From Jiangella sp. DSM 45060 (GTDB taxonomy: Bacteria; Actinomycetota; Actinomycetes; Jiangellales; Jiangellaceae), in assembly GCF_900105175.1 (NCBI RefSeq), contig NZ_LT629771.1:248001-312000 (forward strand): a stretch of 64,000 nucleotides of DNA, given 5' to 3'. Below the pieces are notes generated by a model that was given only the letters and a program-made list of their open reading frames with translations, ran no database searches and was not told the DNA's origin. Both the position numbers and the translations under genes were made by a program. Shown one piece after another: positions 1 through 64,000 of the stretch (positions within the stretch are counted from its first letter, which is position 1; each line of letters begins with the position of its first letter).

Positions 1-114
1 GGTGTGCGACGCTCGGTCATCGGGCGTATGGAACGGCACGGGGGCGAGGCCACCATCCGGTCCGCGCCCGGCGAAGGCACCGAAGTCCGACTGTCGACCA
101 GGAGAAGCTCGTGA
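1..114 (+). CDS. sensor histidine kinase, C-terminal end (partial)
   Basis: The first 37 codons are the tail of a protein whose start lies outside the window. The run VIGRMERHGGEATIRSAPGEG looks like the last strands of a HATPase_c domain: a glycine-rich ATP-lid end (APGEGTEVRL) followed by a short basic tail. The stop TGA overlaps the GTG start of the response regulator by four bases (GTGA), so the two are probably translationally coupled as a NarL-type two-component system. With only about 37 residues visible, the kinase class is inferred from this fragment and from the neighbour. Confidence 0.7.
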   Translation, partial: GVRRSVIGRMERHGGEATIRSAPGEGTEVRLSTRRSS

Positions 115-794
115 GCGAGACCAAGCCAGACGAGACCAGGCCCGCCGACTCCGGCCCGGTCACGGTCGTCCTCGTCGACGACCACGCCATGTTCCGCACG
201 GGCGTCCGCGCAGAGCTGGCCCAGGCGCCGTCCGTCGACGTCGTCGGCGAGGCGGCCGACACCGCCGAGGCCGTCGCCGTGGTGCTGCGCACCAAACCCG
301 AGGTCGTGCTGCTCGACGTCCACCTGCCCGGCGGCGGTGGCGGCGAGGTCATCCGCCAGGTGCACCCCAAGGAGCCCGGCGTGCGGTTCCTGGCGCTGTC
401 GGTGTCCGACGCCGCTGAGGACGTCATCGGCACCATCCGGGCCGGCGCGCGCGGCTACGTCACGAAGTCCATCACCGGCGACGACCTCGTGTCCGCCGTC
501 GGCCGCGTGGCCGACGGCGACGCCGTCTTCTCGCCCCGGCTGGCCGGGTTCGTGCTCGACGCCTTCGCCGGCACCGAGGCGCCGTCCGTCGACGACGACC
601 TCGACCGCCTCACCCAGCGCGAGCGCGAGGTGCTGCGGCTGATCGCCCGCGGCTACGCGTACAAGGAGATCGCCAAGGAGCTGTTCATCTCGGTCAAGAC
701 GGTCGAGACGCACGTGTCGGCGGTGCTGCGCAAGCTGCAGCTGTCCAACCGGTACGAGCTGACCCGCTGGGCCACCGATCGGCGGCTCGTCTGA
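111..794 (+). CDS. NarL/FixJ-family response regulator with LuxR-type HTH
   Basis: A 227-residue two-domain regulator. The receiver domain spans about residues 17-135, with the acidic pair D23-D24, phospho-acceptor D69 (VVLLDVHLPG) and the conserved lysine in YVTKSIT. A LuxR helix-turn-helix follows at about residues 163-225 (LTQREREVLRLIARGY, then KEIAKELFISVKTVETHV). Family members are phosphorylated by a partner kinase, dimerise, and bind inverted repeats. The GTG start overlaps the upstream kinase stop. A motif shared by 30140 and 31101 (CTACG-N5-CGACGTA) has the look of a LuxR-type target, but nothing in the sequence ties it to this regulator. Confidence 0.93.
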   Translation: MSETKPDETRPADSGPVTVVLVDDHAMFRTGVRAELAQAPSVDVVGEAADTAEAVAVVLRTKPEVVLLDVHLPGGGGGEVIRQVHPKEPGVRFLALSVSDAAEDVIGTIRAGARGYVTKSITGDDLVSAVGRVADGDAVFSPRLAGFVLDAFAGTEAPSVDDDLDRLTQREREVLRLIARGYAYKEIAKELFISVKTVETHVSAVLRKLQLSNRYELTRWATDRRLV

Positions 795-839
795 CCCGGT
801 GTCGCTGAAGTACGACGCGACGTAGTAGGCTCCCCGATC

Positions 840-1196
840 ATGGAGTTCGTCTACGACCTCGTGCTCGTGCTGCACTTCTTCGGACTGGCCAGCCTGCTCG
901 GCGGCATCATGGTGCAGCTGAGCGCGCGTGGCGGCCGCGTCGTCAACCTGGCCATGCTGCACGGCGCGCTGACGCAGCTCGTCACCGGTGTCGCGATGGT
1001 CGGCATGGCGTCCGGCATCGACTCCCTCGGCAAGGACGTCGACAACGCGAAGATCGGCGTGAAGCTGGTCATCGTGCTGATCATCACCGCGTTGTGCTTC
1101 GCTCAGCGCAAACGCACCGCCATCGCCGACGGGCTGTTCTTCGCCCTGTTCGGGCTCACCGCCGCGAACGTCGTGATCGCCGTCTTCTGGAGCTGA
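840..1196 (+). CDS. small four-helix integral membrane protein
   Basis: A 118-residue protein with about four hydrophobic segments (around residues 5-25, 38-58, 72-88 and 95-117) and a short charged loop SLGKDVDNAKIG. I do not recognise a named family; it resembles the short conserved actinobacterial membrane proteins annotated as hypothetical. The start ATG is at 840. The GCGACGTAG string at 817-825 lies just upstream and resembles half of the boxes at 30140 and 31101. Its 3' end overlaps the convergent YwaF-like gene by 41 bases. Confidence 0.75.
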   Translation: MEFVYDLVLVLHFFGLASLLGGIMVQLSARGGRVVNLAMLHGALTQLVTGVAMVGMASGIDSLGKDVDNAKIGVKLVIVLIITALCFAQRKRTAIADGLFFALFGLTAANVVIAVFWS

Positions 1197-1887
1197 TCCC
1201 GTCAGGGCTCCGCCGCGTCCACGGCCAGGTGACCAGAGCCCAGACTGCGGCGACGAGCACCGTCTCGACCACCACGTACCACGGCCAGGGGCCGAACAGG
1301 TCCAGCAACGACGCCGAGTCCGGCTTGGCGTTGAGGAAGCCGTAGTTCGCGCCGGCCGCCGCGTTGAACGCGAACACCAGCGCCGCCCACACAGCGGTCG
1401 CCGTCACCGCGACCCGGTACGAGTCCCAGCCGGGCCGGATCCCCAGGCCCCACGTCAGGAAGACCGCCGCCGCCACGGTCAGCCCGTGCATCGACCAGTA
1501 GAGGACGAAGGCGGGATCGGGGAACTCCGCGTCGAGATCCGGGGTGAGGATCGGCTGGACGCTGAGCGTGAGGCCCCAGTAGTACGTCAGTGCGGCCGAC
1601 CAGCGCCGGCGCGTCAGCAGCGCGTGGATCGCCGCCAGCCACGCCAGGTCGCAGAGCTGGATCGGCAACGACAGTCCCAGGTCGAAGCGGCCGGGCAGGT
1701 TGAAGTACACCTGCAGCGGCAGCGTCAGTGCCAGGAAGACGACGGCGAACCCGGTGCTGAGCCGATCCGCTGCGAGGGTGCCGCGGGCCGCGCGTCCCCG
1801 CCGCACCAGCCACCAGGCCAGCGCTACCAGGACCACGAGCACGGCCACGTGGGAGAGGCCGTACGGCGTGAAGGTGTCGCCCGACAT
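1156..1887 (-). CDS. YwaF/TIGR02206-family integral membrane protein
   Basis: A 243-residue membrane protein with six to seven hydrophobic stretches, ending in a very basic tail (RRRRSRRSRR). Features of the YwaF family are visible: PLQVYFNLPGRFDLGLSLPIQLCDL near the middle, the YYWGLTLSVQPILTPDL segment, and ANYGFLNAKP. The function of the family is unknown. I chose the ATG at 1887 (MSGDTFTPYG) because the first transmembrane segment begins shortly after it; an upstream in-frame ATG at 2001 would add an unlikely polar extension. It overlaps the convergent gene ending at 1196. Confidence 0.8.
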   Translation of the reverse strand: MSGDTFTPYGLSHVAVLVVLVALAWWLVRRGRAARGTLAADRLSTGFAVVFLALTLPLQVYFNLPGRFDLGLSLPIQLCDLAWLAAIHALLTRRRWSAALTYYWGLTLSVQPILTPDLDAEFPDPAFVLYWSMHGLTVAAAVFLTWGLGIRPGWDSYRVAVTATAVWAALVFAFNAAAGANYGFLNAKPDSASLLDLFGPWPWYVVVETVLVAAVWALVTWPWTRRSPDGISSRRRRSRRSRR

Positions 1888-2053
1888 CGATGCCGCTCCC
1901 GTCGTGGACGGTTCCCCTTCCGGCGGGAGGTATGCGGGGGCGGCCGATCGCACCGTGCGTTCGTAAGCGTGTTCGGGCGGAGTCTGTCGGCGGTCGGGCA
2001 TAGGCTGGGGGCGCCAGCCAAGCGAGTGAGAAGGCGAGTGTGACCCGCCGGCG

Positions 2054-4363
2054 ATGAGTGCCCTGTTCGACGACCTCACCCTGACCGCGGCGGCCGAGCC
2101 GAAGAAGCCGGCGAAGCGGCGCTCGCGCGACCCCGAAGCGCTGCTCGACGGGCTCAACGGGCCGCAGCGCGACGCCGTCACCCATCAGGGGTCACCGCTG
2201 CTCATCGTGGCCGGTGCGGGGTCGGGGAAGACGCGGGTGCTCACCCGGCGCATCGCGTACCTGCTGGGCGAGCGCAACGCGCACCCGGGCTCCATCCTCG
2301 CCATCACGTTCACCAACAAGGCCGCCGGCGAGATGAAGGAGCGCGTCGCCGACCTCGTCGGGAAGCGCTCCGACATCATGTGGGTGTCCACGTTCCACTC
2401 GGCGTGCGTGCGCATCCTGCGCCGCGAGGCCAAGCACTTCGGCTACACGTCGTCGTTCTCCATCTACGACCAAGCCGACTCCCACCGCCTCATGGCCATG
2501 GTGTGCCGCGAGCTCGACCTCGACCCCCGCCGCTACCAGCCGCGGCAGTTCAGCTACGCCGTCAGCAACTTCAAGAACGAGCTGGTCGACTACGAGACCG
2601 CGCTGGCCCGGGCCGAGTCGCACCACGAGAAGATGATCGCCGAGGCGTACGAGCTGTACCAACGCCGGCTCACCGAGGCCAACGCGTTCGACTTCGACGA
2701 CCTCATCATGACGACGGTGCACCTGCTGCAGGCGTTCCCCGACGTCGCCGAGAACTACCGGCGGCGGTTCCGGCACATCCTGGTCGACGAGTACCAGGAC
2801 ACCAACCACGCCCAGTACGTGCTGGTGCGCGAGCTGGTCGGCACCGGCGTCATCTCCGGCGAGGACGAGCCCGCGGTGCCGCCGGCCGAGCTGTGCGTGG
2901 TGGGCGACGCCGACCAGTCCATCTACGCGTTCCGCGGCGCCACCATCCGCAACATCCTGCAGTTCGAGGAGGACTACCCCGACACCCGGGTCATCCTGCT
3001 CGAACAGAACTACCGGTCCACGCAGACCATCCTGTCCGCCGCCAACGCCGTCATCGCCCGCAACTCCGGCCGCAAGCCGAAGCGGCTGTGGAGCGACAGC
3101 GGCGACGGCGCCAAGATCGTCGGCTACGTGGCCGACGACGAGCACGCCGAGGCGCAGTTCGTCGCCGACGAGATCGACCGCCTCACCGACGACGGCGAGG
3201 CCCGCACCGGCGACGTCGCCGTGTTCTACCGCACCAACGCGCAGTCGCGCGTGCTGGAAGAGATCTTCGTCCGGGTCGGCCTGCCCTACCGCGTCGTCGG
3301 CGGCACCCGGTTCTACGAGCGGCGCGAGATCCGCGACGCGCTGGCCTACCTGCGGTTCCTGGCCAACCCCGAAGACTCCGTGTCGCTGCGGCGCATCCTC
3401 AACGTCCCCAAGCGGGGTATCGGCGACCGCGCCGAGGCCATGGTCGAGGCGCTGGCCCAGCGCGAGCGCAGCACGTTCTTCCAGGCGCTGCGCCACGCCG
3501 CCGACGCGCCTGGCATCGCCACCCGCTCCGTCAACTCCATCGAGGGGTTCGTCCAGCTGACCGACGAGCTGCGGCAACTGGTCACCGACGGCGTCGGCCC
3601 GGCCGCCGTGCTCGAGGCCACGCTCGATCGCACCGGCTACGTCGCCGAGCTGTCCGAGTCCGACGACCCGCAGGACGAAACCCGCCTCGACAACCTGCGC
3701 GAGCTCGTCGCCGTCGCCGGCGAGTACGAGGCGAGCGAAGACTCCGACGGCTCGCTGCCCGGGTTCCTCGAGCAGGTCAGCCTGGTCGCCGACGCCGACG
3801 AGATTCCCGAGGGCGACGACCACGACGGCATGGTCACGCTCATGACGCTGCACACCGCGAAGGGCCTGGAGTTCCCGGTGGTGTTCCTCACCGGCCTCGA
3901 GGACGGCGTCTTCCCGCACCAGCGCTCGCTCGGCGGCAACACGCAGGAGCTCGAGGAAGAGCGCCGGCTCGCTTACGTCGGCATCACCCGGGCGCGCGAA
4001 CGGCTGTACCTGTCGCGGGCGTTGCTGCGCAGCGCCTGGGGGTCGCCGGCGCACAACCCGGCGTCGCGGTTCCTCGCCGAGATCCCCGACGAGCTCATCG
4101 ACTGGCGCCGCACCGAGGCCGACCAGGTCAAGTGGACCACCCCGCCGCCGCGACGGCAGGCGGTCAGCGGCCGGTCCACCGGTGCCGGGAACCGCCCGGT
4201 CATCGCGCTGTCGGCCGGCGACCGCGTCACCCACGACGCGTTCGGCCTGGGCACCGTCGTGGCGACCAACGGCCAGGGCGAGCACGCCCAGGCCACCGTC
4301 GACTTCGGCGAGTCCGGGCTGAAGACGCTGCTGCTGCGCTACGCGCCGGTCGAGAAGCTCTGA
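2054..4363 (+). CDS. pcrA: ATP-dependent DNA helicase PcrA (UvrD-like, SF1A)
   Basis: A 769-residue superfamily-1A 3'-5' DNA helicase of typical PcrA length. Visible motifs: Walker A GAGSGKT at residues 54-60, the TFTNKAA motif, Walker B VDEYQD near residue 245, GDADQSIYAFRGA, the EQNYRS motif, TLHTAKGLEFPVVF, and VGITRARERLYLS. The C-terminal SH3-like tail (GDRVTHDAFGLGTVVATNGQG) is typical of PcrA/UvrD and mediates RNA polymerase contacts in Bacillus PcrA. The protein works in nucleotide excision repair, replication-fork clearing and plasmid replication. Its end overlaps the convergent HAAS gene by 25 bases. Confidence 0.97.
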   Translation: MSALFDDLTLTAAAEPKKPAKRRSRDPEALLDGLNGPQRDAVTHQGSPLLIVAGAGSGKTRVLTRRIAYLLGERNAHPGSILAITFTNKAAGEMKERVADLVGKRSDIMWVSTFHSACVRILRREAKHFGYTSSFSIYDQADSHRLMAMVCRELDLDPRRYQPRQFSYAVSNFKNELVDYETALARAESHHEKMIAEAYELYQRRLTEANAFDFDDLIMTTVHLLQAFPDVAENYRRRFRHILVDEYQDTNHAQYVLVRELVGTGVISGEDEPAVPPAELCVVGDADQSIYAFRGATIRNILQFEEDYPDTRVILLEQNYRSTQTILSAANAVIARNSGRKPKRLWSDSGDGAKIVGYVADDEHAEAQFVADEIDRLTDDGEARTGDVAVFYRTNAQSRVLEEIFVRVGLPYRVVGGTRFYERREIRDALAYLRFLANPEDSVSLRRILNVPKRGIGDRAEAMVEALAQRERSTFFQALRHAADAPGIATRSVNSIEGFVQLTDELRQLVTDGVGPAAVLEATLDRTGYVAELSESDDPQDETRLDNLRELVAVAGEYEASEDSDGSLPGFLEQVSLVADADEIPEGDDHDGMVTLMTLHTAKGLEFPVVFLTGLEDGVFPHQRSLGGNTQELEEERRLAYVGITRARERLYLSRALLRSAWGSPAHNPASRFLAEIPDELIDWRRTEADQVKWTTPPPRRQAVSGRSTGAGNRPVIALSAGDRVTHDAFGLGTVVATNGQGEHAQATVDFGESGLKTLLLRYAPVEKL

Positions 4364-5067
4364 GCCAGCGCGGTCGCCCGCCGCCGCCCGTTGCGCAGCA
4401 GCACGACGGCGGTGACGACGGTGGCGACGGCGAACACCGCCAGCAGGATCCCCGCGACCACGGGCGGCACCGGGCTGTCGCTGGTGCAGACCTCGCCGGT
4501 GACGGTGCCGTCCGAGTCCATCGAGCCGGAGCACACGCTCGTACCGACGGTGCCCACCAGGGCGAACAGCCAGAACATCCCCAGGGCGGGCAGCAGGAAC
4601 GTGCCCGCCGTCTTCTCGCCGGGCGTCCAGAGCGGCGAGACCCAGAGCAGAAGCCAGCCGGTGATCAGCGCCACCGGAAGCGCGAAGATGCCGCCGACCG
4701 TGGCGAGGACCGGCAGCACCAGCGGCGCCGCGGCCAGCAGCGCGACGACGGCGGCCGGCACCCAGTCGCGCTGCGACAACGGCCGCTTGCCGGGGCCGAC
4801 TCCGGCGGGGCCGACCCCGGTGGGGCCGACGCTGACGCCGTCGTCGCCGGTCGCCTCGGCCGCGATGGCGAGCGGGTCGCCGAGCGCCCGCAGCACCTCG
4901 TCGACGCCGTCGTCGGTGACGTCGGGCCGGTCGGCCAGGGCGGCATGGATGTGCTCGCGGACGCCCGCGACGAGATCGTCCCGTTCGCCGGCCGGCAGAG
5001 CGCCGAGCGCGCCGGCCAACTCGTCCAGGTAGCGGTCGATGCGCTGGTGCTGGGTGGCGGTCAGCAT
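4339..5067 (-). CDS. HAAS-domain membrane protein (PadR partner, copy 1)
   Basis: A 242-residue protein. Residues 1-75 form a helical HAAS-type domain (RIDRYLDELAGALGALPAGE, then VREHIHAAL and EVLRALGDP), the domain that commonly follows PadR regulators. The rest carries about four transmembrane helices, with a TCxx-type extracellular loop between the last two (VCSGSMDSDG...CTSDSPVP). It starts 16 bases after the PadR stop, so the two genes form one unit. By analogy with PadR-HAAS pairs the membrane protein is a regulated envelope component or a sensor partner; this is inference. A paralogous pair lies at 53931-55444. Confidence 0.85.
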   Translation of the reverse strand: MLTATQHQRIDRYLDELAGALGALPAGERDDLVAGVREHIHAALADRPDVTDDGVDEVLRALGDPLAIAAEATGDDGVSVGPTGVGPAGVGPGKRPLSQRDWVPAAVVALLAAAPLVLPVLATVGGIFALPVALITGWLLLWVSPLWTPGEKTAGTFLLPALGMFWLFALVGTVGTSVCSGSMDSDGTVTGEVCTSDSPVPPVVAGILLAVFAVATVVTAVVLLRNGRRRATALAQSFSTGA

Positions 5068-5083
5068 GGGTCCTCCATGGCGC

Positions 5084-5401
5084 TCACCCTCGCCCGGTGG
5101 CGAGGACGCGGTCGACGGCGTCGCGGAACGGCCGCCAGGTCTGTTCGAACGTGTCCAGCGCGGCCTGCCCGTCGGGCGTGAGCCGGTAGTAGCGGCGCGG
5201 CGGCCCCGACTCCGACTCCTGCCACGACGACGCGACCAGCCCGCCCTTGCGCAGCCGCGACAGCAGCGGATACAGCGTCCCCTCGCCGGCCATCAGCACG
5301 CCGTCGGTCAGTTCGCGGGCGATGTCCAGCCCGTACCGCTCGCCGTCGCGGACGAGGGCGAGGATGCAGTACTCCAGCGCGCCGCGCCGGAGGTTGGTCA
5401 T
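5084..5401 (-). CDS. PadR-family transcriptional regulator (copy 1)
   Basis: A 105-residue PadR regulator: winged HTH with ALEYCILALVRDGERYGLDI at the start, then GTLYPLLSRLRKGGLV and PPRRYYRLTPDGQAAL. The start at 5401 (MTNLRRGALEY) is preceded by a GGCGAGGG ribosome site; a second ATG at 5425 is possible. Upstream DNA at 5418-5440 contains the sequence TATCTTGTCTCGCATGGTAC, quasi-palindromic and reminiscent of PadR operators, so autoregulation is plausible. The gene precedes the HAAS membrane protein and is likely cotranscribed with it. Confidence 0.92.
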   Translation of the reverse strand: MTNLRRGALEYCILALVRDGERYGLDIARELTDGVLMAGEGTLYPLLSRLRKGGLVASSWQESESGPPRRYYRLTPDGQAALDTFEQTWRPFRDAVDRVLATGRG

Positions 5402-5582
5402 GATCTGACCCTCGCCAGGTACCATGCGAGACAAGATACCAGGGCGCCGCGCGGTTGTGTGTGCCGCCGGACCGGCAGCGTACGGCCGCGCGGCTGTCCA
5501 CAGGCGGCACGGATTGCCGCTGTCATCCACAATCGCCGAGCAGCCTCTGGTGGGCGTGCGCGGCTGCCGCTGAGCTGTCTCC

Positions 5583-6524
5583 GTGACCGCAGACCCGGTG
5601 CCCGCGACGTGCGACGGTGACCTGCTCGCGCGGCTGCTGGAGGCCCAGGCGGGCGTCCTGCACCGCCACGAGGTGCCGCCGGCGTTCGCCCGCCACGTGC
5701 GCCGGGAGGTGCGCGCCCGTCGCTGGCAGCGGATCGGGCGCGACGTCTTCGTCAGCCACAACGGCGAGCTGGGGAGCCGTCAACGGTTGCAGGCCGCCGT
5801 GAAGGCCTCACCACGTGGTGCCGCGCTCGCCGGCCTGACCGCAGCGGAGCTCGACGGACTCCAGGGGTTCGCCACGGGCGCCATCTTCGTCACCCAGCCC
5901 TGCGGCACGCGCGACCCACGGCTGCCCGGAGTCGTCGTCCACTACTCCCGGTTCCTCGCCGAGCCCGACGTCCACCCGCTCAAGGTCCCGCGACGGTGCC
6001 GGCTCCCGCGGAGCATCGTCGACGCCGCGGCGTGGGCGTCCGAAGACAACCGCGCGCGGGCGATCGTCCTCGCCGGGGTGCAGCAACGTCTGGTGACACC
6101 CGAGCAGCTGCGCGACGCGCTGTCACGGCGTGGTCCCTGCCTGCGCCACGCCTTGATCGCCGAGACCATCGACGACGCCGCCGGCGGTGTCGCGTCGGTG
6201 CCGGAGCGCGAGTTCGCCGTGCTCGTCCGGGCGTTCCACCTGCCCGAACCCGTCCGTCAGCGGATCCTCCGCCGAGCGGACGGACGCTGCTATCTCGACA
6301 CGGACTGGGCGGAGTTCCGCCTCGCGGCCGAGGTCGACGGCCGTGGTCACCTCGACGTCTTCACGTGGGATGCCGACCTCGATCGGGCGAACGACATCGT
6401 GATCGACGGCCGGACGCTGCTGCGCATCACGTCGTATGCCATCAGGCATCGGCCCGAGTCGGTCGGCGAGACCCTGCGCCGTGCGCTCATCGCCCGCGGC
6501 TGGGACGGGCGCACCGCCGGCTGA
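5583..6524 (+). CDS. AbiEi-like N-terminal HTH plus DUF559/Vsr-like nuclease-fold protein
   Basis: A 313-residue protein of an architecture common in actinobacteria. The N-terminal part (about residues 10-60, LEAQAGVLHRHEVPP...RRWQRIGRDVF) resembles the AbiEi-type antitoxin winged helix. The C-terminal part (about 215-305) resembles DUF559/Vsr-type PD-(D/E)XK folds: EFRLAAEVDGRGHLD, then RANDIVIDGRTLLRITSYAI. The E and D of the EVDGRGH strand are plausible catalytic acids. The biological role is unknown; an AbiEii-type toxin gene is not visible nearby. The start is GTG at 5583 with only a weak ribosome site. It is followed directly by a cluster of inverted repeats. Confidence 0.75.
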   Translation: MTADPVPATCDGDLLARLLEAQAGVLHRHEVPPAFARHVRREVRARRWQRIGRDVFVSHNGELGSRQRLQAAVKASPRGAALAGLTAAELDGLQGFATGAIFVTQPCGTRDPRLPGVVVHYSRFLAEPDVHPLKVPRRCRLPRSIVDAAAWASEDNRARAIVLAGVQQRLVTPEQLRDALSRRGPCLRHALIAETIDDAAGGVASVPEREFAVLVRAFHLPEPVRQRILRRADGRCYLDTDWAEFRLAAEVDGRGHLDVFTWDADLDRANDIVIDGRTLLRITSYAIRHRPESVGETLRRALIARGWDGRTAG

Positions 6525-6525
6525 C

Positions 6526-6670
6526 GATCAGGTGACGAAACGCCCCGCCAAGGCGTCGTTGTGTCACCTGATCGTTTTCCGTCCGCATGCTGAAGATGAT
6601 CAGGTGACACAACGCCACCCGCCCGGCCGCCTTCGTCACCTGATCCTTCGCGGGAAAACGATCAGGTGAC
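6526..6670. repeat. cluster of five alternating 11-bp repeats (GATCAGGTGAC)
   Basis: The 11-mer GATCAGGTGAC occurs on the + strand at 6526, 6598 and 6660, and as its exact complement GTCACCTGATC at 6563 and 6635. Successive copies alternate orientation with spacing of 37, 35, 37 and 25 bases, so several hairpins can form. Flanks are also partly conserved (GAAACG, ACAACG and CGTTTTCC near the copies). The block fills the gap between the convergent AbiEi-like gene and sdhB. It could act as a bidirectional transcription stop or be a REP/BIME-type element. Confidence 0.85.
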
Positions 6671-6681
6671 GAAGCCGGCGC

Positions 6682-7434
6682 TCAGACGCGGCGGAAGAGG
6701 AGGGCGCGCTTGACCTCCTGGATGGCCTTCGTCACCTCGATGCCGCGCGGGCAGGCGTCCGTGCAGTTGAACGTCGTCCGGCAGCGCCAGACGCCGTCGC
6801 GGTCGTTGAGGATCTCGAGGCGCTCCTCGGCGCCCTCGTCGCGCGAGTCGAAGATGAAGCGGTGGGCGCCGACGATGGCCTGCGGGCCGAAGTACTGGCC
6901 GTCGGACCAGTAGACGGGGCAGGAGGTGGTGCAGGCGGCGCACATGATGCACTTGGTGGTGTCGTCGTAGCGGGCGCGGTCCTCGGGGGACTGACGGCGC
7001 TCGCGGGACGGGTCGTTCCCGGACGTGACGAGGAACGGCATGATCGACTTGTACGCCTCGAAGAACGGATCCATGTCGACAACGAGGTCCTTGAGCACGG
7101 CGAGGCCCTTGATCGGCTCGACCGTGATCGGCTTGTCGATCGGCAGATCCTTGAGCAGCGTCTTGCAGGCCAGCCGGTTGCGCCCGTTGATGCGCATCGC
7201 GTCGGAGCCGCAGATCCCGTGCGCGCACGACCGCCGGAACGTCAGCGAGCCGTCGATCTCCCACTTGATCTTGTGCAGCGCGTCGAGCACCCGGTCGGTG
7301 CCGTGCATGGTGACGGTGTGCTCCTCCCAGCGCGGCTCGGTGTCGTTCTCCGGGTTGAACCGGCGCAGCCGCATCGTGACCTGGAAGGACGGGACGGCGC
7401 CCGCGGCGGGCGCGTCGGCGACAGCAGCAGTCAT
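6682..7434 (-). CDS. sdhB: succinate dehydrogenase iron-sulfur subunit
   Basis: A 250-residue SdhB. The [2Fe-2S] site reads CAHGICGSDAM...C, using C70, C75 and C90 with an aspartate (D78) in place of the third cysteine, as in E. coli SdhB. The [4Fe-4S] motif CIMCAACTTSCP and the [3Fe-4S] pattern CRTTFNCTDACP follow. The subunit passes electrons from the flavoprotein to quinone in the membrane complex II. Its ATG overlaps the sdhA stop by one base (TGATG), completing a sdhC-sdhD-sdhA-sdhB operon. The last coding bases sit next to the inverted-repeat cluster. Confidence 0.97.
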   Translation of the reverse strand: MTAAVADAPAAGAVPSFQVTMRLRRFNPENDTEPRWEEHTVTMHGTDRVLDALHKIKWEIDGSLTFRRSCAHGICGSDAMRINGRNRLACKTLLKDLPIDKPITVEPIKGLAVLKDLVVDMDPFFEAYKSIMPFLVTSGNDPSRERRQSPEDRARYDDTTKCIMCAACTTSCPVYWSDGQYFGPQAIVGAHRFIFDSRDEGAEERLEILNDRDGVWRCRTTFNCTDACPRGIEVTKAIQEVKRALLFRRV

Positions 7435-9179
7435 CAGAACTTGCGCTCCATCGGCTGGTAGCGGGTGACGACGACGGGCTTGAAGTCGAGGCGGACCCCG
7501 TCGTCGGAAGGAGAGCGGTACGCCATGGTGTGGCGCATGTAGTTGACGTCGTCGCGGTTCTGGTAGTCCTCGCGGAAGTGGCCGCCGCGCGACTCCTTGC
7601 GTTCCAGCGCGCCGACGACGATGACCTCGGCGAGGTCGAGCAGGAAGCCCAGCTCGACCGCCTCGAGCAGGTCGGTGTTGAACCGACGCCCCTTGTCCTG
7701 CACCGACACCGAGCCGTACCGGGCCTTCAGCGCATGGATGTCCGACAGCGCCTGCTTGAGCGTCGCCTCGGACCGGAACACCTGCGCGTTCGCGTCCATC
7801 GTCTCCTGCAGCTCACGGCGCAGGACGGCGACGCGCTCGCCGTCGGCGCGGTCGCGGATCCCCTCCAGCAGCGCGACGGTGTCGTCGGACGGATCGGACG
7901 GCAGTTCGACCAGGGGAGCATGAGACGCGAATTCCGCCGCCGCGATGCCGGCCCGCCGCCCGAACACGTTGATGTCGAGCAGCGAGTTGGTGCCCAGCCG
8001 GTTGGCGCCGTGCACGCTGACGCAGGCCACTTCGCCGGCCGCGTAGAGGCCGGGCAGGACGTGCGTGTTGTCGGCCAGCACCTCGGCGTCGATCGTCGTC
8101 GGCATGCCGCCCATCGCGTAGTGCGCGGTCGGGAAGACCGGGACCGGCTCGGTGTACGGCTCGACGCCCAGGTAGGTGCGGGCGAACTCGGTGATGTCGG
8201 GCAGCTTCGCGTCGATGTGCGCCGGCTCGAGGTGGGTGAGGTCGAGCAGGACGTAGTCCTTGTTCGGGCCGGAGCCGCGGCCCTCGCGGACCTCGTTGGC
8301 CATGGCCCGGGCGACGACGTCGCGCGGCGCGAGGTCCTTCAGCGTCGGTGCGTAGCGCTCCATGAACCGCTCGCCCTCGCTGTTGCGCAGGATCGCGCCC
8401 TCACCACGGGCCGCCTCGGACAGCAGGATGCCGAGGCCGGCCAGGCCCGTCGGGTGGAACTGGAAGAACTCCATGTCCTCCAGCGGCAGCCCGCGCCGGT
8501 ACGCGATGGCCATGCCGTCGCCGGTCAGCGTGTGCGCGTTGGACGTGGTCTTGTACACCTTGCCGGCGCCGCCGGTCGCGAACACGACCGCCTTCGCGCG
8601 GAACACGTGGATCTCGCCGGTGGCCAGTTCGTACGCCACGACGCCGGCGGTGCGGCGGACGCCGTCGACCTCGTTGAACAGCAGGTCGAGCACGTAGAAC
8701 TCGTTGAAGAACTCGACGTCGCGCTTGATGCACTGCTGGTAGAGCGTCTGCAGGATCATGTGGCCGGTGCGGTCGGCGGCGTAGCAGGACCGGCGGACGG
8801 CGGCCTCGCCGTGCTTGCGGGTGTGCCCGCCGAAGCGGCGCTGGTCGATCAGGCCGTCGGGCGTCCGGTTGAACGGCAGCCCCATCTTCTCCAGGTCGAG
8901 GACGGCGTCGATGGCCTCCTTCGCCATCACCTCGGCGGCGTCCTGGTCGACCAGGAAGTCACCGCCCTTGACGGTGTCGAAGGTGTGCCACTCCCAGTTG
9001 TCCTCCTCGACGTTGGCCAGTGCGGCGCACATGCCGCCCTGGGCCGCGCCGGTGTGCGACCGGGTCGGGTAGAGCTTGGTCAGCACGGCGGTGCGGACCC
9101 GCTGGCCGGACTCGAGCGCCGCGCGCATCCCGGCGCCGCCGGCGCCGACGATCACCACGTCGTACTGATGGGTCTGCAT
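7434..9179 (-). CDS. sdhA: succinate dehydrogenase flavoprotein subunit
   Basis: A 581-residue SdhA. The N-terminal FAD-binding motif VVIVGAGGAGMRAAL is present, as is the RSHTGAAQGGMCAAL segment carrying the histidine that binds FAD covalently. The catalytic dicarboxylate site includes HPTGL and RGEGAILRNSEGERFMERY. It oxidises succinate to fumarate in the TCA cycle and works with SdhB. The length matches the actinobacterial type of about 580 residues. It lies between sdhD and sdhB in the same operon. Confidence 0.98.
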   Translation of the reverse strand: MQTHQYDVVIVGAGGAGMRAALESGQRVRTAVLTKLYPTRSHTGAAQGGMCAALANVEEDNWEWHTFDTVKGGDFLVDQDAAEVMAKEAIDAVLDLEKMGLPFNRTPDGLIDQRRFGGHTRKHGEAAVRRSCYAADRTGHMILQTLYQQCIKRDVEFFNEFYVLDLLFNEVDGVRRTAGVVAYELATGEIHVFRAKAVVFATGGAGKVYKTTSNAHTLTGDGMAIAYRRGLPLEDMEFFQFHPTGLAGLGILLSEAARGEGAILRNSEGERFMERYAPTLKDLAPRDVVARAMANEVREGRGSGPNKDYVLLDLTHLEPAHIDAKLPDITEFARTYLGVEPYTEPVPVFPTAHYAMGGMPTTIDAEVLADNTHVLPGLYAAGEVACVSVHGANRLGTNSLLDINVFGRRAGIAAAEFASHAPLVELPSDPSDDTVALLEGIRDRADGERVAVLRRELQETMDANAQVFRSEATLKQALSDIHALKARYGSVSVQDKGRRFNTDLLEAVELGFLLDLAEVIVVGALERKESRGGHFREDYQNRDDVNYMRHTMAYRSPSDDGVRLDFKPVVVTRYQPMERKF

Positions 9180-9200
9180 GACTTGCCTCTCGAAGATGAA

Positions 9201-9644
9201 CTACGGCACCTGGCAGAACGACGGCAGCAGGTCGGCGGCCGCGTCCGGCGGGCACGGGTCGAACGTGAAGATCACCAGCGTCCCGAGCACGATGGTGATC
9301 GTCGTGGCCGTGTACAGGGCGACCTTCAGCCACAGCCGCACCTGGTCGCGCTCGGCGTAGTCGTTGATGACGGTGCGCAGCCCGTTGGTGCCGTGCAGCA
9401 TCGCCAGCCACAGCATCAGCAGGTCCCAGACCTGCCAGAGCGGGTCGGCCCACTTGCCGGCCACGAAGCCGAAGTCGAGCGCGTTGATGCCGTCGCCGGT
9501 GACGAGGTTCACGAACAGGTGCGTGAAGATCAGGATCACCAGCAGCACGCCGGACGCGCGCATGAACATCCACGCGTACAGCTCGGTGTTGGTCCGGCCG
9601 CGCAGCCGCCGCGGCGAGCGCGGCGAGGGAATCGTCGTCGTCAT
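9201..9644 (-). CDS. sdhD: succinate dehydrogenase membrane anchor SdhD
   Basis: A 147-residue hydrophobic anchor with three transmembrane helices (about residues 30-50, 75-95 and 107-128). The helix-2 segment LAMLHGTNGLRTVINDYAER contains the histidine expected to ligate haem b, and the quinone site lies near here in characterised homologues. It starts four bases after the sdhC stop and ends just before sdhA, consistent with the four-gene operon. It forms the membrane part of complex II with SdhC. Confidence 0.93.
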   Translation of the reverse strand: MTTTIPSPRSPRRLRGRTNTELYAWMFMRASGVLLVILIFTHLFVNLVTGDGINALDFGFVAGKWADPLWQVWDLLMLWLAMLHGTNGLRTVINDYAERDQVRLWLKVALYTATTITIVLGTLVIFTFDPCPPDAAADLLPSFCQVP

Positions 9645-9648
9645 CGGG

Positions 9649-10026
9649 TCAGCCCCCGAACACGTGGGAGAGGTGGCGGATCGTGAACGGCACCATGAGC
9701 ACCACCCAGAGCACCAGGACGGTGACGGACATGTGTTTCTGGTAGCGCGGCCCCTTCGACCAGAAGTCGACGAGGACGATGCGCAGGCCGTTGAACGCGT
9801 GGAACACGATGGCGGCCACCAGCCCCACCTCCATGAGCCCGACGACCGGGTTCTTGTAGGTGGCGATCACCTCGTTGTACGCCTCCGGCGACACGCGGAC
9901 GAGCGCGGTGTCGAGGATGTGCGCGAAGAGGAAGAAGAAGATGCCGATGCCGGTGACCCGATGGGCCACCCACGACCACATGCCTTCACGGCCGCGGTAA
10001 AGCGTGCCTGCAGGCGCCTTGGGCAC
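9649..10026 (-). CDS. sdhC: succinate dehydrogenase cytochrome b556 subunit SdhC
   Basis: A 125-residue three-helix anchor protein. MWSWVAHRVTGIGIFFFLFAHILDTAL contains the HRxTG motif of the SdhC family, and FHAFNGLRIVLVDF supplies a histidine for haem b. The start is GTG at 10026, with a GGAAGGG ribosome site about 11 bases upstream. It is the first gene of sdhCDAB; the promoter region 10027-10199 contains a DtxR/IdeR-like palindrome. Confidence 0.93.
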   Translation of the reverse strand: MPKAPAGTLYRGREGMWSWVAHRVTGIGIFFFLFAHILDTALVRVSPEAYNEVIATYKNPVVGLMEVGLVAAIVFHAFNGLRIVLVDFWSKGPRYQKHMSVTVLVLWVVLMVPFTIRHLSHVFGG

Positions 10027-10170
10027 GAACGTGCACCCTTCCGATTGCGACGGGGGACGCCGGGCAGCGTGCCCGGCCGCCGGTCATGGTAGCCCCGCCG
10101 CCATGGCCGAGTCCGTGGCCAATGTCACGTCTGGCCTGTTCAGAGGCCTGTTTCGGCCGTGACATCTCTC

Positions 10171-10188
10171 ACTTAGGTCACCCTAAGT
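10171..10188. promoter_or_regulatory. DtxR/IdeR-like palindrome upstream of sdhCDAB
   Basis: ACTTAGGTCACCCTAAGT is a perfect inverted repeat (7-bp arms, 4-bp centre). It matches the first half of the iron-regulator consensus TTAGGTTAGSCTAACCTAA at about 12 of 14 positions, but the outer CCTAA half is missing. It sits about 145 bases before the sdhC start, between sdhC and the end of the glycosyltransferase gene. A further inverted pair TGTCACG (10123) and CGTGACA (10158) lies between this site and sdhC. Iron control of an iron-rich complex would make sense; this is inference. Confidence 0.45.
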
Positions 10189-10199
10189 CGCTGAAGATC

Positions 10200-11330
10200 C
10201 TACGCCGCGGCCGCGGCCAGGCGCCTGCGCGCGACCGCCGTCGCGTAGTGCTCGAGCAACTGGTCGCAGACCGCCTCCCACGACCGCCCGTACACCGACT
10301 CGCGGGCCGCGGCGGCCATCCGGACCCGGCGCACCGGGTCGGCGGCGATCCGTGCCACGGCGGCGCGCAGCTGCTCGCCGTCACCGGTGTCGACGAGGTA
10401 GCCGGACCAGCCGTCGTCGACGAGGTCGGTGGGGCCGCCGGCGTTCGGGGCGACGACGGGGACGCCGGAGGCCAGCGCCTCCTGGACGGCCTGGCAGAAC
10501 GTCTCGGCCGGTCCCGTGTGCACGAACACGTCCAGGCTGGCGTAGGCGCGCGACAGCTCCTGGCCGGTGCGGAACCCGAGGAACGCGGCGTCGGGCAGCG
10601 CGGCCCGCAGCGACGACTCGCTCGGCCCGCCGCCGACGACCGCCAGCCTGACGCCGGGCAGCCCGGCCAGCGCCGTCAGCGACGCGACGTGCTTCTCCGG
10701 CGCCAGCCGGCCGATGTAGCCGACGATGACCTCGCCGTCCGGCGCCAGCTCACGGCGCAGTCCCTCGTCGCGGTGGGCCGGGTGGAAGCGGACGAGGTCG
10801 ACGCCGCGGCCCCAGCGGGCCAGCCGGGCGAAGCCGTGCGCGTCCAGCTGCCGCAGGCTGGCCGTCGACGGCGCCAGCGTGAGGTCGGCCTGGTCGTGGA
10901 TGCGTCGCAGCCACGACCAGATCGCGTCGTCGCCGATGGTGCGCCAGAGCCGGTAGCCGCGGGCGAACCCGGCGAGGTCGGTCTGGTAGACGGCGACCGT
11001 CGGCAACCCCAGCCGGGTCGCCGCGTTCATGCCGGCCCGGCCCAGCCAGACCGGCGCCGCCAGGTGCACGACGTCGGGGTCGAAGTCGCGCAGGATCCGG
11101 CTGATGCGCCGCCGGGTGGAGATGCCGACGATGCTGTCGTCGTTGCCCGGCAGAGCGAACGACGGCACCCGCAGCACCTGGTGCCCGTCGTACTCCGACA
11201 CGCCCTCGCCGGGAGCGATCACGAGCCCCGTGTGGCCGCGTCGCGTGAGATGCTCCACCACGCGGCAGACCGAGTTCGCGACACCGTTGACCTGGGGGAG
11301 GAACGACTCCGCGACGATCGCTACCCTCAT
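10200..11330 (-). CDS. GT4-family glycosyltransferase (mannosyltransferase-like)
   Basis: A 376-residue GT-B glycosyltransferase. The N-terminal Rossmann half starts MRVAIVAESFLPQVNGVANS, typical of actinobacterial MgtA/PimB-type mannosyltransferases. The C-terminal donor half contains VIVGYIGRLAPEKH, FLGFRTGQELSRAYASLDVF and the EX7E-type motif in ETFCQAVQEALASGVPVVAP. Such enzymes use GDP-mannose or a UDP-sugar to build phosphatidylinositol mannosides or glycolipids; the exact acceptor cannot be read here. The start ATG is at 11330. Its upstream region is shared divergently with the next gene. Confidence 0.9.
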   Translation of the reverse strand: MRVAIVAESFLPQVNGVANSVCRVVEHLTRRGHTGLVIAPGEGVSEYDGHQVLRVPSFALPGNDDSIVGISTRRRISRILRDFDPDVVHLAAPVWLGRAGMNAATRLGLPTVAVYQTDLAGFARGYRLWRTIGDDAIWSWLRRIHDQADLTLAPSTASLRQLDAHGFARLARWGRGVDLVRFHPAHRDEGLRRELAPDGEVIVGYIGRLAPEKHVASLTALAGLPGVRLAVVGGGPSESSLRAALPDAAFLGFRTGQELSRAYASLDVFVHTGPAETFCQAVQEALASGVPVVAPNAGGPTDLVDDGWSGYLVDTGDGEQLRAAVARIAADPVRRVRMAAAARESVYGRSWEAVCDQLLEHYATAVARRRLAAAAA

Positions 11331-11415
11331 GCCGGCAACGATGCGGGCACCCGGTGGCGCGACGGGGATGGCCGCGTGAACGGCGGTCGACGCTACGGCG
11401 TCGGCTGAGCCGTTT

Positions 11416-11447
11416 CGAGACGCAAGGTTCTCACTATGAGAGACGCA
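11416..11447. promoter_or_regulatory. candidate divergent operator (direct and inverted repeat)
   Basis: The octamer GAGACGCA occurs twice, at 11416 and 11440, flanking TCTCACTATGAGA (11429-11441), an inverted repeat with 5-bp arms. The block lies in the 225-base gap between the divergent genes starting at 11330 and 11556. Such compound symmetry so close to two starts suggests a regulator site, but I cannot assign the protein. Confidence 0.35.
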
Positions 11448-11555
11448 CGGTGACGCTGAGTGATGTCTGCCCGCAAGATCGATACTACGAGTGCGCCTGC
11501 CGGCTCGCGCTGGCACGGGCGTCTCGGCCGTGACAGGGCGACCTGGGGGTAGCGA

Positions 11556-12131
11556 GTGACGACCGAGATCGGGACACCGGCACGCGTGCTGCTCGTCGGC
11601 AAGCGGGTACGCGTCCTCGACGAGCTGGGCCGGGCGTTGCGCGAGGCCGGCATGGTGGTCCGCGAAGAGACCGACGCCGAGCGCGTCCGCTACGGCGTCG
11701 ACGGCGCCACCATCGACATCCTGGCGCTGGGCCGGGCCGTCACCGGACCCAAGCGCGACCGGATGATCTCGTCGCTGAAGGCACAGAACCCCACGTTGCG
11801 GGTCGTCGACGGCCTCGCGCCGATCCCGTCGATCATCGTGGCGCAGATCCGCGAGGTCGTCACGGCGCCCAACCGCGACACCCGCATCATCGGCGCCGCC
11901 GCCTACGAGTCCGGCGACAACAGCATCGTGCTGGTGCTGCGCAAGCCCGCCCACGTGGACGTCACGCTGCACCGGCTGGACCCGCTCTACCGGGTGCACG
12001 AGACCGACGTCTACACCGGCCCGCTGGACAAGGGACGGCAGCGACTGCCGCTCGGCCGCCGGGTCGGCCGGGGCGAGCGGTTCCTCGTCGTCGAGGCCGA
12101 CCGCGAGACGACGGTCCACCCGCTCGGCTGA
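11556..12131 (+). CDS. conserved hypothetical protein, receiver-like N-terminus
   Basis: A 191-residue soluble protein of unknown function. Residues 9-90 have a Rossmann/flavodoxin-like pattern ([20 protein letters not shown], then [12 protein letters not shown]) that recalls a receiver-like fold, but no phospho-acceptor aspartate stands out. The C-terminal half ends in [18 protein letters not shown]. The GTG start has GGGGG about eight bases upstream. The divergent glycosyltransferase may share its promoter region. The context gives no clear job. Confidence 0.6.
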
Positions 12132-12210
12132 GCGTTGTGGACAATGTCACCACCCACACCACCCGCCGGAGCCCTACCGTGAAGGGATCCAGCCGACGGA
12201 GGTGAGGGAC

Positions 12211-13794
12211 GTGGCCACGCGCACGACGGAGTCCGGGTTGCCCGTCGAGCCCGTCTACGGACCGGAGGCGCTCGACGACTGGCCGGCGCAGCAGCGGCTG
12301 GGCGTGCCGGGCGAGTACCCATACACCCGCGGCGTCTACCCGACGATGTACACCGGGCGGCCGTGGACCATGCGGCAGTACGCCGGGTTCGGCACCGCCG
12401 CCGAGTCGAACCGGCGCTACCACCAGCTGGTCGAGGCCGGCACCGGCGGACTGTCCGTCGCGTTCGACCTGCCCACGCAGATGGGGTACGACTCCGACGC
12501 GGCGGTGGCGGCGGGCGAGGTCGGCAAGGTGGGCGTCGCCATCGACTCGGTCGAGGACATGCGCGTGCTGTTCGACGGCATCCCGCTGGGCGAGGTGTCG
12601 ACGTCGATGACGATCAACGCGCCGGCGTCGCTGCTGTTGCTGCTGTACCAGCTGGTCGGCGCGGAACAGGGTGTCGCCGGCGAGCGGCTGACCGGGACGA
12701 TCCAGAACGACGTGCTCAAGGAGTACATCGCCCGCGGCACCTACATCTACCCGCCGGCCGCGTCGCTGCGGCTGACCAGCGACATCTTCGGCTACTGCCG
12801 GCGTGAGCTGCCACGCTGGAACACCATCTCGATCTCCGGCTACCACATGGCCGAGGCCGGCGCGACGCCCGTGCAGGAGGTGGCGTTCACGCTGGCCAAC
12901 GCGCGCGAGTACGTCCGCGCCGCCCTCAGCGCGGGGCTCGACGTCGACGAGTTCGCGCCGCGGCTGTCGTTCTTCTTCGTGTCGCGGACCACGATCCTCG
13001 AGGAGGTCGCGAAGTTCCGCGCCGCCCGGCGCATCTGGGCCCGCGTCATGCGCGACGAGTTCGGCGCGACCAACCCGAAGTCGCAGATGCTGCGGTTCCA
13101 CACCCAGACGGCGGGCGTGCAGCTCACGGCGCAGCAGCCTGAGGTGAACCTGGTCCGGGTCGCGGTGCAGGCACTGGCCGCGGTGCTCGGCGGCACGCAG
13201 TCGCTGCACACGAACTCCTACGACGAGGCCATCGCGCTGCCGACGGAGAAGGCGGCCCGGCTGGCGCTGCGCACCCAGCAGGTGCTGGCCTACGAGACCG
13301 ACGTCACCAGCACCGTCGACCCGTTCGCCGGCTCGTACGCCGTCGAGTCGCTCACCGACGAGCTGGAGGCGGCCGCCGTCGAGCTGATGACGCGGGTCGA
13401 GGACATGGGCGGTGCCGTCGCGGCCATCGAGCGCGGCTTCCAGAAGGACCAGATCGAGCAGTCGGCGTACGACGTCGCCAAGCAGGTCGACGCCGGCGTG
13501 CGCACCGTCGTCGGCGTCAACCGGTACGTCACCGACGACGAGGAGCCGTACGAGCCGCTGCGGGTCGACCCCGCCATCGAGGCGGCGCAGGCCGCGCGAC
13601 TGGCCGCGCTGCGCTCGTCCCGCGACGGCGACGTCGTCGGGCGGTCGTTGGACGCACTGCGCACGGCGGCCGCGGGCACCGACAACGTGCTGGTCCCGAT
13701 GCGCGCCGCGCTGGCCGCCCGGGCCACCGTCGGCGAGGTGTGCGACGCGCTGCGCGAGGTGTGGGGGACGTACACGCCGCCGGCCGGAATCTGA
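12211..13794 (+). CDS. acyl-CoA mutase large subunit (methylmalonyl-CoA mutase family)
   Basis: A 527-residue coenzyme-B12-dependent mutase catalytic subunit. Conserved blocks: [65 protein letters not shown], and [15 protein letters not shown]. The tyrosine in PTMY is the residue that distinguishes methylmalonyl- from isobutyryl-CoA mutases in known structures, favouring methylmalonyl-CoA or a relative. The protein ends near residue 527, so the C-terminal cobalamin-binding domain (DXHXXG) is absent; a separate small subunit would be needed and none is visible here. GTG at 12211, eight bases after GGAGG, is preferred over the GTG at 12202. Confidence 0.92.
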
Positions 13795-13817
13795 CCCGCT
13801 GTCCGACGCGGAACGTA

Positions 13818-13839
13818 CGATGTGCCGATCAGCACATCG
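13818..13839. promoter_or_regulatory. 22-bp palindrome upstream of lipoprotein gene
   Basis: CGATGTGC-CGATCA-GCACATCG has perfect 8-bp arms around a 6-bp centre. It lies 2 bases before the GGAGG ribosome site and 12 before the ATG at 13852, so a bound protein would block initiation. A terminator role is unlikely because no run of T follows. The responsible regulator cannot be identified. Confidence 0.45.
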
Positions 13840-13851
13840 ACGGAGGGACGC

Positions 13852-14535
13852 ATGAGCCGACGCGCGCTGGCGGTGGGCGCCGCCGTGGCCGCGTTCCTGC
13901 TGCCGGCCGGCTGCTCGGCCGCGGGTGAGGAGCCGACCGGCCTGGGCTCCTCGACCGGCGGGTCCGCCGTCACGACGTCCGCGTCCGCCGTCCCGTCCGA
14001 CCCGCCGACCGTGCCCGGCGACGTCCCGTCCGGCCCGGTGACCGAGCCGAGCGCCGCGTTCACGCCGCCCTACCAGCCGCCCGGCGAAGAGCGCACCGTC
14101 GAGCTGCACGCCGAGCTGCCCATCGAGGCGCCCGCCGACGCCACCGACGAGGAACTCGCGGTGCTGCGGGGCGCCGGCCGGTTCATGGCCAGCTGGGACG
14201 CCGTGCTGTTCGGCGCCGGCGACGAACAGTCGGGCATTCTGCGCACCGCCATCGACCCTCAACTCGGCCGGCTGCTCAACTACATGGTCGAGTCGATCTC
14301 GAAGCAGCGGGTCGTCGTCGGCGAGACGACGCATCTCGTGCTGCGCGGCGTCAGCGTCGACGACACCACCGCCGAGGTCGACGTCTGCACCATCATGCGC
14401 GACTGGGTGCAGTACATCGGCGGCACCGGCGAACCACAGCCCGAGGTCGAGCGCCTGGTGCTGACGATGACACTGGTCGACGGCGCGTGGCTGGCGTCCG
14501 ACACCGAGCAAGCCGACCCCGCGCCGTGCGAGTGA
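13852..14535 (+). CDS. secreted lipoprotein of unknown function
   Basis: A 227-residue protein. Residues 1-20 are a lipoprotein signal peptide with lipobox LPAGC ([15 protein letters not shown]... PAGC), then a Ser/Thr/Pro-rich linker (residues ~25-75) and a globular domain ([43 protein letters not shown]). Similar short lipoproteins with this linker are common beside the next gene. I chose 13852 over an upstream ATG at 13822 because GGAGG sits at 13842-13846. Two inverted arms overlap the upstream region. Confidence 0.8.
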
Positions 14536-14616
14536 GACGGCGTCCTGACGGGGTCCGTGCCCGATGGTAAAGTCCAGGTCCGCCCGTTGTGACCGAACCA
14601 CCTGGAGTGCCGAGCC

Positions 14617-15687
14617 ATGAGGGCCGTCGTCAGAAGCCTGTCCACGCTGGTGGCCGGCGCCGCCCTGGTGCTGGCCGCGGCTGGCCTGGCCGGGGCCCGC
14701 GACGGCACCGGTGGCGACGACACCGGCGACGGCTACGAGGTCGGCGTCGAGGTCGTCCTGACCGGCGACGGCGCACCCGGCGACGGCGGCAGCTACACGG
14801 TCTCGATCCCGCCGGTCTGCTGGTGGGAGCGGCTCGACAGCCAAATGCCAGGCGACGGCAGCAGCGTCGACGCCGGCGACCCCGAGGCCGTGATGAAGTG
14901 GTACGAAGAGACGTACCCGCTCATCAACGGCTCGTTCTCGTTCGCCCGCGGGATGTTCCCCGACCGGTCGGTGTTCGAGGAGGCGATCGCGCGGGAGGCC
15001 GCCGGCACCGACCTCACCTGGTACCAGGTCCGCGCCGGCGACGCCGGCAGCGTGGACGACATGATGAAGTGCGCCCAGGGGTCCAACTACGGCGGGGTCA
15101 ACGGCGAGATCCCGATCATCTACTGGCCGTGGGTCGACGGCGAGCCGCCGGCGCCGGCCGTCGACCCCGAGACGCTGGCCATCGAGGCCCGCGACGTCAT
15201 GGTCATCGACGAGCCCGAGGTCGACCGCAACCCGCGGCTGGCCGGCACCGCCGACGGCGCCACGTTCGTCAACGTCAACACCTGGTTCTGGGTGGTCGAC
15301 CCCGAGATGGTCGGCGGCGACGGCGGCACCCGCACCATCCGCGCCGACGTCGTCGGCGCCAACGTGTGGGCCGAGGTCACCGCGACGACCGACGGGCTGT
15401 CCATCGCGTCGCCGAACGGGTCGCGCCAGTGCGACCCGGAGGTCGCCCAGCAGGCCTGGACGTCCGGCGCGGCCGACGCCGACGGGTGTACCGTCCAGTT
15501 CACCCGCGCCTCCGTCGCCTACCCGGGCGGCTACCCCGTCACCGCCGCCACCGAGTGGTCGGCGTCGTGGGAGGGCCAGGAGGAGGACGGCACCGCCGTC
15601 GGCGGCGACCTCGACCCGCTGCGCCGCGAATCGACCGTGAACGTCCCGGTCGCCGAGGTGCAGACCGTCGTCAAACGCGCTCGCTGA
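14617..15687 (+). CDS. secreted protein of unknown function
   Basis: A 356-residue exported protein with a signal peptide (residues 1-27, hydrophobic core LVAGAALVLAAAGLAGA). The mature part has several cysteines (VCWWERLDSQMPG, MMKCAQGSNYGG, RQCDPEV and DGCTVQF) that could pair into disulfides, and Trp-rich segments (WEGQEEDG, WVDGEPP). I do not recognise the family. It follows the lipoprotein gene by 81 bases on the same strand, a likely cotranscribed pair, and precedes the nucleoside-transport operon. Confidence 0.75.
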   Translation: MRAVVRSLSTLVAGAALVLAAAGLAGARDGTGGDDTGDGYEVGVEVVLTGDGAPGDGGSYTVSIPPVCWWERLDSQMPGDGSSVDAGDPEAVMKWYEETYPLINGSFSFARGMFPDRSVFEEAIAREAAGTDLTWYQVRAGDAGSVDDMMKCAQGSNYGGVNGEIPIIYWPWVDGEPPAPAVDPETLAIEARDVMVIDEPEVDRNPRLAGTADGATFVNVNTWFWVVDPEMVGGDGGTRTIRADVVGANVWAEVTATTDGLSIASPNGSRQCDPEVAQQAWTSGAADADGCTVQFTRASVAYPGGYPVTAATEWSASWEGQEEDGTAVGGDLDPLRRESTVNVPVAEVQTVVKRAR

Positions 15688-15875
15688 GGGGACGTTCCCG
15701 GCGTTCACGCTGTGCGGCGGTTCGACAGCGACTTGGTCACGGATACATCTCGGCGGTTCACCCTGCGTTCAAATGGCGAGATGGGCGGTTAGCCTACGGC
15801 TTGGATTCGCAGCGATTTCGGCCCCACCGGACACGAGTGGCACGGCCGATCGACCATCGGGGCCTGGAGGGGCAG

Positions 15876-16982
15876 ATGAACAAGAGGTTTCGGCTCGCCG
15901 CCGCGGTGAGCGCCGTCGCGCTCGCGGTCGCGGCTTGTGGTGAGGCTCCGGACGAGAACGGCGACGGCACCGCCACCGGCGACAGCACGGGCGGCAGCGC
16001 TGACTTCACCGCGTGCATGGTGTCCGACCAGGGCGGCATCAACGACAAGTCGTTCAACGAGACGTCGTACAACGGCCTGGTGCTGGCCCAGGAAGAGGGC
16101 ATCATCCCGGAGCCGAAGTTCGCCGAGTCGCAGACCGACGCCGACTACGGCCCGAACGTCACCGCCATGGTCCAGGACGACTGCGGCATCATCGTGACGG
16201 TCGGCTTCCTGCTCGCCGACGCCACCCGCGAGGCGGCCGAGTCCAACCCCGAAGAGCACTTCGCCATCGTCGACTACCAGTACACCGACGAGACCGGCAC
16301 GCCGACGCCCATCGACAACGTCAAGCCCCTGGTGTTCAACACCCAGGAGGCGGCGTTCCTGGCCGGCTACGCGGCGGCGTCGTACTCCAAGACCGGCATC
16401 GTCGGCACCTGGGGCGGCGCGCCCATCCCCACGGTCACCATCTTCATGGACGGCTTCTACGACGGCGTCCAGTACTACAACGAGCAGAAGGGGACCGACG
16501 TCCAGGTCCTCGGCTGGGACAAGGCGACGCAGGACGGCCAGTTCGTCGGCGACTTCGCCAACACCGGCCTCGCCCGGCAGATCAGCGACAACCTCATCAG
16601 CCAGGGCGCCGACGTCCTGCACCCGGTCGCCGGCCCGCTGGCCGAGAGTGCGGCCATCGCGGCGCAGGCGGCGGGCAACGTCGCCGTCGTGTGGGCCGAC
16701 TCCGACGGCTTCGAGTCCGCGCCCGACTACGGCGACGTCATCCTGACCTCCGTCCTCAAGGGCATGGACCAGGCCGTCCTCGCGGCGACGCAGGAGGCGG
16801 CGGACGACGCGTTCAGCAACGAGCCGTACGTCGGCACGCTCGAGAACGGCGGCGTCGGGCTGGCCCCGTTCCACGACTTCGACGGTGAGGTCTCGCAGGA
16901 GACGAAGGACGAGATCGCGCAGATCCAGGAGCAGATCATCTCCGGCGACCTCGTCGTCGAGTCGGACGCGGCGTTCTCCTGA
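15876..16982 (+). CDS. BMP-family (PnrA-like) ABC transporter substrate-binding lipoprotein
   Basis: A 368-residue basic-membrane-protein lipoprotein. The signal peptide ends in VAACG (lipobox). The mature domain has a Rossmann/periplasmic-binding fold with the diagnostic BMP motifs SDQGGINDKSFNETSYNG, IVTVGFLLADAT and VLHPVAGPLAESAA. Proteins of this family bind purine nucleosides. Start ATG 15876 has GGAGG at 15866-15870. It heads the transporter operon; a strong hairpin (16999-17031) between it and the ATPase likely boosts its expression relative to the ATPase and permeases. Confidence 0.94.
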   Translation: MNKRFRLAAAVSAVALAVAACGEAPDENGDGTATGDSTGGSADFTACMVSDQGGINDKSFNETSYNGLVLAQEEGIIPEPKFAESQTDADYGPNVTAMVQDDCGIIVTVGFLLADATREAAESNPEEHFAIVDYQYTDETGTPTPIDNVKPLVFNTQEAAFLAGYAAASYSKTGIVGTWGGAPIPTVTIFMDGFYDGVQYYNEQKGTDVQVLGWDKATQDGQFVGDFANTGLARQISDNLISQGADVLHPVAGPLAESAAIAAQAAGNVAVVWADSDGFESAPDYGDVILTSVLKGMDQAVLAATQEAADDAFSNEPYVGTLENGGVGLAPFHDFDGEVSQETKDEIAQIQEQIISGDLVVESDAAFS

Positions 16983-16998
16983 CCGTCGGTCACGACCA

Positions 16999-17031
16999 CC
17001 CCGGACGGCCCGCCCAGCGGGCCGTTCGGGG
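16999..17031. terminator. intergenic stem-loop after BMP lipoprotein
   Basis: A 14-bp GC-rich stem (one G-U) closes on the loop CCCAG: the left arm begins at 16999 and the right arm ends at 17031. No T-run follows. As it lies between the binding-protein gene and the ATPase, it probably attenuates read-through or protects the upstream mRNA, giving more binding protein than transporter. Confidence 0.65.
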
Positions 17032-17082
17032 TAGCGTCGTGCTCACTTCATCGCTCGCACCACGAGGAGGGCGGTCCGGCCG

Positions 17083-18662
<1,580 letters not shown>

Positions 18663-18666
<4 letters not shown>

Positions 18667-19928
18667 CCGACACCAAGCCACCCGCCGAGGCGCCCGAGCC
18701 GGCCGCGCCCGAGGAGGAGCCGCTCCCGCCGCGGCAGGAGACGTTCTTCCAGCGGTTCATGCGCGAGCTGACCGGCGGCAGCATCCTGGTGACCATCCTG
18801 TCGGTGCTGCTGGCGCTGGTCATCGGGGCCGTGCTGATCGCCGCGTCCGACCCGGACGTCCAGGACCGCGCCGACTACTTCTTCTCCCGGCCCGGCGACA
18901 CCCTCTCGGCCGCGTGGAGCGCCATCAGCGACGCCTACAGCGCGCTGTTCACCGGCTCGATCATCGACATCAACGAGTACACGATCGGGCGGGCGCTGCG
19001 GCCGCTGGCCGAGACCGCGACCAACGCGGCGCCGCTCATCGCCGCCGGTCTCGGCGTCGCGCTGGCGTTCCGGGCCGGCCTGTTCAACATCGGCGCCGAG
19101 GGCCAGATCATCCTGGGCGCCATCCTCGCCGGCTACGTCGGCTTCGGCTGGCACCTGCCGACCGGCCTGCACCTCGTCCTCGGCGTGCTGGCCGGCATCG
19201 CGGGCGGCGCGTTGTGGGCCGGCATCGTCGGCGTGCTGAAGGCGCGCACCGGGGCCCACGAGGTCATCGTCACGATCATGCTCAACTACGTGGCGCGGTT
19301 CCTCATCGCCTACCTGCTCACGACGGCGGCGTTCCAGCGGCCCGGCGCGTCCAACCCCGTCAGCCCTATCGTCGACGGGTCCGCCCAGCTGCCCCGGTTC
19401 TTCGACGACTCCCGGCTGCACCTCGGGTTCGTGCTGGTCATCCTGGCCGCGTTCGGCGTGTGGTGGCTGCTCGAGCGCAGCACGATGGGCTTCGAGTTCC
19501 GCGCCGTCGGGGCCAACCCCAACGCCGCGCGCACCGCCGGCATGTCCGTCAGCCGCACCTACATCTGGGTCATGGTGCTGGCCGGCGGCCTGTCCGGGCT
19601 CGCCGGCGTCATGCAGGTGCTGGGCACCGAGCGGTACCTCACGTCCGGCATCTCGGCCGGCATCGGCTTCGACGCCATCACCGTCGCGCTGCTCGGCCGG
19701 GCCAGTCCGTGGGGGACGGTGGCCGCGGGCCTGCTGTTCGGCGCGCTGCGCGCCGGTGGCGTGCCCATGCAGGCCAGCACCGGCACGCCCATCGACATCA
19801 TCGTCGTCATCCAGTCGCTCATCGTGCTGTTCATCGCGGCGCCGCCGCTGGTCCGGGCCATCTTCCGGGTCCCGGTCCGGTCGGCCGGGCAACCCGTCGC
19901 CGGGCTGCAGAGGGGGTGGGGCGCGTGA
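18663..19928 (+). CDS. nucleoside ABC transporter permease (YufP-like)
   Basis: A 421-residue membrane permease of the BPD_transp_2 family with roughly ten transmembrane helices and a Pro/Glu-rich cytosolic N-terminus (about 30 residues). The family signature NIGAEGQIILGAILAGYVGF is visible, then VGANPNAARTAG and GIGFDAITVALLGRA. It starts GTG at 18663 (GTGA overlap) and its stop overlaps the next permease start, so the ATPase and two permeases form one transcript for nucleoside uptake together with the BMP lipoprotein. Confidence 0.94.
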
Positions 19929-21208
19929 GCGCGCCGACCATGACCGCGCCGGCGGCGCTGTCCGCGGACCTCGCCGTCCGGCCGAGCTGGAAGGCGCCGA
20001 TCGCGTTCGGCCTGCTCGCGCTGGTCGCGCTGATCACCTTCGGCATCCTCGGCGAGTCCGGCCAGACCAGCACGTTCGGCATCTCCACCAGCTCCGACGC
20101 CTGGCAGATCGACCCGCTGGCGCTGTCGTCGCAGCCGGTGGCGCTCGGGCTGTCGCTGGTGTGCGTCGTCGTCGCGGCGTACTCGGCCTGGCTGGTGCGT
20201 TCGGGTCAGGCGGTGCCGACGTGGCTCACCGTTCTCTTCGCGATCGCGTTCGTGCTGGCGTTCCTCGTCTGGGCCGTCGCCGGCGAGCAGATCTCGTTCA
20301 CGTCGCTGCTGCAGGGCGCGCTGGCGCTGTCGGTGCCGTTGGTGTTCGGGGCGCTGTCCGGCGTGCTGTGCGAGCGGGCCGGCGTCATCAACATCGCCAT
20401 CGAGGGCCAGCTGCTGGCCGGTGCGTTCCTGTCCGCCGTCGTCGCCACCCTGACCGGGAGCCTGTACGTCGGCCTCGTCGCGGCGGTCGTGGCCGGGCTG
20501 CTGGTGGCGTTCGTGCTGGCGGTCTTCGCGATCAAGTACATCGTCAACCAGATCATCGTCGGCGTCGTGCTGAACGTGCTCGTGCTCGGCGTGACGAACT
20601 TCCTGTACGGGCAGCTGCTGGCGCCCGAGGCGGGCACGTGGAACAGCCCGGGCACGCTGCCGCGGGTGGAGATCCCGCTGCTCAGCGAGATCCCGGTCAT
20701 CGGGCCGGTGCTGTTCGAGCAGACGATCATCGTCTACGCCATGTACGTCACCGTCGCCCTGGTGCACGTCGCGCTCTTCCGCACCCGCTGGGGCCTGCGC
20801 GTGCGCTCCGTCGGCGAGCACCCGAAGGCCGCCGACACCCTGGGCATCCGCGTCAACACCGTCCGCTTCCGCAACGTCCTCCTCGGCGGCGCGGTGGCCG
20901 GCTTCGGCGGCGCGTTCTTCACCCTCGGCAACGTGGGGGCGTTCTCGCGGGAGATGTCGGCCGGCCAGGGCTTCATCGCGCTGGCGGCGATGATCTTCGG
21001 GCGGTGGAGCCCGCTCGGCGCGCTGGGGGCGGCGCTGCTGTTCGGGTTCGCGAACAACCTGCAGAGCGTGCTCGGCATCATCGGCACGCCGATCCCCAGC
21101 GAGTTCATGCTGATGCTGCCGTACATCCTGACGATCTTCGCGGTCGCCGGGCTGGTCGGCCGGGTCCGGGCGCCGGCCGCCGACGGCGAGCCGTACGTGA
21201 AGTCGTGA
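19925..21208 (+). CDS. nucleoside ABC transporter permease (YufQ-like)
   Basis: A 427-residue permease, partner of the preceding one. Hydrophobic helices run along its length; the family signature INIAIEGQLLAGAFLSAVVA lies near residue 155, with RSVGEHPKAADTLGIRVN and AGQGFIALAAMIFGRWSP later. It begins GTG at 19925 (GTGA with the previous stop) and its own stop overlaps the cytidine deaminase GTG at 21205. The two permeases should form the heterodimeric channel of the nucleoside importer. Confidence 0.94.
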   Translation: MSAPTMTAPAALSADLAVRPSWKAPIAFGLLALVALITFGILGESGQTSTFGISTSSDAWQIDPLALSSQPVALGLSLVCVVVAAYSAWLVRSGQAVPTWLTVLFAIAFVLAFLVWAVAGEQISFTSLLQGALALSVPLVFGALSGVLCERAGVINIAIEGQLLAGAFLSAVVATLTGSLYVGLVAAVVAGLLVAFVLAVFAIKYIVNQIIVGVVLNVLVLGVTNFLYGQLLAPEAGTWNSPGTLPRVEIPLLSEIPVIGPVLFEQTIIVYAMYVTVALVHVALFRTRWGLRVRSVGEHPKAADTLGIRVNTVRFRNVLLGGAVAGFGGAFFTLGNVGAFSREMSAGQGFIALAAMIFGRWSPLGALGAALLFGFANNLQSVLGIIGTPIPSEFMLMLPYILTIFAVAGLVGRVRAPAADGEPYVKS

Positions 21209-21606
21209 CGGCGGTCGACTGGGCCGCACTGCGCGCCGCCGCCGTCGAGGTGGCGGCGCGCGCGTACGCGCCGTACTCCGGCTTCCCCGTCGGCGCGGCA
21301 GCCCTGGTGTCCGACGGCCGGGTGGTCGTCGGCTGCAACGTCGAGAACGCCGCCTACGGCGTGACGCTGTGCGCCGAATGCGGCCTCATCTCCTCGCTGA
21401 TCGCCGGCGGCGGCGGCCGGCTCGTCGCCTTCACCTGCGTCGGCGGCGCCGACCGGCGGCTGACCATGCCGTGCGGGCGCTGCCGGCAACTGCTCTGGGA
21501 GCACGGCGGGGCGTCGCTGCTGGTCGAGACGCCGCTCGGCATCCAGACGATGGACCAGGTGCTGCCGCAGGCCTTCGGGCCCGAACAGCTGCCGCCGCAC
21601 CCCTAG
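21205..21606 (+). CDS. cdd: cytidine deaminase
   Basis: A 133-residue homotetrameric-type cytidine deaminase. Zinc-site motifs CAECG (with the catalytic glutamate) and MPCGRCRQ are intact, as is AYAPYSGFPVGAA for substrate binding. It converts (deoxy)cytidine to (deoxy)uridine. GTG at 21205 gives MTAVDWAALR and overlaps the permease stop by four bases, tying deamination to nucleoside import. It is the last gene of the transporter operon before the 21.6-22.3 kb repeat block. Confidence 0.96.
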   Translation: MTAVDWAALRAAAVEVAARAYAPYSGFPVGAAALVSDGRVVVGCNVENAAYGVTLCAECGLISSLIAGGGGRLVAFTCVGGADRRLTMPCGRCRQLLWEHGGASLLVETPLGIQTMDQVLPQAFGPEQLPPHP

Positions 21607-21660
21607 CTCGCTGGCCCGCTCCGGCGTTGTACCCGGCGACTCCGGGTCGACTCGGCGGCG

Positions 21661-22260
21661 AGTGTCGGTGCCCGCCCGTAGGGTGGGAAGCCCTCCCAGC
21701 CGGGCGGGGTCCGTACTCGTCCGTTCGATGTGCGCGACACCTTCCGGCCAGCCCGCCGCTCCTGGCCGGTCGCCGTCGCGGTCCTCCACCCGGCCGCCAC
21801 CCCCGGCCGCCGCCCCGCCTCCGTCCGTCCGCGCCCGGCCCGCTGTGCCGCGTCGGCGGCGAGTGTCGGTGCCCGCCCGTAGGGTGGGAAGCCCTCCCAG
21901 CCGGGCGGGGTCCGTACTCGAGCGTTCGATGTGCGCGACACCTTCCGGCGAGCCCGCCGCTCCTGGCCGGTCGCCGTCGCGGTCCTCCACCCGGCCGCCA
22001 CCCCCGGCCGCCGCCCCGCCTTCCGTCCGTGCCCGGCCCGCCGCTCCTGGCCGGTCGCCGTCGCGGCGACTCCAGGCCAGCCCGCCGCTCCTGGCCGGTC
22101 GCCGTCGCGGTCCTCCACCCGGCCGCCACCCCCGGCCGCCACCCCCGGCCGCCACCGCGCCTTCCGTCCGTCCTCGCCCGGCCCGCTGTGCCGCGCCGGC
22201 GGCGAGTGTCGGTGCCCGCCCGTAGGGTGGGAAGCCCTCCCGGCCGGGCGGGGTCCGTAC
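21661..22260. repeat. long tandem array containing three dispersed-element copies
   Basis: A 56-bp element (core GTGTCGGTGCCCGCCCG, then TAGGGTGGG, ending GGGCGGGGTCCGTAC) starts at 21661, 21862 and 22205. Sequence beyond it is also shared, giving segments of 201 and 343 bases; the second holds an extra local expansion of a piece with GCTCCTGGCCGGTCGCC. The array fills the gap between cdd and the protease gene (21607-22324). Relatives occur once each at 27196, 31384 and 63621. No coding gene is supported here. Confidence 0.9.
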
Positions 22261-22324
22261 TCGAGCGTTCGATGTGCGCGGCGCCTCCCGGCGGGGTGTC
22301 CGCCTCCGTCCCCCGGGAGTCGCC

Positions 22325-23266
22325 ATGGAGTTGCTGACCGCGCGTGAGATCAAGGCCGAACTCCGGCGGCGAACGGTGGCGCTCGCCGCGCCGCCGCGGC
22401 CGCACACGCCCACCGGCGGCGTGGCTGTCGGCGTGTGCGTCGTCGGGCCCGCGACGTACGGCGTGGCGGTGCGCATGTTCGGGCCGTCCGAGCTGGCCGA
22501 CGAGGTCGCGGCGGCCGGCCGCGCGCTGGCCGGCGACCAGTGCGACGTCCGCGACGTCGGGGTGGTGCGCGCGTCCCAGTGGGACCCTGCCGAGCTGCGG
22601 AAACGCCAGCGGCCGCTGCGTCCCGGCCTGTCCGTCTCGCACGCCGACGTCACGGCGGGCACCATTGGCGCGTTCGTCGTCGACGGGTCCGGCGCTGTGC
22701 TGGCGCTGTCGAACAACCACGTGCTCGCCGACTCCGGGCGCGGCGCCGCCGGCGACGTCGTCATGCAGCCGGGGGTGGCCGACGGCGGCAGCGCGGCCGC
22801 CGACCGCATCGGCATCCTCGACGGCGTCGTCGCGCTCGATCCCGTCGCGCCGAACCTCGTCGACGCCGCCACCGCGCGCCTCGACGACGTCGAGGTGTCC
22901 GCGCAGTACCCGGCCGGGTCGCTGGCCGGCTGGGTCGCCGTCACCGACGACGTCGAGGTCGAGAAGGCCGGCCGCACCACCGGGGTCACCAGGGGACGGG
23001 TCAGCGCCATCGAGATCGACGGCATCAGCGTCCAGTACCCCACCGGCGTCATCGACTTCGACGACCAGATCGAGGTCACCGGCGGCGGCCCCGAAGGCTT
23101 CTCCTCCGGCGGCGACAGCGGGTCGCTGGTCTACCGGCCCGACACCCGCGAGGCGGTCGGCCTGCTGTTCGCCGGCAGCGACACCGGCGGGCCCGACGGC
23201 CAGGGCCTCACCTACTGCAACCCCATCGGCGCCGTCCTCGACCGCCTCGGCGTCCGGCTCGTCTAG
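22325..23266 (+). CDS. trypsin-like serine protease, cytosolic
   Basis: A 313-residue chymotrypsin-fold protease. The His site is NNHVLAD, and the nucleophile site is GGDSGSLVY; an Asp lies between (candidate in AATARLDDVEV). There is no signal peptide or transmembrane segment, so it is likely intracellular or released otherwise, an uncommon setting for this fold. The start ATG at 22325 (MELLTAREIKAELRR) comes just after the repeat block. Its 3' end overlaps the convergent MDMPI-type gene by four bases. Confidence 0.85.
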   Translation: MELLTAREIKAELRRRTVALAAPPRPHTPTGGVAVGVCVVGPATYGVAVRMFGPSELADEVAAAGRALAGDQCDVRDVGVVRASQWDPAELRKRQRPLRPGLSVSHADVTAGTIGAFVVDGSGAVLALSNNHVLADSGRGAAGDVVMQPGVADGGSAAADRIGILDGVVALDPVAPNLVDAATARLDDVEVSAQYPAGSLAGWVAVTDDVEVEKAGRTTGVTRGRVSAIEIDGISVQYPTGVIDFDDQIEVTGGGPEGFSSGGDSGSLVYRPDTREAVGLLFAGSDTGGPDGQGLTYCNPIGAVLDRLGVRLV

Positions 23267-23898
23267 ATAGCAGTGATGTCCGACGGCGCGCGCTCGGCCC
23301 GGGCGAGCGCCCGCAACACCGCCGGCGCACCGTGCTTGCGCGCCGACAGCGCCGTGAGCAGCGCGAACACCGGCGTCAGCGCGGCGTCGGGCAGCTCCGG
23401 GGTGTCGACGCCGACGCTGACGGCGAGGTCGTCGTCGTGGACGGCGATCTCCAGCAGCCGCGTCGTCAGGTAGTCGTCGAGGGTCAGCGACCAGCGGCCG
23501 GTCAGGTGGACGAGCCGCCCGGCCGGCTCCGCCGACAACGCCGCCCGAAGCGTGGCCAGCGCGGCCGCCGTCCGCTCCACCAGCGCCTCGGGGCCGTCGG
23601 CGGCGTTGGCGTCGCCGCCCGCGCGGATGGCGACGTTCGTCGCGGCGTCGACCCCGGTGCCGATCCAGGTGGCCCGGGTGTAGTGGTGGATCAGCGCCGC
23701 CGGCTCGTCGTCCGGCACCGGTGCGGCCAGCACGTCCGGCACCGCCAGAACCTGCCCGGCGAGGTGCCCGGCCAACCCGCCGACGGTGAACGCCTCGAGT
23801 GCGCTCGACTCGTCCCAGCGCGCAGCGACCGCAGGGTCGCCGAGCAGCTTGAGCGCCGCGCCCGCCGCGTCGAGATAGGCCTGCCGCACCGTCGTCAT
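23263..23898 (-). CDS. mycothiol-dependent maleylpyruvate isomerase-fold (MDMPI_N/DinB-like) protein
   Basis: A 211-residue four-helix protein of the MDMPI_N type. ALEAFTVGGLAGHLAGQVL carries the metal-binding histidine of the first helix, and LLEIAVHDDDLAVSVG carries the second; a DinB-like metal site is therefore expected. The family uses mycothiol or metal for small-molecule transformations, but the substrate cannot be told. The stop overlaps the protease end by four bases; the start ATG is at 23898, divergent from thymidine phosphorylase. Confidence 0.82.
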   Translation of the reverse strand: MTTVRQAYLDAAGAALKLLGDPAVAARWDESSALEAFTVGGLAGHLAGQVLAVPDVLAAPVPDDEPAALIHHYTRATWIGTGVDAATNVAIRAGGDANAADGPEALVERTAAALATLRAALSAEPAGRLVHLTGRWSLTLDDYLTTRLLEIAVHDDDLAVSVGVDTPELPDAALTPVFALLTALSARKHGAPAVLRALARAERAPSDITAI

Positions 23899-23940
23899 GC
23901 CGCCAGCCTACGGGCGGGCCGGAGGTGCGATGATCCCACC

Positions 23941-25239
23941 ATGGCAGCACCCGAACCCTTCGACGCCGTCGACGTCATCCGGACCAAGCGCGACCGCGGC
24001 GAGCTGTCCGACGGGCAGATCGACTGGGTCGTCGACGCGTACACGCGCGGCGTCGTGGCCGATGAGCAGATGTCGGCGCTGGCGATGGCGATCCTGCTCA
24101 ACGGCATGGCCCGGCGCGAGATCTCCCGCTGGACCGACGCGATGATCCGCACCGGCCGGCGCATGGACTGGTCCGCCGTCGAGCGGCGCACCACCGACAA
24201 GCACTCCACCGGCGGCGTCGGCGACAAGATCACGCTCCCGCTGGCGCCGACGGTGGCCGCGTGCGGCGCCGCCGTCCCGCAGCTGTCCGGCCGCGGCCTC
24301 GGCCACACCGGCGGCACGCTGGACAAGCTGGAGTCGATCCCGGGCTGGCGGGCGTCGCTGTCGGCGTCGGAGATGCTGGACGTGCTGCGGTCGACCGGCG
24401 CGGTGGTCTGCGCCGCCGGCGACGACCTCGCGCCGGCGGACAAGAAGCTGTACGCGCTGCGCGACGTCACCGGCACCGTCGAGGCGATCCCGCTGATCGC
24501 GTCGTCGATCATGAGCAAGAAGATCGCCGAGGGCACCGGCGCGCTCGTCCTCGACGTCAAGGTCGGGTCCGGCGCGTTCATGAAGGACGTCGCGTCGGCG
24601 CGCGAGCTGGCGTCGACCATGGTCGCGCTGGGCTCCGACGCCGGCGTGCGCACCGTCGCGCTGCTCACCAACATGGAGACGCCGCTCGGGCTGACGGCGG
24701 GCAACGCGCTGGAGGTGCGCGAGTCGGTCGAGGTGCTCGACGGCGGCGGCCCCGGCGACGTCGTCGAGCTGACCGTCACGCTGGCCCGCGAGATGCTGGC
24801 CGCGGCGGGGCTGACCGGCGGCAAGGACCCGGCCGACGCGCTGACGGACGGGTCGGCGATGGACGTGTGGCGGCGGATGATCTCCGCCCAGGGCGGCGAC
24901 CCGGCCGCGCCGCTGCCGGTCGCGCGCGAGACGCACACCGTCCTCGCCCCCGCGTCCGGTGTCCTGACCGAGCTGGACGCCTACCAGGTGGGCGTCGCCG
25001 CGTGGCGGCTCGGTGCCGGGCGGGCGCGCAAGGACGAGTCCGTCCAGGCCGCCGCCGGTGTCGAGCTGCACGCCAAGCCCGGCGCCGTCGTCCGGGCCGG
25101 CGAGCCGCTGCTGACGCTGCACACCGACGAGCCGGCCCGGTTCGACCGCGCGCTCGCGGCGCTGGAGGGCGGCTACGTCATCGCGCCGGAGGGCAGCCGG
25201 CCCGATCTGCCGCCGCTGGTCATCGACCGCATCGGCTGA
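23941..25239 (+). CDS. deoA: thymidine phosphorylase (pyrimidine-nucleoside phosphorylase)
   Basis: A 432-residue NP-II phosphorylase. The phosphate/nucleoside motif TDKHSTGGVGDKITLP is intact, as is GLGHTGGTLDKLESIPG, with the C-terminal PYNP domain (AWRLGAGRARKDESVQ). It splits thymidine or uridine into base and (deoxy)ribose-1-phosphate, downstream of the nucleoside importer and cytidine deaminase (2.3 kb away, across the repeat array). GGAGG (23921) is 15 bases before the ATG, a wide spacing, so leaderless or weak initiation is possible. Confidence 0.95.
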   Translation: MAAPEPFDAVDVIRTKRDRGELSDGQIDWVVDAYTRGVVADEQMSALAMAILLNGMARREISRWTDAMIRTGRRMDWSAVERRTTDKHSTGGVGDKITLPLAPTVAACGAAVPQLSGRGLGHTGGTLDKLESIPGWRASLSASEMLDVLRSTGAVVCAAGDDLAPADKKLYALRDVTGTVEAIPLIASSIMSKKIAEGTGALVLDVKVGSGAFMKDVASARELASTMVALGSDAGVRTVALLTNMETPLGLTAGNALEVRESVEVLDGGGPGDVVELTVTLAREMLAAAGLTGGKDPADALTDGSAMDVWRRMISAQGGDPAAPLPVARETHTVLAPASGVLTELDAYQVGVAAWRLGAGRARKDESVQAAAGVELHAKPGAVVRAGEPLLTLHTDEPARFDRALAALEGGYVIAPEGSRPDLPPLVIDRIG

Positions 25240-25258
25240 CCGGTCTACGCTCGGCGCC

Positions 25259-25612
25259 ATGGTGAGACTGATCGACGCGCCGGCCCGCATCCCGGTGCCC
25301 GGCGGCAAGGTCATCGACGAGTACGTCGGCCGCGTCGCGACCCAGAACGGCGCGGTCTCGGTGGCCCGCATGCAGGCGCCGCCCGGCTGGGACGAGCCGG
25401 CGCAGACGCCGGAGTTCGACGAGATCACGCTCGTCCTCAGCGGCAGCGTCGTCGTCGAGCACGACGGCGGCAGCGTGGAGGTCGCGGCCGGGCAGGCGCT
25501 GTTCACCGCGGCAGGCGAGCGCGTCCGTTACACCGCCGGCCCGTCCGGCGCCGAGTACGTCGCCGTCTGCCTGCCCGCGTTCGCGCCCGACCTGGCCGGT
25601 CGCGAGGACTGA
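25259..25612 (+). CDS. small cupin-domain protein
   Basis: A 117-residue single-domain cupin: the motif GSVVVEHDGGSVEVAAGQALF and the surrounding PGWDEPAQTPEFDEITLVLSG cover cupin motif 2 and the first strand. Metal-binding histidines are few, so it may be a non-canonical cupin. It begins 19 bases after deoA and probably shares its transcript, suggesting a role in sugar or nucleoside metabolism; that is inference from position only. Confidence 0.75.
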   Translation: MVRLIDAPARIPVPGGKVIDEYVGRVATQNGAVSVARMQAPPGWDEPAQTPEFDEITLVLSGSVVVEHDGGSVEVAAGQALFTAAGERVRYTAGPSGAEYVAVCLPAFAPDLAGRED

Positions 25613-25627
25613 GCCGGCGGGCTCCAG

Positions 25628-25644
25628 CTGTACCAGTACGGTTG
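25628..25644. promoter_or_regulatory. candidate MocR operator at its own gene
   Basis: CTGTACCAGTACGGTTG ends four bases before the ATG at 25649. Apart from the two central bases it equals the site at 28394-28410 (15 of 17 identical). It contains GTAC repeats with a central CCAG. Overlap with the start suggests autoregulation of the MocR-type gene. Confidence 0.6.
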
Positions 25645-25648
25645 GCGG

Positions 25649-26980
25649 ATGGTGCCCGAACAGTTGATCGCCGGCCGTACGTCGCGGGCCATCGCCGACA
25701 GCGTCGAGGCGGCGGTCGAGGCCGGGCAGCTGGCCGAGTCCGAGCCGCTGCCGTCGGTGCGCGGCCTCGCGGCGCGCCTCGGCGTCAGCCCGACGACGGT
25801 CGCCGCGGCCTACCGTGACCTGCGGCTGCGCGGCGTCGTCACCAGCGAGGCCGGTCGCGTCACGCGGGTCGGCGTCCGGCCGGTCAGCCGGGCCCAGCAG
25901 TACGGTTCGGTCGGGCCCGGTGTCCGCGACCTCAGCGACGGCAACCCGGACCCCGAGATGCTGCCCGACATCGCCGCCATGCTGCGCCGGATGGAGCTGC
26001 CGCGGTTCCTGTACGGCGCGCCGGCGGTGCTGCCGGAGCTGGCCGAGATCGGCCAGGCCCAGTTCGCCGATCTCCCTGCCGTGTTGCGCACCAACGCCGG
26101 GCCGCTCGCCGTCGTCGGCGGTGCGATGGACGGCGTCGAGCGGGTGCTCGCGGCCCGGGCGCGGCCCAACGACCGGGTCGCCGTCGAGGATCCCGGCTAT
26201 CCCGGCGTGCTGGAGCTGGTCCGGTCGATGGGCATGGTCCCGGTGGGCGTCGCGCTCGACGAGGACGGGCCGGTGCCGTCGTCGCTGGCGTCGGCGCTGG
26301 CCGGCGGGGTCGTCGCGTTCGTCGTCACGCCGCGGGCGCAGAACCCGACCGGCGCCGCCGTCGGACCCGACCGGGCGCGGGACCTGCGCAACGTCCTCTA
26401 CGACCATCCGGACGTCGTCGTGATCGAGGACGACCACGCGTCGCTGATCGCCGGCGCCCCGCACGTCTCCATCTGCACGGGCCGCCCGTCGTGGGCGGTC
26501 GTGCGGACCACCAGCAAGGTGCTCGGGCCGGACCTGCGCACCGGGTTCCTGCTCGCCGACCCGCGCACCGCCCGCCGAGTGGCGGAGCGGCAGCTGGTCG
26601 GCGCTGGCTGGGTGAGTCACGTGCTGCAGCACCTGGTGGTGCGGCTGTGGTCCGACGACGACATCAGCACCGGCATGCGCCTGGCCGCCGACGTCTACGG
26701 CGCGCGGCGGCGGGCGCTGCTCAACGGCCTGGCCGAGCGGGGTGTGGCGGCGCGCGGGCGGTCGGGCCTGAACGTGTGGGTGCCGGTGCCGCACGAGGTC
26801 CCCGTCGTGCAGGCGCTGCAGAGCCGCGGGTGGGCGGTCCGGGCCGGCGAGCCGCACCGCATGCACAGCGAGCCGTTCATCCGCATCACCACGTCGACCC
26901 TCGCCGCCGGCGACGCGGACCGCCTCGCCGCCGACGTCGCCGCGGTGCTCGGCCGGTCGCAGCGGACGCGGCTGGCCTGA
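25649..26980 (+). CDS. MocR-type GntR regulator with aminotransferase domain
   Basis: A 443-residue protein: a GntR winged HTH (residues ~10-70, SRAIADSVEAAVEAGQLAES, then SVRGLAARLGVSPTTVAAAYRDL) fused to a fold-type-I PLP aminotransferase-like domain (RLAxxNPTGAAVGPDRARDL, and TTSKVLGPDLRTGF with the PLP lysine). MocR proteins sense PLP-linked or amine effectors and bind direct or inverted repeats. The same 17-bp motif precedes this gene (25628) and the PaiB-like gene (28394). It is followed by a G-rich degenerate repeat tract. Confidence 0.93.
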   Translation: MVPEQLIAGRTSRAIADSVEAAVEAGQLAESEPLPSVRGLAARLGVSPTTVAAAYRDLRLRGVVTSEAGRVTRVGVRPVSRAQQYGSVGPGVRDLSDGNPDPEMLPDIAAMLRRMELPRFLYGAPAVLPELAEIGQAQFADLPAVLRTNAGPLAVVGGAMDGVERVLAARARPNDRVAVEDPGYPGVLELVRSMGMVPVGVALDEDGPVPSSLASALAGGVVAFVVTPRAQNPTGAAVGPDRARDLRNVLYDHPDVVVIEDDHASLIAGAPHVSICTGRPSWAVVRTTSKVLGPDLRTGFLLADPRTARRVAERQLVGAGWVSHVLQHLVVRLWSDDDISTGMRLAADVYGARRRALLNGLAERGVAARGRSGLNVWVPVPHEVPVVQALQSRGWAVRAGEPHRMHSEPFIRITTSTLAAGDADRLAADVAAVLGRSQRTRLA

Positions 26981-26981
26981 G

Positions 26982-27115
26982 CGGGGGTGTGGTTGGCCCG
27001 GACGGGCGTGGTTGACCGGGACGGGTGTGGTCGGGGCGGGGCGGACGCGGCTGGCCTGGGCGGGTGTGGTTGGGACGGGGCTGGCCTGGCAGGGCGTGGT
27101 TGGTTTGGGCGGCTG
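26982..27115. repeat. degenerate G-rich repeats after MocR gene
   Basis: About five imperfect copies of GGGYGTGGTYG (for example GGGTGTGGTTGG, GGGCGTGGTTGA) follow the MocR stop. An 18-base piece at the gene's own 3' end (GCGGACGCGGCTGGCCTG, 26962) recurs at 27041, so the coding end was copied into the array. The + strand is G-rich and could form quadruplex-like structures. Confidence 0.6.
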
Positions 27116-27195
27116 GAGTTGGGGCGGGGACGCGGCCGGATCCTTCTGCGCCGAACCGTTTGCCAGCCGGCGGCGGTAGGTCGCGTCGAACTCGC

Positions 27196-27252
27196 GGTAG
27201 GTATGACCCGCCCCTCTAGGGAGGGGGCCCACCCTACGGGCGGGCACTGACA
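27196..27252. repeat. dispersed ~57-bp GC-rich element (copy at 27.2 kb)
   Basis: The copy reads GGTAGGTATGACCCGCCCCT at its left end and ends GGGCGGGCACTGACA. It differs from the copy at 31384 by only two bases over about 57, and is the inverse of those at 21661, 21862 and 22205. Nested palindromic arms (CCCGCCC with GGGCGGG) suggest a hairpin. It is followed 40 bases later by a 31-bp tandem array. Confidence 0.85.
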
Positions 27253-27292
27253 CTGTCCGCGGTCGCATCGCTGCGGCCCCGGCCTCGCGGGC

Positions 27293-27602
27293 GCTACGGC
27301 ACGGACGTCCTGCGCTCGCGGGTGCTACGGCGCGGACGTCCTGGGCTCGCGGGTGCTACGGCGCGGACGTCCTGGGCTCGCGGGTGCTACGGCGCGGACG
27401 TCCTGGGCTCGCGGGTGCTACGGCGCGGACGTCCTGGGCTCGCGGGTGCTACGGCGCGGACGTCCTGGGCTCGCGGGTGCTACGGCGCGGACGTCCTGGG
27501 CTCGCGGGTGCTACGGCGCGGACGTCCTGGGCTCGCGGGTGCTACGGCGCGGACGTCCTGGGCTCGCGGGTGCTACGGCGCGGACGTCCTGCGCTCGCGG
27601 GC
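27293..27602. repeat. 31-bp tandem array, ten units
   Basis: Ten head-to-tail copies of a 31-bp unit beginning GCTACGGCGCGGACGTCCTG, at 27293 + 31n. Interior units are identical; the first has CACGG and TGCGCT variants and the last ends TGCGCT. Because 31 is not a multiple of 3, all three frames stay open and give overlapping spurious reading frames. There are no spacers, so this is a minisatellite (VNTR) and not a CRISPR. It ends about 75 bases before the PaiB-like gene's stop. Confidence 0.95.
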
Positions 27603-27677
27603 CGTGTGCGCCTGGGCGTCGGGGGCACGTGGTCGAGGCAGGGGGTCCTGCGCTCATGGGCGTCGTGGGTCGCGGCG

Positions 27678-28382
27678 TCAGGACGTCCCATCCTCGCCGA
27701 GGCGGAGGACGTCGGTCATGAGGGCGGCGACTTCGCGGTCGCGGCCGTGCGTGCTGGTGGCCAGCGTGGCCGCGACCCGGCGCTGCGTCTCGACCGGCTT
27801 GTTCTGGCTGAGCTTGAACGTGCTGCGGACGTCGGCGGCGGTCAGCTCGAACGCGACGATGCCGGCCAGCAGCTGGTCGACGTAGTCCAGCGACGGGGTC
27901 GGGTCCCAGCCGGTGCCGGCGTACGCCTCGGTCGCGTCGATGCTGGCCATGATGATCGCCAGCGCCTCGTCCCGATCGTCGACGACCCGGAGCGGGCCGC
28001 TGACGTGCACGGCGGCGTAGTTCCAGGTGGGGACGTTCGGGCGGTCGCCGTCGTACCAGGTGGGCGACACGTAGCCGTCCGGGCCGAGGAACACCGCGAG
28101 CGCCGAGCCCGCCGTCCGCAACGCCGCCGCCTGCGGGTTCACCTTCGCCAGGTGACCGACGATCGCGCCGCCGAGCAGCGGCTCGCCATCGGCCGGCGGA
28201 CGGCCGTTGGGACCTGGCTTGCGCAGCATCGGCACGTGCGTCGCGACAGGCGGCGCCACAGCACCCGCCGCGGCATCGGCGGCGACGCCGGAGCCGCAGA
28301 TGATGAGGCCGAACGGGTTCTCGCGGACCAACCGGCCCTCGCGGTCCGGCGAGTCGGCGCGGAAGTGCCGAGGCGTGTGCAT
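27678..28382 (-). CDS. PaiB-like FMN-binding transcriptional regulator family protein
   Basis: A 234-residue protein. VPTWNYAAVHVSGPLRVVDD and HFRADSPDREGRLVRENPFG are the characteristic PaiB-family strands (split-barrel flavin-binding fold). Family members are annotated as negative regulators but some act as flavin-dependent or haem-related enzymes. ATG at 28382 is taken. A CAACCGTACCAGTACAG motif (complement of 28394-28410) lies 12-28 bases upstream, so the MocR regulator upstream at 25649 probably controls it. It is divergent from an amidohydrolase. Confidence 0.85.
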   Translation of the reverse strand: MHTPRHFRADSPDREGRLVRENPFGLIICGSGVAADAAAGAVAPPVATHVPMLRKPGPNGRPPADGEPLLGGAIVGHLAKVNPQAAALRTAGSALAVFLGPDGYVSPTWYDGDRPNVPTWNYAAVHVSGPLRVVDDRDEALAIIMASIDATEAYAGTGWDPTPSLDYVDQLLAGIVAFELTAADVRSTFKLSQNKPVETQRRVAATLATSTHGRDREVAALMTDVLRLGEDGTS

Positions 28383-28393
28383 GCGGCTCCCAA

Positions 28394-28410
28394 CTGTACT
28401 GGTACGGTTG
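28394..28410. promoter_or_regulatory. candidate MocR operator between PaiB-like gene and amidohydrolase
   Basis: CTGTACTGGTACGGTTG, matching the 25628 site in 15 of 17 bases. It lies 12-28 bases before the minus-strand start and 71 before the plus-strand amidohydrolase; CAACAGTAC at 28425 may be a further half-site. The shared motif at the regulator's own gene supports a common MocR-type operator. Confidence 0.6.
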
Positions 28411-28480
28411 CTGCGACCGTAACGCAACAGTACGTGAACTGCCAGACTGTGCCCGCGACGGCGGACGACGTGGAGGTGCG

Positions 28481-30106
28481 GTGGAGCTCGACCTGCTGGT
28501 GACCGGCGCCCAGATCGTGACCATGGACGCAGCTCGGCCGGCCGCCTCGCGGCTCGGCGTCTGGCAGGGCCGCATCGCCGGGCTGGACGAGGAACTCGAC
28601 GGGCTGCGGGCGCGGCGGACGGTCGATCTCGGCGGCGCGACCGTGCTGCCGGGCTTCGTCGACGCGCACAGTCATCTCGCGTGGACGGGCATGGCCGCCG
28701 GTCTGGTCGACCTGTCCGCGATGCGTACCCGCGACGCCGTGCTGGACGCGGTCCGGCGGGCGGCGGACGCGGTGCCCGGCGACGGCTGGGTCGACCTCGC
28801 CGGATACGACCAGCGTCCGCTCGGCGCGCACCTCACCCGCGACGATCTCGAGGCGGCCGCACCCGGCCGGCGGCTCTACGTCCGGCACACGTCCGGGCAC
28901 GCCTGCCTGGTCTCCGACGCCGTCCTGGCCACCGTCACCGACGACGAGTTCGCGGCGCACGCGCCCGGCGTGGTCCGCGACGCCAGCGGCCGGCCGACCG
29001 GCCTGCTGGAGGAGGGCGCCATGGCGATCGCCCGCGCCCGCCGGCTGCCGTACACGCTGGACGAGATCGTCGCCGCTGTCGAGAGGGCCGGGCGCGAATG
29101 CCTGGCGCAGGGCATCACGACGGTCGCCGAGGCGGGCATCGTCACCGACCTCGCCGGTTCGTCGCCGGTCGAGCTGGCCGCGTACCAGGTCGCGCGCGAG
29201 CAGGGCCGGTTGCCGGTCCGCGTCCAGACGATGGTGCCGGCGGCCATGCTGCGGCCGTCCGGCGCGGCAGACGAGGACGGCATCGCGCGCGCCGTCGACC
29301 TCGGGCTGCGCACCGGGCTCGGCGACGACCGGCTGTCGATCGGCGCGCTGAAGCTGTGGCTGGACGGCGGCATGATGGCCCGCACCGCCGCCCTGACCGC
29401 GCCGTACCTCACGCCCGACGGCTCCGACGGCGGCAGCGGCCAGCTCGCGTTCGGCGACGACGAGCTGGCGGCGCTGATCCTCGACGCGCACCGAGCCGGC
29501 TGGCAGCTGGCCATCCACGCCATCGGCGACGCCGCCGTCGACCAGGCGATCGCCGTCGTCACCGCGGCGCAGGCGGCGCATCCGCGGCCCGGCGCCCGGC
29601 ACCGCGTCGAGCACTGCGGACTGGTCCGCCCCGAGCAGCTGCCGCGGCTGGCGGCGGCCGGACTGACCGCCGTCGTCCAGCCGACGTTCCTGCACGCGTT
29701 CGGCGACGACTACTCGACGATCATGGGCCCCGAGCGCAGCGGCTGGATGTACCGCGGCCGGTCCTTCCTCGACCACGGCGTCCGCGTCGCCGGCAGCTCG
29801 GACCGTCCGGTGGCCGACGGCGCCCCGCTGCGGGCGATCCAGTTCATGGTCGAACGCACCAGCTCCGGCGGCGCCCCCGTCGGCCCGGACGAGGCCGTCA
29901 CCGTCGACGAGGCGCTCGCCGCCTACACCACCGGCAGCGCCTACGCCTGCCGCGTCGACGACGTCGCCGGCAGCCTGGCGGCGGGCAAGCAGGCCGACCT
30001 CGTCGTGCTCGGCGCCGATCCGCGCGCCGTCGAACCGTCCGCCATCGCCGACGTCCCGGTCGTCGCGACGGTGCTCGGCGGCGAGGTCGTCCACGGGGCG
30101 ATCTGA
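28481..30106 (+). CDS. YtcJ-like amidohydrolase
   Basis: A 541-residue metal-dependent hydrolase of the YtcJ/amidohydrolase_3 type. The metal-binding motif DAHSHL is at about residue 68 (GFVDAHSHLAWTGMA), with QLAIHAIGDAAVDQA and GHAC nearby, and the C-terminal AGSLAAGKQADLVVLGADP closing sheet. The substrate of YtcJ-type proteins is generally unknown. GTG at 28481 is preceded by GGAGG at 28472. It is divergent from the PaiB-like gene, and the MocR-type motif lies between. Confidence 0.9.
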   Translation: MELDLLVTGAQIVTMDAARPAASRLGVWQGRIAGLDEELDGLRARRTVDLGGATVLPGFVDAHSHLAWTGMAAGLVDLSAMRTRDAVLDAVRRAADAVPGDGWVDLAGYDQRPLGAHLTRDDLEAAAPGRRLYVRHTSGHACLVSDAVLATVTDDEFAAHAPGVVRDASGRPTGLLEEGAMAIARARRLPYTLDEIVAAVERAGRECLAQGITTVAEAGIVTDLAGSSPVELAAYQVAREQGRLPVRVQTMVPAAMLRPSGAADEDGIARAVDLGLRTGLGDDRLSIGALKLWLDGGMMARTAALTAPYLTPDGSDGGSGQLAFGDDELAALILDAHRAGWQLAIHAIGDAAVDQAIAVVTAAQAAHPRPGARHRVEHCGLVRPEQLPRLAAAGLTAVVQPTFLHAFGDDYSTIMGPERSGWMYRGRSFLDHGVRVAGSSDRPVADGAPLRAIQFMVERTSSGGAPVGPDEAVTVDEALAAYTTGSAYACRVDDVAGSLAAGKQADLVVLGADPRAVEPSAIADVPVVATVLGGEVVHGAI

Positions 30107-30139
30107 GGTCCGCTCCGGGTACCCCTTACGGGAGAGCCC

Positions 30140-30159
30140 CTACGCCCAGCGACGTAGGC
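30140..30159. promoter_or_regulatory. LuxR-like box 1 (CTACG-N5-CGACGTA)
   Basis: CTACGCCCAGCGACGTAGGC, containing the inverted arms CTACG and CGTAG. It recurs as CTACG-N5-CGACGTA at 31101. The box lies 60-75 bases before a weak short reading frame at 30216. Tied to the DoxX copy below; NarL/LuxR-type binding is inferred, not shown. Confidence 0.4.
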
Positions 30160-30215
30160 CGCGATTCGGCTCCACGACCGATGTGCGGAGTCCGCCCGGC
30201 TGGAACCGTGGAGCC

Positions 30216-30371
30216 ATGGTGTTCAGGACGCTGGCGACGGGCGCGTTCCTCGTCGGCGCTCCGACGCGCGACGATTCCGGCGCCGAGCCGGCGGAGTCGT
30301 CGTCGCCGGGAGCGGCCGACGGCGAGCGCGAGCCCGACGCCGTCGCGGGGAAGTGGCAGACCGGCAACTGA
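30216..30371 (+). CDS. possible small protein (51 residues)
   Basis: ATG at 30216 opens a 51-residue frame, MVFRTLATGAFLVGAPTRDD..., with a hydrophobic start and acidic Ser-rich tail. No clear ribosome site precedes it (GTGGAG only), and I do not recognise a family. It lies after box 1 and before the terminator at 30383, which suits a short transcript. I give it low weight. Confidence 0.25.
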   Translation: MVFRTLATGAFLVGAPTRDDSGAEPAESSSPGAADGEREPDAVAGKWQTGN

Positions 30372-30382
30372 ACGGGGACGAC

Positions 30383-30421
30383 GAGAGCGCCGGGCTCGCG
30401 GGGGTCGAGCCCGGCGCTCTC
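30383..30421. terminator. strong bidirectional stem-loop
   Basis: GAGAGCGCCGGGCTCG pairs with its exact complement CGAGCCCGGCGCTCTC across the loop CGGGGGT: a perfect 16-bp stem. It separates the possible small frame (ends 30371) from the convergent DoxX gene (ends 30438), so it most likely stops transcription from both sides, although no T-tract is present. Confidence 0.75.
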
Positions 30422-30437
30422 GCCGGTTCAGGGGGTG

Positions 30438-30935
30438 TCAGCGCTCACTCGGCTCCAGCCGGGCCCCGAGCGCCTTGGCGCCGATCACCAGCACGGCCGC
30501 GGCCAGGATGATGTCCTTGAAGACGTACTGCGCCTCCAGCGTCGGCGTGCCGTCGGGGAACATGTCGCCGAAGAACAGCACGAGCGGCGACATCATCCCC
30601 AGCAGCGACCCCGACAACACCACCAGGCCGGTGCGCAGGAACACGCCGGTGATCAGCGTGAGCCCGATGAACGTCTCGATGACGGCGGTCAGCGTCACGG
30701 CGGTCTGCCCGTGCACCAACCCCAGCGTCAACGCGTCGACCGTGCGCATGACCAGCGGCTCCGCCGGGCTCGCGCCGGGGATGAACTTCAGTGCGCCGAA
30801 CGCCAGCACGACGATGCCGAGGCTGACCTGGAGCGCCTGGATCCCATGCGCCGACAGCCACCGAGCGGCGACGGCGACCGGGTCGCGGCGGGCGGGAACG
30901 CCGGTGCTCTGACGGGCGGGGGCTGTGGTGGACAT
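30438..30935 (-). CDS. DoxX-like membrane protein
   Basis: A 165-residue membrane protein with four helices (around residues 35-53, 75-95, 100-118, 135-155). LGIVVLAFGALKFIPGA and TAVIETFIGLTLITGVF are DoxX-type core motifs. DoxX proteins occur in oxidoreductase or redox-stress systems and may take part in membrane-bound oxidation, but substrates are unknown. Its start is followed upstream by the perfect 16-bp palindrome at 31104 (box 2), which may be its operator. Confidence 0.82.
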   Translation of the reverse strand: MSTTAPARQSTGVPARRDPVAVAARWLSAHGIQALQVSLGIVVLAFGALKFIPGASPAEPLVMRTVDALTLGLVHGQTAVTLTAVIETFIGLTLITGVFLRTGLVVLSGSLLGMMSPLVLFFGDMFPDGTPTLEAQYVFKDIILAAAVLVIGAKALGARLEPSER

Positions 30936-31100
30936 GATCTACCATCCTTCGTAGAGAGGGGTCCGCGGCTTGGACTGTCCTTCTCGGCGGACCGCCGGAG
31001 TTGCCGCTCCGGCGGTCCTTCACCGACTCCGTTGGGGGAGTGGCTTCACGCTACGAAGGCGACCGCTGCTCACACGTCGGCTCGGGGGCGTATCTCGCGT

Positions 31101-31120
31101 CTACGTACGTCGACGTACGG
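31101..31120. promoter_or_regulatory. LuxR-like box 2 with perfect 16-bp palindrome
   Basis: CTACGTACGTCGACGTACGG contains the perfect palindrome CGTACGTCGACGTACG at 31104-31119. It matches the 30140 box as CTACG-N5-CGACGTA. It sits 166 bases before the DoxX start on the minus strand, so a LuxR-type regulator may control DoxX from here. A third, partial form (GCGACGTAG at 817) lies by the gene at 840. Confidence 0.5.
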
Positions 31121-31383
31121 GATGCTGACGATCACCCAGGGGAGTGGGCGGGTGCGTGCCGGGTTCGGGGCGCGCCCGGGGTCTGGTGGCGTGTGGGCGG
31201 CGCGTGTGGCCGGGGTGTTGGGCGGCGCTCGTCGTCGGGGCGCCGCCGACGCGTGGCTGGGGTTGGGCCGGCGCTCGGTGGGATTCCGTGCGCCTCGGCC
31301 CGGCTCGGTCGCCGTCCTTGGCTGCCGTGTGGTCGGCCACGGGAGCGGGCGGGGTCGCGGCGAGTTTCCGTGGTTTTCGCGCT

Positions 31384-31440
31384 GGTAGGTATGACCCGCC
31401 CCTCTAGGGAGGGTGCCCACCCTGCGGGCGGGCACTGACA
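31384..31440. repeat. dispersed ~57-bp GC-rich element (copy at 31.4 kb)
   Basis: Same as the 27.2 kb copy (two mismatches), starting GGTAGGTATGACCCGCCCCT and ending GGGCACTGACA. It stands in the 1.39-kb gene-poor stretch between DoxX and the XRE regulator and is followed at once by a tandem array. The rest of 30936-31383 holds only box 2 and GC-rich DNA without a supported gene. Confidence 0.85.
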
Positions 31441-31515
31441 GGCGGGCACTGACGGGCGGGCACTGAGAGGGTGGGCGCTGAAGGGGTGGGCGCTGAAGGG
31501 GTGGGCGCTGACGGG
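31441..31515. repeat. 14-15-bp tandem expansion beside the element
   Basis: The end of the 31.4 kb element is repeated as GGCGGGCACTGACG-type units (two more copies), then shifts to GGGTGGGCGCTGAAG-type units (three). This shows local amplification of the element's own end. Confidence 0.75.
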
Positions 31516-31811
31516 CACGCGCGGCTCGAGGCGGCGGTCGAGGGAGAGCGCGGAGAGGCCGGAGGACCCGGGCGCTGCCTTCGCCCGGATCCTCCGGCCC
31601 TTTCTCCCCGTATCCCCGTCGTGCGGGTCCGCGAGGCACTCACCGAACGCCCCAATGCCGCATCAGCCGAACGGCCGACTGGACTTTCCCCTCATTCTCG
31701 ACTTACCGCAGAATTGCAGCCGTGTGATTGCCCGGCCAACCCCAGAAGGCGTCAAGAACAATTCGGGCGAATTGCCGCCTATCGCCCCGGTGTCGCCGGA
31801 GGCGCCATCCT

Positions 31812-31973
31812 TCAATCGCCGGCGGCGTCGGGGAAGACGGCGGGGAGGCGGCCGGTGGCGCCGTCGGGAGCGAGCGGGACGATGCGCCGTCCTTCGCGGC
31901 GGATCGGGCGCGCCTCCCAGGCGTGGTCGACGGCGTTCCAGGTCAGGACGTACTCGGTGTCGCGGTGCAGCAT
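31812..31973 (-). CDS. small conserved-looking protein (53 residues), divergent from XRE gene
   Basis: A 53-residue frame beginning MLHRDTEYVLTWNAVDHAWE and ending FPDAAGD. A good ribosome site (GGAGG, 31986-31990 in complement) lies about ten bases before the ATG, supporting expression. I do not recognise a family. It sits in a lower-GC stretch, divergent from the XRE-type regulator at 32327, an arrangement in which small proteins often partner or are controlled by such regulators. Confidence 0.55.
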   Translation of the reverse strand: MLHRDTEYVLTWNAVDHAWEARPIRREGRRIVPLAPDGATGRLPAVFPDAAGD

Positions 31974-32070
31974 CGGCCTCAACCTCCGGAACCTTCCGAG
32001 GAAACTCTCCGAACCCCGCCAGCCCCCAACGAACCCCCCGCAAGTCGAGCAAGAACCGAGAACCATGACC

Positions 32071-32112
32071 GGCGGGTTGCCGGGTTCGGGGTGGTCTTCC
32101 CGGCAACCCGCC
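32071..32112. promoter_or_regulatory. 14-bp-arm hairpin in the divergent intergenic region
   Basis: GGCGGGTTGCCGGG pairs exactly with CCCGGCAACCCGCC across a 14-base loop. It lies between the small minus-strand gene (starts 31973) and the XRE gene (starts 32327). A 14-residue frame with a GGGAGAAAGG ribosome-like site follows at 32164 (MTRVSIISPELGDQ). It may be an attenuator or a divergent terminator. Confidence 0.5.
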
Positions 32113-32326
32113 TCAAGTCACGGCATCCATGAGCGGTGTCGAATCGGGAGAAAGGCACCGGCCATGACTCGTGTATCGATCATTTCGCCGGAATTGGGTG
32201 ATCAGTAGGGCATCGAGGTGGGATCATCGGGGGAGGCAAGTGGGGAGGGTTCGGGATTCTCCGGATCACCTGACAGCAATACGCCGACAATGCCATTATG
32301 TTCCTCCCCACGTACGTGGAGACATC

Positions 32327-33685
32327 GTGCGCGAACCGAACGAGCACCTGCGACTGGCCCGCGAGAGCACGCCGTCAGCCGACGTGGCGGGGGCGGCGAT
32401 GTCTCGTCAGGAGCTGGCCGACCGCGTCAACGCCCACCTGTTCGAGCGCACCGGCCGCCTGTACGAGCTGGACGACAACTACGTCGGCAAGCTCGAACGC
32501 GGCATCATCCGCTGGCCGCAGGCCGCCTACCGCGACGCGTTGCGGGCGGTGCTCGGCGCCGCGACCGACGCCGAGCTGGGCTTCGTCAACACCCGCCGGC
32601 TGCAGGCCGCACCCGTCCTGCAGCGGCCGGAGCAAGGCGCCGAACCGCTGGGCGGTGAACCGGACGTGAAGCGGCAGGAGTTCCTGCGGGCCGCCTTCGT
32701 CGGAGTCGGCGGCCTGCTGACGTCGCCGTCGACGCTGCTGGACCTGCTGGCGCCGCTGCGGCCGAGCGACGCGCCGAAGCGGGTGGGACGCAGCGAGATC
32801 GAGCAGGTCCGCGGCGCCGCCGACCTGCTGGTCAGCTGGGGGCACAGCCACGGCGGCGCCGGGGTGCGCGAGGCGGCGAACGCCCAGCTGCGGTGGTTCG
32901 GTCAGCTGCTGAACGCGCAGGCGACGCCCGAGGTGCGGGTGGAGCTGCACGAGGCGGTCGGGCTGCTCGGCCACGCCACCGCGCACATGGCCTTCGACGC
33001 GTGCGCGTACGACGACGCGCGGCAGATCTTCAAGTTCGCGCTCGCCTGCTCCGAGGAGGTCGGCAGCTGGCACCTGCGGGCGAAGGTGCTGTCGTCGCTG
33101 GCCCGGCAGGAGATCTGGCGCGGCGAGCCCGACCTCGGCCTGACGTACGCGGAGCTGGCGCTGGTCCGCGCCGACCGCCTCACAGCGACCGAACAGGCCA
33201 TGCTGCACACCGCCCGCGCCCGCGCGCTCGCCAAGCTCGGCCGCTACCAGGACACCCTGCGCGCCGTCGGGCAGGCCGACGAGGCGTTCGCCGGCACGGC
33301 GCCGGACGGCGACCCGCCGTGGATGGGCTACTACGACGCCGCGCAGCACGCCGGCGACACCGGGCACGCGCTGTTCGACCTGACGGTGCAGGGTCACGAC
33401 ACCGAGGCGGCGCCGCGCCTGCTGGCCGCCGTCGACGGCCACACCGCCGGCTACGTCCGCTCCCGGGCGATGTCGCAGACCAAGCTCGCGTCGCTGACGA
33501 TGGCCGTCGGCGACCCCGGCGAGGCCGCCCGCATCGGGCTGGCCGCCGTCGACGACGCAGGGCGGCTGCACTCGCGCCGGGCCGCGATGGACCTCGCCGA
33601 ACTGCGCACCTACGCCGCGCGGCACGCCGGCGTCCCCGAGGTGGCCGAGCTGCGACACCGGGTCACCACCGCTCTGGCGTCGTGA
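32327..33685 (+). CDS. XRE-type transcriptional regulator with TPR-like C-terminus
   Basis: A 452-residue regulator. Residues ~25-85 hold the helix-turn-helix of the type MREPNEHLRLARESTPS...SRQELADRVN...YVGKLERGIIRWP common in actinobacterial XRE proteins; the remainder is helical and repeat-like (TPR-like), typical for ligand or peptide-sensing variants. GTG at 32327 was chosen because its MREPNEHLRLARE start matches homologues, with GGAG just upstream. The stop overlaps the phosphotransferase GTG by four bases (GTGA), coupling regulator and kinase. Target and signal are unknown. Confidence 0.88.
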   Translation: MREPNEHLRLARESTPSADVAGAAMSRQELADRVNAHLFERTGRLYELDDNYVGKLERGIIRWPQAAYRDALRAVLGAATDAELGFVNTRRLQAAPVLQRPEQGAEPLGGEPDVKRQEFLRAAFVGVGGLLTSPSTLLDLLAPLRPSDAPKRVGRSEIEQVRGAADLLVSWGHSHGGAGVREAANAQLRWFGQLLNAQATPEVRVELHEAVGLLGHATAHMAFDACAYDDARQIFKFALACSEEVGSWHLRAKVLSSLARQEIWRGEPDLGLTYAELALVRADRLTATEQAMLHTARARALAKLGRYQDTLRAVGQADEAFAGTAPDGDPPWMGYYDAAQHAGDTGHALFDLTVQGHDTEAAPRLLAAVDGHTAGYVRSRAMSQTKLASLTMAVGDPGEAARIGLAAVDDAGRLHSRRAAMDLAELRTYAARHAGVPEVAELRHRVTTALAS

Positions 33686-34566
33686 CGGCCGACGACACCC
33701 ACCGCGTTCTGCACCACGCCTGCCTCCGCGCCGGACTCGACCCGGCGCCGGCCGAGCTGATCCGGCGCGCCGAGAACGCCGTCTACCGGCTGCCCGGCGA
33801 GGTCGTCGCCCGCGTCGGACGGTCCGGCCAGGCCGCCGCGGCGGGCAAGGAGGTCCGCGTCGCGCACTGGCTGGAGGACGCGGGACTGGCCGCCGTCCGC
33901 GCCCTCCCCGGCGTCGACCAGCCGGTCGACGTCGACGGAGTGCCGGTGACGTTCTGGCGGGCGCTCCCGCCGCACCAGGAGGCCGCGGACCCGCAGCTGG
34001 CCGCCGTCCTGCGCCGGTTGCACGCGCTTGACCCGCCGGACGAGTTCGCGCTGCCGGAGCTGGCGCCGTTCGTGCGGATCCGGGACCGGATCGAGGCGGC
34101 GCCGACGGTGCCGGCGGCGGACCGCGCGTGGCTGCTCGGGTACCTCGCCGACCTCGAGGACCGACTGGCCGAGCTGCCCGAGGGCCTCGCCGCCGCCGTC
34201 GTCCACGGCGACGCGTGGACGGGGAACGTGGTGGCCGACGACGACGGCACCGTCTGGCTGCTGGACCTCGAGCGGTTCGCCGTCGGCCCGCCGGAGTGGG
34301 ACCTGGTGTCGACGGCGGTCCGCCTGACGTCGTTCGGGACGCTCGACGCCGCCGGGTACGCGCGGTTCTGCGCCGCCTACGGCCACGACGTCACCGGCTG
34401 GGCCGGGTACGAGACGCTGCGCGACATCCGCGAGCTGCGCGCCTGCTCGTACATGCTGCAGCACGCATGGCGCGGCGACGCCGCCCGCGCCGAGGCCGAA
34501 CGCCGGGTCGGCTGCCTGCGCGGACGGTGCGGCGACCGGCCGTGGCTGTGGCGGCGGGTGTTCTGA
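33682..34566 (+). CDS. APH-family phosphotransferase coupled to the XRE regulator
   Basis: A 294-residue aminoglycoside-phosphotransferase-like kinase. The Brenner motif is VVHGDAWTGNVV (HGDxxxxN) and the metal site is VWLLDLERFAVG (D in DLE). Kinase N-lobe features (ENAVYRLPGEVVARVGRSG) precede. Members phosphorylate antibiotics, sugars or unknown small molecules; the substrate here is not predictable. Its GTGA overlap with the regulator points to one functional unit, perhaps a signalling or drug-resistance pair. Confidence 0.88.
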   Translation: MTADDTHRVLHHACLRAGLDPAPAELIRRAENAVYRLPGEVVARVGRSGQAAAAGKEVRVAHWLEDAGLAAVRALPGVDQPVDVDGVPVTFWRALPPHQEAADPQLAAVLRRLHALDPPDEFALPELAPFVRIRDRIEAAPTVPAADRAWLLGYLADLEDRLAELPEGLAAAVVHGDAWTGNVVADDDGTVWLLDLERFAVGPPEWDLVSTAVRLTSFGTLDAAGYARFCAAYGHDVTGWAGYETLRDIRELRACSYMLQHAWRGDAARAEAERRVGCLRGRCGDRPWLWRRVF

Positions 34567-34574
34567 ACCCGCGA

Positions 34575-35222
34575 TCATAGCAGCCGGGTCAGCAGACCGT
34601 GGGCGAACGCGTCCTCGGCCGAGAGCACGCGCCCGGCGCGCAGGGCCGCACGGACGGCGTCGGTGTCGCGGCCGGTCGTGGCGGCGATCAGGTCGCACAC
34701 GCGCTCGACCTGCCGTTCGTACTGGTCAGCCTCGACGGCGAGCTGCGCGGCGGTGCCCGCCGCCTCGGCGCGCGGCAGCGACAGCACCAGCGTGGCGCCG
34801 CGGTGCGCGGCACGGTCCTGGGCGGCGCAGAGGACCGCGACGACCGGTCCGCGCAGCGTCCCGTGGACCACCGCGTGCACCGGCGCGGCGAGCATGCTCA
34901 CGGTGCCGGCCAGCGCGAGTGACGCGTCCAGCTCGCTGTCGCGGCAGGACAGGTGCAGTTCGACGGGTCGCGGGTCGCGCCGTCCGAGCAGCAGGAGTTG
35001 CGCCGCCGTGTGGTTGGCGAGCGCCGAGTCCAGCCGCCCGCCGGCGTGCACGATGCGCTCGTCCAACAGCCGGTCGACGATGTCGCGCTCGTACGGGGCC
35101 AGGTGCCACTCCTCCCAGCCAGGGAGGACCGGCTGCGCCGGCTGCCATGGCGTGCCGGGCCGGAACGGCGGCGGCACCTCGGGCGGAACGGGCGGCCAGA
35201 CAGCCGCGGGGGTGCGGGACAT
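34575..35222 (-). CDS. ClpP-like protein without apparent catalytic residues
   Basis: A 215-residue protein with a ClpP/crotonase-fold body. Alignment by eye: ERIVHAGGRLDSALANHTAAQLLLLGRRDPRP resembles ClpP ERIIxLG...ANxIxAQLLFLExEDP; PVHAVVHGTLRGPVVAVLCAAQ falls where ClpP has the GxAASM nucleophile loop, but Ser is not there (Gly/Pro), and the His position (LSLPRA) also lacks His. It is therefore a probable inactive or scaffold ClpP. GGAGG lies seven bases before the ATG at 35222, so this start is preferred. Confidence 0.75.
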   Translation of the reverse strand: MSRTPAAVWPPVPPEVPPPFRPGTPWQPAQPVLPGWEEWHLAPYERDIVDRLLDERIVHAGGRLDSALANHTAAQLLLLGRRDPRPVELHLSCRDSELDASLALAGTVSMLAAPVHAVVHGTLRGPVVAVLCAAQDRAAHRGATLVLSLPRAEAAGTAAQLAVEADQYERQVERVCDLIAATTGRDTDAVRAALRAGRVLSAEDAFAHGLLTRLL

Positions 35223-35308
35223 GAGAACTCCTCCCACGAGGTGGTGCTCCTGCCAGCATGCACCTTTCCGGACCCGGATCGTCCGGAACCGGGGCTACGG
35301 TGCTGCGC

Positions 35309-36049
35309 ATGGCCGAGTTCGAGGACGAGGACCTGAGCGGCGCCCGGTTCCAGCGGGTGACGCTCGCCGACGCGCGGTTGCGTGACGTCAACCTGTACCG
35401 GGCGGTGATGCGTGGCGTGGAGCTGGTCGATGCCGACATCAGCGGCGACATCACCGGTCTCAGGATCAACGGCGTCGAGGTCGCGCCGTTGGTCGAGGCC
35501 GAGCTGGACCGGCGCGATCCCGAGCGCGTCAAGATGCGGCCCACCGACCCGGACGGCTTCCGGGCGGCCCATGACCTGCTGGAGCGGCTCTGGGGCGAGA
35601 CCGTAGCGCGGGCCCGGCGGCTGGATCCGGCGCTGCTGCACGAGTCGGTGGACGACGAGTGGTCGTTCATCCAGACGCTGCGGCACCTGGTGTTCGTCAC
35701 GGACTCGTGGGTACGGCGGGCGATCCTCGGCGAGCCGGCGCCGTGGCATCCGCTGGCGCTGCCGTGGGACACGATGCCCGACTACCCAGGCGTCCCCTGG
35801 GACCGCGCCGCGCGCCCGTCGCTGGACGAGGTCCTGGACCTGGTCCGCGACCGGCGGGCGATCGTCCGCACGGTGCTCGCGGAGCTGACGGAGGGCCAGC
35901 TGGCCACGGACACGACGCCGGCCGACGGGCCGGGCTGGCCGCCGTCGCGCTCCTACCCCGTGCGCGACTGCCTGCTGACCCTGCTCAACGAGGAGTGGCA
36001 GCATCGCCTCTACGCCGAGCGCGACCTCGCGGTGCTGGAGACGCGCTGA
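35309..36049 (+). CDS. pentapeptide-repeat plus DinB-like protein
   Basis: A 246-residue two-part protein. Residues ~1-55 contain pentapeptide-like repeats (SGARFQRVTLADARLRDVNL, then YRAVMRGVELVDADISG). The remainder (~80-245) is a DinB_2-type helical domain with metal-site histidines (QTLRHLVFVTDSWVRRAI; LLNEEWQHRLYAERD). Such fusions are common in actinobacteria and of unknown role. ATG at 35309 is used; the only clue to regulation is the divergent ClpP-like gene. Confidence 0.82.
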   Translation: MAEFEDEDLSGARFQRVTLADARLRDVNLYRAVMRGVELVDADISGDITGLRINGVEVAPLVEAELDRRDPERVKMRPTDPDGFRAAHDLLERLWGETVARARRLDPALLHESVDDEWSFIQTLRHLVFVTDSWVRRAILGEPAPWHPLALPWDTMPDYPGVPWDRAARPSLDEVLDLVRDRRAIVRTVLAELTEGQLATDTTPADGPGWPPSRSYPVRDCLLTLLNEEWQHRLYAERDLAVLETR

Positions 36050-36068
36050 CGGCCGGCCGGGGACGGCG

Positions 36069-37925
36069 TCACGTGTCGTCGCTGAAGCTCCCTCCGAAGA
36101 TGTCGGAGTTGCCGAACGTCGGCGGGCACTGGGTGTTCGGGCCCGGCCGCAGCGCGTCGGAATGGGCGTTGGGCAACTCCGCGGCCGCCGCCCGATCGGC
36201 CGGCCGGTCGCCGACGATGGGCTCGGTCCCGCCGCCCAGGACGTCCTCCACGAAGGCCTGCCGGTAGACGTTGATGGCCGCGCACACCGCGCCGTCGCGC
36301 ATGTCGTTCCAGACCAGTGAGCCGTAGTCGCGAGTCGCCACGGCGTAGTTGTAGTCGCCGAGGAACTCCGACGTCAGAGCGTTCGCCGACGACGCGCGAC
36401 CGTCGCCGACGGCGCCCCGCAGCAACGTCGTCCAGGCTCCGACAGCCCCGGTCGCCGGGTTGACGTCGGCGTGCCGCACGACTCCGAGCACACGCCGCGG
36501 CGACGTGGTGTCGGTACGCCACGGATCGAGCCAGGCGTTGTACACCAGCCAGGCGTCCGTCCCGTCCGGCGAGATCGCGATGGCCGGGAAGTTCGCCCGG
36601 TCGGCGCCGTCGTTCGCGTTCATCGGCGCGGAGTAGCTGTCGCCGCCGTTGGTGCTGCTGACGACGAAGGCGCGCTCCTGGTTCACGCCGACGCGGTCGT
36701 CGGACCAGGTGATGAGGATCTGGTCGGTGGCGTCGGCTCCGGACGGCGCGCCGTTGGCGATGTCGATGCTCGGGAACGTGTTCGTCCGCGCACCCGCGAT
36801 CCCGTCGATGGTGAAGCGCCCCTGCGCCGGGTCGAACTGGCCGATGCCGGCCAGCGGCCGCACGATCGCGCGCGGCCGCTCGAAACTGGCACCGCCGTCG
36901 AAGGAGCGGGCCTGGAAGAACACGCCCTCCCGGGTCCGGACGTCCGTCCCGATCCAGACCACGTGGACCACGCCGGTGCTGTCGGTCCGGATCGCGCAAC
37001 CCTGGCGCCCGCCGGTCTGCGGGTTGTTCGTGGCCGGGCTCAGCTGCCGGGTGCGCCACGTGTCGCCGCCGTCGGTCGAGCGGGCGAACAGCACGGGCTC
37101 CGCGCCACCCGCGCCGCGGAAGCCGACGTTGCAGACGTAGGCGTTGCCGAAGTGCGGGCTCGATTCCGCGTTGTCGGCCCAGACCTGCTCCTTGTCGCTG
37201 AACAGCGCCGAGTTCTGCCGGGTGACGACGACGGGATCCATCCAGGCGTCGTTGTCGCCCGCGATCGCGCCGGCGAGGTCGTCGGTGCGCGAGACGGCGA
37301 TGGCGGCGGCGCCGCGGAAGCCCGGGTCGCCCGGGAACGGCGTGGCGATGTTCGTGTAGTACAGTCGCTGGCCGTTCGCCCAGGAGAAGTCGCCGTCAGC
37401 GCCGGGCACCGGGCCGAACGCCAGCTCCGGGTCGCCGTTGGAGACCATCCCGTTCTCGGCGTAGTTCGGCAGCGTGCCGATCGGCCCGTCGGGGTCGGGC
37501 ACGCATCCCGTGTCGGTGGGCGGCGGCACGCCCGGAGCGAGGTCCGGCAGGCCGAGGCAGCTCGGCGTGACGCGGGCGGAGAAGCCGGTGTACGTCGGCT
37601 GCACCCAGGTACGGCCGGCGTCCGTGGAGAACTGGACGCCGGACAGGCCGACGCCGGGCGTGAACGGGCACGTGCGGTCGTCGCCGGCGTTGCACGCCTC
37701 CATGTCGATGTTGTCGTTCGCGCCGGCCGCCAGGATGTTCGGCTGGACCGGGTTGACGGCGAGGCCGGGCTCGTTCTGCTTGTTCTGCGAGAACAGCTGG
37801 TCGTTGCTTCCCACGGTGACTTCGGTGGAACCACCGGGTGTCAGCGGGGCCGCTGCGGCGATCCCTGCGACGAGGACGGTGCTGAGGGCCGCGGTGATCA
37901 CCGCGGCGGGTCGCCTGATGCGCAT
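36069..37925 (-). CDS. secreted sialidase-fold (BNR/Asp-box) protein
   Basis: A 618-residue exported protein with a signal peptide ([21 protein letters not shown]). Several Asp-box-type motifs occur: [32 protein letters not shown], as in sialidase and related six-bladed propellers. Cys pairs ([13 protein letters not shown]...C) suggest extracellular stability. No sialidase catalytic pattern can be confirmed by eye. A second, shorter relative lies at 57915. Upstream in the divergent gap is an 8-bp-stem hairpin (37989). Confidence 0.8.
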
Positions 37926-37988
37926 GACGTCTCCTCGTGTGGCGGAAAGTCTGCGCGGCGCGCCGCATCAGGTGACCAGGCCCCCGAG

Positions 37989-38008
37989 GCGTCCGGTACC
38001 CCGGACGC
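37989..38008. promoter_or_regulatory. short hairpin between divergent genes
   Basis: GCGTCCGG-TACC-CCGGACGC, a perfect 8-bp stem, centred between the sialidase-fold gene (start 37925) and the gene at 38123. It could be an operator; evidence is structural only. Confidence 0.3.
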
Positions 38009-38122
38009 GGTGGTCGCATCTGCACACTTCACCCGGCGGGCGACGGTGGCAAGAGGTGGTCGGAACCGGCGCCCGGGCCCATGGCACCATGACGGGGTGT
38101 CGTCGCGCCCGGAGGAGTGGCC

Positions 38123-39373
38123 ATGGCCTCGAAGCTGACCGAGCAGGTGTCGACGGCGGCGGTGCTGGGCGGGCTGGCGGGCGCCGCGCTGGGGGCCGGA
38201 CGAGGACGGCGGACGGCCGGGCTCGGCGCGCTGGCCGGCGCGGCCGTGCTCGCGGCGTCGGAGTACGTGGCCCGGCGGCGGCAGCGGCCGGACGAGATCC
38301 CCGCGCTGCCGCACCGCATCCTCGCCAGCGGCGCGGTCGCCGCGCCGCTGGGCTGGGCGGCCGGCGCCCTGACCCGGCAACCGGCCGCCCGGGTGGCGCT
38401 GGCGGCCGGCGGCGTGGCCGGTGGACTGGGCGTCCGGCCGCAGAAGGTCGCGCTCGGCCCGGCCGTCGGGCTGGCGGTGCGCCCCGTCGTCGCGAACCGC
38501 ACGCCCGCGCAGGCCGCCGCCGTCACCGTCGTCGCGTACCGGCTGGCCGCGGCCGCGCTGTTCCGCGACCCGCAGGTGACGCTGCTGGCCGAGCGGGCCG
38601 CACCCGACGACCTGCCGTTCGTGGTGCCGCTGGCCGCGCAGGGCCGCTACGTCGGCACCGACTTCGTCCGCACCCTCGCCACCGAGCTGGACGGCGACTA
38701 CACCCGCGACGCCGCGGACGTCGGCATCGTCGCGTCGCTGGACGAGCTGGTCGGCGGCGACTTCTATCCCACCGCGGTCGACCCGCTGGTGCGCGAGTTC
38801 TACGAGCACACGACCCGGTTCGCGCTCGACATCGAGCCCGAGTGGCGGTCCTGGGTGCGCCCGGGCTACCTGCTGTACCGGACGGCGCTCGCGCGGCCGC
38901 TCGGCCAGGCCAACGTGCCGATGAACCAGCGCCAGGCGCAACGCGGCGTCGTCAGCCGCATCGACACCGTCGACCAGCCCGACGGCACCCGGGTGCGCGG
39001 CTGGATCCGCTCCTACGCCGACGACGACGAACCGATCTACGTCGGCATCTACACGACCTACCGGCGCGGCGGGCGCGGCTACGTCAGCGTCGGCTTCCCG
39101 CTGCCCGGCGGCAGCTTCACCGCGACGCTGGAGCCGCGGCTGCGCCCGGGCGGCGGGCTGACGCTGTCCAGCCACGGCGCCCATGTCGACGCCGGGCACT
39201 ATCTCACCGTCGTCGACCCCGACACCGGTGAGTTGACGACGCTCACGGTGCCGGGGTTCGGCGAGGAGCTGCAGGTGTGGTCCGACGCCGGCGACCTCCG
39301 CGCCGACCACGCGTTCTCGCTGTTCGGGCTGCCGTTCCTGGTGCTGCGCTACCGCATCCGCCGCAAGTCCTAG
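38123..39373 (+). CDS. conserved hypothetical protein with hydrophobic N-terminal half
   Basis: A 416-residue protein. The first 130 residues are Ala/Gly/Leu rich with several weak membrane segments ([46 protein letters not shown]); the second half is soluble and includes [20 protein letters not shown] and [21 protein letters not shown] do not recognise the family. GGAGG lies seven bases before the ATG at 38123. Its stop overlaps the convergent gene by four bases. Confidence 0.7.
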
Positions 39374-40233
39374 GGTCGAGCCGCCAGCACCGCTCGGGCA
39401 CGGTCGAGCCGGTCGGCCCGCTCGGCGGCGACCCCGGCGAACACGTCCGGCTCGGCGTCGATCAGGACGGTCTGCAGCGCGGCGTCGACGGCGTGCCAGA
39501 CTCCGACGACGTTCGTCTCCGCCTTGCAGGCGACGTCGTCGACGGCCACCGCGGCCTCGTCGGCGCCCGGCGCCGGGCCGGTGAACCGGGGGTCGTTCGG
39601 CGGGTCCCAGGGGGTGGTGTAATCGTGACCGCGATCGGCCATGCACGCGGACCAGTCGGCGAACGCCGTCCGCACCCGCGGGTCCTTCATGGCCAGCGTG
39701 ACGCTGCGGACGTCGACGCGCTGGGCGGCCTCGGGGTTGCCGAGGTCGCCGCCGACGGCGGCCACCGCCTCGCCCGAGCAGCCGCCGTCCGCGGCCGGAG
39801 TGCCGTCGGCCTGCGGCGGTCCGAACAGCACGCGCTCCTGCTCCGCCGTCAGCTCCAGCTCCGGCTTCGCGCCGTCGTCGTCGCTCAGGTGGTAGCCGCT
39901 GGCCGCCGCGAGCTCCGGATCGGCCAGCCCGTAGCGCCGTTCGGTGTGCGTGACCGGCACGGACGGGACCAGGCTGGGCAGCTCCGGCGGCACGACGCCG
40001 GCCCGTGCGAAGCACCGGCCGAGCGCGGCGGTGTGCGCCTCGTCCAGCAGCCGCAGGTCGTCGTCGGACAACAGGTACTCCGTCACCGGCAGAGTGAGGC
40101 CGGTGGTGCCGGTGACGGCGGCGACCGTGACGTCCGGCGCCACCGGCGGTGCGCCGGCCAGCTTCACGGACGGCCCGCCCGGCGTCATCGCCAGGGCGAG
40201 CGGGACGAGCGCGGCCGCCGCCTGACGCAGCAT
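39370..40233 (-). CDS. secreted protein partnered with I36 inhibitor
   Basis: A 287-residue protein with a probable signal sequence ([14 protein letters not shown]). The body contains [28 protein letters not shown] and [11 protein letters not shown]; no domain is recognised. Its ATG overlaps the stop of the preceding inhibitor gene by one base (TGATG), so both are translated together. Two-gene units of an I36 inhibitor and this type of secreted protein recur in actinobacteria. Confidence 0.75.
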
Positions 40234-40631
40234 CAGGGGAGGAACCGGAAGCTCGCGTTGTCGTTCCAGGTGTGGTACAGGTTGCGCCGGCCGCGCGGCG
40301 GCACGTCGTCGTACGGGCCGGTCCAGTTCTCGTTGTAGTACACGCGGGCTGTGACGTAGTCCCAGTTGATGGCGGAGGCTGCGTTGTTCTTCACCCGCTC
40401 GCCCGCGCCGCCCCCGGGCACACCGTAGTGGGGGTAGCGGATGTTCCCGAAGTCGCGGACGTTCCAGTAGAAGTCCTTGTACAGGCCGCTGTAGTTGCTG
40501 CCCCAGAAGAGGCAGAGCTCCTTCGACTGGCAGAGGTTGTCCTGGTCGGCGGCGGACGCGGGGGCGGCGACGGCGACGGTCGCGGCGGTGGCCGCGACGG
40601 CCGCCAGCGCGAGCATCTTGAGCTTCTTCAA
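40233..40631 (-). CDS. peptidase inhibitor family I36-type secreted protein
   Basis: A 132-residue exported protein. The signal peptide is MKKLKMLALAAVAATAATVA; mature LCQSKELCLFWGSNYSG resembles the beta/gamma-crystallin-like core of I36 inhibitors, with conserved aromatic residues WNVRDF and FRFLP. The start is TTG at 40631, preceded by GGAAAGGG; the internal ATG at 40616 would lose the basic N-region. It likely inhibits proteases outside the cell. It is translationally coupled to the next gene. Confidence 0.85.
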   Translation of the reverse strand: MKKLKMLALAAVAATAATVAVAAPASAADQDNLCQSKELCLFWGSNYSGLYKDFYWNVRDFGNIRYPHYGVPGGGAGERVKNNAASAINWDYVTARVYYNENWTGPYDDVPPRGRRNLYHTWNDNASFRFLP

Positions 40632-40719
40632 CGTGGATCCCTTTCCGAATTCATGGACAGGTCGTTCGACCGTCCACGAGCGTGCGGGGACGTTGCTTCA
40701 TCGACGCTTCAGGACTGCT

Positions 40720-41868
40720 TCAGGACGCGGGCGCGGCCACCAGACCGGACGCCTGACGGGCGATCTCCAGCTCCTCGTCGGTGGGGACGACGAGGACGGT
40801 GACGTCGGCCTCGTCGGGCGAGATGACCTGGGCGCGGCTGCCGGTGAAGGAGTTGCGGACGTGGTCGACCTCGACGCCGAGGTGGCGCAGGCCGGCCAGC
40901 GAGTGCGACCGCACCCACGAGTCGTTCTCGCCGACACCGGCGGTGAAGACGATCGCGTGCGCCCGGCCCAGGACGGCGAGGTACGCGCCCACGTAGTGCC
41001 GGATGCGGTAGCAGTACAGCTCGCGCGCCAGCTGCGCCGCGGCGTCGCCGGCCTTGGCCTGCCGGTGCACCTCGCGCAGGTCGTTCGCGCCGGCGAGGCC
41101 GAGCAGCCCGCTGGACCGGTTGGCCAGCCGGTCGAGGTCGTCGACGGACAGGCCGGCCTCACGGTGCAGGTAGAACAGCGCTCCGGGGTCGATGTCGCCG
41201 GTGCGGGTGCCCATGACCAGGCCCTCCAGCGGCGTCAGCCCCATCGAGGTGTCGACGGAGCGGCCGCCGCGCACCGCCGTCGCCGACGCGCCGTTGCCGA
41301 GGTGCAGGACGACGAGGTTGGTGTCGTCGGGGTCGCGGTCCAGCAGCCGGGCCGCCGCGCGGCTGACGTAGGAGACGGACGTGCCGTGGAAGCCGTACCG
41401 GCGCACGCCGTACCGGGCGGCGAGCTCGCGCTCGAGGGCGTACGTGTAGGCGACCGGCGGCAGCGTCTGGTGGAACGCGGTGTCGAAGACGGCGACGTGC
41501 GGGACGTCGGGCAGCTCGCGCCGGGCCAGCCGCAGCGCCGTCAGCCCGGGCGGGTTGTGCAGCGGCGCCAGCGGCGACAGCTCGTCGATGACGCTTTCGA
41601 CGTCGTCGTCGACGAGGGTGGGCTCGGCGAAGCGGTCGCCGCCGTGCACGATGCGGTGACCGACGGCGGCCAGGCCGAGCTCGGCCAGCGGCCCGCAGTC
41701 GCGCTCGAGCTCGGCGACGACCTGGCGCAGAGCGGCGGCGTGATCGGGCACGCCGTCGTCCTCGCCGATGCGCTCGACGATCCCTTTCGCCAGGCGCGCC
41801 GGTCCGTCCGGATCGATCAGCTGGTACTTGATGGACGACGATCCGCAGTTGAGCACGAGGACGGTCAT
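40720..41868 (-). CDS. ackA: acetate kinase
   Basis: A 382-residue acetokinase. VLNCGSSSIKYQLID and FDTAFHQTLPPVAYTY are the family signatures, and GVRRYGFHGTSVSYVSR and NLVVLHLGNGASA complete the active site. It makes acetyl-phosphate from acetate and ATP, reversibly. It works with phosphotransacetylase, found at 43292 on the same strand; an LLM gene lies between them. Confidence 0.97.
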   Translation of the reverse strand: MTVLVLNCGSSSIKYQLIDPDGPARLAKGIVERIGEDDGVPDHAAALRQVVAELERDCGPLAELGLAAVGHRIVHGGDRFAEPTLVDDDVESVIDELSPLAPLHNPPGLTALRLARRELPDVPHVAVFDTAFHQTLPPVAYTYALERELAARYGVRRYGFHGTSVSYVSRAAARLLDRDPDDTNLVVLHLGNGASATAVRGGRSVDTSMGLTPLEGLVMGTRTGDIDPGALFYLHREAGLSVDDLDRLANRSSGLLGLAGANDLREVHRQAKAGDAAAQLARELYCYRIRHYVGAYLAVLGRAHAIVFTAGVGENDSWVRSHSLAGLRHLGVEVDHVRNSFTGSRAQVISPDEADVTVLVVPTDEELEIARQASGLVAAPAS

Positions 41869-41912
41869 CGGGGGAATCCGTTCCTGTCGGAGGGTGCCGT
41901 TATGGTGCGGCC

Positions 41913-42878
41913 ATGACCAACCGCCTGCAGGTCGGAATGAGCTTCGACCGTACGTTCCCGCCCGCCTTCGTCACCGAGGCCGCCCGCGCGCTCGACGCCG
42001 GCGGCGCCCAGCAGCTCTGGGTCATCGAGGACTGCTTCTACACCGCCGGTCCCAGCCTGGCGGCCGCCGCGCTGACGGTCACCGAGCAGCTCACGGTGGG
42101 GGTGGGCATCCTGCCGGCGGTCGCGCGCACAGCGCCGATCACGGCCATGGAGATCGCGACGCTGTGCGGGCTGGGCCCCGGCCGGGTGCTGCCCGGCATC
42201 GGCCACGGGGTGCAGGAGTGGATGGCGCAGATGGGCGTGCGGCCGGTGTCGCCGCTCACCGCGCTGGAAGAGGTGCTCGTCGCGGTGCGGCGGCTGCTCG
42301 CGGGCGACGAGGTCACCAGCCACGGCCACTACGTCGACCTCGACGCCGTCCGGCTCGAGCATCCGCCGGCCGACCCGCCGCCGGTGCTGGCCGGGGTGTT
42401 CGGGCCCAAGTCGCTGGCGCTGGCCGGACGGGTCGCCGGCGGGCTGGTGCTGGCCGAGCCGGCCAGTCCGTCGTACGTGCGCTGGGCCATGGAGCAGGCC
42501 GGCCGCACGCCCGGCGACCCCGACTTCCACCTCGCGACGTTCGGCGTGCTGTGCGTCAAGAAGGACCGCGTCGAGGCCTACCGCACCATGGCGCCGTGGC
42601 TCGCGGGGCAGCTGCAGGAGCCGCGCACGCCGTACACGTCGCTGCCGTTCTTCGACGACCTCGCCGCCCGCTTCGCCGACAAGGGCGTCGACGGCCTGGC
42701 CACCATGCCGTCCGAGTGGTGGACCGAGCTGGCGCCGGTCGGCACCATGGACGACGCCGCCGAGCACCTGCGGGGCCTCGAAGAGGCCGGCGTCCAGAGC
42801 GTCGGCCTCTTCCCCCTCCGCGACGTCGAGGCGGCGCGCACCCAGCTGGCGGAGGTGGTCGAGCTGGCGCGGCGATGA
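41913..42878 (+). CDS. LLM-class (F420-type) oxidoreductase
   Basis: A 321-residue LLM-fold (luciferase-like) monooxygenase. MSFDRTFPPAFVTEAARALD starts the TIM barrel; VGVGILPAVARTAPITAMEIATL and GHGVQEWMAQM are typical for F420-dependent members. The substrate is unknown. It sits between ackA and pta on the opposite strand, where these two genes are usually adjacent, so it may be an insertion. Confidence 0.87.
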   Translation: MTNRLQVGMSFDRTFPPAFVTEAARALDAGGAQQLWVIEDCFYTAGPSLAAAALTVTEQLTVGVGILPAVARTAPITAMEIATLCGLGPGRVLPGIGHGVQEWMAQMGVRPVSPLTALEEVLVAVRRLLAGDEVTSHGHYVDLDAVRLEHPPADPPPVLAGVFGPKSLALAGRVAGGLVLAEPASPSYVRWAMEQAGRTPGDPDFHLATFGVLCVKKDRVEAYRTMAPWLAGQLQEPRTPYTSLPFFDDLAARFADKGVDGLATMPSEWWTELAPVGTMDDAAEHLRGLEEAGVQSVGLFPLRDVEAARTQLAEVVELARR

Positions 42879-42891
42879 CGACGCAGCGGTC

Positions 42892-43290
42892 ATGACATCC
42901 CCGCCCCGGACGCCGGTCGGGACTGTGGACCGGAGCGCGGTGGCGGCCTGGACTGTGGCAGCGGCTCGGGACTCGGCCCGGAGTGTGCCAGCGGTCCCGA
43001 CCTGGCCTGTGGTGGCGGCTTTGGCAGCGGCTTCGGCCCGGAGCACGGCGGCGGCCCAGACCTCCGTCCGGCCTGCGGTGCCGGCCTCGGCCCGGACGGC
43101 GGCCTGGACTGCGGTGGCGGCCTCGGCCCGGACGGCGGCCTGGACTGCGGCGGCGGCTTGGGCCTCGGCCCGGAGCACGGCGGCGGCTCGGGCAGCGGCC
43201 GCGGCCCGGTCTGTGGTGGTGGCCTCGGCCTGGTCTGTGGCAGCGGCCTCGGCCCGTGTGGCAGCGGCCCGGACTGCGGCCGCGGCCATG
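42892..43290. repeat. degenerate low-complexity repeats between LLM gene and pta
   Basis: About 400 bases of imperfect GC-rich repeats with units like CGGCCCGGACGGCGGCCTGG; a 36-base unit is exactly doubled near 43085-43156. Both strands stay open in an Ala-rich frame, including one that runs into the downstream side of pta, but no start codon with ribosome site is evident. I treat it as non-coding or decayed. Confidence 0.6.
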
Positions 43291-43291
43291 G

Positions 43292-45442
43292 TCACGAGGC
43301 TGCCGCCTCTGGCTTCGGCCCCGTCTCTGGCTCCGGCTCCGCGGGCGGAACCGACTGCGCCTGGATCGCGGTGATCGCGATCGTGTTGACGATGTCGCGG
43401 ACCAGTGCGCCGCGCGAGAGGTCGTTCACCGGCTTGCGCAAGCCTTGCAGCACCGGCCCGACGGCTACGGCGCCGGCGCTGCGCTGCACCGCCTTGTAGG
43501 TGTTGTTGCCGGTGTTGAGGTCGGGGAAGACGAACACCGTCGCCCGGCCGGCCACCTCGCTGCCGGGCAGCTTGGCACGGGCGACGCTGGCGTCGACGGC
43601 GGCGTCGTACTGGATCGGGCCCTCGACCTCGAGGTCGGGGCGGCGCTCGCGCACCAGCGACGTCGCCGTGCGGACCTTGTCGACGTCGGAGCCCGAGCCG
43701 GAGGAGCCGGTCGAGTACGAGAGCATCGCGACCCGCGGCGCCACGCCGAACTGCGCCGCCGTCTCGGCCGACGAGATCGCGATGTCGGCCAGCTGCTCGG
43801 CCGTGGGGTCGGGGTTGACGGCGCAGTCGCCGTAGACCAGCACGCGGTCGCGCAGGCACATGAAGAACACGCTCGACACGATCGACGTGCCGGGGAGCGT
43901 CTTGATGACCTCGAACGCCGGCCTGATGGTGTGCGCCGTGGTGTGCGCGGCGCCGGACACCATGCCGTCGGCGAGGCCGAGCTGCACCATCATCGTGCCG
44001 AAGTAGGAGACGTCGGCGACCTGGTCCCAGGCCGCCTCCTGGGTGACGCCGCGGTGCGCGCGCAGCCGCGAGTACTCGTGCGCGAACCGGCCGCGCAGCT
44101 CGCTCTCGCGCGGGTCGACGATGTCGGCGGCGCCGATGTCGACACCGACGCGGTCGGCCGCCGCCGCGACGTCGGCCGGCGGGCCGAGCAGCGTGAGGTC
44201 GGCGATGCCGCGGCGCAGGACGGTGTCGGCGGCGCGCAGGATGCGCTCCTCGGTGCCCTCGGGCAGCACGATGTGCCGCCGGCGGCCGAGCCGCGCAACT
44301 CCTGCGACGCCGGAAATCGGCTTGCCGCGGGCTCGATCGATCAGATCGTGCTCGAACATCAGCGGCGTGACGACGTCGCTGCGGGTGACGTCGAGGCGGT
44401 CGAGCAGGTCGCCGGCGTCGACGTGGCGATCGAAGAGGGCCAGCGCTGTCTGCACCTTGCGGGTGGCGTCGTAGGTCAACCGGCCGCGCACCGCCGCCAG
44501 CGCCGTCGCCGTCCCGAACGTGTCGCCCGGCGCGGTGACGATCGGCAGCCCGACGTCGAGGCCGTCCATCAGCCGGACGATCTGCGGCGGCAGCTCGAAG
44601 CCGCCGTTCAGCACGATGCCGGCCAGCGTCGGGAACGTCTTCGCCGCGTGCGCCGCCACCACGCCGAGCAGCACGTCGGTGCGGTCGGCGGGGGTGATGA
44701 CGACGGCGTCGTCGAACAGGCGGTCGAGCACGTGCGGCAGCGTCATGCCGGCGACGACCAGCCCGCCGACCTCGCGGCCCAGCCGCGACGCGTCGCCGCG
44801 GAACAGCTCGCCGCCGGACGCGGCGACGAGGTCGGCCATCGTCGGCGCCGACAGCAGCGGCTCCTCGGGCAGCGCCCACGCCGGGCCGAGCTCGCCCAGC
44901 GCCGCGCAGGCGTCGTCGAGCGCGCCCGGCGGCACCCGGTTGGCGATCAGCGCGGCCAGCGTGCCGTAGTTCGCGGCCAGCTCCGCGGTGGCGAGCTCGG
45001 CGACGGCGCGAAGGTCGGCCGGCGAGCGGTCGTGGCCGTTGAGCACCAGCACGACCGGCGCGCCGAGGTTCGCCGCCACCCGCGCGTTGAAGGAGAACTC
45101 CGTTGGGCTCTCGACGTCGGTGTAGTCGCTGCCGACGATGACGACCGCCTCGCACTGCGCGGCGACCGTGCGGTACCGGCCGAGGATCGTGCTCATCGCG
45201 GCGTCTGGGTCGGCGTGCACGTCCTCGTAGGTGACGCCCGCGCACACGTCGTACGGCAGGTCGACGCCGTCGTGCTCGAGCAACAGTTCCAGGACGTAGT
45301 CGGGCTGGGCGCCGGACCGGACCACCGGGCGGAACACCCCGACCCGGCCCAGCCGGCGGGTGAGCGCCTCCAGCGCGCCGAGCGCGACCGTCGACTTCCC
45401 GGTCTCGCCCGTCACCGATGCCACGTAGACGCTGCGAGCCAC
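43292..45442 (-). CDS. pta: phosphate acetyltransferase, long (multidomain) type
   Basis: A 716-residue Pta of the long form: N-terminal P-loop AAA/dethiobiotin-synthetase-like domain (VTGETGKSTVALGALEAL), central DRTGG domain and C-terminal PTA_PTB catalytic domain (GMVSGAAHTTAHTIRPAFEVIK, YSTGSSGSGSDVDKV, DLNTGNNTYKAVQRSAGA). It converts acetyl-CoA and phosphate to acetyl-phosphate. A Pro/Glu/Lys-rich tail (PEPETGPKPEAA) follows the catalytic core. GTG start at 45442. Confidence 0.96.
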   Translation of the reverse strand: MARSVYVASVTGETGKSTVALGALEALTRRLGRVGVFRPVVRSGAQPDYVLELLLEHDGVDLPYDVCAGVTYEDVHADPDAAMSTILGRYRTVAAQCEAVVIVGSDYTDVESPTEFSFNARVAANLGAPVVLVLNGHDRSPADLRAVAELATAELAANYGTLAALIANRVPPGALDDACAALGELGPAWALPEEPLLSAPTMADLVAASGGELFRGDASRLGREVGGLVVAGMTLPHVLDRLFDDAVVITPADRTDVLLGVVAAHAAKTFPTLAGIVLNGGFELPPQIVRLMDGLDVGLPIVTAPGDTFGTATALAAVRGRLTYDATRKVQTALALFDRHVDAGDLLDRLDVTRSDVVTPLMFEHDLIDRARGKPISGVAGVARLGRRRHIVLPEGTEERILRAADTVLRRGIADLTLLGPPADVAAAADRVGVDIGAADIVDPRESELRGRFAHEYSRLRAHRGVTQEAAWDQVADVSYFGTMMVQLGLADGMVSGAAHTTAHTIRPAFEVIKTLPGTSIVSSVFFMCLRDRVLVYGDCAVNPDPTAEQLADIAISSAETAAQFGVAPRVAMLSYSTGSSGSGSDVDKVRTATSLVRERRPDLEVEGPIQYDAAVDASVARAKLPGSEVAGRATVFVFPDLNTGNNTYKAVQRSAGAVAVGPVLQGLRKPVNDLSRGALVRDIVNTIAITAIQAQSVPPAEPEPETGPKPEAAAS

Positions 45443-45495
45443 CCCGTGAGGCTATATCGCCACGGTGCACCTCGTGCGGCGTCCGCCCCGGCGAG

Positions 45496-45984
45496 TCACA
45501 TCGCCTCTGCGCCCCGTTTCGGCGGCTCGTCGTTCCCGCCCGCGTCCGACCGGGTGAAGACGGAGAACGTGCCGTCGGTCTCCAGCACCATGAGGTCGAC
45601 GTCGCCGAGGTCGCGGATGCCGTGCTCGCGCGCGGCCTCGAGCACGTCGTCGATCGGCAGCCGCTCGTAGCGCAGCACCTCGTCGTCGACGTGGCCGTCC
45701 TTGATGACGACCGTCGGCTCGCCCTCGAACACCTTCCGTGAGCGCTTGAACCGCCAGCTCAGCCAGGACAGCAGGATCGACAGCAGGGCGAACGTGGCGA
45801 CCGCCAGCGTGCCGCCGGTGAGCGAGAGATCCTCCTGCAGGACGGTCTGGCTGATGAGGTCGCCCAACGTGACCAGCAGGATGAGGTCGAACGCGGACAG
45901 CTGCGTGACCTGCCGCTTCCCCGACACCCGGAGCACCAGCCACAGGATCACGAAGACGACGGCGGCGCGGATGACGATGTCCAT
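45496..45984 (-). CDS. DUF421/YetF-like membrane protein
   Basis: A 162-residue membrane protein with three N-terminal helices and a soluble DUF421 domain (FDLILLVTLGDLISQTV; FKRSRKVFEGEPTVVIKDG; LRYERLPIDDVLEAAREHG). Family members act in spore or envelope stress in Bacillus. Its ATG overlaps the preceding gene's stop by one base. Confidence 0.88.
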   Translation of the reverse strand: MDIVIRAAVVFVILWLVLRVSGKRQVTQLSAFDLILLVTLGDLISQTVLQEDLSLTGGTLAVATFALLSILLSWLSWRFKRSRKVFEGEPTVVIKDGHVDDEVLRYERLPIDDVLEAAREHGIRDLGDVDLMVLETDGTFSVFTRSDAGGNDEPPKRGAEAM

Positions 45985-46505
45985 CAGGGGAGCACCGTCA
46001 TCCGGAACTCCGCCTCGGCCACCACGACGCCCTGGTCGAGGACGGCGACGGTGTGCCGCCGCGAGTTGGGTAGCTGGCCGGGTGCCGTCCGCGCGTCGAG
46101 CAAGACGTGCAGGACGTCGCCGTCGGGCGGGGCGAACTCGTACACCACGTGGTCCGGTCCGGCCGTCTCGCCGTCGGGGTTGGGGTACCAGTCGTTGAAG
46201 TCGGCGCGGTCCAGCAGGTCCTTGCTGATCGACAGCGTGACCGGCCCGCCGAAGCCGCCGTCGTGCCGGACGGTGATCTCCAGCGGCTGGGGGATGCTCG
46301 GACGGGTGATCTGCGCGTGCCGGACGGTGAGCTCGTAGCCGCCGCCGGCCACGGACGTGACGGCGGCCCGTGGTCCGAGCAGCCCCGCCAGCGCGGCCGC
46401 CACGAGCGCGCACAGCGCCACGATGCCCACGCGGCGCAGGTTCCGGCCGCGGCGCGACGCGGAGGCGTCCCGGCTGGTCGGCAGGGTGGCCAGGTGCTGG
46501 GTCAC
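45984..46505 (-). CDS. single-pass membrane protein of unknown function
   Basis: A 173-residue protein with one N-terminal transmembrane helix (VGIVALCALVAAALAGLLG) and an extracytosolic domain (GYELTVRHAQITRPSIPQPL, then DVLHVLLDARTAPGQLPNSR). GTG at 46505 is taken, with a GGTGGA site upstream. The one-base TGATG overlap with the DUF421 gene makes a two-gene operon, so both probably act at the envelope. Confidence 0.7.
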   Translation of the reverse strand: MTQHLATLPTSRDASASRRGRNLRRVGIVALCALVAAALAGLLGPRAAVTSVAGGGYELTVRHAQITRPSIPQPLEITVRHDGGFGGPVTLSISKDLLDRADFNDWYPNPDGETAGPDHVVYEFAPPDGDVLHVLLDARTAPGQLPNSRRHTVAVLDQGVVVAEAEFRMTVLP

Positions 46506-46568
46506 ATCCACCGTTCTACCGGGGGCGCCACCGGCGCCGTGGGTGCCGCGCCGGGGTAGCGTCGGAGC

Positions 46569-47699
46569 ATGCGACCGACCGACGCCGAGATCCTGGCCGC
46601 ACCGAAGGTGCTGCTGCACGACCACCTCGACGGCGGGCTGCGGCCGGCCACCGTCCTCGAGCTGGCGGGGGAGGCCGGGCACGAGCTGCCGGCCGCCGAC
46701 GAGCACAGCCTGCGGCAGTGGTTCACCGACGCCGCCGACTCGCTGTCGCTGGAGCGGTACCTGGCGACGTTCGAGCACACGGTCGCGGTCATGCAGACCC
46801 ACGACGCGCTGGTGCGGGTGGCCGCCGAGTGCGCCGAGGACCTCGCCGCAGACGGCGTCGTCTACGCCGAGGTGCGGTATGCGCCCGAGCAGCACCTGAA
46901 GGGCGGCCTGTCGTTGGCGGAGGTCGTCGCGGCGGTCGAGCAGGGGTTCCGGCTGGGCGAGACGCGGGCGGCCGCGGCGGGCCGGCCCATCCGGGTCGCG
47001 ACGCTGCTGACGGCCATGCGGCACGCCGCGCGGTCCCGCGAGATCGCCGAGCTTGCGGTCGCGAACCGCGAGGCCGGCGTCGTCGGCTTCGACATCGCCG
47101 GCGCCGAGGCCGGCTTCCCGCCCACCCGCCACCTCGACGCGTTCGAGTACCTGCGTCGCGAGAACGCGCACTTCACCATCCACGCCGGCGAGGCGTTCGG
47201 GCTGCCGTCGATCTGGGAGGCGCTGCAGTGGTGCGGGGCCGATCGCCTGGGCCACGGCGTGCGCATCATCGACGACGTCGCGGTAGCGGCCGACGGCTCG
47301 GTGACGCTGGGGCGGCTGGCGGCGTACGTCCGCGACAAGCGGATCCCGCTGGAGCTGTGCCCGTCGTCGAACATCCAGACCGGGGCCGCGGGCTCGATCG
47401 CCGAGCACCCGTTCGGCCTGCTCGCGCGGCTGCGCTTCCGGGTCACCGTCAACACCGACAACCGGCTGATGAGCGGGACGTCGATGTCCCGCGAGTTCGC
47501 GCTGCTGGCCGACGCCTTCGGCTACGACCTGCCCGACTTCGAGTGGTTCACGGTCAATGCGCTGAAGAGTGCGTTCATCCCGTTCGACCAGCGGCTGGCG
47601 CTGATCAACGACGTCGTCAAGCCCGGGTACGCCGCGCTGGGCGCCCAGCGGGCGTTCGACCGCGTGCGGTCGGCGGGGGTCAGTCCTCGTTCGGCATGA
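46569..47699 (+). CDS. add: adenosine deaminase
   Basis: A 376-residue zinc deaminase. [12 protein letters not shown] (HxH metal site), HAGEAFG, GHGVRI and NTDNRLMSG cover the active site. It makes inosine from adenosine, and extends the nucleoside salvage theme of cdd and deoA, though 21 kb away. Its end overlaps the convergent PspC gene by 20 bases. Confidence 0.95.
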
Positions 47700-47892
47700 T
47701 GATCCAGAGCGCCAGGTAGGCGAGCACCTGCGGGCCGGGCAGCAGGCAGGACAGCAGGAAGAGGATGCGCACGGTGCGCGTCTTCATGCCGAACCGCCGG
47801 GCCAGGCCGGCGCAGACGCCGCCGATCATGCGGTTGCCGGTCGGGCGGACCAGGCCGCCCCGGGCCTCAGAGAAGTAGCTGCTTGTGCTCAT
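47680..47892 (-). CDS. PspC-domain protein
   Basis: A 70-residue protein with the PspC signature [18 protein letters not shown] and a transmembrane segment ([20 protein letters not shown]), ending IIMPNED. PspC domains sense or respond to envelope stress. The ATG is at 47892. Overlaps the end of add. Confidence 0.9.
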
Positions 47893-47963
47893 ACCTCAAC
47901 GGTAGGTCCGCGGGCGCCGCAAAGACGTCCGTCTCGCGGATGGTCCGACCCGGAGGCCGCAGG

Positions 47964-48584
47964 TCAGGGCTTCCCGGAGGGCGCGCCGGCGGCGCCCCTG
48001 AGCGCGTCCCGCACCTGCTGCGCGTCGGCCGGCCGGGCGCCGAGGGCGCACTGCCGTTCGACGATCGCCCGCTCGGTGCGCATCAGCTCGCGGCCGCGGC
48101 GCAGCAACGTCAGCGGCGGCTTGCGGCGCTCGGCGAGGTCGCGGGCGAGCCGGCGCACGAAGTTCTTCCACGGCTTGCGGCGCAGCACGATGGCGTCGGC
48201 CAGGATGCCCCGCGACCGGCACTCGTCCACGATGTCGGCCGCGAACAGCCCTTCGGCGACGAACACCGGCGCCGTGCCGACGGTGAACGGCTCGGTGCCG
48301 ACGGTGCGGTCGTGCGCGATGTCGTACACCGGGATCTGCGCGCTGCCGGTGCGGCTGAGCTGGACCAGCGTGTCGACGGCGCGCTCGGCGTCCCAGGCGC
48401 GGGGATCGTCCCAGTCGACGATGCCCAGCTCCGGGTGGCGCGGCATGCCGGGGTCGTCGCCGTCGCGGTAGAAGTGGTCGAGGTTCAGCACCGGCAGCCC
48501 GCTCTCGCGGGCCAGCCGGGACTTGCCGCTGCCCGACGGGCCGGCGAGAAGGACGACACGGTGCACGGGCGAACAGTCTGTCAC
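47964..48584 (-). CDS. uridine-kinase-like P-loop protein
   Basis: A 206-residue P-loop kinase: Walker A AGPSGSGKSRLARESGLP, then LNLDHFYRDGDDPGMP and VFVAEGLFAADIVDE. The DxFYxD region is that of uridine kinase/phosphoribulokinase folds. It could phosphorylate a nucleoside from the salvage system, but Udk substrate residues cannot be verified by eye. GTG start at 48584; it follows the DHFR-like gene by seven bases. Confidence 0.82.
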   Translation of the reverse strand: MTDCSPVHRVVLLAGPSGSGKSRLARESGLPVLNLDHFYRDGDDPGMPRHPELGIVDWDDPRAWDAERAVDTLVQLSRTGSAQIPVYDIAHDRTVGTEPFTVGTAPVFVAEGLFAADIVDECRSRGILADAIVLRRKPWKNFVRRLARDLAERRKPPLTLLRRGRELMRTERAIVERQCALGARPADAQQVRDALRGAAGAPSGKP

Positions 48585-48591
48585 GCGCCCG

Positions 48592-49167
48592 TCAGTGCAG
48601 CGTGGGCCGGTAGACCAGCTCCTGGGTGCGGCCGTCGAGTGTGCGGGTCTCGATCAGCTCGAGGTCGAAGTCGGCCGCTCCCTGGAAGATCGGGTCGGCT
48701 CCGGACCGCCCGGTGATGACCGGGAAGAGCGTCACCTGGACGCGGTCGACCAGCCCCGCCGCCAGCAGCGCCCGGTTCATCGACAGGCTGCCGTGCGAGC
48801 GCAACGGCACCGCCGACTCCTCCTTGAGCCGGGCGACGACGTCGACGGCGTCGCCGCTCGCCACGGTCGCGTCCGGCCAGTCGAGCGGTGCGCGCAGCGT
48901 GGACGAGACGACGGTCGCGGGCAGGTTCCGCATGCGGGTGACCCAGGGGTCGCGGACGTCGTCGCCCTCGGAGCTCTCGGCCAGCATCTGCGCGAACGCG
49001 CGATAGGTGGTGGCGCCGAAGACCATGCGCTGCTCCTCGTCGTACAGCGAGAGGCGGTGCTCGAGCAGCTCCGGGCCCTGTTTGCCCCAGTAGCCGGTCC
49101 AGTCGCCGGTGGCGGCGCCGAAGCCGTCGAGACTGGAGAAGACGTCGAAGGTGTAGGTGGCGGTCAT
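48592..49167 (-). CDS. RibD-C-terminal/DHFR-fold protein (copy 1)
   Basis: A 191-residue dihydrofolate-reductase-fold protein of the RibD_C family: TYTFDVFSSLDGFG at the N-terminus, FGATTYRAFAQML and RSHGSLSMNRALLAAGLVD. RibD_C-type short proteins are NADPH-dependent reductases of uncertain substrate. It has a paralogue directly upstream at 49240. Confidence 0.85.
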   Translation of the reverse strand: MTATYTFDVFSSLDGFGAATGDWTGYWGKQGPELLEHRLSLYDEEQRMVFGATTYRAFAQMLAESSEGDDVRDPWVTRMRNLPATVVSSTLRAPLDWPDATVASGDAVDVVARLKEESAVPLRSHGSLSMNRALLAAGLVDRVQVTLFPVITGRSGADPIFQGAADFDLELIETRTLDGRTQELVYRPTLH

Positions 49168-49239
49168 GGTGCCCTCCTCTGATCGATGGGTCGCTCATAC
49201 CCGCAACGAACGGGTTGGGCCCGTTTCGACATCGCGCGG

Positions 49240-49848
49240 TCAGAGGGCCACCGGTGCGTACGTCGCCCGCCCGGCCGGCCGGTAGACCTGAGCGACGACG
49301 CCCTTCGGGAAGGCTCGCGACCCGGCCAGGTCGAGCGCGTGGTCCGGGCCGGCGTCGGGGAACAGCCTGGTGCCCTCGCCGACGACGACCGGGAAGACGA
49401 GCAGCTCCAACTCGTCGACGAGGTCGTTCTCGAGCAGCCAGCGCACCAGGGCGATGCTGCCGTGCACCTGCAGCTCCCCGCCTGGCGCGGCCTTCAGCTC
49501 GCGGACGGCGTCGGCTCCGGCGACGACGGTGGCCGGCGTCCAGCCCGGGTCGGTGAGCGTGGTCGAGGCCACGTACTTGGGCCGGGTGTTGAAGACCTGC
49601 CCGATGGTGCTGTTCGCCATCTCCTCGATCGCGCCCCAGGTGCTGGCGAAGAACTCGTAGGTCCGCCGGCCGAACAGGAACGCGTCGGCGCTCTGGCAGC
49701 GCTGTTCGACGTAGGCCGTCGCCTCGTCGTCGAACAGCGGCATGGCCCAGCCGCCGCGGACGAACCCGGGGTCGAGATCGGGGTGTGCACCGCCGTTGCC
49801 CTGCGCCACGCCGTCGACCGTGACCTGCATGATGGCCGTCAATTTCAT
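49240..49848 (-). CDS. RibD-C-terminal/DHFR-fold protein (copy 2)
   Basis: A 202-residue relative of the downstream gene: MKLTAIMQVTVDGVAQGNGG, FLFGRRTYEFFASTWG and LQVHGSIALVRWLLENDLVDE. Tandem DHFR-like copies (72-base gap) and the kinase at 47964 form one likely transcript. The start at 49848 is preferred because the upstream extension is basic and unlike the family. The reaction is unknown. Confidence 0.85.
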   Translation of the reverse strand: MKLTAIMQVTVDGVAQGNGGAHPDLDPGFVRGGWAMPLFDDEATAYVEQRCQSADAFLFGRRTYEFFASTWGAIEEMANSTIGQVFNTRPKYVASTTLTDPGWTPATVVAGADAVRELKAAPGGELQVHGSIALVRWLLENDLVDELELLVFPVVVGEGTRLFPDAGPDHALDLAGSRAFPKGVVAQVYRPAGRATYAPVAL

Positions 49849-49960
49849 GATCGTGTCCTGTCCTTTCGTGCGCACCCGGCGTGGTGCCGGACGCCGTCCG
49901 CGCCGAGCGAACCACACGGGCGGCGTCGCCTCGGCGTCACTTCGCTGTCACGCGAGTGGA

Positions 49961-49976
49961 CATACCCTAGGGGGGT
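49961..49976. promoter_or_regulatory. CsoR box
   Basis: ATACCCTAGGGGGGTA fits the actinobacterial CsoR operator (TACCC-N4-GGGTA with a central G-tract). It lies 80 bases before csoR. Copper binding by CsoR would release it and turn on the downstream operon. Confidence 0.75.
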
Positions 49977-50056
49977 AGTGTATGAATGTGTCAGGCGTCG
50001 ATACGTCACCTGGGTACCGTGTAGGGGAACGATCGGCGTCGACGCGAGGAGGACAC

Positions 50057-50368
50057 ATGACCGAGGCACTGGACGAGGGCCACGCCCCCCATGGCTACAT
50101 CCACCGCAAGGACGACTACCTCAAGCGGCTCACCCGCATCGAGGGTCAGGCGCGGGGGCTGCAGCGCATGGTGGACGAGGAGAAGTACTGCATCGACATC
50201 CTCACGCAGGTCTCGGCCATGACGAAGGCACTCGAGTCGGTCGCGCTCGGCCTGCTGGAGGAGCACCTGGCCCACTGCGTCGTCGAGGCGGCCCGTCAGG
50301 GCGGCGCCGAGGCCGACGCGAAGGTCAAGGAGGCCTCCGACGCCATCGCCCGGCTCGTCCGGTCCTGA
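50057..50368 (+). CDS. csoR: copper-sensing repressor CsoR
   Basis: A 103-residue DUF156/CsoR protein. Cu(I) ligands C45, H70 and C74 (KYCIDILTQ, EEHLAHCVV) are all present, and RLTRIEGQARGLQRMVDEE is the DNA-binding helix. ATG at 50057 with GGAGG six bases upstream. A matching CsoR box is at 49961. It heads csoR-copZ-50645-copA, so Cu(I) derepresses the operon. Confidence 0.96.
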   Translation: MTEALDEGHAPHGYIHRKDDYLKRLTRIEGQARGLQRMVDEEKYCIDILTQVSAMTKALESVALGLLEEHLAHCVVEAARQGGAEADAKVKEASDAIARLVRS

Positions 50369-50410
50369 CTCGCGCGTCCACGCACCACCGTTCCGAGGGA
50401 AGGCATCGCC

Positions 50411-50620
50411 ATGACCACTTCTACCTACACCGTCGTCGGCATGACCTGTGACCACTGCGCCGGGTCGGTCCGCGAAGAGCTCGGCCGGCTCGACGGCGTC
50501 AGCCAGGTCGACGTCGATCTCGCCACCGGCAACGTCGACGTCACCAGCGCGGCGCCGCTCGGCGACGACGACGTCAAGGCCGCGGTAGAAGAGGCCGGCT
50601 ATCAGCTCGCCGGGTCCTGA
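50411..50620 (+). CDS. copZ: copper chaperone CopZ
   Basis: A 69-residue single HMA domain: GMTCDHCAGSV (MxCxxC, C13/C16) and the ferredoxin-like fold ending VEEAGYQLAGS. It carries Cu(I) to the efflux ATPase. 42 bases after csoR with a GAGGGAAGG site upstream. Confidence 0.95.
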   Translation: MTTSTYTVVGMTCDHCAGSVREELGRLDGVSQVDVDLATGNVDVTSAAPLGDDDVKAAVEEAGYQLAGS

Positions 50621-50644
50621 TCCCCTGTCCACGGAGGTAGTGCC

Positions 50645-51568
50645 ATGAACGCGCCGGCCAAGCTCGGCGTCTACGCGCTGTGCCTTGCCGGCGCGTTCGG
50701 TCTCGCGGCCGCGGTCGGCGGCGTCGTCGGTCCCATCGGCGACGACGACACCGCGCCCGCGGCGGCCGAGTCCGAAGAGTCCGGCATGGCCGGGCACGGA
50801 GACGAAGCGGGCGAGGAGGAAGAGGGCCACACCGAGTCGGCCGAGGGCGCCGACCACCTGCCCGGTGGCCTGATGTCGTCGGAGAACGGCTACACGTTCG
50901 CGCTGGTGGCCGACACCCTGCCGGCCGGCCCCGCCCAGCCGCTCCAGTTCACCATCGACGGGCCCGACGGCCCAGTCACCGAGTACGACGTCGAGCACGA
51001 GCAGGAACTGCACCTCATCGCCGTCCGCCGCGACCTCACCGGCTACCAGCACGTCCACCCGGTCCGGGCCGACGACGGCACCTGGAGCGTCCCGCTCGAC
51101 CTCACGTCCGGCGAGTGGAAGTTGTTCGCCGACTTCTCCACCGAGGGCGAGGCCCTGACGCTCGGAACCGACCTGTCCGTCCCGGGCGACTACCAGCCGG
51201 CGGCGCTGCCACCGGCCAGCACGACCGCGCAGGTCGACGGCTACACCGTCACGCTCGACGGCCACATGGACACCGGGGTCGAGTCGAAGCTGACGCTGTC
51301 CGTCAGCCGCGACGGCGTCCCCGTCACCGACCTCGAGCCGTACCTCGGCGCCTACGGCCACCTGGTGGCGCTGCGCGACGGCGACCTCGCCTACCTGCAC
51401 GTCCACCCCGAGGGCGAGCCCGGCGACGGCGTCACACCGTCCGGACCGGACGTCTCGTTCTTCGCCACCGCCGCGTCCGCGGCCGACTACCGCCTGTTCT
51501 TCGACTTCGAACACGACGGTGTCGTCCGTACCGCGGAGTTCACGATCGCCGCGGAGGATCACCCATGA
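50645..51568 (+). CDS. membrane-anchored His-rich copper-operon protein
   Basis: A 307-residue exported or anchored protein. N-terminal hydrophobic segment ([21 protein letters not shown]), then an acidic His/Glu stretch ([15 protein letters not shown]). Two similar halves each carry a histidine signature: [19 protein letters not shown] and [19 protein letters not shown], good candidates for Cu-binding. I do not know its reported function. It overlaps the copA ATG by four bases, so it likely serves copper handling outside the membrane. Confidence 0.8.
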
Positions 51569-53781
51569 GCACCGTCGACCTCGACATCGGTGGCATGACC
51601 TGCGCCTCGTGCGCCATGCGGGTCGAGAAGAAGCTGAACAAGCTCGAGGGCGTCACGGCCACCGTCAACTACGCCACGGAGAAGGCCCGAGTCAGCTACG
51701 ACGGCGACATCGCCACCGCGGAGCTGATCGAGGCGGTCGAGTCCGCCGGGTACACCGCGCGGCTGCCGCAGCCCGAGTCGTCCGTCGCCGAGGTGGCGGA
51801 GGCCGACCCGGTGCGTCCGCTGCGCGACCGGCTGATCCTGTCCGCCGTGCTCAGCGTGCCGGTCATCCTGCTGGCCATGGTGCCGGCCTGGCAGTTCGAC
51901 TACTGGCAGTGGCTGTCGCTGACGCTGGCCGCTCCGATCGTGCTGGGCGCCGGGCTGCCGTTCCACAAGGCGGCCTGGACCAACCTGCGGCACGGCACCG
52001 CCACCATGGACACCCTCATCTCCATGGGCACGCTGGCCGCGCTGAGCTGGTCGGTGTACGCGCTGTTCTGGGGCACGGCCGGCATGCCGGGCATGACGCA
52101 CCCGTTCGAGTTCACCATCTCGCGCGGTGGCGGCGCCGGCGACATCTACCTCGAGGTCGCGGCCGGTGTCACCACGTTCATCCTGGCCGGGCGCTATTTC
52201 GAGGCCCGGTCGAAGCGGCGGGCCGGTGCGGCGCTGCGGGCGCTGCTCGAGCTGGGCGCCAAGGAGGTCTCCGTCCTGCGCGACGGCGTCGAGCAGCGCA
52301 TCCCGGCGGCCGACCTCGCCGTCGGCGACCTGTTCGTGGTCCGGCCGGGTGAGAAGATCGCCACCGACGGCGTCGTCACCGAGGGCGCCTCGGCCGTCGA
52401 CCGGTCGATGCTCACCGGCGAGTCCGTCCCGGTCGAGGTCGGTGCGGGCGACGAGGTCGCCGGCGCCACCGTCAACGCGCACGGCCGGCTGGTCGTGCGG
52501 GCCACCCGGGTCGGCGCCGACACCCAGCTCGCGCAGCTGGCCAAGCTGGTCGAGGACGCGCAGAACGGCAAGGCCGAGGTCCAGCGCCTGGCCGACCGCG
52601 TCTCCGGCATCTTCGTGCCGATCGTCATCGGGCTGGCCGTCGCCACGCTGGGCTTCTGGCTGGGCACCGGCGGCGGGGCCGCAACGGCGTTCGCCGCCGG
52701 GGTGGCCGTGCTGATCATCGCCTGCCCGTGCGCGCTGGGCCTGGCCACGCCGACGGCGCTGCTGGTCGGCACCGGCCGCGGGGCGCAGCTGGGCATCATC
52801 ATCAAGGGCCCGCAGGTGCTGGAGTCGACCCGCCGCGTCGACACCGTCGTGCTCGACAAGACCGGCACGGTCACCACCGGCACCATGACGCTGGTCGACG
52901 TCGTGCCCGCCGACGACGAGTCCGCCGACGAGCTGCTGCGGCTGGCCGGAGCGCTGGAGGACGCGTCGGAGCACCCCATCGCGAAGGCCATCGCCGACGG
53001 CGCCCGCTCGAAGGGCGGCGCGCTGCCGGCCGTCGAGGACTTCCGCAACGTCGAGGGCCTCGGCGTCCAGGGTGTCGTCGACGGGCACGGGGTGCTGGCC
53101 GGGCGGCCGCGGCTGCTCGCCGAGTGGTCCGTCCACCTGCCGCCGTCGCTGGAGGTGGCGATGGAGCGGGCCGAGGCCGCGGGCCGCACCGCCGTGGCCG
53201 TCGCGTGGGACGGCGCCGCCCGCGGCGTGCTGGTGGTCGCCGACGCCGTCAAGCCGACGTCCGCCGACGCGATCGCCCGGCTGCGTGGTCTGGGGCTGAC
53301 CCCGATCCTGCTGACCGGCGACAACGAGGCGACCGCCCGTACGGTGGCCCGCGAGGTCGGCATCGACGAGGTGGTCGCGGAGGTGCTGCCGGCCGACAAG
53401 GTCGACGTCGTGAAGCGGCTGCAGAGCGAGGGCAAGGTCGTCGCGATGGTCGGCGACGGTGTCAACGACGCCGCCGCGCTGGCTCAGGCCGACCTCGGCC
53501 TGGCGATGGGCACCGGCACCGACGTCGCCATCGAGGCGTCCGATCTCACGCTGGTCCGCGGCGACCTCAACGCGGCGGCTGACGCCATCCGGCTGGCCCG
53601 GCGCACGCTCTCGACCATCAAGGGCAATCTGTTCTGGGCCTTCGGCTACAACGTCGCGGCGCTGCCGCTGGCCGCGGCCGGACTGCTCAACCCGATGCTG
53701 GCGGGCGCCGCCATGGCGTTCTCGTCGGTCTTCGTGGTGTCGAACAGCCTCCGGCTGCGCCGGTTCAAGGCAGCGGCCTGA
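51565..53781 (+). CDS. copA: Cu(I)-exporting P1B-type ATPase
   Basis: A 738-residue P-type ATPase with one N-terminal HMA domain (MTCASC at 11-16), the CPC transmembrane motif (residues 387-389), the phosphorylation motif DKTGT with D431, and the hinge [18 protein letters not shown]. It exports Cu(I) from the cytosol. It starts at an ATG overlapping the previous stop (ATGA) and is the last copper gene. The length is near that of typical CopA with one HMA domain. Confidence 0.97.
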
Positions 53782-53894
53782 CGTCGGCCGACGTTTCGCC
53801 CTGGGTGGCGCGGCTCGCGGAATCACCGCGGTCGCGCCGCCCTCGTCGTTTCGCCCTGGCGCGGCGGAGCGCTCACCGACGACGGCGTGTCGCG

Positions 53895-53914
53895 TGACGC
53901 GCGGTACTGCGTCA
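53895..53914. promoter_or_regulatory. candidate PadR operator (copy 2)
   Basis: TGACGC-N8-GCGTCA, an inverted repeat 17 bases before the PadR ATG at 53931. PadR proteins bind such short inverted repeats near their own promoter. The pattern differs from the region before the first PadR gene, so specificity may differ. Confidence 0.45.
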
Positions 53915-53930
53915 TGCAGAATAGTCCGCC

Positions 53931-54266
53931 ATGGACACCAGTCAGCTGCTCAAGGGTGTGCTCGACCTCGCCGTGCTCGCCGTCCTGCGCGAGGACGACG
54001 GCTACGGCTATGACGTCGTGCGGCGGCTGCGCGCCGCCGGGCTGACCGAGGTCGGCGACGCCTCGGTGTACGGGACGCTCCGGCGGCTCTACCACGCCGG
54101 CGCGCTGACCACGTACGTCGTGCCCTCCGAGGAGGGCCCGCACCGCAAGTACTACAGCCTCAACGGCACCGGCCGCGACCTGCTGCGACGCTCGGCCAAG
54201 ACGTGGCGCGAGTTCGCCGGGGTGCTGACGGAGCTGGTCCACCACGCCACCAAGGAGGCAGCGTGA
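53931..54266 (+). CDS. PadR-family transcriptional regulator (copy 2)
   Basis: A 111-residue PadR regulator: GVLDLAVLAVLREDDGYGYDVVRRL, then SVYGTLRRLYHAGALTTYV and GPHRKYYSLNGTGRDLL. The stop overlaps the next gene as GTGA. It forms the second PadR/HAAS module of the window, distinct from the 5.1 kb copy in sequence and partner size. Confidence 0.93.
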   Translation: MDTSQLLKGVLDLAVLAVLREDDGYGYDVVRRLRAAGLTEVGDASVYGTLRRLYHAGALTTYVVPSEEGPHRKYYSLNGTGRDLLRRSAKTWREFAGVLTELVHHATKEAA

Positions 54267-55444
54267 GCACCACCCGGGCCACCGCCCACCCGGCCGTCGC
54301 GACGTACGTCGCCGCGGTCCGCGACGAGCTCGGTGACCTGCCGGCCGACGAGCTCGCGGAGATCGCCGAGGACGTCCGCGACCACCTCGGCCACGTCGCG
54401 GCCGAGTACGGCGACGACGTCAGCGTCGGCGTGCTGATCGACCGCCTGGGCGCGCCGGCGGCGTACGCGGCCGAGCTGCGCGCCGCGGCCGGGCTGCCGC
54501 AGCCCGAGCCGGAGCCGAGCGGCGAGCGGACCGGCTTCGTCCGGCGGCTCCTCCGGTTCATGGTCGCGTTCTTCGGCTGGAGCGCCGTCGGTCTGGGGGC
54601 GGCGGCGTTCGTGGACACGCTCTTCGGGCTCAGCGGCGCCCCGGCGTTCCTCGGCGTCCCGGCGATCGTCGCCGCCGTGCTCGCCGTGGCGACGGCGCTG
54701 CTGCTGGTGACCGGGCGCCCGGATCCGGTCGCCGAACTGCGGCAGGTGCCGACCTCGGTGCTGCTGGCACAGGTGGAGGAGTGGGTGCGCGGCATGCCGT
54801 GGGGGCGGCCTGCCATCGAACTGCTGACCTCGCTGCGTCCGGCCTGGTGGATCGCCCGGGCCGGAGCGGTCGCGGTGATCGCGTACGCCGTCTTCCGCAG
54901 CGCGCCGTTCAGCGCGGCGGTGTTCCTGCTCGCGGTCGTCGGGTCGGTGTGGCTGGGCCGGCGGACGGCGACCGGCGAGGTTCGCGGGACGCGGCTGCTC
55001 GCCGTCCAGCTCGCCAACGCCGGCCTGGCGATCGGCGGCCTGGCCGTGGCCGGAGCCGTGGCCACGAATGCCTCGTGGGACGGCGTGCAGTACGTCGACG
55101 GCGGCTACGACTACCCGGGCCCGGGCTTCTACGACCACAACGGCGCGCAGATCACCAACATCTTCCCGTACGGCGCCGACGGCGCCCTGCTCGAGAACGT
55201 CCGGCTCTACGACCAGGACGGCAACCCGGTCGACCTCGGCTGGCAGGAGGACTGCTACGACGGCGCCTACGACGAGCAGTCGTTCAGCGCCGCCAACCCC
55301 TGGGGCGACCACGTCTTCCCGCGGCTGACGGTCGAGGTGACGCCGGACGGACGGTGCGGGCAGCCGGTCCTGGACGCGCCGTTCGGCCCGCAACTGCCCG
55401 GCACGGTGACGGCGCCGCCGGCCGACCCCGACGCGCTGAAGTGA
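54263..55444 (+). CDS. HAAS-domain membrane protein (PadR partner, copy 2)
   Basis: A 393-residue protein: HAAS-type helical start (VAAVRDELGDLPADELAEIAEDVRDHLGH, GVLIDRLGAPAAYAAELR), five to six membrane segments, and a C-terminal extracytosolic domain with Asp/Tyr-rich repeats (GGYDYPGPGFYDHNG; LYDQDGNPVDLGW). GTG at 54263 is coupled to the PadR gene. The extracytosolic domain is absent in copy 1 and could be a sensing part; inference only. Confidence 0.85.
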   Translation: MSTTRATAHPAVATYVAAVRDELGDLPADELAEIAEDVRDHLGHVAAEYGDDVSVGVLIDRLGAPAAYAAELRAAAGLPQPEPEPSGERTGFVRRLLRFMVAFFGWSAVGLGAAAFVDTLFGLSGAPAFLGVPAIVAAVLAVATALLLVTGRPDPVAELRQVPTSVLLAQVEEWVRGMPWGRPAIELLTSLRPAWWIARAGAVAVIAYAVFRSAPFSAAVFLLAVVGSVWLGRRTATGEVRGTRLLAVQLANAGLAIGGLAVAGAVATNASWDGVQYVDGGYDYPGPGFYDHNGAQITNIFPYGADGALLENVRLYDQDGNPVDLGWQEDCYDGAYDEQSFSAANPWGDHVFPRLTVEVTPDGRCGQPVLDAPFGPQLPGTVTAPPADPDALK

Positions 55445-55448
55445 CCGG

Positions 55449-56321
55449 TCAGACGCCGACCGGGTGCCAGACGGTCTTCGTCTCGAGGTAGGCGGTGATG
55501 CGCTCGAGGCCGGGCTCGGCGATCCAGTCGGGCTCGGCCTGCGGCGCGCGCACCACCCGCTTGAGGTTGTCGGCCGCGGCCAGCTCGAGCGCGCTCGCCC
55601 GTTCGGCGTCGCCCGCGGCGCCGGCGAGGTCGACGGCGTTGACGTCCATGTGCGCGGCCAGGACGGGCGCGGTGTCGGCGAGGGCGCCGGTGAGGACGTT
55701 GACGACGCCGCCCGGGACGTCGGACGTCGCCAGCACCTCGGACAGCGTGATGGCCGGCAGCGGGCGCTCCGCCGACGCCGTCAGCACCGCCGTGTTGCCG
55801 CCGACGATGACCGGTGCCAGCACCGAGACGAGGCCCAGCAGCGACGAGCGCTGCGGCGCCAGCACGGCGGCGACGCCGGTGGGCTCGGGCACGGAGAAGT
55901 CGAAGTACGGCCCGGCGACCGGGTTGCTCGACCCGACCACCTGGGCGATCTTGTCGGCCCACCCGGCGTACCAGACCCAGCGGTCGATGGCTTCGTCGAC
56001 GAGCGACACGGCCTTCGCGCGGGCCACGCCCTCGCCGGCGGCGACCTCGTCGACGAACTGGGCGTGCCGGCCCTCCATGACCTCGGCGACGCGGTACAGC
56101 ACCTGGCCGCGGTTGTACGCCGTGGCACCGGACCACCCGCCGAAGGCCTTGCGGGCGGCGACGACGGCGTCGCGGGCGTCCTTGCGCGAGGCCCAGGCGG
56201 CGTTGGCCAGGAACGTGCCCTTGGCGTCCACCACCTCGTAGGACCGGCCGGACTCCGAACGGGGGAACTTGCCGCCGACGTAGAGCTTGTAGGTCTTCTT
56301 CACAGCCAGACGCTCGGCCAT
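55449..56321 (-). CDS. shortened aldehyde dehydrogenase-fold protein without catalytic cysteine
   Basis: A 290-residue ALDH-superfamily protein. It begins YKLYVGGKFPRSESGRSYEV and covers the cofactor half (FSVPEPTGVAAVLAPQRSSLLGLV, PGGVVNVLTG), but ends after AEPDWIAEPGLERITAYLETK, so the catalytic Cys region (GQxCxA) is missing; the usual length is about 480. Its ATG overlaps the upstream ALDH stop (TGATG), so it is made with a full-length enzyme; it may be a regulatory or structural partner. Confidence 0.85.
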   Translation of the reverse strand: MAERLAVKKTYKLYVGGKFPRSESGRSYEVVDAKGTFLANAAWASRKDARDAVVAARKAFGGWSGATAYNRGQVLYRVAEVMEGRHAQFVDEVAAGEGVARAKAVSLVDEAIDRWVWYAGWADKIAQVVGSSNPVAGPYFDFSVPEPTGVAAVLAPQRSSLLGLVSVLAPVIVGGNTAVLTASAERPLPAITLSEVLATSDVPGGVVNVLTGALADTAPVLAAHMDVNAVDLAGAAGDAERASALELAAADNLKRVVRAPQAEPDWIAEPGLERITAYLETKTVWHPVGV

Positions 56322-57763
56322 CAGTGCTCGCCCTTCAGGTACGCCAGCAGACCGTGGCGGCCGCCCTCGCGGCCGTAGCCCGACTCCTTATAGCCGCCGA
56401 ACGGCGACGTGGGGTCGAACCGGTTGAACGTGTTGGCCCAGACGACGCCGGCCCGCAGCTGCTGCGCCATGGACAGGATGCGCGAGCCCTTCTCCGTCCA
56501 CACGCCCGCGGACAGCCCGAACGGCGTGTTGTTGGCCTTCTCGACCGCCTCGGCCGGGGTGCGGAACGTCAGCACCGACAGGACCGGGCCGAAGATCTCC
56601 TCGCGGGCGATGCGGTGTGCCTGGGTGACGCCGGTGAACAGCGTCGGCGGGAACCAGAAGCCGCGCTCGGGCAGCTCGCACTCGGGCGACCAGCGCTCGG
56701 CGCCTTCGGCCTCGCCGACCTCGGACAGCTCGCGGATGCGCGCCAGCTGCTCGGCGGAGTTGATGGCGCCGATGTCGGTGTTCTTGTCGAGCGGGTCGCC
56801 GACGCGCAGCGTGCCCAGCCGCCGCTTCAGCCGGCCCAGGACGTCGTCGTACACCGACTCCTGCACCAGCAGCCGCGAGCCCGCGCAGCACACGTGGCCC
56901 TGGTTGAAGAAGATGCCGTTGACGATCCCTTCGACCGCCTGGTCGATGGGGGCGTCGTCGAACACGATGTTCGCGGCCTTGCCGCCCAGCTCGAGCGTCG
57001 CCTTCTTGGCGGTGCCGGCGACGCTGCGGGCGATCTGCTTGCCGACCTCGGTGGACCCGGTGAACGCGACCTTGTCGACGCCGGGGTGCTCGACCAGCGC
57101 GCGGCCGGTGTCGCCGGCGCCGGTGAGGATGTTGACGACGCCCGGCGGGAGGTCGGCCTGCTGGCAGATCTCGGCGAACAGCAGCGCCGTCAGCGGGGTG
57201 GTCTCGGCCGGCTTGAGCACGACCGTGTTGCCGGCGGCCAGCGCGGGCGCGATCTTCCACGACAGCATGAGCAGCGGGAAGTTCCACGGGATGACCTGCG
57301 CGGCGACGCCGTACGGCTTCGGGTCGGGCCCGGCGCCGGCCCACGCCAGCTTGTCGGCCCACCCGGCGTAGTAGAAGAAGTGCGCCGCGACCAGCGGGAT
57401 GTCGACGTCGCGGGACTCGCGGATCGGCTTGCCGTTGTCGATGGACTCGAGGACGGCCAGCTCGCGGGCCCGCTCCTGGATGATGCGGGCGATGCGGAAC
57501 AGGTACTTGCCGCGGTCGCGCCCGGACAGCTTCGACCACGTGCGCTCGTAGGCGCGGCGGGCGGCCTGGACCGCCTTGTCGACGTCCTCGGCGCCGGCCG
57601 ACGCGATCTCGGCCAGCACCTCCTCGGTGGCCGGGTTGACCGACTTGAACGTCGAGCCGTCGATGGGTTCGGCGAACTCGCCGTTCACGAACAGGCCGTA
57701 CGAACTGCGGATGTCGACGATGGCCCGCGACTCCGGAGCCGGCGCGTACTCGAACTTCGTCAT
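56321..57763 (-). CDS. aldehyde dehydrogenase
   Basis: A 480-residue ALDH. NPATEEVLAEIASAG, VIPWNFPLLMLSWKIAPALA and FTGSTEVGKQIA bind the cofactor; LELGGKAANIVFDD holds the catalytic Glu region; FFNQGHVCCAGSR holds the catalytic Cys (C292 or C293). By context it may oxidise acetaldehyde from deoC, next on this strand but separated by a convergent gene. ATG at 57763. The stop overlaps the shortened ALDH start. Confidence 0.93.
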   Translation of the reverse strand: MTKFEYAPAPESRAIVDIRSSYGLFVNGEFAEPIDGSTFKSVNPATEEVLAEIASAGAEDVDKAVQAARRAYERTWSKLSGRDRGKYLFRIARIIQERARELAVLESIDNGKPIRESRDVDIPLVAAHFFYYAGWADKLAWAGAGPDPKPYGVAAQVIPWNFPLLMLSWKIAPALAAGNTVVLKPAETTPLTALLFAEICQQADLPPGVVNILTGAGDTGRALVEHPGVDKVAFTGSTEVGKQIARSVAGTAKKATLELGGKAANIVFDDAPIDQAVEGIVNGIFFNQGHVCCAGSRLLVQESVYDDVLGRLKRRLGTLRVGDPLDKNTDIGAINSAEQLARIRELSEVGEAEGAERWSPECELPERGFWFPPTLFTGVTQAHRIAREEIFGPVLSVLTFRTPAEAVEKANNTPFGLSAGVWTEKGSRILSMAQQLRAGVVWANTFNRFDPTSPFGGYKESGYGREGGRHGLLAYLKGEH

Positions 57764-57914
57764 GGTGATCAGTCCATGGTCACTTGGTCGGCCTGCACGG
57801 TACCCAGCGTAGGCGCTCCGGACCGCCGCCGTTTGTCCGTACCGGTGCTTGCGCGGGTCCGTGAGCGGTGCCAGCGTCGAGAGGCGTGTGAATCGACCTC
57901 GGGGGGCGATCATC

Positions 57915-59438
57915 ATGCCCAGTCGGCGAGCCGTCACGTTCATCGCGGGGACCGGACTCATCGTGGCCGGCGCGATCCCGGCGATCGCCGGGCCGCTGGT
58001 CACCGGGCCGCTGGTCCAGGTGTCGGGGACGAGCCCGTTCCTCGGCTGCACCGCGGACGGCATCGACGAGCAGTCCGGGACGGTGTACCTCAACAGCGAG
58101 GTCGAGCCGTGGCTGGACGTGAACCCGGCCGACGCCGGCAACGTCGTCGGCATCTGGCAGGCCGACCGCTGGGACAACGGCGGCGCCCGCGGACTGGTCG
58201 CGGGGGTCAGCCAGGACGGCGGCGGCACCTGGCAGCAGGTGGTCATCCCGGACATCACGCTGTGCTCCGGCGGCACGTACGACCGCGCGACCGATCCGTG
58301 GGTCTCGTTCGGCCCGGACGGTCGGCTGCACCAGCTGGCGCTGTCGTTCAACGACGTAGCACCGCCGTTCGAGCCGCGCGACTTCGACCACGCGCTGCTG
58401 GCCAGCTACTCCGACGACGGCGGGCTGACGTGGAGCGACCCGGTCGAGGTGATCCGCGACCTGGACGCGAACGTCTTCAACGACAAGCAGACCATCACCG
58501 CCGACCCCACCGACCCGGACCTCGTGTACGCCGTCTGGGACCGGCTGGTCTTCCCCGGCAGCGAGCGCGCCAGCGTGATCGCCGGCTTCGTCACCCAGGC
58601 GTTCTCCGGGCCGGCCTGGTTCGCCCGCAGCACGGACGGCGGAGTGACGTGGGAGGCGCCGAAGGAGATCTACGACCCGGGCATGCGCGACCAGACCATC
58701 GGCAACCAGATCGTCGTGCAGCCCGACGGCACGCTGGTGAACGTCTTCAACGAGATCCGCAACGACAACCGCGGCGGCCGGCGCGGCAACAACGTCGCCG
58801 TCATGATCTCCGAGGACCAGGGCGTCACGTGGTCCGAACGGATCTTCATCAGCCGGCTGGGCACCATCGAGATCACCGACCCGGACACCGGCGACCCCGT
58901 CCGCACCGGCGACATCATCCCCGACATCGCGGTGAACCGTGAGACCGGCGCGCTGTACGCCGTCTGGCAGGATGCCCGGTTCAGCGGCGGCCAGTTCGAC
59001 AGCATCGCCTTCTCGCAGTCTCTCGACGGCGGGCTGACCTGGTCCGAGCCGATCGAGGTGAACGCGACGCCCGGCACCGTGCCCGCCGGCAACCAGCAGG
59101 CGTTCACGGCGTCGGTGCAGGTGGCGGACGACGGGACGATCGGCGTGACGTACTACGACTTCCGCAACAACACGCCGTCGGCCACGACGCTGCCCACCGA
59201 CTACTGGCTGGTGCACTGCCACCCGGCGACGCCGGCGAGCTGCGCCGACGAGGCGAACTGGGGTGCCGAGGTCCGGCTCACGAACGCGCCGTTCGACATG
59301 CGGCTGGCGCCGTTCGCGCTCGGGTTCTTCACCGGTGACTACGAGGGTCTGTCGAACATCGGGACGGACTTCGCGGCGTTCTTCTCGCAGTCGCACGGCA
59401 CCGACCCGGCCAGCACGTTCTTCCGGGCCGCCGGGTGA
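57915..59438 (+). CDS. secreted sialidase-fold (BNR/Asp-box) protein, second copy
   Basis: A 507-residue exported protein: signal peptide MPSRRAVTFIAGTGLIVAGA and five Asp-box-like motifs (SQDGGGTW, SDDGGLTW, STDGGVTW, SEDQGVTW, SLDGGLTW), a six-bladed sialidase-like propeller. It is related in design to the 36.1 kb protein. It is convergent with deoC and divergent from the ALDH pair, which it separates. Substrate unknown. Confidence 0.85.
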   Translation: MPSRRAVTFIAGTGLIVAGAIPAIAGPLVTGPLVQVSGTSPFLGCTADGIDEQSGTVYLNSEVEPWLDVNPADAGNVVGIWQADRWDNGGARGLVAGVSQDGGGTWQQVVIPDITLCSGGTYDRATDPWVSFGPDGRLHQLALSFNDVAPPFEPRDFDHALLASYSDDGGLTWSDPVEVIRDLDANVFNDKQTITADPTDPDLVYAVWDRLVFPGSERASVIAGFVTQAFSGPAWFARSTDGGVTWEAPKEIYDPGMRDQTIGNQIVVQPDGTLVNVFNEIRNDNRGGRRGNNVAVMISEDQGVTWSERIFISRLGTIEITDPDTGDPVRTGDIIPDIAVNRETGALYAVWQDARFSGGQFDSIAFSQSLDGGLTWSEPIEVNATPGTVPAGNQQAFTASVQVADDGTIGVTYYDFRNNTPSATTLPTDYWLVHCHPATPASCADEANWGAEVRLTNAPFDMRLAPFALGFFTGDYEGLSNIGTDFAAFFSQSHGTDPASTFFRAAG

Positions 59439-59445
59439 GCGGAGG

Positions 59446-60402
59446 TCAGTCGAGGGTGAAGTAGTCGGGGCCCGCGTAGCGGCCGGTGGCGAGCTTCTGC
59501 CGCTGCATGAGCAGGTCGTTGAGCAGGCTGGACGCGCCGAGCCGGAACCAGTCGGGGTCGAGCCAGTCGTCGCCCGCGGTCTCGTTGACCAGGACCAGGT
59601 ACTTGATGGCGTCCTTGCTGGTGCGGATGCCGCCGGCCGGCTTCACCCCGACCTGGCGGCCGGTGGCCTCGCGGAAGTCGCGGACCGCCTCGAGCATGAC
59701 CAGCGTGACGGGCAGCGTGGCGGCCGGCGCGACCTTGCCGGTGCTGGTCTTGATGAAGTCGCCGCCGGCCAGCATGGCCAGCCACGACGCCCTTCTGACG
59801 TTGTCGTAGGTCGCGAGCTCACCGGTCTCGAGGATGACCTTGAGGTGGGCGTCGCCGGCGGCCTGCTTGACCGCGACGATCTCGTCGAACACCGCGCCGT
59901 AGCGGCCGGCCAGGAACGCGCCGCGGTCGATGACCATGTCGACCTCGTCGGCGCCGGCCGCGACCGCGTCGCGGGTGTCGGCCTCCTTGACCGCCAGGCT
60001 GGTGCGCCCGGACGGGAACCCGGTGGCGACGCTGGCCACCTTCACCGTCCTCCGGGCCCCGCCGAGCGCTTCCACCGCCGTGGCGACGAGGTCGGGGTAG
60101 ACGCAGATGGCGGCGACCTGGGGGACCGTGCGGTCGGACGGGTCGGGGCGCAGCGCCTTGGCGCACAGCGCCCGCACCTTGCCCGGGGTGTCCTGGCCCT
60201 CCAGCGTGGTGAGATCGATCATCGAGATGGCGAGGTCGATGGCGTACTGCTTGGCCGTGGTCTTGATGGACCGCGTGGCCAGCGTGGCCGCCCGGGCCTC
60301 GGCGCCGGTCTGGTCGACCCCCGGCAGGCCGTGCAGGAAGCGGCGCAACGACGCCTCGGAGGAGGCGATGTCGGACAGGCGCGCGTCGTCGAGCAGGGTC
60401 AC
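59446..60402 (-). CDS. deoC: deoxyribose-phosphate aldolase
   Basis: A 318-residue class-I aldolase. AISMIDLTTLEGQDTPGKVRALC, DEVDMVIDRGAFLAGRY and DFIKTSTGKVAPAATLP (Schiff-base Lys in KTSTGK) define DeoC. It splits 2-deoxyribose-5-phosphate to glyceraldehyde-3-phosphate and acetaldehyde, the end of deoxynucleoside catabolism started by deoA. The start is GTG at 60402. The ALDH genes on the same strand lie just beyond an inserted sialidase-fold gene. Confidence 0.95.
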   Translation of the reverse strand: MTLLDDARLSDIASSEASLRRFLHGLPGVDQTGAEARAATLATRSIKTTAKQYAIDLAISMIDLTTLEGQDTPGKVRALCAKALRPDPSDRTVPQVAAICVYPDLVATAVEALGGARRTVKVASVATGFPSGRTSLAVKEADTRDAVAAGADEVDMVIDRGAFLAGRYGAVFDEIVAVKQAAGDAHLKVILETGELATYDNVRRASWLAMLAGGDFIKTSTGKVAPAATLPVTLVMLEAVRDFREATGRQVGVKPAGGIRTSKDAIKYLVLVNETAGDDWLDPDWFRLGASSLLNDLLMQRQKLATGRYAGPDYFTLD

Positions 60403-60471
60403 GCCTTCGAGTCTAGGCCGCTCGTCCGTCCTTCGAGATCCGGCCGGGTCTGGCCTCCTGCCGGGCGGCGG

Positions 60472-60487
60472 GTGTATACGTATACAC
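60472..60487. promoter_or_regulatory. perfect 16-bp palindrome abutting the ATG at 60488
   Basis: GTGTATACGTATACAC, a perfect palindrome with the central CG of LacI-type operators. The next base starts the ATG of the dehydrogenase gene, so a bound protein would block initiation. The LacI-family gene at 61813 is the natural candidate to bind it. Confidence 0.75.
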
Positions 60488-61807
60488 ATGCTGACGCTCA
60501 AGGATCGTTCCGCCGCCGTGGACCGCAGCGCCGAGGCCGCCGCCGTCACCGCCACCGTCGCGAGCATGCTGGCCGAGATCGAGGCCGGGGGCGACGCCGC
60601 CGTCCGGAAGTACTCCGAGCAACTGGACTCCTGGTCGCCGTCGTCGTTCCGGCTGACCGGCGAGGAGATCGAGCGGATCGTCGCGACGGTGCCGGAGCAG
60701 GCGCTGGCGGACATCCGGTTCGCGCAGGCACAGGTGCGCGGGTTCGCCGAACGGCAGCTGGCGTCGATGCACGAGTTCGAGGTCGAGACGCTGCCGGGCG
60801 TGCGCCTCGGGCAGAAGCACCTGCCGATCGCGTCCGTCGGCGCCTACATCCCGGGCGGGCGCTACCCGCTGACCGCGTCGGCGCACATGACGATCGTGAC
60901 GGCGAAGGTGGCCGGCGTGCCGCGGGTGGCGGCCTGCACGCCGCCGATCCGCGGCGAGATCCCCGCTGCGACGATCGCGGCGATGTCGCTGGCCGGCGCG
61001 GACGAGATCTACCTGCTCGGCGGCGTCCAGGCCATCGGCACGCTGGCGCTGGGCACCGAGACCGTCCCGCCGGTCGACCTCATCGCCGGGCCGGGCAACG
61101 CCTACGTCGCCGAGGCGAAGAAGCAGCTCTACGGCCGCGTCGGGCTGGACCTGTTCGCCGGGCCGACGGAGATCCTGGTGCTCGCCGACGAGACCGCCGA
61201 CCCGTTCACCGTCGCCGTCGACCTGTTGTCGCAGGCCGAGCACGGGCCGGACTCGCCCGCCGTCCTCATCACGACCAGCGAGGAACTGGCCCAGGCGGCG
61301 ATGGCACACGTCGAGGAGATCCTGCCCGGCATGCCGACGAAGGACATGGCCGAGCCGGCCTGGCGCAATCACGGCGAGGTGCACGTCGCCGCCTCGCTGG
61401 ACGAGGCGTACGCGCTGGTCGACGAGCGTGCGTTCGAGCACGTCGAGGTGCTGACGGCGGACCCGCGGGCGGCGCTGGACCGGCTGCACAACTACGGCAG
61501 CCTGTTCCTCGGGTCGCTGACGACGGTGTCGTACGGCGACAAGGTCATCGGCACCAACCACGTGCTGCCGACGCGCGGCGCGGCCCGCTACACCGGCGGA
61601 CTGTGGGTCGGGAAGTACCTCAAGACCGTCACGTACCAGGAGATCACCGACCCGGCGTCCAGCGCGCTGCTCGGCGAGGTGTGCGGTCGCGCGTCGCGGG
61701 TCGAGCTGTTCGAGGGGCACGCCCGCTCCGGCGACATCCGTTTCGCCGCGCACACCGGCGGGTCCTTGCCGTGGACCGACCACGCGTTCGGGGCCGTGCG
61801 AGACTGA
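60488..61807 (+). CDS. histidinol-dehydrogenase-family protein (HisD paralogue)
   Basis: A 439-residue HisD-superfamily dehydrogenase: LIAGPGNAYVAEAKKQLYGRVGLDLFAGPTEI binds NAD, and LLSQAEHGPDSPA has the Gln/His Zn ligands. In E. coli HisD a further ligand (D360) and a C-terminal His lie in GLADF and EGLTAH; here those regions read GGLWVGKYLKT and EGHARSG, so by eye the Asp is replaced by Lys. This suits catabolic paralogues (for example sulfopropanediol-type dehydrogenases), not histidine synthesis. LacI gene and palindrome support a sugar-like or polyol substrate. Confidence 0.85.
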   Translation: MLTLKDRSAAVDRSAEAAAVTATVASMLAEIEAGGDAAVRKYSEQLDSWSPSSFRLTGEEIERIVATVPEQALADIRFAQAQVRGFAERQLASMHEFEVETLPGVRLGQKHLPIASVGAYIPGGRYPLTASAHMTIVTAKVAGVPRVAACTPPIRGEIPAATIAAMSLAGADEIYLLGGVQAIGTLALGTETVPPVDLIAGPGNAYVAEAKKQLYGRVGLDLFAGPTEILVLADETADPFTVAVDLLSQAEHGPDSPAVLITTSEELAQAAMAHVEEILPGMPTKDMAEPAWRNHGEVHVAASLDEAYALVDERAFEHVEVLTADPRAALDRLHNYGSLFLGSLTTVSYGDKVIGTNHVLPTRGAARYTGGLWVGKYLKTVTYQEITDPASSALLGEVCGRASRVELFEGHARSGDIRFAAHTGGSLPWTDHAFGAVRD

Positions 61808-61812
61808 CCGGC

Positions 61813-62793
61813 ATGGCCTCTGGACGTCCTCCCACCAGCGTCGACGTCGCGCGAGCGGCGGGCACATCGCAGGCGACGGTGTCGCGGGCGCTCAACGGCG
61901 GGCGGGTCGCGGCGGCCACCCGCGACCGCATCCTGGCCATCAGCCGCGAGCTCGGCTACACCCCCAATGCGGCGGCGCGGTCGATGGTGACCAGCCGGAC
62001 CGGCCTGGTCGGCGTCGTCGTGTCTGACCTCACCAACCCGTTCTACCCGGAGTTCCTGGACGAGATCGCCGCCTGCCTCGGCGCCCGGCGCCAGCACATG
62101 GTGCTGCAGAACGCCGGCGACTCGGTGGAACTGCTGCTGCAGCAACGCGTCGACGGCATCGTGTTCACCGCCGCGGTCGAGGGGTCCGCGGCGGTGGCCG
62201 ACCTGGTGGCGCGCCGGTTCCCGGTGGTGCTGGCCAACCGGGTCGTCGACGCCGCCTGCGACACCGTCGAGGGCGACCACCCGGCCGGCGCCGCCGCCGT
62301 CGTCGACCACCTGGCCGGGCTGGGGCACCGGCGCATCGCGGTGCTGGCCGGGCTGCCCGGCGCGAGCACGTCGGCGCGGCGGCTGGCCGGGATCCGCTCG
62401 CGGCTGTCGTCGCTCGGCCTGCCGGTGGCGGACGTCGTCGAGACCGGGTTCGACTACGCCCGCGCCGTGGCGGCGGCGACGTCGCTGCTGACCGGGTCGT
62501 CGCCGCCCACCGCGATCGTCGGGCTGAACGACCAGGTCGCGTTCGCCGCCCTCAACGCGGCCGCCGCGCTGGGCGTCGCGGTGCCGGCCCAGCTGTCCGT
62601 CGCCGGCTTCGACGACGTCCGCCAGGCGTCGTGGCCGACGATCGGGCTGACGACGGTGCGCCAGCCGCAGGCCGCGATGGCCGCCCGCTCCGTCGCGCTG
62701 CTGAACGAGCGCATCGACGACCCCGCGCTGCCGCCGCGGCACGAGGTGCTGCCGGCCGAGCTCGTCGTGCGCACGACGACCGGGCCGGCGTAG
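61813..62793 (+). CDS. LacI-family transcriptional regulator
   Basis: A 326-residue LacI protein: HTH at residues ~8-30 (TSVDVARAAGTSQATVSRAL), hinge region, then a periplasmic-binding-like effector domain (GLVGVVVSDLTNPFYPEFLD; VVLANRVVD; TAIVGLNDQVAFAALNAA). It starts five bases after the dehydrogenase stop, so they form one unit and it likely represses that operon via the palindrome at 60472 until an effector sugar or polyol is bound. Confidence 0.94.
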   Translation: MASGRPPTSVDVARAAGTSQATVSRALNGGRVAAATRDRILAISRELGYTPNAAARSMVTSRTGLVGVVVSDLTNPFYPEFLDEIAACLGARRQHMVLQNAGDSVELLLQQRVDGIVFTAAVEGSAAVADLVARRFPVVLANRVVDAACDTVEGDHPAGAAAVVDHLAGLGHRRIAVLAGLPGASTSARRLAGIRSRLSSLGLPVADVVETGFDYARAVAAATSLLTGSSPPTAIVGLNDQVAFAALNAAAALGVAVPAQLSVAGFDDVRQASWPTIGLTTVRQPQAAMAARSVALLNERIDDPALPPRHEVLPAELVVRTTTGPA

Positions 62794-62796
62794 GTC

Positions 62797-63546
62797 TCAC
62801 CCTGCGGCGGCGCGCAGCACGTCGATCTCGCCGCCCGGCATCGCCGGGTCGAAGCCGTGTTCGAACAGCCAGCGGATGTTCAGCAGGCTGCGCAGCGACC
62901 ACCACGCGCGGATCACGTCGAAGTCGACGTCCGTGCCGTAGCCCGCGACGACGTCGTCGAGGTGTTCCTCGTGGCCGAGCGTCAGAGTGGCGAGGTCGAA
63001 CATGGGGTCGCCCCGGCCCGCCTCGGACCAGTCGAGCACGCCGGTGACCTCGTCGCCGTCGACGAACACGTGCGTGAGCTGGAAGTCGCCGTGCGAGAAC
63101 ACCGGCGTCCACGGCCGGAACGCGGCCTCGGCGACCTCGCGGTTGCGCCTGACCAGGTCGGCGGGGAGGACGCCGTTCGCGACCAGCCACTCGCACTCGT
63201 CGTCGAGGCCGGTCGCGTCGCGCTCGGGACCCCGGCCCGGCCACGGCGGCAGCGGCGCCTCGTGCAGCCTCCGCGCGGCGGCGCCGGCCGCGGCCCACGC
63301 CGCCGACGAGGCGGGCGACGGTTCGCCGAGGACGCCGAGCGCTGTTCCGGGGAGCGCGGCGAGGGCGAGCACGGGCGGCTCGTGCCACAGGACCCGTGGT
63401 GTGGGGACGGGCGCGAGGGCCATCGCCTCGACCTCGACCTCGAGCCGGGCCGGATCGGCGTCGACCTTCAGGAACACGTCGCCCACCCGCAACGTCGTCC
63501 GCTCCCGATGCGCGACGACGACCTCGACCTCCTGCACGCCGGCCAT
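62797..63546 (-). CDS. APH-family phosphotransferase
   Basis: A 249-residue aminoglycoside-phosphotransferase-like kinase: PVFSHGDFQLTHVFVDG (HGD) and VLDWSEAGRGDPMFDLATLT (metal-site Asp). It is distinct from the 33.7 kb one. Convergent with the LacI gene. The substrate is unknown. Confidence 0.85.
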   Translation of the reverse strand: MAGVQEVEVVVAHRERTTLRVGDVFLKVDADPARLEVEVEAMALAPVPTPRVLWHEPPVLALAALPGTALGVLGEPSPASSAAWAAAGAAARRLHEAPLPPWPGRGPERDATGLDDECEWLVANGVLPADLVRRNREVAEAAFRPWTPVFSHGDFQLTHVFVDGDEVTGVLDWSEAGRGDPMFDLATLTLGHEEHLDDVVAGYGTDVDFDVIRAWWSLRSLLNIRWLFEHGFDPAMPGGEIDVLRAAAG

Positions 63547-63620
63547 TCTCGAAGGCCGCTCGCCGGCGTCGCAACGGGTTTTGCCGCGTGCGCCGGTCTT
63601 TGCAGGTTCGCTGGTTGGCT

Positions 63621-63678
63621 GGTACGCCGACCCCTCCCGGCCCGGGTGGGGCCCACCCTACGGGCGGGCACCGACACA
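63621..63678. repeat. dispersed ~57-bp GC-rich element (copy at 63.6 kb)
   Basis: A diverged copy ending in GGGCGGGCACCGACACA with the CCCACCCTACGGGCGGG core conserved. It lies between the phosphotransferase (start 63546) and the gene at the end of the window. Confidence 0.8.
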
Positions 63679-63681
63679 CTC

Positions 63682-63771
63682 GCCGACGCAGCCGACGCAG
63701 CCGACGCAGCCGACGCAGCCGACGCAGCCGACGCAGCCGACGCAGCCGACGCCGCCGACGCCGCCGACGCG
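63682..63771. repeat. 9-bp tandem array beside the element
   Basis: Seven copies of GCCGACGCA at 63682-63744, then two GCCGACGCC and one GCCGACGCG: ten 9-bp units directly after the 63.6 kb element. In one frame it would read Ala-Ala-Asp repeats, but no start or ribosome site is nearby. Confidence 0.9.
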
Positions 63772-63824
63772 GGCGACGGGGCGGGGCGGCTGTTGTGGGG
63801 GGCGGCCGGGTGGGGCGCGGGTGG

Positions 63825-64000
63825 CTAGGAGCCGGACGGGTCGACGCGGAGGCTGCCGCCGTACATGGTGCCGGTGACGGTGATGACGTGGGTCACCACG
63901 CCCGGCGCGGCCCGCCGGGCGGCGTGGTCGCGGACCCGGCTGCCGGTCGCGGCGAGGTCGCTGAGGTCCACCGCCACACCCGGCGGCACGGTCAGCCGCA
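63825..64000 (-). CDS. C-terminal part of a protein (starts outside window)
   Basis: The last 57 residues of a minus-strand protein: RLTVPPGVAVDLSDL, VTHVITVTGTMYGGSLR, ending VDPSGS. The beta-rich repetitive pattern resembles the tail of DUF1707/LiaF-like envelope proteins, but this is a weak guess from the short fragment. Downstream lies the 9-bp array. Confidence 0.5.
   Translation of the reverse strand, partial: RLTVPPGVAVDLSDLAATGSRVRDHAARRAAPGVVTHVITVTGTMYGGSLRVDPSGS

Follow-up and report, generated by a model that had tools for sequence, protein, structure and literature searches.

What kind of element places identical short sites in alternating orientation within a single intergenic gap, and what keeps them there? 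We asked this of a locus in Jiangella sp. DSM 45060 (family Jiangellaceae), starting from a 64,000-nt stretch of its genome (the window, to whose numbering the positions of its features refer). The 11-bp motif GATCAGGTGAC occurs there in five exact copies, site 1 at 6526-6536 (+), site 2 at 6563-6573 (-), site 3 at 6598-6608 (+), site 4 at 6635-6645 (-) and site 5 at 6660-6670 (+), and the whole array (6526-6670) lies in its canonical orientation on the + strand. The first-pass annotation had described five alternating copies at 35-37 bp: copies and alternation are as it said, and three of the four start-to-start steps fit (37, 35 and 37 bp), the fourth being 25 bp. With at most one mismatch allowed, the window holds 6 matches to the motif against 1.13 expected, a number reached by 0 of 100 shuffles. 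The array also differs in composition from its surroundings, as had been noted earlier: its GC content is 0.600 as compared to 0.728 for the window, and only 0.34% of 145-bp windows taken at 20-bp steps are equally low.

The array fills the gap between two convergent genes, an AbiEi-like gene (5583-6524, +) that ends 1 bp before site 1 and sdhB (6682-7434, -). The former is recognised by the PADLOC AbiEi models (best E 5.3e-10), with no Pfam match at E<=1 and no NCBIfam match at E<=0.1; among the loci examined, its homologs stand at sdhB loci and beside one array at a contig end (L146). It is a neighbour of the array, and its membership in the element is not demonstrated. An Rfam scan of 6300-6900 returned four matches, all far under the gathering scores. 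Between the sites lie two variable interiors of 26 bp (6537-6562 and 6609-6634), the first of a type that is length-constrained throughout the family and free of stem covariation; a 24-bp linker A (6574-6597), conserved in the family with the consensus GTTTNGCGTCCACATGNTGGAGAT; and a 14-bp linker B (6646-6659), fixed in length and less conserved in sequence. The window alone could not have revealed the conserved linkers, the helical-step spacing described below or the non-pairing interiors, because other copies are needed to see them.

Such copies exist, and the motif is not unique to this locus. The whole genome (7,485,957 bp in one contig; G000) contains 30 exact motifs, as compared to 0 for a reversed control pattern. 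Of the 30, 20 belong to five arrays, and a lone pair at 4793741 accounts for 2 more. Three arrays have five exact motifs each, at genome positions 254515 (the array of the window), 3563083 and 3598080; two are partly decayed, with three exact motifs at 4424408, the rest having decayed, and two at 7300821. Words of the DNA uptake type can occur as inverted pairs 3' of genes, and in this respect the motif could pass for an uptake sequence or another genome-wide single-copy word; the small copy number and its concentration in arrays contradict this, and we give the idea practically no credence.

Beyond this genome, a paired motif was found in 14 of 60 genomes (G000 included), namely in all 12 of the genus Jiangella, among them J. 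gansuensis (G003), J. anatolica (G005) and J. muralis (G010), and in Haloactinopolyspora alba (G018) and Phytoactinopolyspora alkaliphila (G021). Scanning a collection of genomes gave 112 stretches with the motif: J. muralis, J. anatolica, H. alba and P. alkaliphila contribute 102 of them and other Jiangella species another five. The last five lie outside the family (an Atopobiaceae MAG, Mycolicibacter, an Actinomycetes MAG, NaphS2 and Gordonia), and none of these has the array layout. The Atopobiaceae contig (L062, 499-626) carries an unrelated tandem repeat in which GATCAGGTGAC alternates with GTCACCTAAT-like sites at 16-17-bp steps. A sequence-only model of the layout, built from 43 of 45 arrays after two had been left out before alignment, matched 12 of 22 family genomes among 118 genomes at E 1e-3 (G006 and G015 among those with partial or weak matches only), together with one weak match outside the family (E 1.3e-4). 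At E 1e-6, scoring the best candidates per genome, 12 of 296 genomes of the class matched, all 12 in the family, and 0 of 274 outside it, with filters that lose weak matches at this scale. The array is thus an intergenic element of ~145 bp, so far found in only one actinobacterial family. Since 10 of the 22 family genomes are without a model match, any function it has is dispensable.

Aligning the copies revealed a common architecture. Of 114 motif clusters in the scanned loci, 57 arrays align as > 37 < 35 > 37/38 < 25 >, where arrowheads give site orientation and numbers the steps in bp, often with a further site 19 bp on ([19 >]); many other copies have this optional slot 6, at that distance downstream of slot 5, and the array of the window is without it. 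We counted spacings over distinct neighbouring pairs no more than 60 bp apart in the loci used. For pairs oriented '<>', the spacing is 25 bp (n=116) or 35/36 bp (n=153); for pairs oriented '><', it is 36-38 bp (n=273), less often 47-49 bp (n=20) or 25/26 bp (n=6), and in 4 cases 39-46 bp; same-strand pairs stand 19 bp apart (n=106). Motif spacings change by roughly one helical turn at a time. Among symmetrised 26-bp interiors (n=176), A/T peaks stand 11 bp apart at positions 2-3, 13-14 and 24-25, with the strongest period at 10.5-11 bp. Two observations count against a reading of these peaks as helical phasing: the 37-bp interiors (n=14) have no clear extra A/T peak, and in the A/T profile of 17 whole elements periods other than 10.5 bp dominate.

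From these regularities and from the conservation and location described below, we infer protein binding, DNA wrapping and a boundary effect. The explanation we favour, and think somewhat likelier to be right than wrong, is that the element is an interspersed array of helically phased sites for a putative dsDNA-binding protein, which would fold the DNA into a wrapped complex and act as a BIME-like boundary at gene ends. The putative protein would recognise the 11-bp motif, with its core GATCAG[G/A]TG; four to six sites, mostly of alternating orientation, would be kept at a fixed helical phase, and this phase would let the bound protomers join, downstream of genes, into a single nucleoprotein complex that is wrapped or looped. 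Of the intervening DNA, mainly length and bendability would matter.

Where the arrays stand bears directly on such a role. Gene context was assigned with a home-made codon-based gene caller for 99 clusters of at least three motifs: 42 lie between convergent genes, 42 between codirectional genes, 7 between divergent genes and 8 at locus edges, with 0 inside predicted genes. Among other gaps of at least 60 bp, 30 were convergent, 165 codirectional and 100 divergent, so that, with the 8 locus-edge arrays left out, convergent gaps are enriched (odds ratio 7.6, p 8e-13) and divergent gaps depleted (p 2e-7). In 32 of 42 codirectional cases the array is nearer to the stop of the upstream gene, with medians of 49.5 and 110 bp. 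Together with the alternating units, the convergent enrichment agrees with the earlier suggestion of a BIME-like layout and location.

Two of these positions look old, as array sites 3' of sdhB and 3' of tig are common to three genera. The sdhB 3' site is occupied in Jiangella, Haloactinopolyspora and Phytoactinopolyspora. The tig site, before clpP, carries arrays in H. alba (L090) and P. alkaliphila (L153), where Pfam confirmed the genes, and in eight Jiangella genomes the tig-clpP gap holds a compact exact inverted motif pair (L054, L016, L033, L037, L038, L040, L042 and L044). Four of these eight genomes (G002, G004, G008 and G011) are without a model match; an exact pair of this compact length is absent from G006 and G009. 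Good conservation of the region next to clpP makes this site no more than suggestive.

Gene 3' ends and convergent gaps are also where one would expect a bidirectional terminator, or an mRNA 3'-end stabiliser, that works through RNA hairpins. The compact hairpin 3' of tig in Jiangella would fit this explanation, as would the strong predicted folding of the array (RNA z -10.0), a value to be read in the light of motifs that are complementary by construction. The pairing of the DNA between the motifs speaks otherwise. In 26-bp interiors (n=132), 35.3% of positions form Watson-Crick pairs as compared to 36.4% after shuffling, and within genomes there is no significant excess (J. muralis z -3.1, J. 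anatolica -1.1, H. alba +1.2); only the 27-bp interiors taken alone are slightly above shuffles (0.398 vs 0.358; 32 of 1000 shuffles reached the observed value). RNAalifold, run on 43 arrays, paired motif with motif and added three weak pairs in linker A, with a covariation term of -0.15, and both sides had changed in 2 of 24 predicted pairs; the motif pairs are nearly invariant and hence say little on complementary mutation. An excess of pairing beside linker A has a pooled z of 3.8 and, genome by genome, a z of 1.8 or less. Interiors, outward extensions and alignment together led us to reject an RNA hairpin with a covarying stem.

Nor do the arrays show the feature of an intrinsic terminator, a GC-rich stem followed by a T-run: we found no terminator-like site at 6400-6800, and of 195 outer array ends, 4 have TTTT within 12 nt. 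The first-pass annotation had proposed a composite convergent terminator; a canonical intrinsic one is not supported, but the array may be a convergent terminator of another kind, and the motif pairs may have a hairpin role. A terminator could, moreover, do without a constant 11-bp sequence and without spacing that changes by a helical turn at a time, and position 7 agrees between slots 1 and 2 in only 4 of 20 arrays of G021 (A-C on one strand, G-U on the other). Taken together, we consider the terminator or stabiliser improbable. A separate idea, that arrays insert into terminator loops, came from complementary flanks at L013 and was abandoned: over 138 arrays there was no excess (mean 5.48 vs 5.54 shuffled), the four G000 arrays alone giving 7.88 vs 6.32.

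Orthologous arrays show how the sites change in place. Scan-derived arrays were found by the exact motif, which biases motif conservation among them; the orthologous arrays were located through their flanking sequence, and intact copies only were compared. Between G000 and J. anatolica, the array at 3563083 differs at 0 of 55 motif positions and at 27 of 91 others; the sdhB array differs at 0 of 55 and 26 of 91 between G000 and G001, and at 0 of 33 and 17 of 50 between G000 and G009. Elsewhere the sdhB site is degenerate in J. gansuensis, and a single motif is left in G004. In the J. muralis subfamily, 2 of 484 motif cells are non-consensus as compared to 46 of 571 interior cells, and singleton changes show no difference (motif 2, interior 6; p 0.30), so that selection in place is not proved by this subfamily on its own. 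The orthologous comparisons indicate that the 11-bp sites and their spacing are kept while the intervening DNA drifts, to a difference of ~30%. They are best read as purifying selection that would maintain arrays at some loci, and they bear out the selection that had been proposed for this locus.

The same annotation had offered mobility as a further possibility, and dispersal is supported by the many copies, by empty sites and by recent amplification in J. muralis: arrays are gained and lost. At locus 3598080, viewed in 13 genomes, only G000 has the array. Among the others, apart from G018, the locus is empty in G001, G005, G007 and G011, has another palindrome in G003 and G009, extra genes in G004, G008 and G010 and unrelated sequence in G002, and in G006 it is split between two contigs, one with each flank. 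In L180, L193 and L194 (G004, G010 and G008), the convergent genes that flank the G000 array enclose, by eye, a candidate gene for a small secreted protein, and in G010 the region upstream of it is apparently present in a second copy. We also observed a second dispersed palindrome, approximately GTTGATCTTGGAGTAA..TTACTCCAAGATCAAC, which occupies convergent slots without arrays: 3' of sdhB in G002, G007, G010 and G011 (L168, L170, L165 and L163), at the 3598080 locus in G003 and G009 (L190 and L195), and in L290.

Amplification in J. muralis is recent: about a dozen copies with a core of ~135 bp match pairwise at 87-97% identity, and 60% of 62 interiors have a partner of at least 80% identity, as compared to 0 of 20 in J. 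anatolica and 4% of 68 in H. alba. Seven of the copies (L053, L087, L112, L086, L078, L080 and L052) carry the array within a shared ~290-bp MITE-like form whose imperfect terminal repeats read, by eye, about GGGTGTCNCCCGGGTC. The site of L087 is empty or nearly so in G000, G004 and G005, and that of L056 has 4 nt in G004 and 21 nt in G000; other relatives have these gaps filled with unrelated sequence. L087 has CTAG at both edges, but the aligned empty sites show several base differences. In core-only copies there were no terminal repeats and no established target duplication.

Presence and absence at orthologous gene pairs, close similarity among J. muralis copies and singleton counts that do not favour the motif would all suit a miniature mobile element whose sites are recognised in trans by a transposase or recombinase. 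Such an element would do nothing for the host, and conservation would reflect recent spread. The inverted array pairs of G017, ~115-255 bp apart with slot 6 facing outwards, would suit it too; they occur in 8 of 20 stretches (L223, L226, L227, L228, L232, L233, L239 and L240). Against it, motifs are intact in three diverged orthologous comparisons. Among the 25 largest clusters of neighbour proteins, inspected by eye, neither a dedicated neighbour gene nor a transposase stood out, and the missing target duplication of core-only copies weighs the same way. A transposon with arrays as its ends, an idea taken from L094, L128 and the G017 pairs, was rejected: the genes between the L094 arrays are ordinary, and the L128 interval has no clean reading frame in the one frame translated. 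An element without host role thus seems to us rather unlikely. In the explanation we favour, phased sites for a DNA-binding protein, the arrays would behave as mobile DNA in that they reach new intergenic sites, where some would then be kept by purifying selection.

Further support for a binding protein may come from variation in the motif itself. We counted slot variants in the best 20 arrays per genome for G017, P. alkaliphila and J. gansuensis; for G017, partial matches in L232, L236 and L241 were left out, and the 20 arrays come from 17 of 20 stretches. J. gansuensis retains GATCAGGTGAC in slots 1, 2, 4 and 5. In G017, slots 1 and 3 share the consensus GATCAGATGCA, as opposed to GATCAGGTGAC in slot 5. 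In P. alkaliphila these two slots have GATCAGATGAC, position 7 being A in slot 1 and G in slot 2 in 17 of 20 arrays each. Interiors in H. alba and J. anatolica resemble one another no more than column-shuffled controls do. Slot-specific variants common to many loci would fit coevolution with a putative binding protein or, in a weaker form, shared ancestry together with selection on the sites. A bolder version of our explanation makes the element a lineage-specific boundary that insulates convergent genes: a movable, helically phased array that would be assembled into a wrapped complex by a dedicated protein coevolving with the motif (dialects GATCAGGTGAC, GATCAGATGAC and GATCAGATGCA). This version we advance only tentatively, as one that probably claims too much.

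How does the array compare with known repeats? In a loose sense it is BIME-like, being dispersed, intergenic, located 3' of genes and variable between related genomes. Its regular alternating units and conserved linkers are features of the BIME type, and in alternating orientation, regular spacing and intergenic position it resembles the BIMEs built of REPs (PMC2817692). A classical REP/BIME mobilised by a RAYT would have units that are imperfect palindromes of 20-40 bp; those of the array are 11-bp sites separated by variable, length-constrained interiors. The associated TnpA-REP that the earlier annotation had suggested looking for did not appear: a search for Y1_Tnp (RAYT-type) found it in 0 of 15 genomes, including G000 and the array-rich G003, G005, G010, G018 and G021, as compared to 5 of 14 genomes in a control search. 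There is also no consistent head tag: among 424 exact motifs, counted in arrays with at least three, GTAG immediately follows 9 and precedes none. On the strength of the transposase, GTAG-head and covariation results, we do not class the array as a RAYT-type REP/BIME, an origin that we regard as very improbable despite the alternating orientation, conserved linkers and 3' intergenic location.

CGTC-tagged REPs, as PMC3733652 describes them, are dispersed palindromes found mostly between convergent or unidirectional genes, apparently without a dedicated transposase, and the array is like them in dispersal, gene context and the lack of a known transposase. Unlike these 20-40-bp palindromes, it is a multi-site phased array of ~145 bp and has no consistent tag: CGTC forms the four bases outside the motif in 0 of 424 cases before or after it (its complement GACG follows 3), and is readable across the motif edge where interior position 1 is G (52%). 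Short, non-coding, dispersed arrays recall MITEs, most of all in the seven longer J. muralis copies with their imperfect terminal repeats; core arrays also stand without such ends, and no parent transposase was found. The ends of the transposons Tn7 and Mu each contain several protein sites. The arrays are also multi-site, but their sites alternate in orientation, and the majority of arrays are solitary and located 3' of genes. Searches of the literature, judged by titles, yielded no such repeat in actinobacteria, and papers with the motif string are by title unrelated; on repeats or palindromes in Jiangella, the matching passages of PMC5292007 concern CRISPR.

BIMEs bind either IHF, between the REPs, or gyrase (PMC2817692), and the likely host effect of the array would be BIME-like as well: at the 3' ends of genes it would block or insulate transcription and supercoiling. 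It is debated whether parasitism or host function keeps REP/BIME-type repeats in bacterial genomes. In Jiangellaceae both signals can be separated within one element, whose sites and spacing appear to be held while the intervening DNA drifts and arrays are gained and lost. Our explanation predicts one bound protein, helical phasing of its sites and dialects that match protein variants, all of which would be testable by ordinary biochemistry.
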